This document shows positions 1 through 35,017 of a stretch of 35,017 nt of DNA, piece after piece (position 1 is the first letter of the stretch; every line of letters starts with the position of its first letter). Source of the DNA: an uncultured Prevotellaceae bacterium (GTDB taxonomy: Bacteria > Bacteroidota > Bacteroidia > Bacteroidales > Muribaculaceae); assembly GCA_946186575.1 (NCBI GenBank), contig CAMHNO010000002.1, positions 150,664-185,680 on the forward strand, given 5' to 3'. The position numbers and the translations under genes were made by a program. The notes below the pieces were generated by a model, which made no database searches, was not told the origin of the DNA, and was given only the letters and a program-made list of their open reading frames with translations.

Positions 1-244
1 ATCGAGTGCTCAGTCCCCACAAGTCCATAACTCCCTCCTTGATCGATTTCCACGTGATGTGGCCCTTGCCAGTGGGCAAGCCGCACACAGGGCAGTAGTT
101 GCCACGATAGTCATCGCCACAGCATGGGCAGTGGTTCAATTGCGTCTTGTCGCAGGTGAAATCCATCAACTTGCGCTGCCGATGAGACGGCTTTCTGAAG
201 TGTTTCCTAAATTGCTTTTTTTTAAAGTCTTTCCTGGCGTTCAT
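1..244 (-). CDS. DUF3667-like zinc-ribbon membrane protein, N-terminal part only
   Basis: Reading from the ATG at 244 toward the left edge gives 81 residues before the window ends, so the 3' part is missing. The N-terminus is very basic (MNARKDFKKKQFRKHFRK). It is followed by a double CxxC zinc ribbon (C39/C42 in CPCCGDDYRGNY and C51/C54 in CPVCG). The next stretch, HITWKSIKEGVMDLWGLSTR, matches what I know of DUF3667 proteins, where a zinc ribbon precedes a short amphipathic stretch and then several membrane helices that lie outside this window. It starts 7 bases after the tcdA stop, so it is probably cotranscribed with tcdA. Function is unknown; family assignment is from motif memory. Confidence 0.7.
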   Translation of the reverse strand, partial: MNARKDFKKKQFRKHFRKPSHRQRKLMDFTCDKTQLNHCPCCGDDYRGNYCPVCGLPTGKGHITWKSIKEGVMDLWGLSTR

Positions 245-251
245 GGCGTTA

Positions 252-974
252 CTATTTTTTAACGGAAACCAAGTCAAGCACAACCTCGCCCCCGAGCACT
301 ATGCCAGCAGCCGCTGGCACCCAGGCATTACTCGCAGGAGCCTGACGCGTGCCCTGCTTCACCCTCTCGCCCTCCTCACACGACTTGCGAGGCTTCTCCT
401 TGCTGAAGACGCACTTGAAGTGCTCTATGCCCTCTTTGCGAAGCTTCTTGCGCATGATGCGCGCCAGGGGGTCAACGTCGGTCTCGCCAATGTCGGCAAC
501 TCGAAATGCGCTGGCATCGAGCTTGTTGGCTGCTCCCATGCTGCAAATGATGGGAACCCCCAACCGCGTGCAGCGGCGCACGAGCTCCATCTTGGCACTA
601 ACGGTGTCGATGCAGTCCACCACGTAGTCATACTGGCTCAAGTCCACCTCATCGGCATTACCCACCACATAGAACATCTTGAAGCCCCTAACCATGCACG
701 CGGGGTTGATGTCGAGCACTCGCTCCACAGCCACATCCACCTTGTGCCGCCCTATGGTGCTTGTGGTGGCGATAATCTGCCGGTTGATGTTGCTCTCGCT
801 CACCACATCGTTGTCGTAGAGGTCGAGCTTCCCAACGCCACTGCGTGCCAGCACCTCGACGACGTAGCCGCCAACGCCGCCAACGCCAAACACCGCCACC
901 TTCTTTGAGGCAAGCGTGGCAATTGCCTCCTCGCCCAGCAGCATCGCCGTGCGCTGGAATATCATGTCTCTCAT
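252..974 (-). CDS. tcdA: tRNA threonylcarbamoyladenosine dehydratase (TcdA/CsdL), ThiF-family
   Basis: This 240-residue E1-like enzyme should use ATP to dehydrate t6A37 in ANN-decoding tRNAs to the cyclic ct6A form. The nucleotide-binding loop GVGGVGGYVVE lies at about residues 30-40. It is followed by an acidic YDNDVV strand and the SNINRQI motif at about 60-66, which is typical of ThiF/MoeB/TcdA adenylating domains. The late cysteine-rich region around HFKCVFSKEKPRKSC and the C-terminal PAAAGIVLGGEVV helix fit TcdA better than MoeB or ThiF. ATG at 974 is used; an in-frame ATG three codons on is also possible. The promoter at 1001-1032 faces it, and the DUF3667-like gene follows after 7 bases. 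Confidence 0.88.
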   Translation of the reverse strand: MRDMIFQRTAMLLGEEAIATLASKKVAVFGVGGVGGYVVEVLARSGVGKLDLYDNDVVSESNINRQIIATTSTIGRHKVDVAVERVLDINPACMVRGFKMFYVVGNADEVDLSQYDYVVDCIDTVSAKMELVRRCTRLGVPIICSMGAANKLDASAFRVADIGETDVDPLARIMRKKLRKEGIEHFKCVFSKEKPRKSCEEGERVKQGTRQAPASNAWVPAAAGIVLGGEVVLDLVSVKK

Positions 975-1000
975 TATTTCAATACAACAAAATCAAGACA

Positions 1001-1032
1001 CAAAATTAATTACTTTTTTCTACTTCCACAAG
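1001..1032 (-). promoter_or_regulatory. Bacteroidota-type promoter of tcdA
   Basis: On the minus strand a CTTG is followed after 20 bases by TAATTTTG (1001-1008 on the plus strand as caaaatta). This matches the Bacteroidota -33 TTTG / -7 TAnnTTTG pattern. It lies 27 bases upstream of the tcdA ATG. Confidence 0.6.
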
Positions 1033-1093
1033 CCCACACTTGTTTTTAGTAATATACATCCTCACAATCTCATGAATTATTTGGAATTATTTG

Positions 1094-1101
1094 TAACTTT
1101 G
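1094..1101 (+). promoter_or_regulatory. Candidate -7 box upstream of the PhzF-family gene
   Basis: TAACTTTG matches the Bacteroidota -7 consensus TAnnTTTG and lies 23 bases upstream of the ATG at 1125. I see no well-spaced -33 TTTG, since the nearest one is only 10 bases upstream, so this is a partial promoter call. Confidence 0.45.
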
Positions 1102-1124
1102 TCTGGCAAACACACAAGATTGTT

Positions 1125-1982
1125 ATGAAATATTTTATCGTTGACGCGTTCACTACCGAACCCTTTGGCGGCAATCCCGCCGGGGTGGTGCTGCTTGACA
1201 AAGGGAACGATTTTCCCACTCCACGGGCCATGCAGCAACTGGCGGCCGAGTTCCGCTATTCAGAGACGGCTTTTGTCAAACAACATAGTGCTAATGAGTT
1301 CACTGTGCGATACTTCACGCCGCGCGACGAGGTGGACCTGTGCGGCCATGCCACCATAGCCACCTTTGGCACCATGCTCAGGCAGGGCATTATCGCCAGT
1401 GGCACCACCTGCCTCAACCACACGCTTGCCGGCGACCTCAAGGTGAGGGTCGAGGGCTCGGTCATGATGGAGATGGCAGCGCCACAAGTGATTGACACCA
1501 CGGTCGATGTTGAACGACTGCACAGCATCATGGGGGTGACTGGCGCAAAAACCTCTCTCCCCGTGATGGTGGTCTCGACAGGTCTGCCCGACATCATGAT
1601 GCCAGTGGCAAGCGTTGATAAACTGAATGCCCTCACACCCGACATGGACGCAATGGCACAGCTCAGCGACGAACTTGGGGTGACTGGCGTGCATGCCTTT
1701 GCCATCGAAAACGATGAATACACGGCTCATGCACGCAACTTCGGGCCACTCTATGGCGTGCCCGAGGAGAGTGCCACAGGCACCGCCAACGGTGCCCTCA
1801 CCCACTACCTGCACCACTGCGGCATCATCTCACGCCCGGCACAGTGCCGCTTCATGCAAGGCGAGGCCATGAAGCGCCCCTCGGTGGTCGAAACCACCTT
1901 ATGCCCCGACGGCACCGTGTGGGTGGGCGGCGACTGCGCCATAGTTGCTGCCGGCAACATCGACAAGGCTGTTTTGTACTGA
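1125..1982 (+). CDS. PhzF/YddE-family isomerase or epimerase-like protein
   Basis: The 285-residue protein is full length for the PhzF superfamily, which has a diaminopimelate-epimerase-like fold of two halves. The N-terminal signature FIVDAFTTEPFGGNPAGVV and the motif EFRYSETAFV at about 42-51, whose Glu47 is the usual general acid/base, are both present. So are the DLCGHATIA segment and, in the second half, EESATGTANGALTHYL. The substrate cannot be read from sequence: family members act on anthranilate derivatives or are of unknown function. Nothing nearby suggests phenazine synthesis. It stands alone between the tcdA promoter and a tRNA and appears monocistronic. Confidence 0.85.
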   Translation: MKYFIVDAFTTEPFGGNPAGVVLLDKGNDFPTPRAMQQLAAEFRYSETAFVKQHSANEFTVRYFTPRDEVDLCGHATIATFGTMLRQGIIASGTTCLNHTLAGDLKVRVEGSVMMEMAAPQVIDTTVDVERLHSIMGVTGAKTSLPVMVVSTGLPDIMMPVASVDKLNALTPDMDAMAQLSDELGVTGVHAFAIENDEYTAHARNFGPLYGVPEESATGTANGALTHYLHHCGIISRPAQCRFMQGEAMKRPSVVETTLCPDGTVWVGGDCAIVAAGNIDKAVLY

Positions 1983-1997
1983 AACAACTAAAAATAA

Positions 1998-2021
1998 GCC
2001 CATTTGTCAAAAAAAATGGGC
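1998..2021 (+). terminator. Weak hairpin after the PhzF-family gene
   Basis: GCCCATTT (1998-2005) can pair with AAATGGGC (2014-2021) around an A-rich loop, 16 bases after the PhzF stop. There is no clear T-run on the plus strand, so terminator function is uncertain. Confidence 0.35.
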
Positions 2022-2027
2022 CTATAA

Positions 2028-2059
2028 CTTGGCGGTTTCAAACTTTTGATGTAATTTTG
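2028..2059 (+). promoter_or_regulatory. Promoter of the tRNA(CAU) gene
   Basis: CTTG followed after 20 bases by TAATTTTG (2052-2059) fits the Bacteroidota promoter pattern and lies 34 bases upstream of the tRNA 5' end. Confidence 0.55.
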
Positions 2060-2093
2060 CATCCGCTTTTCGGCTCACATCGAGCACGTGAGC

Positions 2094-2167
2094 GGTCCCA
2101 TAGCTCAGTTGGTTAGAGCACCTGACTCATAATCAGGGAGTCCTTGGTTCAAGCCCAAGTGGGACCA
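2094..2167 (+). tRNA. tRNA with anticodon CAU (tRNA-Ile2 or tRNA-Met)
   Basis: A full cloverleaf can be drawn. The acceptor GGTCCCA pairs with TGGGACC, followed by discriminator A2167. The D-arm contains AGCTCAGTTGGTTAGAGC. The anticodon stem CCTGA/TCAGG encloses CTCATAA, and the T-stem CTTGG/CCAAG encloses TTCAAGC. The anticodon is CAT and CCA is not encoded. The anticodon-arm core CTGACTCATAATCAG resembles lysidine-modified tRNA-Ile2 rather than initiator tRNA, but sequence alone does not settle Ile2 against elongator Met. Its 3' half is the attachment site of the element to the right. Confidence 0.92.
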
Positions 2168-2170
2168 CAA
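2155..2170 (+). repeat. Left attachment repeat (attL core), inside the tRNA 3' end
   Basis: CCAAGTGGGACCACAA is identical to 8815-8830. It covers the 3' strand of the T-stem and the acceptor stem of the CAU tRNA plus three bases, so integration rebuilds an intact tRNA at the left end. Confidence 0.9.
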
Positions 2171-2172
2171 CT

Positions 2173-2207
2173 AATCGCTGACTATCAATTAGTTGGCGAT
2201 TTTTTTG
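2173..2207 (+). terminator. Intrinsic terminator after the CAU tRNA, carried by the element
   Basis: AATCGCTGACTA pairs with TAGTTGGCGATT (two G-T wobbles) around a 5-base loop, and a run of seven Ts follows at once. It lies just inside the left attachment repeat, so the tRNA now uses a terminator supplied by the element. Confidence 0.75.
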
Positions 2208-2211
2208 TTTG

Positions 2212-2237
2212 TTTTTGACGTGATTTTGACGTGATAA
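2212..2237 (+). repeat. Left copy of 26-bp direct repeat (two 11-bp units TTTTGACGTGA)
   Basis: Two head-to-tail copies of TTTTGACGTGA at 2213-2234 with short flanks are identical to 8653-8678 near the other end. Their position close to both attachment repeats, and their period of about one helical turn, suggest integrase arm-type binding sites (inference). Confidence 0.75.
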
Positions 2238-2301
2238 GCAGCCGCAAAGTTGTCTTTTCGATATTTGGAACACTTTTTATGACATTTGGAATATATGTAT
2301 T

Positions 2302-2391
2302 GTGGTGGTCAACTGGTCATAATTCTACGGACTGACCACCTTGACCACCTTGACCACCTTGACCACCTTGACCACCTTGACCACCTTGACC
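2302..2391 (+). repeat. GGTCA-type iteron array with six tandem 9-bp units
   Basis: A GTGGTGGTCAACTGGTCATAA block is followed by CGGACTGACCACC (2328-2340). Five exact TTGACCACC units (2341-2385) and a final TTGACC follow. The block 2328-2346 recurs as a perfect 19-bp inverted copy at 7224-7242, where only one unit is present. It does not code for protein. Candidate roles are a replication origin with iterons or a packaging recognition site; neither is shown by sequence alone. Confidence 0.85.
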
Positions 2392-2460
2392 GCTCTTTGC
2401 TTATGAGTTCAAGCAGGTCACACCTCTAAAGTCTTGACCATTGACCACCCACAAAAAATA

Positions 2461-2493
2461 GAGCGTCACTAGGTATCGCACCCAATAACGCTC
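2461..2493. other. Non-coding left-end segment with a small inverted repeat
   Basis: In the gene-free stretch 2171-2557, GAGCGT (2461-2466) and ACGCTC (2488-2493) can pair around 21 bases. A further TTGACC...TGACCACC cluster lies at about 2434-2450. I see no gene in the stretch; it holds the repeats listed separately and an outward-facing promoter. Confidence 0.4.
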
Positions 2494-2495
2494 AA

Positions 2496-2514
2496 GTAAC
2501 ATTTAAAATTATTG
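2496..2514. repeat. Left arm of a 19-bp inverted repeat shared by both element ends
   Basis: GTAACATTTAAAATTATTG here is the exact reverse complement of 8597-8615, just upstream of the integrase start. Beside each arm lies an imperfect 24-bp direct repeat (2533-2556 and 8619-8642; two mismatches, core GTAGTCATTATT). Confidence 0.8.
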
Positions 2515-2533
2515 CTTGTGCAACAATTCGCCA

Positions 2534-2565
2534 CAAAGGTAGTCATTATTATTGACTCTAACAAA
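2534..2565 (-). promoter_or_regulatory. Outward-facing promoter at the left end of the element
   Basis: On the minus strand TTTG (2562-2565) is followed after 20 bases by TACCTTTG (2534-2541), a full match to the Bacteroidota promoter form. It overlaps the 3' end of the terminase gene and reads toward the left attachment site. No gene lies between it and the tRNA. After circularisation it would read across the joined attachment site toward the integrase gene. Confidence 0.55.
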
Positions 2566-3739
2566 TATGACCAATTCTTGCCCTCGGCACACTCATATTG
2601 CGCCTTGTAATGAGGAATGTGGTCACTCCATATCGCAGGGCATCCAGTGAATGGTTGAATCTGTCCTGCGGCTCATTGATATAATTTCCGTTTGCATCCC
2701 TCTTCCATGAGTAGTTCCGCAATTCGTCAATTAATCCCAGAGAACTTTGTGTCGCATTGATTTGGTAAGCCTGCACCATGTTAACACCCGCGACTACTGA
2801 CCCGCGACCCTTGACGCAGGGCACTGCACGAAAACCACCGATATTATTTATTTCAGTGATACTCTTCTGTTCTGCGCTATCGCAGACAATATCTGCATTT
2901 CTTGCAACTCCCGCGCTCCGCAAAACCTCGACAATATCACGGTTGAGCATTCCTCGACGGTAAGCCAACTCCTGCACCCACAGCTCACCACCGCTCAAGC
3001 GCACTCGCAAGATGGCGGTTGGGTCATTCGTGAATCCGAAGTCGATACAATAAAATTCACGCTTGAATTGCTGCGGCATATTGTCGACGGTGCTCCACTT
3101 GGTATAGATAAGACCCTCAACGCTGCCAGTCCTGCCCTCTCCGTATACCGTCCACCAATTAGGGTCGGTATCTTTGTAGGACAGAATAGCCTGCCGCTGC
3201 CGCTCACTTAAGTAAGGATTATCCTTGAATGTCGAGTGGATGAGTGCCACGTCTGGTTTGCCCAAAATATTATCATCTACCCAGAATCTGCTGCGAGGAT
3301 TGTAGTCGAGGAAGATAGTCCCTCTAGTCCTCACTTCCAGTTGTCGGTAAATTTCAAAGTCCACAAAGTAGCACTCATTAATGAAGAGAATGTCCCTCGC
3401 GCTGCCATGCACTTTGCCCTCGTTGTCGGCACTGAAAAACTCTATCTTACTGCCATTGTCGAAGGTGTAAACCATATCGGTTGCATTCCATTTGTCCGCA
3501 TTCCATGCGCCACCAAACATAGAGCGGAAGTCACGAATAACACCACGCTTGAGGAAGGGCATAGTTTCGCCCACAATGCTAATCAAGATACCTGCTCTTA
3601 ACTGTGCCAGTGTTGCGCATAACTGGAGCAGAGACCAAGTCTTGCCGCTGCGAGTGCCGCCCTTGTTCACAATAATGTGGCTGCCACTATCGAGCGCAGC
3701 CACATTCATGTTGAATACATTGCTAACTTGCCAGTCCAT
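2558..3739 (-). CDS. terL: Phage terminase large subunit (ATPase and nuclease)
   Basis: With the start at ATG 3739 (MDWQVSNVF) the protein has 393 residues. The N-terminal packaging ATPase has Walker A GGTRSGKT at 27-34 and a Walker B-like strand ILFINE at 117-122. The C-terminal RNase H-like nuclease keeps its acidic triad: D233 in CIDFGFTNDPTA, D287 in IVCDSAEQ and D366 in DRFNHSLDALRYG. Both domains look intact, so the gene does not look decayed. An earlier in-frame start at 3820 lies wholly inside the upstream gene and is less likely; the chosen ATG overlaps that gene by 17 bases and follows a GAGAGACGGAC stretch. It should cut and package DNA into a procapsid, but no capsid or portal gene is in the element. 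Confidence 0.92.
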   Translation of the reverse strand: MDWQVSNVFNMNVAALDSGSHIIVNKGGTRSGKTWSLLQLCATLAQLRAGILISIVGETMPFLKRGVIRDFRSMFGGAWNADKWNATDMVYTFDNGSKIEFFSADNEGKVHGSARDILFINECYFVDFEIYRQLEVRTRGTIFLDYNPRSRFWVDDNILGKPDVALIHSTFKDNPYLSERQRQAILSYKDTDPNWWTVYGEGRTGSVEGLIYTKWSTVDNMPQQFKREFYCIDFGFTNDPTAILRVRLSGGELWVQELAYRRGMLNRDIVEVLRSAGVARNADIVCDSAEQKSITEINNIGGFRAVPCVKGRGSVVAGVNMVQAYQINATQSSLGLIDELRNYSWKRDANGNYINEPQDRFNHSLDALRYGVTTFLITRRNMSVPRARIGHIC

Positions 3740-4049
3740 TAAGTCCGTCTCTCTTAATCCTTTCAAGTGTTGCGACACTCTCGGATGATAAATTAGCAAT
3801 AACAATCTGCTCACGCTCATCTGTCACATCTGCCTTGACCGCTTGCTGCTTGGGGATGATGTAACCGATAAGGTTGGCAATAGCCTTGACTCTGTCCTGC
3901 GGCTCAAGTGAGTCTAGGTCTTCTTGCAGACGCTCGATATTGTCCTCAACAATCGAAGTGAGCGCATCAAGTAACCTGCTCTTGATTTTGTTCTTTGCTC
4001 CCTTTGGTCTTCCTTGTGGATTACCACTTTGTCCTTTAGAGTACTTCAT
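3723..4049 (-). CDS. DUF5681-type protein, probable small terminase subunit
   Basis: The 108-residue protein opens with KGQSGNPQGRPKGAKN, the basic glycine-rich signature of DUF5681. That domain is found at the N-terminus of many phage small-terminase-like proteins. An alpha-helical middle (about 25-65) follows. It lies immediately upstream of the large terminase and overlaps it by 17 bases, the usual place for the DNA-recognising terminase subunit. Its ATG overlaps the stop of the preceding gene as ATGA (4046-4049), so translation is probably coupled. In satellites of the SaPI type the small subunit diverts packaging to the satellite; that role is an inference here. Confidence 0.75.
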   Translation of the reverse strand: MKYSKGQSGNPQGRPKGAKNKIKSRLLDALTSIVEDNIERLQEDLDSLEPQDRVKAIANLIGYIIPKQQAVKADVTDEREQIVIANLSSESVATLERIKRDGLNGLAS

Positions 4050-4618
4050 TTCTGTAAATCTCCAGTTTTTAACAGACTTGCGTCCATTCGTTTGTAAAAA
4101 TCTAAATCGTCATATCCCATGAAGAGACTTGCGGTCTCAAATGGTAAAGTTACAATGCTTGCGAGGTCGGAATCCTCTTTGATAACCTTTGGGCAAAACC
4201 TATGTGCGAGGAAGAGTCCGTCATGCACATAAGCAACATTACCAAGGATTACTCGATTTTCGCTCACGCAATCACACCATTGCTCATATTGTCCTGCGGT
4301 TGCATAGAAGTAACAGTCTCGATTGTCCAGTGCTAGGACGTGTGTCTCATTCAACTTATTCGCACCAGTTGCCACCCATATTGGCACTTCTGCTCCCTTG
4401 AAAGGTTGCAAATAACCCATAGCGCATAACACTGCGGTAGTTTGACTGGAGACGATTGCAACTGCCTTATTGGGATTCGTTTTCATGAGCGTCTCTCCTA
4501 GCAGAACTTGGTCGGTTCTTGCAGAGCGCAGGTATTCATCCACCACCGAATCAATATAAGCGGTGTTGTTGGCTCGAGCCAAAAGTCGAATCAAATTCTT
4601 GCTAATCGATGTCTTCAT
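4046..4618 (-). CDS. Toprim/DUF6371-like protein with lost catalytic residues
   Basis: The 190 residues resemble the C-terminal Toprim part of the DUF6371/PG0870-type primase-related proteins common on Bacteroidales elements. GETLMKTNPNKAVAIVSSQTTAVLCA (41-66, quoted in two parts: GETLMKTNPNKA and VAIVSSQTTAVLCA) aligns by eye with the family pattern GEhLL..P.kpVAlVESEKTAii. IWVATGANKL (80-89) matches the WlAtGG..nL segment, and YATAGQYEQW (105-114) matches YPDkgayekW. The catalytic Glu of VESEK is Ser here and the PD acid is replaced by AT, so primase chemistry is doubtful. The N-terminal zinc finger and middle of the family are absent. It overlaps the ATPase by 17 bases and the small terminase by 4. 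Assignment is from remembered motifs. Confidence 0.55.
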   Translation of the reverse strand: MKTSISKNLIRLLARANNTAYIDSVVDEYLRSARTDQVLLGETLMKTNPNKAVAIVSSQTTAVLCAMGYLQPFKGAEVPIWVATGANKLNETHVLALDNRDCYFYATAGQYEQWCDCVSENRVILGNVAYVHDGLFLAHRFCPKVIKEDSDLASIVTLPFETASLFMGYDDLDFYKRMDASLLKTGDLQK

Positions 4619-5663
4619 TTCGCATCCTCTTTTGATAGTTAACTACGGTGGACTTCGATATGCCTAACTCCTTAGCGATTTCACGCTGCGACCTGCCCTT
4701 GTTGGTAAGTTCACGCACATTCTCAACAAGCATCGCTCTAGTGTCTTCATCTATCGATTGGAGTAACTCGGATTCTGCTGCGGTGCGCACTGGTTCATGA
4801 TGCAGGAAGTTGCCACGTTCACCATGTGTCAACTCGCACACTAGCACATTGTCGGAGTCATACTTGAAACCTGCGGTTCTGCACTTGATTTGTTTGATAT
4901 AGCGCAATGCAGGGTCTTTAATGCTCTTGCCGATCGTTATCGCTGCATCAAGGAAATTTAGAATTTTCTTACTGCCGCTCAAGTCATTCTGCGTGATAGG
5001 TTGATTAAGATAGCGTTTAGGAGTGTGAGAGATGACAATCACTGTCAATCCATGCGCCCTCTTCATTTCGACAAGTTCTTGCATCAACAAGGCGGCTGCG
5101 TCTCCCTTTTCGGCATTGCTCTCTATCCAAGTGAGATTGTCGATGATAACCACACTTGCGCCTGAATCAGCACAAGCAGATTTGATGTCCGAAATAATAT
5201 CATCTCCAATTAAGGAGTATTGCTGCACATTGCATCGCAGGAAGTTTGGAGAAAACTCATAGTCTTCGGCATTGTCATTAGTGTAACGTGTGCGAAACTG
5301 CGCCTTACTCAATTCAAAATCCACATATAGAACAACTCTCCCCTTCCTTGCGATTTCGTCTGCAACTTGCACCGCTAGAATGCTCTTACCAGTTCCCGAA
5401 TCGCTAAAGATACAAGTGACTTCATTCTCGAAAATCATCCCGTCCCCCCACAAGGATTGTGGCGCAGGTTCAAGGCTTGCCGCCATTAGAACATCATTTG
5501 CAGGTGCATACTCCAGTGAGCCAACTTTGTTGAGGTAGTCTCCACTTTTGTATCGCTGCAACTGGTCAATATTATTGACGGATGCTTGCTCATTAGATAG
5601 ATTTTCACTACCTTTGTTCTGTTCTTGCTTGGGTGCATTTTGCGCCCTTTTTTCATCTGTCAT
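4602..5663 (-). CDS. RepA-like AAA ATPase (RecA/DnaB fold) with C-terminal HTH
   Basis: The 353-residue protein has Walker A SDSGTGKS at 87-94, an arginine-bearing VLYVDFELSKAQFRTRY stretch at 111-127, a Walker B strand VVIIDNLTWI at 171-180 and a sensor-like VIVISHTPKR. These place it with the RepA/AAA_25 hexameric ATPases used as replication helicases by plasmids, phages and Bacteroidales elements. The C-terminus holds a helix-turn-helix (GRSQREIAKELGISKSTVVNYQ). The first 70 residues are polar and probably disordered. Its ATG overlaps the stop of the HTH gene as ATGA (5660-5663). It probably unwinds or loads at the element's origin; the iteron-like repeats at 2302-2391 and 7208-7268 are candidate targets. 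Confidence 0.85.
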   Translation of the reverse strand: MTDEKRAQNAPKQEQNKGSENLSNEQASVNNIDQLQRYKSGDYLNKVGSLEYAPANDVLMAASLEPAPQSLWGDGMIFENEVTCIFSDSGTGKSILAVQVADEIARKGRVVLYVDFELSKAQFRTRYTNDNAEDYEFSPNFLRCNVQQYSLIGDDIISDIKSACADSGASVVIIDNLTWIESNAEKGDAAALLMQELVEMKRAHGLTVIVISHTPKRYLNQPITQNDLSGSKKILNFLDAAITIGKSIKDPALRYIKQIKCRTAGFKYDSDNVLVCELTHGERGNFLHHEPVRTAAESELLQSIDEDTRAMLVENVRELTNKGRSQREIAKELGISKSTVVNYQKRMRNEDID

Positions 5664-5986
5664 GGTGCAACTCCTTTATTGGCATTATCGCCCTCTAAAA
5701 TACGTTTAACATCGCTCATGCGGTAGCGACGCTTGCCACCTACGTTGAGCGGAACAAGATAACCTGCCTTTTGCCACCGATAAAGAGTGGCTGCGGACAC
5801 TTCGAGAATCTCCATGACCTTATCTCTGCTAGGATAGGTCTCTGCTTTTTGGTCTGCGATTCTCTGCTCCAGTCTGCGCTCGGTCTCATCGATGCAGAGA
5901 TTAATCCCCTCGACCAGTTCTGCCAATGAAATTATAACCTGCAAGTTAGGCAGTTCTTTTGCAAGTTGAACTAGATTATAGTTCAT
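5660..5986 (-). CDS. Excisionase/MerR-like helix-turn-helix DNA-binding protein
   Basis: The 108-residue protein has an alpha-helical N-terminal half and a winged HTH at about 50-95. It reads SRDKVMEILEVSAATLYRW, then the wing GGKRRYRMSDVKRIL, the pattern of HTH_17 excisionase or small MerR-like proteins found beside RepA-type genes on Bacteroidales integrative elements. It heads the replication-packaging operon, 138 bases downstream of the candidate promoter -7 box at 6124-6131, so it could be an excisionase, an operon regulator or an origin-binding protein. ATG 5986 is chosen; a possible 60-codon reading frame just upstream looks spurious. Confidence 0.82.
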   Translation of the reverse strand: MNYNLVQLAKELPNLQVIISLAELVEGINLCIDETERRLEQRIADQKAETYPSRDKVMEILEVSAATLYRWQKAGYLVPLNVGGKRRYRMSDVKRILEGDNANKGVAP

Positions 5987-6123
5987 TGTTGTTGTCGGAA
6001 TCTTGCTCGGTCTTTCGGTTCAAGACTGCTCATCCTCACTGGTCGCACACTCTGCGGCTCTCGGTGTGGCTCTCGGTCGCACCTCTGCTCCAGTCCACCC
6101 AGTCCGCTGAATGATTGACACCG

Positions 6124-6158
6124 CAAAGTTAGGTATGACCTTTCACAGACTCTCAAAA
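6124..6158 (-). promoter_or_regulatory. Promoter of the HTH-ATPase-Toprim-terminase operon
   Basis: The minus strand has TTTTG (6154-6158) and TAACTTTG (6124-6131), spaced 22 bases apart. The -7 box fits the Bacteroidota consensus well; the spacing is a little long. The leader to the HTH start would be about 130 bases. Confidence 0.55.
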
Positions 6159-6243
6159 CATACATTTCACAAAAAATAAGCCACTAATTAATAGTGACTT
6201 ATCATTAATCTACATACATTTGTATCATACAAAGAAGATACTT

Positions 6244-6933
6244 TTACAAGTAGCGGAATGTTTGGTTTATTATTTCGTTTGGTTCATAGCGTGATTTGCT
6301 AATATTTTTTGGTGGTTCAACTCCTACAATTTCAAAAAATAGTCTCATCCACTTTGCAAACTTCATTGTTTTCTTATTGAAATGCTCGCTGCGATGAATG
6401 CAAAGTGCAACCATCGCAAGTCCTTGTTTCGTTTTAATGGTTGGGATGTCTCTTATTAGGTATTCGTCAAAGTAGTTGAATCTATTTCCCTTGCCTATAC
6501 CTAAAAACGTTGGTTTAAAAAATGTTCTTAATTTCTCCCAGTCTATTCCAGTGCCAGTCTCTACCTCATCCTGCGTCGAGGTTGCGACTGCTTGCGGTGC
6601 AGGATGCTTAAAAGGCTCGAAATGCCCCTTTAAACGCTCAATATCGTACTTTTGTAGTGGTGTGGTGCAGTAGGTCTCCATGAGCGCAAACCACCTCTCT
6701 AAATGCTTGTAATCGATTGGCGCTTGGCGAAGGTAGTTGGTTAAACGTTCAACTTCGTTGCGAACACGTTTCAGCAAGAAGTTAATGTCATTCTCTTTGA
6801 GTACTGGAGTGCGCTCCGCTGCCACATAACGCATGATATAGTGGTGGAAAGCGAAACTTCCTACTATATGATTGCCGCTCTCAAGGTCTTTTACAATCTG
6901 CTCCACTAAAGGATAGTGTGTGTTCTTATCCAT
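6244..6933 (-). CDS. Hypothetical element protein
   Basis: From the ATG at 6933 (MDKNTHYPLVEQIV) it is 229 residues; an upstream in-frame start would overlap the preceding gene heavily. The N-terminal half is predicted helical and charged. The C-terminal half (TKQGLAMVALCIHRSEHFN, then KFAKWMRLFFEIVGV) resembles a C-terminal domain I have seen in unnamed proteins of Bacteroidales mobile elements, where a helical motif precedes an FxxWxxxFxxxxG pattern. No catalytic motif is visible and function is unknown. It overlaps the stop of the upstream small gene by 8 bases, so the two are likely translated together, and it lies just upstream of the operon promoter at 6124-6158. Confidence 0.75.
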   Translation of the reverse strand: MDKNTHYPLVEQIVKDLESGNHIVGSFAFHHYIMRYVAAERTPVLKENDINFLLKRVRNEVERLTNYLRQAPIDYKHLERWFALMETYCTTPLQKYDIERLKGHFEPFKHPAPQAVATSTQDEVETGTGIDWEKLRTFFKPTFLGIGKGNRFNYFDEYLIRDIPTIKTKQGLAMVALCIHRSEHFNKKTMKFAKWMRLFFEIVGVEPPKNISKSRYEPNEIINQTFRYL

Positions 6934-7165
6934 AGATGTTGTACTCTTGACAGATGTTAGTAGATATATCTTGGATGATGTTGGCATAACCTTGTAACCT
7001 GCCGCCATTGCGAGATGCAAAGAGCGCAGGATTACTTGACACTTGCATTAGTTGGTAGGCAGTGGATTCCAGTTGCTCCACAAGCCTTATAAGTTCCATA
7101 TTTGCCTTCTCTACGTCTCTTTGAGTTGGCTTGGGTGGTTGGTAGTGTATAACTATATCGTCCAT
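6926..7165 (-). CDS. Small helical hypothetical protein of the element
   Basis: The ATG at 7165 (MDDIVIHYQPPKPTQRDV) gives 79 residues; a GTG at 7213 would add 16. It is mostly helical (RDVEKANMELIRLVEQLEST) with a glycine-rich RNGGRLQGYAN stretch near residue 55. I do not recognise the family. It lies between the inverted-repeat module at 7208-7268 and the 229-residue gene, which it overlaps by 8 bases. The overlap and the conserved gene order on one strand argue that it is real. Confidence 0.65.
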   Translation of the reverse strand: MDDIVIHYQPPKPTQRDVEKANMELIRLVEQLESTAYQLMQVSSNPALFASRNGGRLQGYANIIQDISTNICQEYNIYG

Positions 7166-7207
7166 TATATGCGATTTTTGAGTGGTTATTATATGTTTGG
7201 TTGCGTT

Positions 7208-7268
7208 GGTCACTGGTCATAGCGGTCAAGGTGGTCAGTCCGTTTATGACTTGACCACTTGACCAGTC
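7208..7268. repeat. Right GGTCA-type repeat module, inverted relative to the left array
   Basis: The segment contains GGTCAC, GGTCAT and, at 7224-7242, a 19-bp perfect reverse complement of 2328-2346 (CGGACTGACCACCTTGACC). TTGACCACTTGACCAG follows at 7251-7266. Both modules also share a nearby GTCATAA and a trailing ACCTTGACCGCT. The right copy has a single 9-bp unit where the left has six. It sits between the integrase stop and the small hypothetical gene. Confidence 0.8.
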
Positions 7269-7275
7269 CACTATA

Positions 7276-8592
7276 TTAAAATTCAAAACCTGCGAGCATC
7301 CTCTCTGCATTCTCTTCCTCACTGACCTTGATATAGGACAAAAATGCCTTTTCGGTCTTGTGACCAGTAATCTTCATAATCATTAGAGTGGGATAGCCAC
7401 GCTTATACATATTAGTCGCAAAACTGCGCCTTGCGGTGTGAGCAGTAACGCACTCCCATTTCTTGAAATGTTGCTCTGTCCTGCCGCCCTGCTCGGTGTG
7501 AGTGATAGACACATCTTCATTGAGTCCTGCAAGTTTAGCAACATCCTTCAAGAATCGGTTAAATGGTTGGTTGCTCATTGGCGCAGGTACATTGTAGTTG
7601 TGCTTGTCGAGGATGGCTTGCGCAGGTGGCAGGATAGGAATAACAACCCTGCTAGCAGTCTTTTTCTGCTCAAACTTGAAACACCGACCGCCATTGTTCA
7701 TTGTGTGGATGTTGTTCTTATTCAACTTGGGAAGGTCGCTATACCTGCATCCAGTCCACGCAAGCAGCAAGAACTGGTCACGCACTTTGTCGAGGTATGG
7801 TGTTGCTATCTCAAGGGATGCAATGTTGTTGAGTTCATCCTCGGTCAAGTAGATGTTATCGACTTCCTCTGTGAGTTTTGCGCACTTTTTAGGCTCAATA
7901 AACTCGCAGTTGACACGCTGCTCCATAGGAAGAGCGTTAATGGCTGCTTTGAGGTTCTTAATATGCTTGCCTACGGTGTTCAACTTGTAACCTTCGGCAT
8001 ACATGAACTGCACGAATGATTTGTAAAAATTCTCGTCAACACTGGTAATCTCAAGGTCATCTAATTGGTTCTGCTCAAGGTAGCGCACCAATATATTATG
8101 CATCTGCTTGTATTGTGTCACAGTGCGATTGTCGACTGGTTTTTGAGTCTTCTTGACTGTCCTTGTGCCATTCTTTGCAGATTCAATAAGACTGGAGACC
8201 GTTTGCAGCAATGTTGTTACTTGTGGCTCTTCCTGCTCCACTTGTTGAGCTGGGAAGTTGAAGTCATGAACCAAAGTCTTTAACCAATTAACATCATCCT
8301 TGATAGCTTGCTTATCTGCTTTGTCAACGGATGAAGACACATGGTTCTTGATTTTCTCAAGTTTCATGGACTTTTCTTGCAAGGCAGTTTTCAGCTGCTT
8401 ACGCTCATCTGTGAGCATTCTCCAGTTTGGAATATCTATTGACTGGTTTCTGCTATCCCAGTACTCGGACTGAACAAAAACGTTGGTTTTCGCTCTTCTA
8501 GTGGTGCTGCCTATCGTTAGGCGCATCATGACTTCTTGTTGCTTTGTTGCTTTGTCGGATTTAGACGATAATGTTAGTGTGATTGTTGCCAT
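7276..8592 (-). CDS. int: Tyrosine recombinase (element integrase)
   Basis: The 438-residue protein has the three-part layout of Bacteroidota site-specific integrases: an N-terminal arm-binding domain (about 1-115), a SAM-like core-binding domain (about 125-225) and a catalytic domain (about 245-438). The catalytic set is complete: R283 in TGCRYSDL, K311 in KKTASRVV, H385 and R388 in HTARRSF, H411 in ITGHKT and Y420 in LSYIKV. It lies 220 bases from the right attachment repeat and reads inward. The 26-bp repeats near both ends are candidate arm sites for its N-terminal domain. It should catalyse integration into and excision from the tRNA 3' end. Confidence 0.95.
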   Translation of the reverse strand: MATITLTLSSKSDKATKQQEVMMRLTIGSTTRRAKTNVFVQSEYWDSRNQSIDIPNWRMLTDERKQLKTALQEKSMKLEKIKNHVSSSVDKADKQAIKDDVNWLKTLVHDFNFPAQQVEQEEPQVTTLLQTVSSLIESAKNGTRTVKKTQKPVDNRTVTQYKQMHNILVRYLEQNQLDDLEITSVDENFYKSFVQFMYAEGYKLNTVGKHIKNLKAAINALPMEQRVNCEFIEPKKCAKLTEEVDNIYLTEDELNNIASLEIATPYLDKVRDQFLLLAWTGCRYSDLPKLNKNNIHTMNNGGRCFKFEQKKTASRVVIPILPPAQAILDKHNYNVPAPMSNQPFNRFLKDVAKLAGLNEDVSITHTEQGGRTEQHFKKWECVTAHTARRSFATNMYKRGYPTLMIMKITGHKTEKAFLSYIKVSEEENAERMLAGFEF

Positions 8593-8596
8593 ATCT

Positions 8597-8615
8597 CAAT
8601 AATTTTAAATGTTAC
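8597..8615. repeat. Right arm of the 19-bp inverted repeat
   Basis: Exact reverse complement of 2496-2514, located 5-23 bases upstream of the integrase ATG, so a protein binding here could also control integrase expression. Confidence 0.8.
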
Positions 8616-8619
8616 GGTA

Positions 8620-8627
8620 CAAAAGTA
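8620..8627 (-). promoter_or_regulatory. Candidate -7 box of the integrase gene
   Basis: TACTTTTG on the minus strand fits TAnnTTTG and lies 28 bases upstream of the integrase ATG. I see no -33 TTTG at the right distance, in contrast to the related left-end promoter at 2534-2565, so this copy may be weak or regulated. Confidence 0.45.
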
Positions 8628-8652
8628 GTCATTATTTTTGACATATGAAATA

Positions 8653-8678
8653 TTTTTGACGTGATTTTGACGTGATAA
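8653..8678 (+). repeat. Right copy of 26-bp direct repeat (two TTTTGACGTGA units)
   Basis: Identical to 2212-2237 and in the same orientation. A further TGACGTG follows at 8680-8686. Probable integrase arm-type sites. Confidence 0.75.
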
Positions 8679-8814
8679 ATGACGTGTTATGATTTCTTGT
8701 GATTTTTCTTGATTAAATTTTGGTAGTTCTAAATGATTGATTATCTTTGCAGTCGAATTACAACCGCCTTATATTAGGGATTGGCGAAAATGACCCACTA
8801 TCACTGCAAGCAGT

Positions 8815-8830
8815 CCAAGTGGGACCACAA
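8815..8830 (+). repeat. Right attachment repeat (attR core)
   Basis: Identical 16 bp to 2155-2170. Only the last part of the tRNA is present here (no D-arm, no anticodon arm), so it is a target-site remnant and not a second tRNA. Confidence 0.9.
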
Positions 8831-8841
8831 AACTGAAAGCC

Positions 8842-8880
8842 AAGCACTTACAATAAATATTGTGAGTGCTTTCTTGTTTT
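8842..8880 (+). terminator. Probable original terminator of the CAU tRNA, displaced by the element
   Basis: A 13-bp stem (AAGCACTTACAAT with ATTGTGAGTGCTT, one mismatch) around AAAT is followed by TTCTTGTTTT. It begins 12 bases after the right attachment repeat, with no gene upstream to terminate, as expected if it followed the tRNA before insertion. The rest of the gap 8881-9151 holds only the promoter repeat described separately. Confidence 0.7.
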
Positions 8881-9073
8881 ATCTACCCTTGAGAACTGAC
8901 AAAAGGGCATCAGCCTCCTGTGTTCCTGTCTCTCCTGTATTAAAAAAACATGATGAACAAGAGTAACAAGAGCGTTGCCCGAAGTGCTCGGGGTGATTCA
9001 TTTCTGTCGGCTTGCATTAATGTTGGATAAATTAAGCTGCGCCGCCGAAATAATAATAAAACTTATGATTTTT

Positions 9074-9104
9074 TTTGTAATTCAGTCGGTTTGCATTAAT
9101 TTTG
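9074..9104 (+). promoter_or_regulatory. Promoter of the PAP2/outer-membrane gene cluster
   Basis: TTTG (9074-9077), 19 bases, TAATTTTG (9097-9104): a textbook Bacteroidota promoter 48 bases upstream of the ATG. A 31-bp imperfect copy of the -7 region lies at 9003-9033 (four mismatches with 9082-9112). Confidence 0.7.
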
Positions 9105-9151
9105 CATAAATTTTTAGTTCGTACACAGTCAGTTCCCCCTAAATAACAATA

Positions 9152-10948
9152 ATGAGACATTTTTTCGTAACGATTTTACTATCAGCCTCAGTCTTGTGCA
9201 GTTTTGGAATGAAAGCGAATGCGTTGTGCATGCCCGACTCGATTGATGCCGAACAGCCAACCGCCGACGAGGTTGTGCTGCCTGCTCAGCCTGAGGTAAA
9301 AAATAATGCAGAGCCTAACGAAGCCGAGGCACTTGCAACAGCCTTACCCGATGACGATTACGACAAGCGAAGCGCAGTTGTGTTGAAGCCATACGAACCT
9401 CCCAAGGCTCCCGACTTCAACTTCATCAAGAGCCGCACCAATCCGGCCGTGAAACCCTATCGCTTCCTTGACGACCAAACGTGGGTGGGCATCCCCATCT
9501 TTGCTGCTGGCCTCATTGCCAAGGCCGAGAAGGCGGCATTCCGCCAAGACTACAACAACCCAAACACCAAGATCAGGCTCATCAAGTACAACTTTCACAG
9601 CGAAATCGACAACTACACACAATATGTGCCACTGGCTCTCACTCTTGGACTGAAAATAGGTGGCGTGGAGAGCCGCAGCGACTGGCCCAGGTTCTGGGCT
9701 TCGTCGGCGGCCTCGGCAGCTATCATGGCTGGCCTGGTCAACGGCATCAAGTACACAGCCAGCGAGATGCGCCCCGATGGCTCCACGCGCAACTCGTGGC
9801 CCAGCGGACACACTGCCACCGCCTTCATGGCCGCTACCATCCTGCACAAGGAGTATGGCATGACGCGCTCGCCATGGTACTCGGTGGGGGCCTACACCCT
9901 GGCCACTGCCACCGGCGTGATGCGTGTGCTCAACAACCGACACTGGATTAGCGACGTGCTCTCGGGAGCTGGCATCGGCATCCTATCGGTGGAGCTGGGC
10001 TACGGCCTGATGGACCTCCTGTTCAAGCACCGAGGACTGATGCGGGGCGACATGGGCACCTACCCCGACATGCGCAAGAACCCTTCGTTCTTCGCCATTG
10101 AGATGGGCATTGGACTGGGCAACAAGAACTTGAACATGCCGGCTTTTAACTTCAACCTGCCAGCCGACATTTTCGATGGCGACGACACCGACACCGAAGA
10201 AGAAGTAGCGACCGAGCCACTCCACCTGCAGTTTCGCTCGGCAACAGCAGTGGCTGCCGAGGCGGCCTACTTCTTCAACCCCTACATAGGCATTGGCGGA
10301 CGACTGCGCGTCAAGGCCACGCCCATCAACGGATGGAGCAAGTTTGCCCTGAGCGAGCAAGGCGATTTAAAAGAGTTCCTCGCCGACCCACTACTGGCCA
10401 ACTCAGTGCAAAACATAGTCCTCACCATCGAGAGCGACCATCTCACTGAGTTTGCCGCCGACGCTGGCCTTTACTTCAACTGGCCATTATCATCGCGCTT
10501 TGCGCTGGGTGCCAAGGCTCTTGTGGGCCGAAGCATTATGAACGCCATCGACATCAACGCCTCCTATAGCGGTCAGCAACTCGAGTTCAACACCGCCTAT
10601 TTCGACGACGAGACCCAGCCCATGTTCACCGTCAGCGACAAGGTCATCGACTATAAGTGGGACTACATCAACGTGGAGGCTTCTAACTCCATGAAGTTCG
10701 GCGCCGGAGTATCGCTCACCTACGCCCACAAGAACAACTTCTCGTGGCGAGTGTTTTGCGACTACGACTACGCCCGCAAGACCTTCAAGGCCACCTATCA
10801 TCCGCTGGGACTCATGCAGGGACTCTCGCCCGACCTGGTACTGCTCATGCAGCTCGCTGAGTGGGACATGACCAAGCCGGCAGTCTCCACCACCAAGAAG
10901 AAGCTCCACCAGTGGGTGCTGGGTGGTGCCTTCTGCATCCACTTCTAA
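9152..10948 (+). CDS. PAP2-family phosphatase fused to a C-terminal outer-membrane-like domain
   Basis: The 598-residue protein starts with a signal peptide (FFVTILLSASVLCSFG) and a low-complexity acidic linker to about residue 75. A PAP2 (type 2 phosphatidic acid phosphatase) domain follows at about 110-285 with all three motifs: K200-x6-R207-P208, P217-S-G-H220 and R258-x5-H264-x3-D268. Residues 300-598 alternate aromatic and polar residues in strand-like runs (YFNPYIGIGGRLRVKATP, ALGAKALVGRSI, MKFGAGVSLTYAHKNNFSW) and end in a terminal aromatic, which suggests a beta-barrel-like part. Substrates could be lipid A phosphate, phosphatidylglycerol phosphate or undecaprenyl pyrophosphate. It is followed after 39 bases by another barrel protein, suggesting envelope lipid work. 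Confidence 0.82.
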   Translation: MRHFFVTILLSASVLCSFGMKANALCMPDSIDAEQPTADEVVLPAQPEVKNNAEPNEAEALATALPDDDYDKRSAVVLKPYEPPKAPDFNFIKSRTNPAVKPYRFLDDQTWVGIPIFAAGLIAKAEKAAFRQDYNNPNTKIRLIKYNFHSEIDNYTQYVPLALTLGLKIGGVESRSDWPRFWASSAASAAIMAGLVNGIKYTASEMRPDGSTRNSWPSGHTATAFMAATILHKEYGMTRSPWYSVGAYTLATATGVMRVLNNRHWISDVLSGAGIGILSVELGYGLMDLLFKHRGLMRGDMGTYPDMRKNPSFFAIEMGIGLGNKNLNMPAFNFNLPADIFDGDDTDTEEEVATEPLHLQFRSATAVAAEAAYFFNPYIGIGGRLRVKATPINGWSKFALSEQGDLKEFLADPLLANSVQNIVLTIESDHLTEFAADAGLYFNWPLSSRFALGAKALVGRSIMNAIDINASYSGQQLEFNTAYFDDETQPMFTVSDKVIDYKWDYINVEASNSMKFGAGVSLTYAHKNNFSWRVFCDYDYARKTFKATYHPLGLMQGLSPDLVLLMQLAEWDMTKPAVSTTKKKLHQWVLGGAFCIHF

Positions 10949-10987
10949 AAACAACTAAAAAACACATACTTATCCATTTTGTTTGCT

Positions 10988-11710
10988 ATGAAAAAGTTAT
11001 TAATCTTTTTAATGATTGCCGCAATGGGCGTGGCAGCTGGGGCTCAAAACAGCTACATTCCCTACAAGACCTACGACGGCGAGCACAAGAACGAAATTTC
11101 GGGCTATGTGATGGGTGGTAACAATGTTGTTACCGACAAGTTTGGAGGACTTGCGGTTTCTTACACGCGTCACCTCACTCCACGTTGGCATGTGGGCGGC
11201 GATGCCCAAATGCAGTTTGGTAAGGAATTGTTCTCAGTTGACGTACAAGGCGGTTATCGCTTGCCATTGAAGTATGGCAACATCTCGTTCGACGGCAAAA
11301 TCATGTACAACTTTTACCACAAGTTCGGATTCCACGAGATGTCCTACAACATCTCGGCAACATGGGAGAGCGCCTACGTCGACATGCGACTGGGCGAGAC
11401 ACTCGTGCACTACCACAGCCACGTGTGGGGCACTGGATGGGGCTACACCGAGACTCCACTGCTCACATTCGGCTTCGGCGTGAACATCCGTCACCGCAAC
11501 AACCCCTGGAACCTGGGACTCTTCTTCCGCAACTACGACGATTTCTACTACGAGAACTGGAATATCAACTGGGGCATCCGATGGTATGCCAAGGTCAAGA
11601 AGCGCTGGAACCTCTTCGGCGAGTTCAACATTCGCCCGGCAGGCTCCTTGAGCCAGCTGGCCAGCAAATATGAGGGTTCGGTAAAAGTAGGTTTAAAATA
11701 TAAATGGTAA
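10988..11710 (+). CDS. Outer-membrane beta-barrel protein
   Basis: The ATG at 10988 (MKKLLIFLMIAAMGVAAGAQ) gives 240 residues with a clear signal peptide; a TTG three codons earlier is unlikely. The mature part is a series of short amphipathic strands rich in Tyr, Trp and Gly (GLAVSYTRHLTPRWHVGGDA, FGFGVNIRHRN, LGLFFRNY, INWGIRWYAKV). The last residues VKVGLKYKW end in an aromatic residue, as barrel proteins inserted by BAM do. No ligand or enzyme motif is visible. Its place between a PAP2 phosphatase and a lipoprotein phosphoesterase suggests a shared surface function, but I cannot name it. Confidence 0.78.
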   Translation: MKKLLIFLMIAAMGVAAGAQNSYIPYKTYDGEHKNEISGYVMGGNNVVTDKFGGLAVSYTRHLTPRWHVGGDAQMQFGKELFSVDVQGGYRLPLKYGNISFDGKIMYNFYHKFGFHEMSYNISATWESAYVDMRLGETLVHYHSHVWGTGWGYTETPLLTFGFGVNIRHRNNPWNLGLFFRNYDDFYYENWNINWGIRWYAKVKKRWNLFGEFNIRPAGSLSQLASKYEGSVKVGLKYKW

Positions 11711-11718
11711 TAACGACT

Positions 11719-12750
11719 ATGAAAGCAAAATATATACTTATCGCAGCAATGGCTGCTGTGGCAATGCTCAACACCTCGTGCGAGAAAGTGAGCCCTCAAG
11801 GTGTGCTCATGGGTAACACTGCTGTTGAGGACCGCGTGAAGATGTCGCAGCTCTATTATCGAGACTATCTTCAAGATGCTGCCAACAACATCATTATTAA
11901 CACACACGACAACAGCCCTCAAGGTTATTCGTTTCTTGTGGGATCCGACAGCCATGTCACAACCGACCCTGGACGAATGGATGAGATGTTCGCAATTGGC
12001 CTTGAGAACAACGACTTGCTCTATTGCCACCTTGGCGACATTGCCGACACAAAGCCTGAGTATTACATCACCCTCAACAAGTCGATTGAAAAGGGCAAGG
12101 AAAATTATGTGAAAAAATATTTTGAGCTTAACGACTATGGACGATTCGTGCGCAAGGATGATCCTTATGATCAATTTGGATATGCCTACAACGACATCAA
12201 GTTCCCATTCTTTCCTGTTGTTGGAAACCACGACTTGACCCACAACGGTTGGGCGTTGTGGAGCAACATGTTCCACTCGTCGTTCTATGAGTTTGACGTC
12301 TTGTGTGGATATGACGAAGAAGGAAATGTAATCAGGGACCATTTCATCTTCCTCGACACCGCCAGTGGAACCCTGGGCAAGCTACAGGTCGACCTCATCG
12401 AGCAAGGAATACTTGATGGCGAGGACTCTTATCGCCACACTTTCATCTTTGGACACACCAACATCTTCCTGCCACAGAGCATGCAGTTTGCCTCCACTTT
12501 CCCCCGAGAGGAAACATACTTCCTGCTCAAGCAGTTCGACAAGTGGAACGCCACGATAGTGTTCTGTGGGCACGTTCACAAGTGGGATGAGCGGGATTTC
12601 AACGCTGTTACATTCATGACCCTCGACTCGATGAGCGAGCGCAACAGTCCCAACCCAGGCGACTACCTCGTGCGCATCAAAATCACGCCCGAAGGCATGA
12701 TCTTCCCCGAGAAGGTGCACATGAGCTACGTGGCTCCCAAGCCCAAATAA
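11719..12750 (+). CDS. Lipoprotein calcineurin-like metallophosphoesterase
   Basis: The ATG at 11719 starts a lipoprotein signal with Cys21 (AMLNTSCEKV); an ATG 15 bases upstream overlaps the previous gene. The 343-residue protein carries the whole calcineurin-type metal site in order: D and H in VGSDSHV (about 77-83), GD in CHLGDIAD (about 110-117), GNHD in VVGNHDLT (about 173-180), a histidine in FGHTNIF (about 247) and GHVH in FCGHVHKW (about 286-293). It should hydrolyse a phosphoester on the periplasmic or outer surface. It follows the barrel gene by 8 bases. The substrate is unknown. Confidence 0.88.
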   Translation: MKAKYILIAAMAAVAMLNTSCEKVSPQGVLMGNTAVEDRVKMSQLYYRDYLQDAANNIIINTHDNSPQGYSFLVGSDSHVTTDPGRMDEMFAIGLENNDLLYCHLGDIADTKPEYYITLNKSIEKGKENYVKKYFELNDYGRFVRKDDPYDQFGYAYNDIKFPFFPVVGNHDLTHNGWALWSNMFHSSFYEFDVLCGYDEEGNVIRDHFIFLDTASGTLGKLQVDLIEQGILDGEDSYRHTFIFGHTNIFLPQSMQFASTFPREETYFLLKQFDKWNATIVFCGHVHKWDERDFNAVTFMTLDSMSERNSPNPGDYLVRIKITPEGMIFPEKVHMSYVAPKPK

Positions 12751-12827
12751 TTGAAAGGGACACACACTCTGCTTGATTGGCAACACTTATTGAAATAGTA
12801 AGGCACTTCACCGCAAGTGGATGCACG

Positions 12828-13436
12828 GTGAAAATCGCTAACGTAGAGCCCCTGGCTGCACCAGGGGCTCTTGACGATGCGCTGCACCAGCTCTCGCATT
12901 ACCGCCGCGACAAGACAGTGCGCTACCGCTTCGACCGCGGCAAGCACTTGAGCGCGGGCGCAGGGCTGCTGCTCGACAACATGCTCCGCGAGCATGGCCT
13001 GCGCGAGCGCGACATGCAATACTCTGAGGGCGAACATGGCAAGCCGTTTTTCGTTAACCACCCCGAGCTGCACTTCAACCTCTCGCACAGCGGCAACCTG
13101 GTGGCGTGCGCCATGGGCAACAAACCAGTGGGGATTGATATTCAGAACATTGTCAAACTGCGTCGTAGCTTGGTCAACTACACTATGAACGCGGCCGAGA
13201 TTGCCCAACTCGATGCTATGACGAGTGTGGATGACCAAGAATTGTTTTTTACCCAGCTCTGGACCCTCAAGGAAAGCTACGTCAAGGCCACCGGCACAGG
13301 TCTGTCGCACAACTTTCCATCGTTTGCCGTGCACAGCGATGGCACCACCACTCCCCTACTCCCGCTTAATCCTCCGGCCACATTCAAGACTATGCATGTT
13401 GCCCACAGCGTGGTGACAGTGGCAATAATAAGTTGA
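12828..13436 (+). CDS. 4'-phosphopantetheinyl transferase (Sfp type)
   Basis: The GTG at 12828 gives a 202-residue protein beginning V/M-KIANVEPL, which fits the family's short N-terminus; a TTG at 12777 is possible but less likely. The signatures are FNLSHSGNLVAC, the metal site VGIDIQ, and WTLKESYVKATGTGL. The usual acidic residue after GIDI is Gln here, a variation seen in some Sfp-type enzymes. It should transfer phosphopantetheine from CoA to an acyl or peptidyl carrier protein. No carrier protein or synthase is encoded nearby, so it may serve the general acyl carrier protein. It ends 4 bases before the transporter gene. Confidence 0.85.
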   Translation: MKIANVEPLAAPGALDDALHQLSHYRRDKTVRYRFDRGKHLSAGAGLLLDNMLREHGLRERDMQYSEGEHGKPFFVNHPELHFNLSHSGNLVACAMGNKPVGIDIQNIVKLRRSLVNYTMNAAEIAQLDAMTSVDDQELFFTQLWTLKESYVKATGTGLSHNFPSFAVHSDGTTTPLLPLNPPATFKTMHVAHSVVTVAIIS

Positions 13437-13440
13437 AACC

Positions 13441-14370
13441 GTGCAATACTTAGGCGAAACAATATCAATAGGAGTGGCTTTCTCATGGACCGCCACAGCG
13501 CTGCTTAGCGAGATGGGCAGCAAGCGCATGGGAAACGTCACGCTAAACTTCGTGAGAATGGCCATTACGCTGCTGTTCTCGGCCATTTTCTTCTGGTTGG
13601 TGACTGGTAGTCCGTTGCCGGCAAAAGCGAGCTCTGAGGCCTATTTATGGATGATGCTCTCGGGGCTGGTGGGTTATGTCATTGGCGACTTCTGCCTCTT
13701 CCAGTGCTACATCATCATCGGGTCGAAGTTTGGACAACTTTTCATGACCATGGCTCCTATCACAGCTGCCTTCATGGCATGGATCACGCTTGGACAGGAA
13801 CTTAAACCCATCAGCATGGTAGCCATGGCAGTCACTCTGGCGGGCATAGCCATCACCGTGCTTGGCCGTGGCGACAGCAACCATCGATTGTCGCTCAAGT
13901 TGCCGCTCAATGGCGTGCTGTTTGCCATAGGGGCTGCCGTATGTCAAGGCGTTGGTCTGGTGCTGAGCAAGATAGGCATGAACCACTATGAGTCGTCAAT
14001 GCCAACACCATGCCAGCCGTGGATGCTGCCTTTCTACGCCAACGTGTTCCGCTGCCTGGCTGGGATTACAGGTTTTGCAATTCTGCTCATGTTCAGGGAG
14101 GGATTCAAGCCGCTACGCAAGAACTTGACCGACCGCACAAGCATGACGGTGGCTACTTTGACCACAATTTTCGGCCCATTTGTCGGTGTGGGATGTTCGC
14201 TGCTTGCTGTTCAATACACCAGCGCCGGCATTGCCAGCACCTTGATGGCGCTCACGCCCATCATCATCATCTTGCCAGCGCGCTGGCTCTTCAAGCAGCC
14301 CATCACCTTCAAGAGCGTGGTGGGAGCCATGATCTCGGTGGCTGGCGTGTCGCTGTTCTTCCTGTTGTGA
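13441..14370 (+). CDS. EamA-family (DMT superfamily) transporter
   Basis: The 309-residue protein starts at GTG 13441, four bases after the transferase stop. It has about ten hydrophobic segments arranged as two EamA repeats. The first contains WTATALLSEMGSKRMGNV and GLVGYVIGDFCLFQCYIIIG; the second has AVCQGVGLVLSKIGM and ends YTSAGIASTLMALTPIIII with SVAGVSLFFLL. It is an inner-membrane metabolite exporter or importer whose substrate cannot be told from sequence. Translation is probably coupled to the transferase gene, but a shared function is not obvious. Confidence 0.85.
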   Translation: MQYLGETISIGVAFSWTATALLSEMGSKRMGNVTLNFVRMAITLLFSAIFFWLVTGSPLPAKASSEAYLWMMLSGLVGYVIGDFCLFQCYIIIGSKFGQLFMTMAPITAAFMAWITLGQELKPISMVAMAVTLAGIAITVLGRGDSNHRLSLKLPLNGVLFAIGAAVCQGVGLVLSKIGMNHYESSMPTPCQPWMLPFYANVFRCLAGITGFAILLMFREGFKPLRKNLTDRTSMTVATLTTIFGPFVGVGCSLLAVQYTSAGIASTLMALTPIIIILPARWLFKQPITFKSVVGAMISVAGVSLFFLL

Positions 14371-14457
14371 ATCTTCTTAATCGGCCACTCCCCTATCGCC
14401 TCTGCGCGACAATCAAGTCGTTTTTTGCGCTGTTTTTCACAAAATATGAGTAAAAAT

Positions 14458-14488
14458 TTTGCTGAGAAGAAAAAAATACATACCTTTG
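14458..14488 (+). promoter_or_regulatory. Promoter of tRNA-Tyr
   Basis: TTTG (14458-14461), 19 bases, TACCTTTG (14481-14488); the tRNA begins 15 bases downstream. A precise match to the Bacteroidota consensus. Confidence 0.75.
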
Positions 14489-14503
14489 CAGCTACCAAAT
14501 GCC

Positions 14504-14583
14504 GGGAAGATCGCATAGTGGCAATTGCGGCGGACTGTAAATCCGCTCCTTCGGGTTCGGTGGTTCGAGTCCACCTCTTCCCA
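14504..14583 (+). tRNA. tRNA-Tyr (anticodon GTA)
   Basis: The acceptor GGGAAGA pairs with TCTTCCC. The anticodon stem GCGGA/TCCGC encloses CTGTAAA with anticodon GTA. A long variable arm (CTCCTTCGGG...) typical of class II tRNAs follows, then the T-arm GGTGG-TTCGAGT-CCACC. The discriminator is A and CCA is not encoded. Confidence 0.95.
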
Positions 14584-14592
14584 CTCATCAAC

Positions 14593-14633
14593 GATCGAGG
14601 GTGAGTCATGATGACTCACCCTCGATCATTTTT
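14593..14633 (+). terminator. Strong bidirectional terminator after tRNA-Tyr
   Basis: A perfect 16-bp stem (GATCGAGGGTGAGTCA with its reverse complement) around TGA is followed by a T5 run. It also ends transcription of the convergent glycosyltransferase gene. Confidence 0.9.
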
Positions 14634-14653
14634 ATATATAGTAGTATTCCTGA

Positions 14654-15760
14654 TTAGTCGGCGAATAGCGAACTGTAGAAAGTGGTAATTTTATCATAAA
14701 AGCGACTGTAATTCAGATGCTTGTCAAAGTCGAGCTTTGCCTGCTTGCCTAAGCGGAGCACCAGCTCGCGGTCATGGCACAGAGTGTTGATAGCCTCTGC
14801 CAGTTGGTCGGGATTATTGGGCTTTACAAGAATTCCGTTCTCCATGTCACGTATATATTCAGGCTGGGCACCATTAGAGGTAGTGATCACCGGCTTGCCC
14901 TGCTTCATGTATTCCAAATTACTGATGCCCTGCACTTCGGCAACAGTCGAAGGCTGAACACCAAAGTCGCACTGCCACAGATAGCCATGCACGTTGCGCT
15001 GAAAACCGTAGAGCCTAACATTGTCGACAAGATTGTTCTCGACAATAAAACTCTTTATTCTCGACACAGCCTTGAGTTGGCCATCACCCAGCACCACGAG
15101 CTTGTAGATGCTGCGGTCGAGCTGAGCCACCGCCTTGAGCAGAACGTCGATGCCCTTCTCGCGATTGAGGCGGCTGTGAAACATTATCAGGGTTTGCTCG
15201 GGCGTCATCTTCAGCTGCTTGCGCAAGTCGGGCACGGGAGCCTGAGCGCTGGTGTCGGTGTTGAGCACACTCTCAGGAATCACTGTGGTCTTAGATTTGC
15301 TCAAACGCGGTGCATGAGCCAGAAAATAGTCATACGCAAACTGCGAGACAAACACAAAGCGATCGATGTTGCGGTACACCTTCTTCGACACATAGTTGAG
15401 CTTGGGCTTCTTGAGACCATGAGGCGTTAGCACCACCTTGGTGTCGGGATTATCGCTTATTATGCGGGCCATCACTGCAGTGGTGGCATCACGATAGGTA
15501 TGAACATGCACAATGTTCTTGCCCTTGCGCAGCATCCTGGCGAGCCTCACAGGGCTGTCAAAGTCGCGTATTCCCTTTAGCGGCAATATCGATACCGGGA
15601 TGTCCATCTTCTGGAACTGCTCGATGATGTCGTCGTTCTTGGCGCTCACCACCTCTACATAGAAGTCACGGTCATGACGCATGTGGTCGACCAGGTCGCT
15701 GGCATACCGCTCAGCACCACCCCAGGTTTTGCTCGACACAATGTGAAAAACATTAATCAT
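14654..15760 (-). CDS. Glycosyltransferase family 4 (GT-B fold)
   Basis: The 368-residue protein has the N-terminal Rossmann half with WGGAERYASDLV (13-24) and HVHTYRD, which contact the acceptor. The C-terminal half has the family's donor-binding pattern: IMFHSRLNREKGIDVLLKAV at about 206-225, VVLGDGQ, and EVQGISNLEYMKQGKPVI near 280, where the E-x7-E motif sits. It should transfer a sugar from a nucleotide-sugar in cell-envelope or exopolysaccharide assembly. It is a lone gene with no other polysaccharide genes next to it, so the target glycan is unknown. It shares the terminator at 14593-14633 with tRNA-Tyr. Confidence 0.9.
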   Translation of the reverse strand: MINVFHIVSSKTWGGAERYASDLVDHMRHDRDFYVEVVSAKNDDIIEQFQKMDIPVSILPLKGIRDFDSPVRLARMLRKGKNIVHVHTYRDATTAVMARIISDNPDTKVVLTPHGLKKPKLNYVSKKVYRNIDRFVFVSQFAYDYFLAHAPRLSKSKTTVIPESVLNTDTSAQAPVPDLRKQLKMTPEQTLIMFHSRLNREKGIDVLLKAVAQLDRSIYKLVVLGDGQLKAVSRIKSFIVENNLVDNVRLYGFQRNVHGYLWQCDFGVQPSTVAEVQGISNLEYMKQGKPVITTSNGAQPEYIRDMENGILVKPNNPDQLAEAINTLCHDRELVLRLGKQAKLDFDKHLNYSRFYDKITTFYSSLFAD

Positions 15761-16105
15761 GAGAGTAATTTTATGGTTATTAGTTTTGGATTGACGAAAT
15801 TACTAAAAAATATTGAGAAACAAGAATTATTGGCGTAAAAATATTTTTTTCTTCAAAATTTAGCTCATTTTTACGGCTAATTTCAGGGGCTATGGTCGTA
15901 AGAGCAGGCAAAAATGAGCAAGAGAACGAGTTAAAAACCATGATATTTTGACCTATCAAGGTGGCAATCAGTAGATTAAGCCAACAGTATAACTGTCGCT
16001 GATTTCGGCCCTAAAAAATCGAAAACAAGGCCTTGATAGCACTCTCCCACCCCTCATGCAATAAAAACTCTAAAAATTGCCATACACACAAATTATTCCA
16101 GTACA
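15761..16105. other. Gene-free stretch between the glycosyltransferase and uvrC
   Basis: I find no convincing gene. CTATCAAGG (15953-15961) and CCTTGATAG (16031-16039) form a 9-bp inverted repeat separated by 69 bases that themselves contain short complementary runs, so a structured RNA or regulatory site is possible but weakly supported. Confidence 0.3.
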
Positions 16106-17923
16106 TCAAGAGATGTTGAGAGCATCTATCACAAGACGTGCTTTAGCTGCACCAACCACGAGGGTAATTTCCTCGTCACTCGCCTGCTTGATGCGTTTCA
16201 CGCTCTTGAAGTGCTTGAGCAGCGCAATGCGTGTTTTGGGCCCTATGCCCTTGATGTCGTCGAGCTGACTGTGCACCTGAGCCTTGCTTCGCTTGTTGCG
16301 GTGATGCTTGATGCCAAAACGGTGAGCCTCGTCACGCAGTCGTTGAATGATGCGCAAGGTCTCGCTGTTCTTGTCGATGTAAAGTGGCACCGTGTCGCCA
16401 GGGAAGAAAATCTCGTCGAGGCGCTTGGCTATGCCAATAGCAGTGATTTCATTCCTTAGCCCCAACTTGTCGAGTACCTCTACAGCAGCACCGAGCTGAC
16501 CTTTGCCGCCATCCACCACGAGCAGTTGTGGCAGCTGCGAGTTCTCGTTCATTAGCCTTGTGTAGCGCCTTTCAATCACTTCCCGCATCTGTGCATAGTC
16601 GTCATGTCCGTCGGCCTCCTTAATATTAAAATGCCTGTAATCCTTCTTCGATGGCTTGCCATTGACAAACACCACGCACGAGGCCACGGCACTCGTGCCC
16701 GAGATGCTGCTGTTGTCAAAGCACTCAATGCGCCGCGGCAGCTGCTTCAGGTGCAAGTCCTTCATCATTGTGGTGAGTGTGCGTGTAGCTCGTTGCTCAG
16801 GGTTGAGTTTCTCCATGCGCTTGAGTTTGTCGGTGCGATATTGCTCCGCATTTTTTATCGAGATTGCCACAAGTTTGCGCTTGTCGCCACGCTGCGGCAC
16901 CACACACTGAGCACCCTCTACTTCAAAGTCGGGCATCACGTTCACCAGAATCTCTTTCACTTTGTCGTGCTTGTACGTCTCGCCATAGCGCTCTCTGATG
17001 TCGCGCATCGCAGTCGAGAGAATCTCCTCGTTGGTCTCGTCGGTGCCAGCATCTTGAATCTTATATTCCACAGTAATACTTTGCACGATTGCGCCATTGC
17101 GCATGTGCATGAAATTGACATAGGCCGCACTCTCGTCACGCACAATCGAGAACACATCGGTGTTGTGAATGGCGGGGTTCACAATCACCGATTTCGACCT
17201 GTAATTTTCGAGCAACTGATACTTGCGTTTGAGCACCTCGGCCTCCTCAAACTTCAATTCTTGCGCTTTTTCCATCATTTCTTTCATCAGGAAATCGCTC
17301 ACTTGCTTGGTGTCTCCATTGAGTATTTTCATCACATTCTCGATGTAGCCATTGTACGTTTCATGTGAAACAATACCCTGACAGCAGCCCTCACAATTCT
17401 TGATATGGTATTGCAGGCACAGCTTGTACTTGCGAGCGTCAACATTTTCCTGCGTGAGATTATGGCGACAGGTGCGAATAGGGTAGAGCTGCTTGATGGT
17501 GTCGACAATGGCATGTGCCACCTCGGTTTTAGGATAGGGGCCAAAGAACTTCACCCCTTTGGTATACTTTTCTCGAGTAATGAAAACTCGCGGATACATT
17601 TCTTTAGTCACACAAATCCATGGATAGGACTTGTCGTCTTTGAGCAGCACATTGTAGCGCGGCTGGAACTCCTTGATGAGGCTATTCTCTAAATCGAGCG
17701 CTTCCTCCTCGCTGTTGACGACGATATATTTCATGTCCCAGATGTTGCGAACGAGCAGATTGGTGCGAACCACTGGGTGCACTCGGTTGAAATAGGAGCT
17801 GACGCGACGTTTCAAGTTCTTGGCCTTTCCCACATAAATCACAGTTCCCTCTTGATTGAAATACTGATACACGCCGGGGCTGGTTGGAAGTAGCGAAATC
17901 TTTAGTTTGAGTTCGTCGCGCAT
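16106..17923 (-). CDS. uvrC: Excinuclease ABC subunit C
   Basis: The 605-residue protein makes the dual incision in nucleotide excision repair after UvrAB damage recognition. The N-terminal GIY-YIG nuclease is at about 13-95 (SPGVYQYFNQEGTVIYVGKA). A cysteine cluster (about 150-180: CRHNLTQ, CLQYHIKNCEGCC) and the UVR domain (about 205-240) come next. The RNase H-like endonuclease is at about 380-540 (IECFDNSSISGTSAVAS and LLVVDGGKGQLG), and helix-hairpin-helix motifs close the C-terminus (LDDIKGIGPKTRIALLKHF). Length is normal for the family. It lies downstream of apt, mnmG and ybeY on the same strand but is separated from apt by 225 bases with repeats and a hairpin. Confidence 0.97.
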   Translation of the reverse strand: MRDELKLKISLLPTSPGVYQYFNQEGTVIYVGKAKNLKRRVSSYFNRVHPVVRTNLLVRNIWDMKYIVVNSEEEALDLENSLIKEFQPRYNVLLKDDKSYPWICVTKEMYPRVFITREKYTKGVKFFGPYPKTEVAHAIVDTIKQLYPIRTCRHNLTQENVDARKYKLCLQYHIKNCEGCCQGIVSHETYNGYIENVMKILNGDTKQVSDFLMKEMMEKAQELKFEEAEVLKRKYQLLENYRSKSVIVNPAIHNTDVFSIVRDESAAYVNFMHMRNGAIVQSITVEYKIQDAGTDETNEEILSTAMRDIRERYGETYKHDKVKEILVNVMPDFEVEGAQCVVPQRGDKRKLVAISIKNAEQYRTDKLKRMEKLNPEQRATRTLTTMMKDLHLKQLPRRIECFDNSSISGTSAVASCVVFVNGKPSKKDYRHFNIKEADGHDDYAQMREVIERRYTRLMNENSQLPQLLVVDGGKGQLGAAVEVLDKLGLRNEITAIGIAKRLDEIFFPGDTVPLYIDKNSETLRIIQRLRDEAHRFGIKHHRNKRSKAQVHSQLDDIKGIGPKTRIALLKHFKSVKRIKQASDEEITLVVGAAKARLVIDALNIS

Positions 17924-18015
17924 GTTGTGATAATTATTTAATATGTATTCTGATTTATCGGCATGGCCTCAAGAGCGTGAAATGCCACGTTTTTTTGCAT
18001 TTTATTTATGCCTGA

Positions 18016-18106
18016 TAGGGGAGAGGGTTATCTTAAAAGAATAGGGGAGAGGATTATCTCAAAAGAATGGGGGGGAGAGGGTCATCTTAAAAGAATAGGG
18101 GAGAGG
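18016..18106. repeat. Tandem repeat, about 26-bp unit, three and a half copies
   Basis: Units begin at 18016, 18042, 18068 and 18096 (partial). Each reads roughly TAGGGGAGAGG then TTATCTTAAAAGAA; the third is two bases longer. It lies in the 225-bp gap between uvrC and apt and does not encode protein. Confidence 0.85.
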
Positions 18107-18130
18107 TGTTTTTTCATTCCTTTCCCCTAT
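18095..18130 (-). terminator. Hairpin after apt, built from the last repeat unit
   Basis: ATAGGGGAGAGG pairs with CCTTTCCCCTAT (one G-T) around a 12-base loop, 19 bases after the apt stop on the minus strand. The following TTCTTTT is only a modest T-run. The repeat array next to it may have grown from one arm of this hairpin. Confidence 0.5.
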
Positions 18131-18148
18131 ATGACAAACTAATCCATT

Positions 18149-18691
18149 TCATTCCCCCTCAAAGTCGAAGAGCGATGTCACTTCAACATCGTCAGGGAAG
18201 AGTTGGCGACCCTTGAGATCGACCAGTTCGCACAGGAAATTCACATAGACTTTCTTGGGATGCATCGTCTTCACCAGGTCGAGGGCAGCCGCCATGGTAC
18301 CCCCTGTGGCGAGCAGGTCGTCGTGCATGAGCACCACATCACCTTCGCCTATGGCATCCTCGTGAATCTCGATAGTGTCCTCACCATATTCCTTAGTGTA
18401 GGTCTTCTTGATGGTCTTGGCAGGAAGTTTTCCGGGCTTGCGCAAGGGTACAAACCCCGCACCCAGCGCAGCAGCAAGAATCGAGCCGAAGATAAATCCT
18501 CGCGCCTCAATGCCAACAACCTTGGTGATGCCTTTATCTTTGTATTCCTCAACCAGAGCATCGCGCATCATCTGCAACGCCTCGGGGTCTTTGAATGCAG
18601 TTGTGAGATCCTTGAATTGTATGCCCTTGACGGGGAAATCAGGAATGTTCCTGACCTTTGATTTCACTTTTTCGATTTTTTCTTTCTCCAT
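18149..18691 (-). CDS. apt: Adenine phosphoribosyltransferase
   Basis: Purine salvage enzyme making AMP from adenine and PRPP. The 180-residue form starts at the ATG at 18691 (MEKEKIEKVKSKV); an ATG four codons upstream is an alternative. Family signatures are RNIPDFPVKGIQFKDLT at the N-terminus, GIEARGFIFG with FVPLRKPGKLP in the middle, and the PRPP-binding loop VVLMHDDLLATGGTM at about 120-134. Length is usual for Apt. It lies between mnmG and uvrC on the same strand. The gap to mnmG holds a parS palindrome and a run of nine Gs. Confidence 0.95.
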   Translation of the reverse strand: MEKEKIEKVKSKVRNIPDFPVKGIQFKDLTTAFKDPEALQMMRDALVEEYKDKGITKVVGIEARGFIFGSILAAALGAGFVPLRKPGKLPAKTIKKTYTKEYGEDTIEIHEDAIGEGDVVLMHDDLLATGGTMAAALDLVKTMHPKKVYVNFLCELVDLKGRQLFPDDVEVTSLFDFEGE

Positions 18692-18763
18692 GATGTTAAC
18701 CATATTTTTGTTTGTGCATAATTTCGTTCATGATGTCCAGCAGGCGGAGTGGGGGGGGGAGTG

Positions 18764-18779
18764 TGTTTCACGTGAAACA
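18764..18779. promoter_or_regulatory. parS: Perfect parS centromere-like palindrome (ParB site)
   Basis: TGTTTCACGTGAAACA is identical to the canonical 16-bp bacterial parS sequence recognised by ParB/Spo0J. It lies in the intergenic gap between apt and mnmG (gidA). In many bacteria parS sites cluster near the replication origin, often close to gidA. No parA or parB is in this window. Confidence 0.75.
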
Positions 18780-18792
18780 TTGCCATCGTTTC

Positions 18793-20670
18793 TCACCGGC
18801 CCAAGAGCACGAGCAGGATGTTGATGTCGCTTGGCGAGATACCAGGAATACGCGACGCCTGTCCTATCGTCTCGGGGTTGATTCGCTCGAGTTTCTGCCT
18901 TGCCTCGGTCGAGAGCTGGAGTATGGACGGATAATCGAACTTGTCCTTTATATATAGTTTGTCGAGCCTGCCAATTTTCTGGGCTATCATTTCTTCGCGC
19001 TGGATGTAGCCATGATACTTGATCTTGATCTCGGCAGCCTCAACTATCTCTTCGCGTCGTGCATCCTCCAGGCCTCCAATCACCTGCTCAAGCGCAGGCA
19101 CAAATCCTGCAAGCAGATGCATGTCAAGCTGCGGCCTTAGAAGCAAGTCATAGAGTTTGCAACCTTGCTTAAGCGATTGATAACCAGCCTTTTCAAGCTG
19201 AGGATTTATAGCCGCTGCCTTCACCGAGAAGTCACGTGCAAACTGCACTAAATCATCCACTTGACTGCGTTTAGAGAGCATCAAGTCATACCTCTCTTGC
19301 GTGGCGAGTCCCAACTCATAGCCGCGTGCTGTTAGCCTCATGTCGGCATCGTCCTGCCTGAGCAAGATGCGGTGCTCGGCACGTGAAGTGAACATGCGAT
19401 AAGGCTCGTCAACCCCCTTAGTCACCAGGTCGTCGATAAGCACCCCTATGTAGGCCTCGTCACGGCCCAGGACAAAGTCGCCGCCACCCGTCACACGCAG
19501 GTGAGCGTTGATGCCTGCCATCAGGCCTTGTCCCGCTGCCTCTTCATAGCCAGTGGTGCCGTTGACCTGGCCAGCAAAGAAGAGGTTTCTCACCAGTTTG
19601 GTCTCAAGAGTGTGATTGAGCTGACGAGGGTCGAAGAAGTCATATTCTATGGCGTAGCCTGGACGGTAGACCTGCACGTTGCGCAGGGCTGGAATCTTGC
19701 TCAAAGCCTCGATTTGCACATCCCAGGGCATCGACGACGAAAACCCGTTCAAATACATTTCCTGAGTGGTTTCGCCCTCGGGCTCGATAAAGAGCTGATG
19801 CGAGTCCTTGTCGGGGAATGTGACAAGCTTTGTCTCGATGCTGGGGCAGTAGCGCGGACCCACGCTCTGGATTTGGCCATTATATAGCGGAGAGTAGGGG
19901 AGTCCCTCGCGCAGCACTTGGTGCACCTGCTCGTTGGTGTAGACTATCCAGCAGGGGCGCTGCTTGAGCTCGCTGTGCACACCGGGCAAAAACGAGAAGT
20001 GGTGAAAGTCGGTTTCTCCGTCCTGGCGTGTTGCTTGGCTGTAGTCGATGGTGCGAGCGTCGAGTCGCACCGGGGTGCCCGTCTTCATGCGGCTGGCTAT
20101 GAATCCCAGCCCCACGAGCTGCTCGGTGATGCCGTGCGAGGCAGGTTCCGAGACTCGTCCGCCCCGCATCTTCACGCCGCCCACGTGCATTAGTCCGTTC
20201 AGGAAAGTGCCTGCGGTGAGAATCACGGCGCGGGCGTTAAATGTAACTCCGAAGGCAGTTTTCACACCCTTCACAACGCCATTTTCTATCACCAGACTTG
20301 TGGCACTGTCTTGCCACATATAAAGGTTGGGAGTGCCGTCGAGTATTTTGCGCCAGTTGTCGATGAAGCGCGTGCGGTCGCTCTGTGACCGTGGGCTCCA
20401 CATGGCAGGGCCCTTGCTGCGATTGAGCATGCGGAATTGAATTGACGAACGGTCGGTGACGATGCCCATCTGCCCGCCCAGTGCGTCTATTTCACGCACT
20501 ATCTGTCCCTTGGCTATGCCTCCCACAGCAGGGTTGCAGCTCATCTGCGCCACTTTGTTCATGTCCATTGTGATGAGCAGAGTAGACGACCCTAATCGAG
20601 CCGCGGCACAAGCCGCTTCACAGCCAGCATGGCCGGCACCTATCACTATAACGTCATAATCAAACCTCAT
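18793..20670 (-). CDS. mnmG: tRNA uridine-5-carboxymethylaminomethyl modification enzyme MnmG (GidA)
   Basis: The 625-residue FAD enzyme works with MnmE to add the (carboxymethyl)aminomethyl group at C5 of wobble U34. The FAD-binding motif VIVIGAGHAGCEAACAAARL is at 8-27. Family blocks include MSCNPAVGGIAKGQIVREID, GTFLNGLMHVGG, PRYCPSIETKL, LFFAGQVNGTTGYEEAAGQG and SRAEHRILLRQDDAD. The C-terminal helical domain ends PETIGQASRIPGISPSDI, the MnmE/tRNA contact region. The length matches the family. Its ATG overlaps the ybeY stop by four bases (20667-20670). Confidence 0.97.
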   Translation of the reverse strand: MRFDYDVIVIGAGHAGCEAACAAARLGSSTLLITMDMNKVAQMSCNPAVGGIAKGQIVREIDALGGQMGIVTDRSSIQFRMLNRSKGPAMWSPRSQSDRTRFIDNWRKILDGTPNLYMWQDSATSLVIENGVVKGVKTAFGVTFNARAVILTAGTFLNGLMHVGGVKMRGGRVSEPASHGITEQLVGLGFIASRMKTGTPVRLDARTIDYSQATRQDGETDFHHFSFLPGVHSELKQRPCWIVYTNEQVHQVLREGLPYSPLYNGQIQSVGPRYCPSIETKLVTFPDKDSHQLFIEPEGETTQEMYLNGFSSSMPWDVQIEALSKIPALRNVQVYRPGYAIEYDFFDPRQLNHTLETKLVRNLFFAGQVNGTTGYEEAAGQGLMAGINAHLRVTGGGDFVLGRDEAYIGVLIDDLVTKGVDEPYRMFTSRAEHRILLRQDDADMRLTARGYELGLATQERYDLMLSKRSQVDDLVQFARDFSVKAAAINPQLEKAGYQSLKQGCKLYDLLLRPQLDMHLLAGFVPALEQVIGGLEDARREEIVEAAEIKIKYHGYIQREEMIAQKIGRLDKLYIKDKFDYPSILQLSTEARQKLERINPETIGQASRIPGISPSDINILLVLLGR

Positions 20671-21101
20671 TTCGCCAATATGCCTTGTGGAAGAACAGCC
20701 AACGCCTCATTCTCATGCTGCTCCATGATTTCGCGCTCGCCAGGACCCTTGTCGTTGATGCCGCACAGGTGCAGCACGCCGTGAATTATCACACGCAGCA
20801 GTTCGCTGTCATAGTCCACTCCCAATTGCTGGGCATTAGACTTAACGGTGTCGATCGAGATCACCATGTCGCCAGCTATGCGATGGCTGTTGCTGTAGTC
20901 AAATGTTATGATGTCGGTGTAATAATCATGGCCCAGAAACTGGCGGTTGGTGTCGAGAATGTACTCGTCGTCGCAGAACACATAGGTGAGCGCACCCACA
21001 CGCTTGCCCAGCATGCTGGCCACTTTCTCGATCCACTCCTCAAGCACAGCGGTGTTGAGTTGCGGCATGTCTATGTTCTGAGTCATGTAGCTTATTTCCA
21101 T
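20667..21101 (-). CDS. ybeY: Endoribonuclease YbeY (16S rRNA maturation)
   Basis: From the ATG at 21101 (MEISYMTQNI) the protein is 144 residues; a reading frame extending further upstream would run through the promoter at 21132-21163. The core motif HGVLHLCGINDK (about 107-118) supplies two zinc-binding His. The third ligand seen in other phyla (GYDH) is replaced by NDK, a form I recall from Bacteroidota YbeY. TDIITFDY and GDMVIS are also typical. It overlaps mnmG as ATGA, so translation is likely coupled. Confidence 0.93.
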   Translation of the reverse strand: MEISYMTQNIDMPQLNTAVLEEWIEKVASMLGKRVGALTYVFCDDEYILDTNRQFLGHDYYTDIITFDYSNSHRIAGDMVISIDTVKSNAQQLGVDYDSELLRVIIHGVLHLCGINDKGPGEREIMEQHENEALAVLPQGILAK

Positions 21102-21131
21102 GGAAACTATGACGTTGTAAAAAAACAGATG

Positions 21132-21163
21132 CAAAGTTAGCACAATTAATTGAGAATAACAAA
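21132..21163 (-). promoter_or_regulatory. Promoter of ybeY-mnmG
   Basis: Minus-strand TTTG (21160-21163), 20 bases, TAACTTTG (21132-21139), about 30 bases upstream of the ybeY ATG. This position also supports the short ybeY start. Confidence 0.7.
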
Positions 21164-21306
21164 AGTTGGGCGATTTTCGGACACACATCAGCTTTCGGCC
21201 AAGCATTAAACAAGGGTAGGGGAGACGCAAAATTGTCACTTTTAACATTATTGCCCGACAAAACAAGAAAGTTATTAACAATTAGGTGCTTTTTGGCGAC
21301 ACTAAA

Positions 21307-21337
21307 TTGACAAGGTGATTTAATTGTTATAACTTTG
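21307..21337 (+). promoter_or_regulatory. Promoter of the lipocalin-like lipoprotein gene
   Basis: TTG (21307-21309), 20 bases, TAACTTTG (21330-21337), 49 bases upstream of the ATG. Confidence 0.55.
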
Positions 21338-21386
21338 CAGGCTGAAGTTTAAACAAACACCATTTTTAAAAAAACGAAGATTATAT

Positions 21387-21872
21387 ATGAAGCGAAAGAA
21401 TATTTTGTGGGGGTTTGCCATACTCATTGCAGCCATGGTGTGCTGCTGGGCATGCAGCTCCTGTGGCAACGACAAAGAAAAAGATGAGCCACAGAACCCT
21501 CTGTTGGGGGCTTGGGAATATATTCACAATCCACAAGTGGCAGCATTGCTTGAGCAGAAGATATTGGAAGAGCTACAACAAAACAACGCTCTCACCCCCG
21601 AGAACATACAAATCCTTACTAAAGTAAAAGATATTGTGGGCACGAGTGAGTTTGTAATACAGCTCAACGCCGATGGCTCGGCGCGGCTCTATGCCTACAC
21701 GACTCATGGCGTAGGCCCATTTGTGACTGGCACATGGCTTCAGACCGACAAGGCACTGCTGCTGAGTGCGGCCGACCTGACAGTGGCTGTGACCGACATC
21801 CAGACCGACGGCACCACCCTCAGATGCAAAGTGGGCGAGTTGCCTTTGATATTCAATAGAGTAAAGACCTGA
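21387..21872 (+). CDS. Small lipoprotein, lipocalin-like
   Basis: The 161-residue protein has a signal peptide with several cysteines near its end (AAMVCCWACSSCGNDKEKDE); the most likely lipidated residue is one of C23 or C26. The mature part starts with NPLLGAWEY, the opening seen in lipocalin-like and DUF4923-like Bacteroidales lipoproteins. It continues with strand-rich text (SEFVIQLNADGSARLYAY, GTWLQTDKALLLSA) that fits a small barrel. A helical insertion (LLEQKILEELQQNNALTPENI) lies at about 54-74. Ligand and role are unknown. The gene is monocistronic between its own promoter and a strong terminator. Confidence 0.8.
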   Translation: MKRKNILWGFAILIAAMVCCWACSSCGNDKEKDEPQNPLLGAWEYIHNPQVAALLEQKILEELQQNNALTPENIQILTKVKDIVGTSEFVIQLNADGSARLYAYTTHGVGPFVTGTWLQTDKALLLSAADLTVAVTDIQTDGTTLRCKVGELPLIFNRVKT

Positions 21873-21897
21873 AATAACATAATACAATAATATTAAC

Positions 21898-21940
21898 CAA
21901 CGCATCTTTATCTTAAAAAAAGATGCGTTGAGTTTTTTTT
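21898..21940 (+). terminator. Intrinsic terminator after the lipoprotein gene
   Basis: CAACGCATCTTT pairs with AAAGATGCGTTG (12 bp) around a 9-base loop, followed by AG and eight Ts. Confidence 0.9.
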
Positions 21941-21984
21941 ATCTCAACCATCTATGAATCACAAGAAATATTTATTCTTCAGCA

Positions 21985-22056
21985 ATGAATCAGAACCAGA
22001 AAACCACTACCCAGCCGCGCAAGAAAATCAATAATCAGCCCAAGCATCACGGCTAA
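21985..22056 (+). CDS. Possible 23-residue basic peptide (uncertain)
   Basis: ATG 21985 encodes a Gln-, Lys- and His-rich peptide ([18 protein letters not shown], ending KHHG) that ends just before the metG promoter. An overlapping 26-residue frame starts at 21954. Nothing but the reading frame and basic composition supports it; it may be chance. Confidence 0.2.
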
Positions 22057-22071
22057 ACCAAAAAAAAACAT

Positions 22072-22079
22072 TACCTTTG
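22072..22079 (+). promoter_or_regulatory. -7 box of metG
   Basis: TACCTTTG fits TAnnTTTG 46 bases upstream of the chosen metG ATG. Its presence argues against the earlier in-frame start at 22077. No -33 TTTG is visible. Confidence 0.5.
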
Positions 22080-22124
22080 CACAAAATTGTTGAAACCGAA
22101 AATATTAAATTCACAATCACCACT

Positions 22125-24173
22125 ATGGAAGAGAAGAAAAAATATGCTCGCACGCTGGTGACCACAGCGCTGCCCTATGCCAATGGACCCGTTCACATCG
22201 GACATCTGGCTGGTGTATATGTACCTGCCGACATCTACGTGCGCTATCTGCGCCTCAAGGGTGAGGATGTGCTCATGATAGGCGGCAGCGACGAGCACGG
22301 CGTGCCCATTACCATCAAGGCACAAAAGGAAGGTGTTACACCACAAGATATCGTCGACCGCTATCACAACATTATAAAGGACTCGATGGCTGGGCTGGGA
22401 ATCTCGTTCGACATCTACGGACGCACTACCAGCCAGATGCACCGCCACACAGCCAGCGACTTCTTCAAGAAACTCTACGACAAGGGTGAGTTCATCGAGA
22501 AGACGAGCGAGCAGTTCTATGACGAGGAGGCCAACCAGTGGCTCGCCGACCGCTACATCACTGGCACTTGCCCACATTGCGGCAACGATGGCGCCTATGG
22601 CGACCAGTGCGAGGCGTGCGGCACATCGCTCAACGCCACCGATCTCATCAACCCCCGCAGTGCCATCACCGGCAACGTGCCTGTGCTTAAAGAAACCAAG
22701 CACTGGTACATGCCACTCGACAAGTGGGAGCCACGTCTGCGACAGTGGATTCTTGAGGGACACAAGGAGTGGAAGACCAATGTGTACGGCCAGTGCAAGT
22801 CGTGGCTCGACGGCGGTCTGCAACCCCGTGCAGTGACTCGCGACCTAAACTGGGGCATTCCCGTGCCCATCGACGGCGCCGAGGGCAAGGTGCTCTATGT
22901 GTGGTTTGACGCACCCATTGGCTACATCAGCAATACCAAGGAGCTACGCCCCGACGATTGGGAGAAGTACTGGAAAGACTCCGACACCCGAATCATACAC
23001 TTCATTGGCAAGGACAACATCGTGTTTCACTGCCTCATTTTCCCGGCTATGCTCATGGCTGAAGGAAGCTACCAACTTCCTGAGAACGTGCCCGCCAACG
23101 AGTTCTTGAACCTTGAGGGCGACAAAATCTCGACAAGTCGCAACTGGGCAGTGTGGCTGCATGAGTATCTCCAGGACTTCCCAGGCAAGCAAGACGTGCT
23201 ACGCTATGTGCTCACTGCCAATGCTCCCGAGACTAAAGACAACGACTTCACTTGGAAGGATTTCCAAGATCGCAACAACAACGAGCTGGTGGCAATCCTG
23301 GGCAACTTCGTGAACCGCGCCATCGTGCTCACCAACAAGTACTTCGATGGTGTGATTCCAGCAGCTCACGAGCTCAACGACTATGACCACGCTACCATCG
23401 AGGAGTTCAAAGGTGTGAAGGACGAGCTGGGCAAAGCTCTCGACACATTCCACTTCCGCGCAGCACTGGCCGAGGCCATGAAGCTGGCGCGCATTGGTAA
23501 CAAGTATTTGGCCGACACCGAACCCTGGAAGCTCGCTAAGACCGACATGGCTCGTGTCGAGACCATCATGAACGTTGCACTGCAGATTACAGCCAACCTC
23601 GCCATCGCCTTTGAGCCATTCCTGCCATTCAGCGCCGAGAAGCTGCGCAAGATGATCAACCTTGATAGTGCCGACTGGAACAAGCTGGGCAGCATCGACA
23701 TCCTCAAGGCTGGCGGCCGCGTGGAGAAAGCCGAACTGCTCTTCGAGAAAATCGACGACGAGACCATCAAGGCTCAAACCGACCGCCTCGAGCGCATCAA
23801 GCAGGAAAACATACTCAAAAATTTCACCCCAAAGGCCGTGGCACCCACTGTGACTTTCGACGACTTCCAGAAGCTCGACATACGCGTGGGCAAAGTGCTC
23901 GAGTGCGAGAAGGTGAAGAAAGCCGACAAACTGCTCAAGTTCACTATCGACGACGGCACCAGCAAGCCTCGCACCATAGTCTCGGGCATTGCCAAGTTCT
24001 ACAAGCCCGAGGACCTCGTGGGCAAGCAGGTGTGCTTCATTGCCAACTTCCCTACCCGCAAACTCAAGGGAGTGGACTCGCAAGGCATGATTCTGAGCGC
24101 CGAGGATGCCGATGGCCGCCTCGTGGTCATTGGCCCACAGGGCGAGGTGCGACCCGGCGTGCAAGTAGGCTAA
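22125..24173 (+). CDS. metG: Methionyl-tRNA synthetase
   Basis: From ATG 22125 ([21 protein letters not shown]) the protein is 682 residues. The class I signature HIGH is in [12 protein letters not shown] (about 20-31). The zinc-binding knuckle is [18 protein letters not shown] (about 149-166), and the KMSKS-loop equivalent is [13 protein letters not shown] (about 333-345), the form usual in Bacteroidota. The anticodon-binding helical domain runs to about 560. A C-terminal EMAP II-like tRNA-binding domain follows from about 580 ([36 protein letters not shown]). It charges both initiator and elongator tRNA-Met. Confidence 0.97.
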
Positions 24174-24195
24174 ACCACAATATCGACAATTCATA

Positions 24196-24239
24196 AGAAA
24201 TTCTAGATTTTCTAGTCCTCTAGAATCTCTAGAATTTCT
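24196..24239. terminator. Long hairpin between metG and the helicase gene
   Basis: Two 20-base arms (AGAAATTCTAGATTTTCTAG and its near reverse complement, two mismatches) enclose TCCT. It contains repeated TCTAGA. No long T-run follows, so it may slow, not end, transcription into the next gene. Confidence 0.55.
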
Positions 24240-24257
24240 ATTTACAATACACAATAA

Positions 24258-26138
24258 ATGCAGGCAGTATCACCGATTCTTGAATTGCAACGGCAGCGGG
24301 CTCTGCTCGTGGCTGAGCGCGACGCCGAACGTGAGGAGTTTCAGCATCAAACCGAGACCATGGGCCTGGGGCGAAAGGTCAAGAGGGGCGACTGCTGGTG
24401 GCCCTTGCAAGTGGGCCGCAGCTACTACAACTCGCTCAATCAGTTGGTGGTGGAGGTCACTCGCACTGCCGACACCGACATTGAGCACAACTTCGAGTAT
24501 GGCCGCCAAGTGACATTTTTCAGGGTTGATGCCAGCGACAATGTCATCTATTTCAAGCACTCATGCACCGTGAGTTATGTCCAAGACAACCGCATGGTGG
24601 TTGTGGTGCCCGAAGCCAATGCCGTAGCCGACCTGCAAGGCTATGAGCGAGTGGGGGTGCAGCTCGCTATGGACGAGTACACTTACCAACTCATGCTTCG
24701 CGCACTCGACCGCGTGACACATGCCAAGGGCAACCGCTTGGCACAGCTGCGCGACATGTTCTACAACCACTGCCGCACCCAGAAGTTCTCGTTTGCGCCA
24801 CTCAGCTTCCCATGGCTCAACTCCACACAGGAGCACGCAGTCAACGAGGTGCTGCTTGCCAAGGACGTGGCCGTTGTGCACGGACCTCCAGGCACAGGCA
24901 AGACCACCACGATGGTCGAGGCCATCTACGAAACACTCCGACGCGAGAACCAAGTGCTGGTGTGCGCGCAGAGCAATATGGCGGTCGACTGGATTAGCGA
25001 GCGACTCATGGATCGCGGCGTAGAGGTGCTGCGAGTGGGCAACCCCACCAAGGTGAACGACAAGATGTTGAGTTTCACCTACGAGCGACGCTTCGAGGCC
25101 CACCCCGACTATCCGCAGCTGTGGGCCATACGCAAGGCCATACGCGAGCTGCGCAGCGCTAAGCGACGTGGCAGCGACAGCTATCACCAGAAGCTCGACA
25201 GGCTAAAAAGCCGCGAAACTGAGCTGGAGCTGCGCATCAACAATGAAATTTTCAACAGTGCGCGAGTCATTTCTTGCACCCTCGCAGGCAGTGCACACCG
25301 GGTGCTGCAGGGCATGAAGTTTGCCACACTCTTCATCGACGAAGCGGCGCAGGCACTTGAAGCAGCATGCTGGATAGCCATCACCAAAGCTAATCGCGTG
25401 ATATTTGCTGGCGACCACTGCCAGCTGCCACCCACCGTCAAGAGCCTTGAGGCAATTAAGGGTGGACTTGCGCGCACGCTCATGGAACGCATTGTGCAGA
25501 GCAACCCCCAGGTTGTGACGTTGCTCAAGGTGCAATACCGCATGAACGACGACATCATGCGCTTCTCGAGCGACTGGTTCTATCACGGCCAGGTGCAGAG
25601 CGCCCCCGAGGTGAAATACCGCAGCATCCTCGACCTTGACACACCCATCACGTGGGTCGACACCGCAACTCTCGACCTCGACGCTCACGAAGAGATGGTG
25701 GGGGAGACCTATGGACGCATCAACCGCGCCGAGGCGCAGCTAACCATCACCACACTGCAGCACTACTTCGAGCGGCTGGGACGCCAGCGAGTGATTGACG
25801 AGCGACTCGACGTGGGCATTATATCGCCCTACAGGGCACAGGTGCAACTGCTGCGACGACTATTGCGCAAGAGTGCCTATTTCAAGCCCCTGCGCCACCT
25901 CATCACCGTCAACACCGTCGATGGCTTCCAGGGGCAGGAACGCGACATCATCGTCATCAGCATGGTGCGCCATAACGAGAATGGCGACATAGGCTTCCTG
26001 CGCGACCTGAGGCGCATGAACGTGGCCATCACCCGCGCTCGCATGAAGCTCTTCATCCTCGGCAACAGCACCACCCTGAGCCGCCACCCCTTCTACCACA
26101 AGCTCTACCACTACATCGAACAACTAAAAAAAGATTAA
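24258..26138 (+). CDS. SF1B helicase, UPF1/IGHMBP2-like
   Basis: The 626-residue protein has a full superfamily 1 helicase motif set. Motif I is HGPPGTGKTTT (about 210-220), Ia is VLVCAQSNMAVD, II is LFIDEAAQA, III is VIFAGDHCQLPPTV and IV is VGIISPYRAQVQLL. Motif V is VNTVDGFQGQERDIIVISMV and VI is RRMNVAITRARMKLFI. The N-terminal 190 residues hold the beta-barrel seen in UPF1/IGHMBP2/Dna2-type helicases. These act 5'-to-3' on RNA or DNA; the bacterial members are poorly characterised. The gene is followed after eight bases by the transporter gene. Confidence 0.92.
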   Translation: MQAVSPILELQRQRALLVAERDAEREEFQHQTETMGLGRKVKRGDCWWPLQVGRSYYNSLNQLVVEVTRTADTDIEHNFEYGRQVTFFRVDASDNVIYFKHSCTVSYVQDNRMVVVVPEANAVADLQGYERVGVQLAMDEYTYQLMLRALDRVTHAKGNRLAQLRDMFYNHCRTQKFSFAPLSFPWLNSTQEHAVNEVLLAKDVAVVHGPPGTGKTTTMVEAIYETLRRENQVLVCAQSNMAVDWISERLMDRGVEVLRVGNPTKVNDKMLSFTYERRFEAHPDYPQLWAIRKAIRELRSAKRRGSDSYHQKLDRLKSRETELELRINNEIFNSARVISCTLAGSAHRVLQGMKFATLFIDEAAQALEAACWIAITKANRVIFAGDHCQLPPTVKSLEAIKGGLARTLMERIVQSNPQVVTLLKVQYRMNDDIMRFSSDWFYHGQVQSAPEVKYRSILDLDTPITWVDTATLDLDAHEEMVGETYGRINRAEAQLTITTLQHYFERLGRQRVIDERLDVGIISPYRAQVQLLRRLLRKSAYFKPLRHLITVNTVDGFQGQERDIIVISMVRHNENGDIGFLRDLRRMNVAITRARMKLFILGNSTTLSRHPFYHKLYHYIEQLKKD

Positions 26139-26146
26139 CCATTAAG

Positions 26147-27124
26147 ATGAACAAGCTTTTTAATTTTCTGAAAGAATGGACGTTGCCCGTGTCGATGTCG
26201 ACGGGCATACTGGTCTATTTCATCTTTTACTTCACTCCGGCACTCGACCAGGCATCGCGTGTGTTTAACAGCTTCTTCGACTTTATCCTGCCGTGGATTC
26301 TGTTTGTGATACTGTTTGTCACCTTCTGCCGCGCCGACTTTCACCGCATGCGCCCTTGCTGGTGGCACTTCGTGATTCTTGCCCTGCAGCTGGTGCTGGT
26401 GATAGTGAGCACAATAATTATTTCACACTACCATGCCACAGGCAACGACCTTATCTTGATGGAATGTATAATTTGCTGTGTGATATGCCCGTGTGCCACG
26501 GCTGCACCGGTAGTGACCGCCAAGCTCGACGGCGACCTCGAGAAGATGACCACCTTCATGCTGCTGAGCAACTTCGTGGCAGCGGTGGCCATTCCTGTGG
26601 TGTTCCCACTTGTTGACCAAAGCATCGACATGCCATTCTGGGATGCCTTCCTGGCACTGCTGGGCCGTGTGTGCTCGGTGCTCGTGGCTCCCATGGCGCT
26701 GGCCTATGTAGTGAAGCACTTCGCTCACCGCCTTCACCGCCTCATCATCAGCAACAAGGACCTGTCGTTCTACCTGTGGGGCGTGCTGCTGCTGGTGATC
26801 TCGGGTGCCACTATGCGCAACATCATGAACAGTGGCACAACCATGTGGTTCATTGTGGTGGTTGCCCTCACGAGTCTTGCCATCACATTTGTGCAGTTTG
26901 CCATAGGGCGCTACGTGGGCCGGTTTTTCCATGCTACCACCGAGATGGGCCAGGCCATGGGGCAGAAAAACACCGCCTTCGCCATCTGGGTGTCGAGCGC
27001 ATGGCTCAATCCATTAGCCGCCGTGGGACCAGGTTTCTACATCCTGTGGCAGAATGCCTTCAATAGCCTTGAGATTTGGCATCACGAGCGACACAAGCAC
27101 CATCACCATTCACCACACAAATAA
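26147..27124 (+). CDS. BASS-like (bile acid:sodium symporter superfamily) transporter
   Basis: The 325-residue inner-membrane protein has nine or ten hydrophobic helices. The pattern CVICPCATAAPVVTAKLDGD (about 110-129) followed later by GQAMGQKNTAFAIWVSSAWL (about 266-285) resembles the two crossover regions of BASS-type transporters. The C-terminus is an exposed His-rich tail (HHERHKHHHHSPHK) that could bind a metal. The substrate is unknown. It is eight bases after the helicase gene, so it is likely cotranscribed. Confidence 0.7.
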   Translation: MNKLFNFLKEWTLPVSMSTGILVYFIFYFTPALDQASRVFNSFFDFILPWILFVILFVTFCRADFHRMRPCWWHFVILALQLVLVIVSTIIISHYHATGNDLILMECIICCVICPCATAAPVVTAKLDGDLEKMTTFMLLSNFVAAVAIPVVFPLVDQSIDMPFWDAFLALLGRVCSVLVAPMALAYVVKHFAHRLHRLIISNKDLSFYLWGVLLLVISGATMRNIMNSGTTMWFIVVVALTSLAITFVQFAIGRYVGRFFHATTEMGQAMGQKNTAFAIWVSSAWLNPLAAVGPGFYILWQNAFNSLEIWHHERHKHHHHSPHK

Positions 27125-27139
27125 CATTCAGAAACAGCC

Positions 27140-27364
27140 ATGAAAGTTACTTTCCAGTACAGCGCCGGCAGCGAGCACGGCAGCGACGATTACCGCTATA
27201 ACAATGAAGTTGAGGCCCAAGAGAAATTCTTGAGCCTCAAAGAGATAATCCGTGTTCAATTTCAAGGATGCAGTGATGTCGAGGTAATCGACGAGCCCGA
27301 CTTCTATGGCATCATGGACAAGCCCACTGGCGACTGGGCGCGGGTAATGCTCAACAGCCGATGA
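27140..27364 (+). CDS. Small acidic hypothetical protein
   Basis: The 74-residue protein (MKVTFQYSAGSEHGSDDYRY) starts 15 bases after the transporter stop on the same strand, which suggests it is the last gene of that operon. It has no signal peptide, membrane segment or recognised motif. Its composition is acidic, with a predicted beta-alpha-beta pattern (VTFQYSA, EAQEKFLSLKEIIRVQF, VEVIDEPDF). It ends 17 bases before the stop of the convergent SH3 gene. Confidence 0.65.
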   Translation: MKVTFQYSAGSEHGSDDYRYNNEVEAQEKFLSLKEIIRVQFQGCSDVEVIDEPDFYGIMDKPTGDWARVMLNSR

Positions 27365-27381
27365 AGTGGGCAACGCGCATG

Positions 27382-27816
27382 CTACATCGTGCACATGCCG
27401 TCCCAGTTGAGCAAATCTTCGCGCACGTAGCCCACTACACCATTAACTTCAACCTTATACCATCCTTTGGTTTTCCCAAGGCAATCATAGCACTCGGGCA
27501 AGTCGCCATCAGGATCGGGTATTTGTGCCACAACCGGCGAGTCGATGGTCGGGCTCTGACGCACATTCAGGCTGCCCTTGTGCTCCTGGTTGTAGTAAAC
27601 AATTCCCTGACCCTTAGATGCCCTGTAGACCACCACTCGATTACCGCGCTTGGGCACAGTAACATCATCTTGAATGGCAACCGTATAGGTGCGTTTATTG
27701 GTCTTGACATAGCGTCCAAGCACGTTGCCGTGCTTGTCAACTACCATCTTCATGCTCTGGGCATTCATCACTCCAAAACCCATGAGCAACAATGCCAATA
27801 AGAGAAATTTCTTCAT
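27382..27816 (-). CDS. Secreted SH3-domain protein
   Basis: The 144-residue protein has a signal peptide (MKKFLLLALLLMGFGVMNAQ). A bacterial SH3 (SH3b) domain follows at about 75-140: SLNVRQSPTIDSPVVAQIPD, then GWYKVEVNGVVGYVREDLL. SH3b domains commonly bind peptidoglycan or other cell-wall ligands, but no enzyme domain is attached here. Residues 21-75 form a separate strand-rich region. It probably acts in the periplasm or is exported. It is 48 bases downstream of the polA stop, with its own start. Confidence 0.82.
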   Translation of the reverse strand: MKKFLLLALLLMGFGVMNAQSMKMVVDKHGNVLGRYVKTNKRTYTVAIQDDVTVPKRGNRVVVYRASKGQGIVYYNQEHKGSLNVRQSPTIDSPVVAQIPDPDGDLPECYDCLGKTKGWYKVEVNGVVGYVREDLLNWDGMCTM

Positions 27817-27864
27817 CGCTTTATGACTTTATGAACCAATTTATTTCTGACATCTATATCTGCA

Positions 27865-30702
27865 TCAATGTGCATCGAGCCAGTTGCTTGCGGCGCCGTG
27901 GCTGGCAGTGAGGCGCACGCGGCCATGATAAGCGTTTTCCATCTCGGCGATAACAATTTCGGTTACATGGTCGAGCTCGGATGGAACGACGTCGAAGTTC
28001 AACTCATCATGCACCTGCAGTATCATCTTAGACTTGATGCCCTCCTCCTGAAAACGGCGGTAGATGGCTATCATGGCAATCTTGATGACATCGGCGGCAG
28101 TACCCTGAATGGGGGCATTGACGGCATTGCGCTCACTGAAACTGCGCACCACTGCGTTGCGCGAGTTGATGTCGGGGAGCATGCGTCGGCGACCGTAGAG
28201 AGTGGTCACATAGCCCTGCTCTCGTGCCTGCGCCACGCTGCGCTCAATATAGTCCTTGACTCCAGGGAAAGTTTCGAAATAGCCATCTATGAGCATCTTG
28301 GCCTCGCTGCGCGGGATATTGAGCCGCTGGCTCAGTCCAAATGCCGAGATGCCGTAGAGGATGCCAAAGTTTGCTGTCTTGGCCTTGCGCCGCTGGTCGC
28401 TGGTGACCTTGTCGAGCGGCTCGTGGTAGATTTTCGACGCCGTGATGGCGTGTATGTCCTCGTCGTGTGCAAAAGCATTGAGCATAGTGGTGTCGTTGCT
28501 CATGTCAGCTACCAAGCGTAGCTCAATCTGCGAATAGTCGGCACTGAAGAACACATTGCCCTCGGCAGGAATGAAGGCTCGGCGAATTTCCTTGCCGTCG
28601 TCGCTGCGCACGGGGATGTTCTGCAAGTTAGGATTAGTCGACGATAGACGGCCAGTGGCAGTCACAGTCTGGTTATAGGTGGTGTGGAGACGACCAGTGC
28701 GTGGGTTGACCAGCGCCGGCAGAGCGTTGACATAGGTCGATAGCAATTTGCGCATGCCACGCAATTCCAGTATCTTGTCGACCAACGGATGGCGGTCGCG
28801 CACCTTCAGGAGCACCTCCTCGGTGGTGGAATATTGGCCGGTCTTGGTTTTCTTGGCCTTAGCGTCGATTTTCAAGTGGCCAAAAAGCACCTCGCCCACC
28901 TGTGCCGGCGATGCCGTGTTAAACTCCATGCCAGCAAGCTCGTGGCACTCATGGTCGAGAGCGGCGACCTGTTCCGAGAGCTTCACCGAATAGTCGGCAA
29001 GGGCTTTCTCGTCGATGCGTGCACCAGCCACCTCCATGCTTGCCAGCACTCGCACCAGCGGCAACTCTATGCTGGTGAGCAGGCGAGTCATGCCGTTGTC
29101 GTCGAGGCGACGGTCAAGCTCGGGCTTTAGCGCAAGAGCCAGGTCGGCCATTTCACAAGCCCAGTCGCTCAGCTTCTCGGGTTTCACCTGCGAGAAATGC
29201 TTTTGCTTCTTACCCTTAGCGCCAATGAGCGATTCAGGCTTTATGGCCTTGTAGCCCATCAGTTCCTCGGCAATAACAGCAGTGGTGTGGCTGCGTTCGG
29301 GCTGGAGCAAGTAGTGCGCCACACCGGTGTCGTAGTAGTCGCCAGCATAGTCAATGTCCACATTGCTCAGCATCACTATGTCGCGCTTGATGTCGTTGCT
29401 CACTAACTGCACCCGTCCGTCAAAGAGCGGCGCCACAGCACTGAGCATCCACCCCATGTCGTCGAGAGGCATGAAGGCGGCACTATATCGCTCATTGCTC
29501 ACAGCCATTCCCACCAGCCGCGCACGCATTGCCTCGTCGCCGTCGGCCACTAAGCACAGTCCCACTGGTTTGCCCTCGTCAAGAAGCTTTTCTACCAGCT
29601 GGCCAGCCTGGGCATCGTCGGCAATGATGCGGTAGTCGTGGTCGTGCGAGTTGATGGTGTCAAGCTCCACCGCCTCTGACCTGAGCTTGGCAATGTCGTT
29701 GGAGTCGAGCGCATCAAAGAGCGATGGCTGCGCAGGATTCTTCTTGGGATGGTTCACAATTTCGAGCTCGGCCCGCGAAACACCCTTTAGTGCCTCGGCG
29801 GCGGATGGAGCGTTTTTCACGCCCACGTTGGCCTCGCCGTGCTCGATGATGCGCACAGCCAGCGTGCGGAACTCCAGCTCCTTAAACACCTGATTAAGGG
29901 CCTTCATGTTGGCAGGCTTGCGCTCAAGCAGCTGCTCGTCCCAACTGATGGGTACGTCGGTCTTGATAGTGGCAAGAAACTTCGAGAACTTGATTTGCTC
30001 CACGTTGTCGCTCACCTTGCGCTGCAAGGCTCCTTTCACTTGGTCCACATTATCGAGCAAGTTCTCGACCGAGCCAAACTGCTGCACAAGTTTCTTGGCA
30101 GTGACCTCGCCCACGCCAGGACAGCCAGGGATGTTGTCGACGGCATCGCCCATCAGGGCAAGATAGTCGATGACCTGCAAGGGGCTTTCGAAACCATATT
30201 TGGCCTTAATCTCCTCGACACCCTGAATCTCCACTTCGCGACCTTTGCGTCCTGGATGATAAATCTTAACGCCCTCGGTCACAAGTTGCCCAAAGTCCTT
30301 GTCGGGTGTCATCATGTAGGTCTCAATGCCATGCTCATGAGCCATGCGGGCGAGTGTCCCTATCACATCGTCGGCCTCAAACCCTGGCACCTCGATGACA
30401 GGAATGTTATAAGCCTCGACAATGCGCTTGATGTAGGGCACTGCGAGCTTGATGTCCTCGGGCGTCTCGTCGCGGTTGGCCTTATACTCCTTGTAGGCCT
30501 CGTGACGGAATGTGCCTCCCGGTGGGTCGAAACACACGGCAATGTGGGTAGGCTGCTCTTTCTTGAGCACATCTTGCAACGTATTAACAAAGCCAAAGAT
30601 GGCCGACGTGTTAAGGCCTCCCGAGGTAAACCTGGGGTTGCGCATGAGCGCATAATAGGCCCTGAAGATTAGCGCATAAGCGTCAAGAAGAAAAAGCTTC
30701 AT
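27865..30702 (-). CDS. polA: DNA polymerase I
   Basis: The 945-residue protein has an N-terminal 5'-nuclease (about 1-300; FLLDAYALIFRAYYALM, GFEADDVIGTLA, GDAVDNIPGCPGVGEVTA). A 3'-5' exonuclease-like fold follows at about 330-540, and the family A polymerase at about 560-945 has motif A FSADYSQIELRLVADM, motif B RRKAKTANFGILYGISAFGL and motif C ILQVHDELNFDV. Where an active proofreading domain carries the DTE acids of Exo I, this protein reads VGLCLVADGDEA (380-391), so proofreading is probably lost. The gene works in Okazaki-fragment processing and repair synthesis. A hairpin and deoC lie upstream. Confidence 0.96.
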   Translation of the reverse strand: MKLFLLDAYALIFRAYYALMRNPRFTSGGLNTSAIFGFVNTLQDVLKKEQPTHIAVCFDPPGGTFRHEAYKEYKANRDETPEDIKLAVPYIKRIVEAYNIPVIEVPGFEADDVIGTLARMAHEHGIETYMMTPDKDFGQLVTEGVKIYHPGRKGREVEIQGVEEIKAKYGFESPLQVIDYLALMGDAVDNIPGCPGVGEVTAKKLVQQFGSVENLLDNVDQVKGALQRKVSDNVEQIKFSKFLATIKTDVPISWDEQLLERKPANMKALNQVFKELEFRTLAVRIIEHGEANVGVKNAPSAAEALKGVSRAELEIVNHPKKNPAQPSLFDALDSNDIAKLRSEAVELDTINSHDHDYRIIADDAQAGQLVEKLLDEGKPVGLCLVADGDEAMRARLVGMAVSNERYSAAFMPLDDMGWMLSAVAPLFDGRVQLVSNDIKRDIVMLSNVDIDYAGDYYDTGVAHYLLQPERSHTTAVIAEELMGYKAIKPESLIGAKGKKQKHFSQVKPEKLSDWACEMADLALALKPELDRRLDDNGMTRLLTSIELPLVRVLASMEVAGARIDEKALADYSVKLSEQVAALDHECHELAGMEFNTASPAQVGEVLFGHLKIDAKAKKTKTGQYSTTEEVLLKVRDRHPLVDKILELRGMRKLLSTYVNALPALVNPRTGRLHTTYNQTVTATGRLSSTNPNLQNIPVRSDDGKEIRRAFIPAEGNVFFSADYSQIELRLVADMSNDTTMLNAFAHDEDIHAITASKIYHEPLDKVTSDQRRKAKTANFGILYGISAFGLSQRLNIPRSEAKMLIDGYFETFPGVKDYIERSVAQAREQGYVTTLYGRRRMLPDINSRNAVVRSFSERNAVNAPIQGTAADVIKIAMIAIYRRFQEEGIKSKMILQVHDELNFDVVPSELDHVTEIVIAEMENAYHGRVRLTASHGAASNWLDAH

Positions 30703-30748
30703 AGTGTGGTGGTGGGTAAGAGTTAATTGTTAGTAGTTAATAGTTTAC

Positions 30749-30786
30749 AGTTCAGAGCAGCTAAAAAAAACTATGAACTCTGAACT
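30749..30786 (-). terminator. Hairpin between deoC and polA
   Basis: AGTTCAGAG pairs with CTCTGAACT across about 20 bases containing an A8 run. It lies after deoC on the minus strand in an AT-rich TAGTTTATAGTT-type spacer. Confidence 0.4.
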
Positions 30787-30809
30787 ATAAACCATAAACT
30801 GATGAGCTA

Positions 30810-31709
30810 TCAAAACACCTTCTTGTCCTCGCCAGTGAACGACTGGAACAGGGCGTTGGCAAGGCTTGAGGCGCCAATGCGGAAGTAGCGGTTGTCGAGC
30901 CATTTCTCGCCCAGCACTTCCTTGACGATGGTGTAATACTTCACCGCATCCTCGGTGGTGCGGATGCCACCAGCGGCCTTGAAGCCAATCATCACGCCGT
31001 GCTTCTCGTAGTACTCCTTGATGCACTGGCACATAACCCAAGCGGCCTCGAGCGAAGCGCCAGAATAGATCTTGCCGGTCGAGGTCTTGATGAAGTCGGC
31101 ACCCGAGTACATTGCTAAGATCGACGCTTTCTTTATATTGGCGGCAGTCTCAAGACATCCAGTCTCAAGAATCACCTTGAGCATGCGGCCATGGCAAGCA
31201 TGCTTAATCTCGCTAATCTCGTCGCACAGCTCCTCGTAGGCCTCGTCCAGGAAGTAGCCCATGTTTATCACGATGTCCACCTCGTCGGCGCCATCAGCCA
31301 CAGCAAGGGCGGTCTCGGCAATCTTAGTCTCTAAGTGAGCCTGTGAGGCGGGGAAGCTGGCGCTGCACACCACCACGTCCACGTCGCTCACCTCAAGGTT
31401 GGCTCGCACCACCTGCGCAAAGTTGCTGTACACGCAAATGCCTGCCACGTTCTTGTAGTCGGGGTAGTTGCGCCAGTAGTCGTTCACCTTTTGGGTGAAA
31501 GCTGCCACGCTGCGTTCGCTGTCGGTAGTGCTCAATGTGGTGAGGTCCACGGTGTTGAGCAGGAACTGCTGCACCTCAGGAGTGTTGTTTTCGGCGGCGT
31601 GCTCCTCAATTATCTTCGCCACTTCGGCTTTCACCTTAGCGTCGTCTTCAATCACGTTACTGCCATTGATTGCAGCTAAATACTTGTTTTGATTAACTTG
31701 TTCGACCAT
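30810..31709 (-). CDS. deoC: Deoxyribose-phosphate aldolase
   Basis: The 299-residue class I aldolase splits 2-deoxyribose-5-phosphate to acetaldehyde and glyceraldehyde-3-phosphate in deoxynucleoside breakdown. Family blocks are NTVDLTTLSTTDS, AGICVYSNFAQVV, VVVCSASFPASQAHLETKI, GADEVDIVINMGYF, LKVILETGCL and the Schiff-base lysine in GADFIKTSTGK. The C-terminal part has GFKAAGGIRTTEDA and FRIGASSLANAL. At about 300 residues it is the longer form. The start MVEQVNQNKY is used. It is on the same strand as the MazG-like gene upstream but separated from it by 210 bases with small hairpins. Confidence 0.95.
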   Translation of the reverse strand: MVEQVNQNKYLAAINGSNVIEDDAKVKAEVAKIIEEHAAENNTPEVQQFLLNTVDLTTLSTTDSERSVAAFTQKVNDYWRNYPDYKNVAGICVYSNFAQVVRANLEVSDVDVVVCSASFPASQAHLETKIAETALAVADGADEVDIVINMGYFLDEAYEELCDEISEIKHACHGRMLKVILETGCLETAANIKKASILAMYSGADFIKTSTGKIYSGASLEAAWVMCQCIKEYYEKHGVMIGFKAAGGIRTTEDAVKYYTIVKEVLGEKWLDNRYFRIGASSLANALFQSFTGEDKKVF

Positions 31710-31842
31710 AGTTTATTATAGTTTTATAGTTCATAGTTTGTCAGCATTTCGTCTTTTGCCACTCCTGGCAGAGTGGAAATCAAAGAGACAGAGGCTCTAA
31801 AATTTTTTATTTTAAAATTCTCCGCAAATATAATTCTTTTAT

Positions 31843-31912
31843 AAATTTTAGCGCGAAGCGCTTAAACAATTTTAGTGCGAAGCACTTTAATTTCGCCCAA
31901 AGGGCGCAAAAT
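31843..31912. repeat. Cluster of three mini-hairpins, two with covarying stems and GAA loops
   Basis: AGCGC-GAA-GCGCT (31850-31862) and AGTGC-GAA-GCACT (31874-31886) are 24 bases apart, each led by AATTTT. The stems differ by a paired change (C-G to T-A), so the fold is kept. CGCCC-AAA-GGGCG follows at about 31894-31906. Related hairpins recur at 34965-35010. Confidence 0.7.
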
Positions 31913-31919
31913 GCTATAT

Positions 31920-32246
31920 CTATTTTAGTTTCTTGTTCTCTTTGTGGCGGTTGGCATCACGACATGTCTTCTTGGCAATGTTGCGCTCAAGGGCAGCCTC
32001 AAGGTCCACACCGGTCTGGTTGGCCAGGCACATCACCACCCACATCACGTCGGCGAGTTCATCGCCCAAGTCCAGCTTTTCGTCGCTGGGCTTGCACGAC
32101 TGCTCGCCGTAGCGACGAGCTATGATGCGCGCCACCTCGCCCACTTCCTCGGTGAGCACGGCCATGTTGGTCAGCTCGTTGAAGTAGCGCACACCATAGG
32201 TCTTAATCCAATCATCCACGCGCCTTTGCGCCTCCTGAATTGTCAT
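31920..32246 (-). CDS. MazG-like nucleotide pyrophosphohydrolase
   Basis: The 108-residue all-helical protein has the MazG signature. EEVGEVARIIARRYGEQS (about 32-49) supplies the first acidic pair and DLGDELADVMWVVMCLANQ (about 59-77) the second (ExxD). It should hydrolyse non-canonical or excess NTPs to NMPs and pyrophosphate in nucleotide-pool cleaning. Length matches single-domain family members. It starts nine bases after the secreted-protein gene stop, and is on the same strand as deoC and polA. Confidence 0.88.
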   Translation of the reverse strand: MTIQEAQRRVDDWIKTYGVRYFNELTNMAVLTEEVGEVARIIARRYGEQSCKPSDEKLDLGDELADVMWVVMCLANQTGVDLEAALERNIAKKTCRDANRHKENKKLK

Positions 32247-32255
32247 CTGTTTTCT

Positions 32256-33446
32256 TTACTTTACTACCTTAGTTGTCGATGTAGTGCCGTCGGTGTAGCG
32301 AGTCACCTTAATAGCGAAGCCCGATGGATTTGCAATCTCCTGTCCTGCCATGTTGTAGTAGCGCTCGCTGGCAATGGTCTTGCCTGCATTCACATCCTCG
32401 ATGGCGCTTGGAATCACCTCGAGATAAACAATGTCCGACGAGTTGCGCACACCGTCCACGGTGTAATGCGTCTGAATGCCTATGCGCCAGGTGAGCAGTG
32501 GGTTGTCGCCACTATTGGTGCGGTAGAAGTAGACGCGGCGCAGATAGAAGTCTTCGCCACTGAAGCCATAGGGAATCTCGGTCATGTCCTGGTCGAAACC
32601 ATTGCCGGCTCCATAGGTCGCCGCATCAAAGGTAAACAGCTGGTCTTGGTCGGTGTAGATGCTGTAGGTCACCTTGTCGGCATGCAGTTCATTGCCGTCA
32701 ACATCTTGCAGATTGATGTTGAAATCGAAGCGAGTGTAGCCACTTTCATCGCCGCAGTCGAAGAATTCAAGAGCCTCTGGATTGGCGGGAACGGCAGCGA
32801 CAGCCTCGCTAAGTGGAGTGTAGGTTGTTCCCCACTCAATGGTTGCCAGCGAATTGTCATCGCTCCACACGCCGGCGAGTCCGTGAGCCAGCACATTATT
32901 GGGATAGTCGGCCGAGGCATCACCTTCTGAGCCAACTAAAGTGATAACACCAGTTGTGGCATCAACAGCATAAGTCACAGCCTCAACACCCTCGTCGGGA
33001 GTGAAATCCATCCAATAGAAATCATCGCCTAAGTCTATCAAGGAGTTCTGCCCCCATGCCAGAATCAGGCCATAGCTGTACTCTTCATTGTAGGCCACAT
33101 ATTGTCCCAGAGGCACTGTGATAGTGGAACCATCATCGCTGAGCTCTCCCTGCACCCACACGCCGGTGCCCTCGCCATAGGCCAATGGGTCGAGCAGATA
33201 CACAGTCTTGCCGTCGGGGGCATAGGTGATTTTCATTTGCCCCGTCTGCTGTGTAGCATCGTAGCCATAGAGGCTCGCGGTCATGTACTCGCCCGAGCGG
33301 CTGTAGGCCACCACATTGCCTTCAGGTTGCTCAGTAATAATCTCCACAGCGGCTTTGCCTGCTGGTTTGCTCATCTTGTGTACAGTTTGTGCGCCAGCCA
33401 GTAATGCCATCGACGCTACAATAGTAAGAAGTAAAATTTTTTTCAT
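32256..33446 (-). CDS. Secreted Bacteroidales protein with C-terminal sorting-like tail
   Basis: The 396-residue protein has a signal peptide (MKKILLLTIVASMALLAGAQ). The body is acidic and strand-rich (GYDATQQTGQMKITYAPDGK, PLGQYVAYNEEYSYGLILAW). The C-terminus, YYNMAGQEIANPSGFAIKVTRY plus a short Lys tail (quoted in part; the block is at about 363-396), resembles the terminal domain on many secreted Bacteroidales proteins, similar to type IX secretion sorting domains. No enzyme motif is visible and function is unknown. It may be surface-attached. The reading frame ends nine bases before the MazG-like gene. Confidence 0.78.
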   Translation of the reverse strand: MKKILLLTIVASMALLAGAQTVHKMSKPAGKAAVEIITEQPEGNVVAYSRSGEYMTASLYGYDATQQTGQMKITYAPDGKTVYLLDPLAYGEGTGVWVQGELSDDGSTITVPLGQYVAYNEEYSYGLILAWGQNSLIDLGDDFYWMDFTPDEGVEAVTYAVDATTGVITLVGSEGDASADYPNNVLAHGLAGVWSDDNSLATIEWGTTYTPLSEAVAAVPANPEALEFFDCGDESGYTRFDFNINLQDVDGNELHADKVTYSIYTDQDQLFTFDAATYGAGNGFDQDMTEIPYGFSGEDFYLRRVYFYRTNSGDNPLLTWRIGIQTHYTVDGVRNSSDIVYLEVIPSAIEDVNAGKTIASERYYNMAGQEIANPSGFAIKVTRYTDGTTSTTKVVK

Positions 33447-33649
33447 AATAATCTAATACTGCAGCACTTTGGTTTAACAATGGAAAAGGTTTATATCTAA
33501 GTTAATTTTGATTTGAATTTTGTCACATTTGATTTTCACTAATCTTAGTGCTGCATTTCAAGAAAAGAAAATCATCAATGACAATGCAAATATAAAAATA
33601 AAAACCGAGAATACCATTCCATTTGACATAATTCTTAAAAAAAACATAT

Positions 33650-33657
33650 TACCTTTG
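33650..33657 (+). promoter_or_regulatory. -7 box of the cupin gene
   Basis: TACCTTTG lies 28 bases upstream of the cupin ATG. A TTTG at 33622-33625 is 24 bases before it, longer than usual. Confidence 0.45.
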
Positions 33658-33685
33658 TAGCTCACTAAATTATATGTAAAGAAAT

Positions 33686-34054
33686 ATGGCCGATGTAAAA
33701 ACCACCGAATTGCTGCGCACCACACAGAGCTGGGACGGCGCACAAATTCCCAATTTCCCACAAGATAATGCCGAGATTGTCTCAATCAGATATGAATTCC
33801 CTCCAGGAGAGAAACTCGCATGGCACCACCACGACGTGATAAACTTTGGGTTCGTTCAGCAGGGCGAACTCACCATCATCGACATCAACGGCAATGTAAA
33901 GGTTGTGCGCCAGGGAGAGGCCATAGTTGAAATGGTAGGCACCATCCACCACGGAGAAAACAATGGCAACCAAACGGTGATCCTCTACATGTTCTATGTT
34001 GCACAAAAGGGAATGCCACTTTCAGTGCAGCATCCCGACATCCCCATGCAATAA
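33686..34054 (+). CDS. Cupin-domain protein
   Basis: The 122-residue single-domain cupin has motif 1 as PPGEKLAWHHHDVINFGFVQQGEL (given in parts: PPGEKLAWHHHD and FGFVQQGEL; about 39-62). It has motif 2 around GEAIVEMVGTIHHGENNG (about 76-93), with His residues placed to bind a metal. Such small cupins may be isomerases, dioxygenases or ligand sensors; nothing here selects among them. It has its own promoter and is convergent with dtd. The 123 bases between them hold nothing I can identify. Confidence 0.82.
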   Translation: MADVKTTELLRTTQSWDGAQIPNFPQDNAEIVSIRYEFPPGEKLAWHHHDVINFGFVQQGELTIIDINGNVKVVRQGEAIVEMVGTIHHGENNGNQTVILYMFYVAQKGMPLSVQHPDIPMQ

Positions 34055-34177
34055 TTCATTTTGCAACAAGCGAGCATCAAACGAATCATTACCAATATTA
34101 GCGTGCTCTTTGCCATTTTCTTTAATACAAAAACGGTTGTTTATCGATAATTGTCGTCTGAAAAACCGTAGCAGCTC

Positions 34178-34630
34178 CTATTCACGCAGCCTGGAGTCGA
34201 TGATGATGGTCACCGGGCCATCGTTGACGAGCGACACCTGCATGTCGGCACCAAACACACCGCGCTTCACTTCCTTGCCCATCAGCCGCTGCACCTCCTC
34301 GCAGTAGAGCTCATACAGAGGCACTGCCAGCTTGTGACCCGCAGCATGTATGTAGCTGGGGCGGTTGCCTTTCTTTGTCGAGGCATTTAGAGTGAACTGG
34401 CTCACAGCCAGCACCTGACCACCGGCATCAACGATGCTGCGGTTCATCACCCCATCATCATCGTCCATCACCCGCAGGTTCACCGTCTTCATCGCCAGCC
34501 AGCGCGCATCATCTTCGGTGTCGCCATCACGCACGCCCACAAGCACCATGTAGCCACCACCAATCGCGCTGTGCAACTGCCCCCCAATCGCAACCGACGC
34601 TTCACTAACTCGTTGAATAACTATCCTCAT
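34178..34630 (-). CDS. dtd: D-aminoacyl-tRNA deacylase
   Basis: The ATG at 34630 (MRIVIQRVSEASVAIGG) gives 150 residues; an ATG four codons earlier is less typical. The enzyme removes D-amino acids (and glycine from tRNA-Ala) mischarged on tRNA. The two family motifs are present: VLAVSQFTLNA (about 76-86) and LVNDGPVTIII (about 135-145, with the cross-subunit GP). PSYIHAAGH is also typical. The fold acts as a dimer. It sits between the cupin gene and tRNA-Leu. Confidence 0.95.
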   Translation of the reverse strand: MRIVIQRVSEASVAIGGQLHSAIGGGYMVLVGVRDGDTEDDARWLAMKTVNLRVMDDDDGVMNRSIVDAGGQVLAVSQFTLNASTKKGNRPSYIHAAGHKLAVPLYELYCEEVQRLMGKEVKRGVFGADMQVSLVNDGPVTIIIDSRLRE

Positions 34631-34696
34631 AACTAAAAACAATGTTGTGATTATGTGCCTACAAATTTAAAAAAAACTCTTTTTTCCACCAAATCA

Positions 34697-34727
34697 TTTG
34701 ACAATTAAAAAAATTGCACTACCTTTG
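34697..34727 (+). promoter_or_regulatory. Promoter of tRNA-Leu
   Basis: TTTG (34697-34700), 19 bases, TACCTTTG (34720-34727), 13 bases upstream of the tRNA. Same layout as the tRNA-Tyr promoter. Confidence 0.75.
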
Positions 34728-34740
34728 CACCGCTTTTCGA

Positions 34741-34824
34741 GCCCAGATGGCGGAATCGGTAGACGCGCTGGTCTCAAACACCAGTGGGGTAACACCCGTG
34801 CCGGTTCGACCCCGGCTCTGGGTA
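34741..34824 (+). tRNA. tRNA-Leu (anticodon CAA)
   Basis: The acceptor GCCCAGA pairs with TCTGGGT (one G-T). The anticodon stem CTGGT/ACCAG encloses CTCAAAC with anticodon CAA. A long variable arm (TGGGGTAACACCCG) makes it class II, and the T-arm is CCGG-TTCGACC-CCGG. The discriminator is A and CCA is not encoded. Confidence 0.95.
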
Positions 34825-34838
34825 CTGGCTTAAAAGCG

Positions 34839-34880
34839 CAAGGTGCTGATTTTTCAACGATATTCAGCACCTTGTTTTTG
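34839..34880 (+). terminator. Intrinsic terminator after tRNA-Leu
   Basis: CAAGGTGCTGA pairs with TCAGCACCTTG (11 bp) across 14 bases, followed by TTTTTG. Confidence 0.85.
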
Positions 34881-34902
34881 TTTTACTTGAATATTACTTG
34901 AA
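34881..34902 (+). repeat. Tandem 11-bp pair after tRNA-Leu
   Basis: TTTTACTTGAA is followed at once by TATTACTTGAA. The length, spacing and place (just after a tRNA terminator) parallel the TTTTGACGTGA pair at 2213-2234 inside the integrated element. Confidence 0.6.
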
Positions 34903-34964
34903 CCTTTTTTGATAGAAGACGATCTAAAGCGATGAAAAAAGAAGAACACACATCCAGCCCTCGG

Positions 34965-35010
34965 GCGACGAAGTCGCTAAAATATGAAAAATTTTAGCGC
35001 CTTTGGGCGC
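34965..35010. repeat. Mini-hairpins related to those at 31843-31912
   Basis: GCGAC-GAA-GTCGC (34965-34977) and, after AATTTTA, GCGCC-TTTG-GGCGC (34997-35010; one extra G). The second has the same AATTTTAGCGC lead as the copy at 31844. Confidence 0.6.
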
Positions 35011-35017
35011 AACAATA

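What the first reader, a model, noticed from the sequence alone, without database searches (positions are those of the whole stretch)
2155..8830. Minimal integrative element carrying a whole terminase but no virion genes: candidate Bacteroidales phage satellite
Seen: attachment repeats in a tRNA, a complete integrase, an HTH protein, a RepA-like ATPase, a DUF5681 small-terminase-like protein and a TerL with intact ATPase and nuclease residues, all in 6.7 kb with no portal, capsid, tail or lysis gene. Known: satellites such as PICIs borrow helper capsids and often encode their own packaging specificity, and some encode terminase. Inference: this element replicates itself and packages itself into a helper phage's capsids. 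The intact, compact, overlapping genes argue against random prophage decay.
Basis: partly seen in the sequence, partly recalled or inferred. Interest (0 to 1): 0.88.

Follow-up and report, generated by a model that had tools for sequence, protein, structure and literature searches.

The report
Tiny phage satellite carrying own terminase
A 6.7-kb DNA element sits in a transfer-RNA gene of a Prevotellaceae-type bacterium; it carries its own insertion, copying and DNA-packaging genes but no recognisable virus-shell genes, and two sister elements of the same plan suggest a parasite that fills shells taken from another virus.

Summary
A 6,660-bp element lies between two copies (18 of 19 nt) of the tRNA-Met 3' end. 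It holds int, two unknown ORFs, HTH, AAA ATPase, DUF6371, DUF5681 and an intact TerL; none of the 8 proteins scanned matches a virion family. A congener has the empty site. Elements of the same plan (7.63 and 7.43 kb) sit at tRNA-Leu and tRNA-Arg of two other genomes of the genus (3 of 101), so 'unique deletion of a prophage' is rejected. TerL of the window and of the tRNA-Leu element (79% identical, pN/pS 0.18) falls in a clade of metagenome proteins whose longest contigs pile up near element length: suggestive, not proof, of a free or packaged form. Six metagenomic phage contigs carry related TerLs (62-70% to the window for five). DUF5681 also precedes TerL in some phages. Two elements share a structured ~85-nt RNA gene complementary (19 and 14 nt) to the int leader. 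Packaging into a helper's capsids is inferred; no particle, helper or packaging site was seen. I class it as a new variant of a known kind: a minimal phage satellite with a terminase but no capsid. My open-access searches found no Bacteroidota satellite of this type.

The parts
2152..2170 (+). att copy 1 = 3' end of tRNA-Met(cat), tRNA 2094-2168 intact
   Evidence: empty site L125
8812..8830 (+). att copy 2 (18/19 nt)
2212..2237 (.). arm-type repeat TTTTTGACGTGATTTTGACGTGATAA (26 nt), copy 1
   Evidence: an analogous pair of different sequence lies near both ends of L020; role inferred
8653..8678 (.). arm-type repeat, copy 2 (100%)
2333..2391 (-). iterons: six 9-bp units AGGTGGTCA, possible origin or packaging site; an inverted unit within 7214-7243
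   Evidence: function inferred
2453..2544 (-). putative antisense RNA gene: promoter-like TACCTTTG, hairpin, 19-nt antisense 2496-2514, terminator-like hairpin 2493-2461 plus T run
   Evidence: perfect complement of the int leader 8597-8615
2558..3739 (-). TerL, 393 aa (ORF open from 3820)
3723..4049 (-). DUF5681, candidate small terminase or packaging-specificity protein
   Evidence: role inferred
4046..4618 (-). DUF6371 protein, 190 aa
4602..5663 (-). AAA_25 ATPase + HTH, replication (inferred); 40-42% identical to ATPases on 8 Bacteroidales plasmids
5660..5986 (-). HTH_17 / excisionase-like
6244..7020 (-). p258 (start uncertain), homologous to L020 p219
6926..7213 (-). p95 ORF, unknown
7276..8592 (-). 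tyrosine integrase
8628..8642 (.). operator-like GTCATTATTTTTGAC at the int promoter; a similar copy at 2542-2556 at the RNA promoter and another at 5565-5579
   Evidence: role inferred

Best explanation
It is a minimal phage satellite. Shown: it is a tRNA-integrated element with int, a replication-type module and a conserved DUF5681-TerL pair, and no recognised virion genes. Inferred: on infection or induction by a phage, the HTH protein and int excise it, the AAA/DUF6371 module (perhaps at the iterons) replicates it to concatemers, and its own terminase (DUF5681 for recognition, TerL as motor and nuclease) docks on the portal of the helper's procapsids and fills them, probably by headful cutting; the helper supplies heads, tails and lysis. 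While integrated, a small RNA read from beside the tRNA would mask the int leader and keep integrase low.
For: Three elements of one plan at three tRNAs. Empty site. TerL intact, pN/pS 0.18 over 391 codons (synonymous sites saturated), 17-nt overlap kept. TerL clusters with longest contigs at 7.6-8.1 kb (11 of 69 rows) and, in the next group, 9.8-10.7 kb (8 of 27); window-type DUF5681 on 6,713, 6,738 and 6,742 bp contigs (3 of 9 clusters); 5 contig lengths shared between the int and TerL lists and 15 between the DUF5681 and TerL lists. DUF5681 directly before TerL in 4 of 20 other genome regions, one of which (L183) has portal and tape-measure matches, and in 2 IMG/VR contigs. Six phage contigs with related TerL share one run of late genes.
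Against: No particle, helper, pac/cos site or capsid-size gene was found. No shared noncoding packaging motif with phage relatives (best E 0.13). The IMG/VR scans aimed at the elements were empty. Element-length contigs could arise from assembly breaks at att in mixed strains; some members of the phage part of the tree also have 7-8 kb longest contigs (P0097, P0119), and the int/TerL length overlap is only moderately beyond chance (53 of 5000 jittered lists). No helper-type phrog_38780 in any of 101 genus genomes and no PF05065 in the own genome, so a resident prophage helper is not supported. The relatives in phage contigs have no DUF5681 before TerL. DUF5681 has no tested function; the PHROGs it matches are of unknown function.
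Confidence: 0.72

Rival explanations
1. A decayed prophage that kept int, replication and terminase genes and lost its virion genes.
For: The known TerL relatives outside the genus are mostly in phages or phage-like regions.
Against: Same plan in three elements at three tRNAs with different replication genes; intact overlapping genes; constrained TerL; empty site.
Confidence: 0.06
2. A mobilizable (conjugation-type) integrative element whose terminase serves as a decoy or anti-phage weapon rather than for its own packaging.
For: Its AAA protein is 40-42% identical to proteins of 8 Bacteroides, Phocaeicola and Butyricimonas plasmids.
Against: No relaxase or mobilization family among the 8 proteins scanned; nuclease and ATPase motifs of TerL kept; the DUF5681 partner kept in the same overlap.
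Confidence: 0.12
3. A plasmid-like integrative element in which TerL acts in its own DNA processing (resolving concatemers) without packaging.
For: No helper known; the longest-contig sizes would fit a free circle.
Against: TerL proteins known to me act with a portal (recalled); a DUF5681-TerL pair also stands in a phage with a portal match.
Confidence: 0.08

Closest known systems
PICI / SaPI (including Gram-negative PICIs)
   Same: Integrase, regulator, replication module, sometimes a packaging-specificity gene, integrated, no virion set; some encode TerS (PMC6092414, passages read)
   Different: The passages read describe terS or cos, not TerL (0 hits for 'terL' in that main text); here there is a TerL with a DUF5681 partner, in Bacteroidota
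cf-PICI
   Same: Encode both terminase subunits (as summarised in PMC10690885, passages read)
   Different: cf-PICIs also encode capsid, protease, portal and connectors; none recognised here
PICMI (Vibrio)
   Same: Minimal size (PICMI115 6,110 bp), no capsid-remodelling genes, concatemers in full-size particles, headful-like ends (PMC10803314, passages read)
   Different: No packaging-redirecting homologs such as terS were found in PICMI115; here a large terminase
MulchRoom / MiniFlayer satellites
   Same: Carry small and large terminase genes (PMC10690885, passages read)
   Different: They also carry portal and major capsid genes

Membership tests
Phage satellite (general) | Integrative element with int and att, lacking a full virion set | tested here: met
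Phage satellite (general) | Encapsidated in particles made by a helper phage | not testable with these tools
   no particle reads; IMG/VR scans with int, two-row TerL and DUF5681 alignments, P0308 and the RNA motif gave no element
PICI | stl/rpr or alpA/merR-type regulator plus pri/rep and int in PICI order | tested here: inconclusive
   HTH_17 with a weaker MerR_1 match and AAA_25 present; no PICI-specific model was searched
cf-PICI | Own capsid, portal and protease genes | tested here: not met
   none among the 8 proteins scanned
PICMI | No packaging-redirecting genes; inserted next to fis | tested here: not met
   TerL present; tRNA-Met site
Functional large terminase | Walker A/B and three acidic nuclease residues | tested here: met
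   activity itself not tested
Small terminase (DUF5681) | Directly upstream of TerL in complete phages; TerS fold; pac binding | tested here: inconclusive
   adjacent in 4 of 20 regions (two near-identical, two from one genome), one scanned and phage-like, and in L095 and L107; model mean pLDDT 67, helices 21-64 confident plus a C-terminal helix; fold search not run; binding not tested

The most novel reading that the evidence does not exclude
A Bacteroidota class of terminase-bearing minimal satellites (6.7-7.6 kb here, perhaps up to 10.7 kb) that bring the whole packaging motor and take only procapsids and tails, possibly from virulent phages since no helper-type capsid gene was found in the genus, and that hold integrase down with an antisense RNA which has co-evolved with the int leader.
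Probability: 0.5. Interest if true: 0.86.

Novelty: new variant of a known kind. Interest (0 to 1): 0.74.

Why it matters
Satellites described in the passages I read either borrow the helper's motor (redirecting it with TerS, a cos site or an adaptor) or bring a whole head. An element with its own motor but no head would show a third way, would test how freely a TerL can dock on a foreign portal, and would extend phage satellites to Prevotellaceae (common gut and rumen bacteria by general knowledge), where my searches found none described. The RNA gives a directly testable switch for integration.

Tried and rejected
Unique prophage deletion: rejected. Resident helper prophage: own genome without PF05065; phrog_38780 in 0 of 101 genus genomes (the control rang in 1 of 14 named genomes); the real helper's capsid may belong to another family. 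Shared packaging motif with phage relatives: only 13-17-nt matches, E 0.13-0.39. Antisense RNA in the third element: not found (7 nt; 1575 of 2000 shuffles at least as long). RNA motif with up to 3 mismatches: 2 of 101 genus genomes, the two elements; its 21-nt core in IMG/VR: none. Defence models: only weak matches of the ATPase among 8 proteins. Rfam: only tRNAs at gathering score and nothing up to E 0.1 in 2170-2560. Whole element against phage records by blastn: no match. Contigs L015 and L016 gave only a TerL match to my reference genes, so their kind is open. Of the 78 further TerL contigs (80 minus L034 and L035), only the element's genes were sought, with DUF5681 hits in L095 and L107. 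Region G790:C147 was not fetched. Each protein search lists at most 120 rows (of 7347, 129 and 135), and only the first 68 DUF5681 rows went into the overlap count. The TerL tree used 65 of the 120 listed TerL proteins; those left out are mainly on short contigs.
Full report
WHAT IS THERE. The element lies between 2152-2170 and 8812-8830, an 18-of-19-nt repeat of the 3' end of tRNA-Met. A congener, G279, has the same upstream gene, tRNA-Met and PAP2 gene with no element between (L125). It is identical to the window for 108 of 108 nt up to the end of the tRNA and then diverges. One search found the PAP2 gene in 86 of 101 genus genomes; 30 loci with about 1.5 kb of upstream DNA were examined. 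Apart from the window itself, 1 (L125) kept the synteny, 1 (L118) had a tRNA-Met without the upstream gene, and 27 had no tRNA-Met there. So 6,660 bp were inserted at this tRNA.

GENES. All run on the - strand: int (438 aa), p95, p258, HTH_17, AAA_25 with a C-terminal HTH, DUF6371, DUF5681, TerL. The AAA protein is 40-42% identical to proteins on 8 plasmids of Bacteroides, Phocaeicola and Butyricimonas, one of which has an excisionase-family gene just before it. TerL matches Terminase_3 and Terminase_3C; a 17-row TerL profile aligns with 5oe8 and with 2wbn, the three acidic nuclease positions included. The start is probably 3739: L020 starts at the same residue and keeps the same 17-nt overlap with DUF5681. 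This would also explain the in-frame stop reported for G241 when the longer N-terminus was used.

SISTER ELEMENTS. L020 (RUG354, titled uncultured Prevotellaceae; G241 has a contig of the same length and the same genes) carries, at tRNA-Leu: int, p128, p219 (homolog of p258, E 2e-20), HTH, DUF3987, Zn-ribbon plus DUF6371, DUF5681, TerL (79% identical). A 13-nt direct repeat at 3813 and 11443 bounds 7,630 bp, and host-type genes lie on both sides. L028 (G249) carries, at tRNA-Arg: int, p241, HTH, DUF3987, BT4734/PriCT_2 protein, DUF5681, TerL (40%), p90. A 14-nt exact core within a longer repeat bounds 7,427 bp, with SecDF on one side and rubrerythrin on the other. The replication modules differ while the end cassette DUF5681-TerL-tRNA is kept. 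In the genus, 4 of 101 genomes have a TerL match at E<=1e-30; 3 are these elements, and the fourth (G254) has an intein-like insert in TerL and a long gene run after it, not classified further.

WIDER SURVEY. TerL matches at E<=1e-35 were found in 18 of 393 genomes of the order and 9 of 397 of the family. I read 20 further regions, two of them on contigs of about 5-6 kb. None showed int, DUF5681, TerL and a tRNA directly behind TerL, within what my reference genes can label; 12 of 20 had a neighbour matching one of the genes I had taken from the surroundings of TerL in three reference phages (L115, BU183P1, PM116P4; mostly 'hypothetical' in their records). In 4 of 20 (L183 and L184, near identical; L190 and L191, one genome) DUF5681 lies directly upstream of TerL. 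L183 was scanned and has portal, scaffold-like and weak tape-measure matches. Two IMG/VR contigs (L095, L107) show the same adjacency. So DUF5681-TerL is also a phage pair, which supports, but does not prove, a small-terminase role.

PHAGE RELATIVES. Contigs L014, L034, L035, L114 and L115 have TerLs 62-70% identical to the window's, and L116 63% to P0081. In all six TerL is followed by the same run of late genes. L115 (33.7-kb contig, about half fetched) has a head protease, a tape measure and a phrog_38780 protein behind the protease. None of the six has a DUF5681 hit. In a tree the window and L020 TerLs form a clade (support 0.86) with metagenome proteins, sister (0.68) to a clade whose longer contigs are 9.8-10.7 kb, with long phage contigs outside. 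L028's TerL is remote, so terminase was taken up at least twice or diverged long ago.

FREE FORM. Longest contigs of TerL rows 1-69 include 11 at 7.6-8.1 kb against 2 at 5.3-7.5 and 3 at 8.1-10.3 kb; L020's element is 7.63 kb. Rows 70-96 have 8 of 27 at 9.8-10.7 kb. Window-type DUF5681 proteins (86-97% identical, 9 clusters besides the window's own) include contigs of 6,713, 6,738 and 6,742 bp, but also 7.7, 28.0 and 37.4 kb; the window element is 6,660 bp. Int and TerL lists share five exact lengths (53 of 5000 jittered lists do as well), DUF5681 and TerL lists fifteen (0 of 5000). I read this as circles or packaged concatemers. Assembly breaks at att in mixed populations remain possible, contigs of 7-8 kb also occur in the phage part of the tree (P0097, P0119), and the contigs themselves were not readable here.

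RNA GENE. Behind TerL, the window and L020 share 25 identical nt holding a TAnnTTTG box (Bacteroidetes -7 type, recalled), then a hairpin, an antisense stretch and a terminator-like hairpin. The antisense is the perfect complement of the int leader: 19 nt in the window (8597-8615, ending 4 nt before the ATG) and 14 nt in L020 (leader 4026-4039, RNA 11306-11319). 0 of 2000 dinucleotide shuffles reach either value (longest 14 and 13); the other 14 gene leaders give at most 8 nt. Read by eye, two positions of the helix differ between the elements on both sides (G-C to A-U, A-U to C-G), so complementarity was kept. Fold z-scores are -6.9 and -5.3. Rfam has nothing there. L028 lacks it. It is probably a brake on int; untested.

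LITERATURE. Searches listed no Bacteroidota phage satellite with its own terminase and no antisense RNA of a satellite integrase that I could recognise from titles and abstract starts; the library is open-access only. Passages were seen in PMC11389934, PMC12324425, PMC10690885, PMC10367356, PMC6092414 and PMC10803314; the other papers were seen as search listings. The VEIME paper that I asked for by a recalled DOI was not held.

VERDICT. The element is real, mobile in evolution, and one of a set. Its use of a helper's capsids is the likeliest reading and remains to be shown.

Noticed in passing
window 2453-2544 (-) and 8597-8615; L020 11271-11363 and 4026-4039: Conserved structured RNA gene complementary to the int leader, with paired changes between the two elements.
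   Followed up: yes
window 2333-2391 and 7214-7243; L020 5389-5417, 8443-8534, 11361-11375: Short iterated motifs (AGGTGGTCA; GGTTGTAG) in noncoding gaps, different in each element; possible origin or packaging sites.
   Followed up: partly
L029 7019-9139 (G254): TerL of 706 aa with an intein-like insert after the first nuclease motif.
   Followed up: partly
proteins P0070-P0096 and P0308: Sister TerL clade whose longer contigs are 9.8-10.7 kb, and a related DUF5681 protein on a 10,254-bp contig: possibly a larger satellite type.
   Followed up: partly
window 2542-2556, 5565-5579, 8628-8642: Three copies of a palindrome-like GTCA-N7-TGAC box, two of them at the promoters of int and the RNA gene: a possible shared operator.
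   Followed up: no
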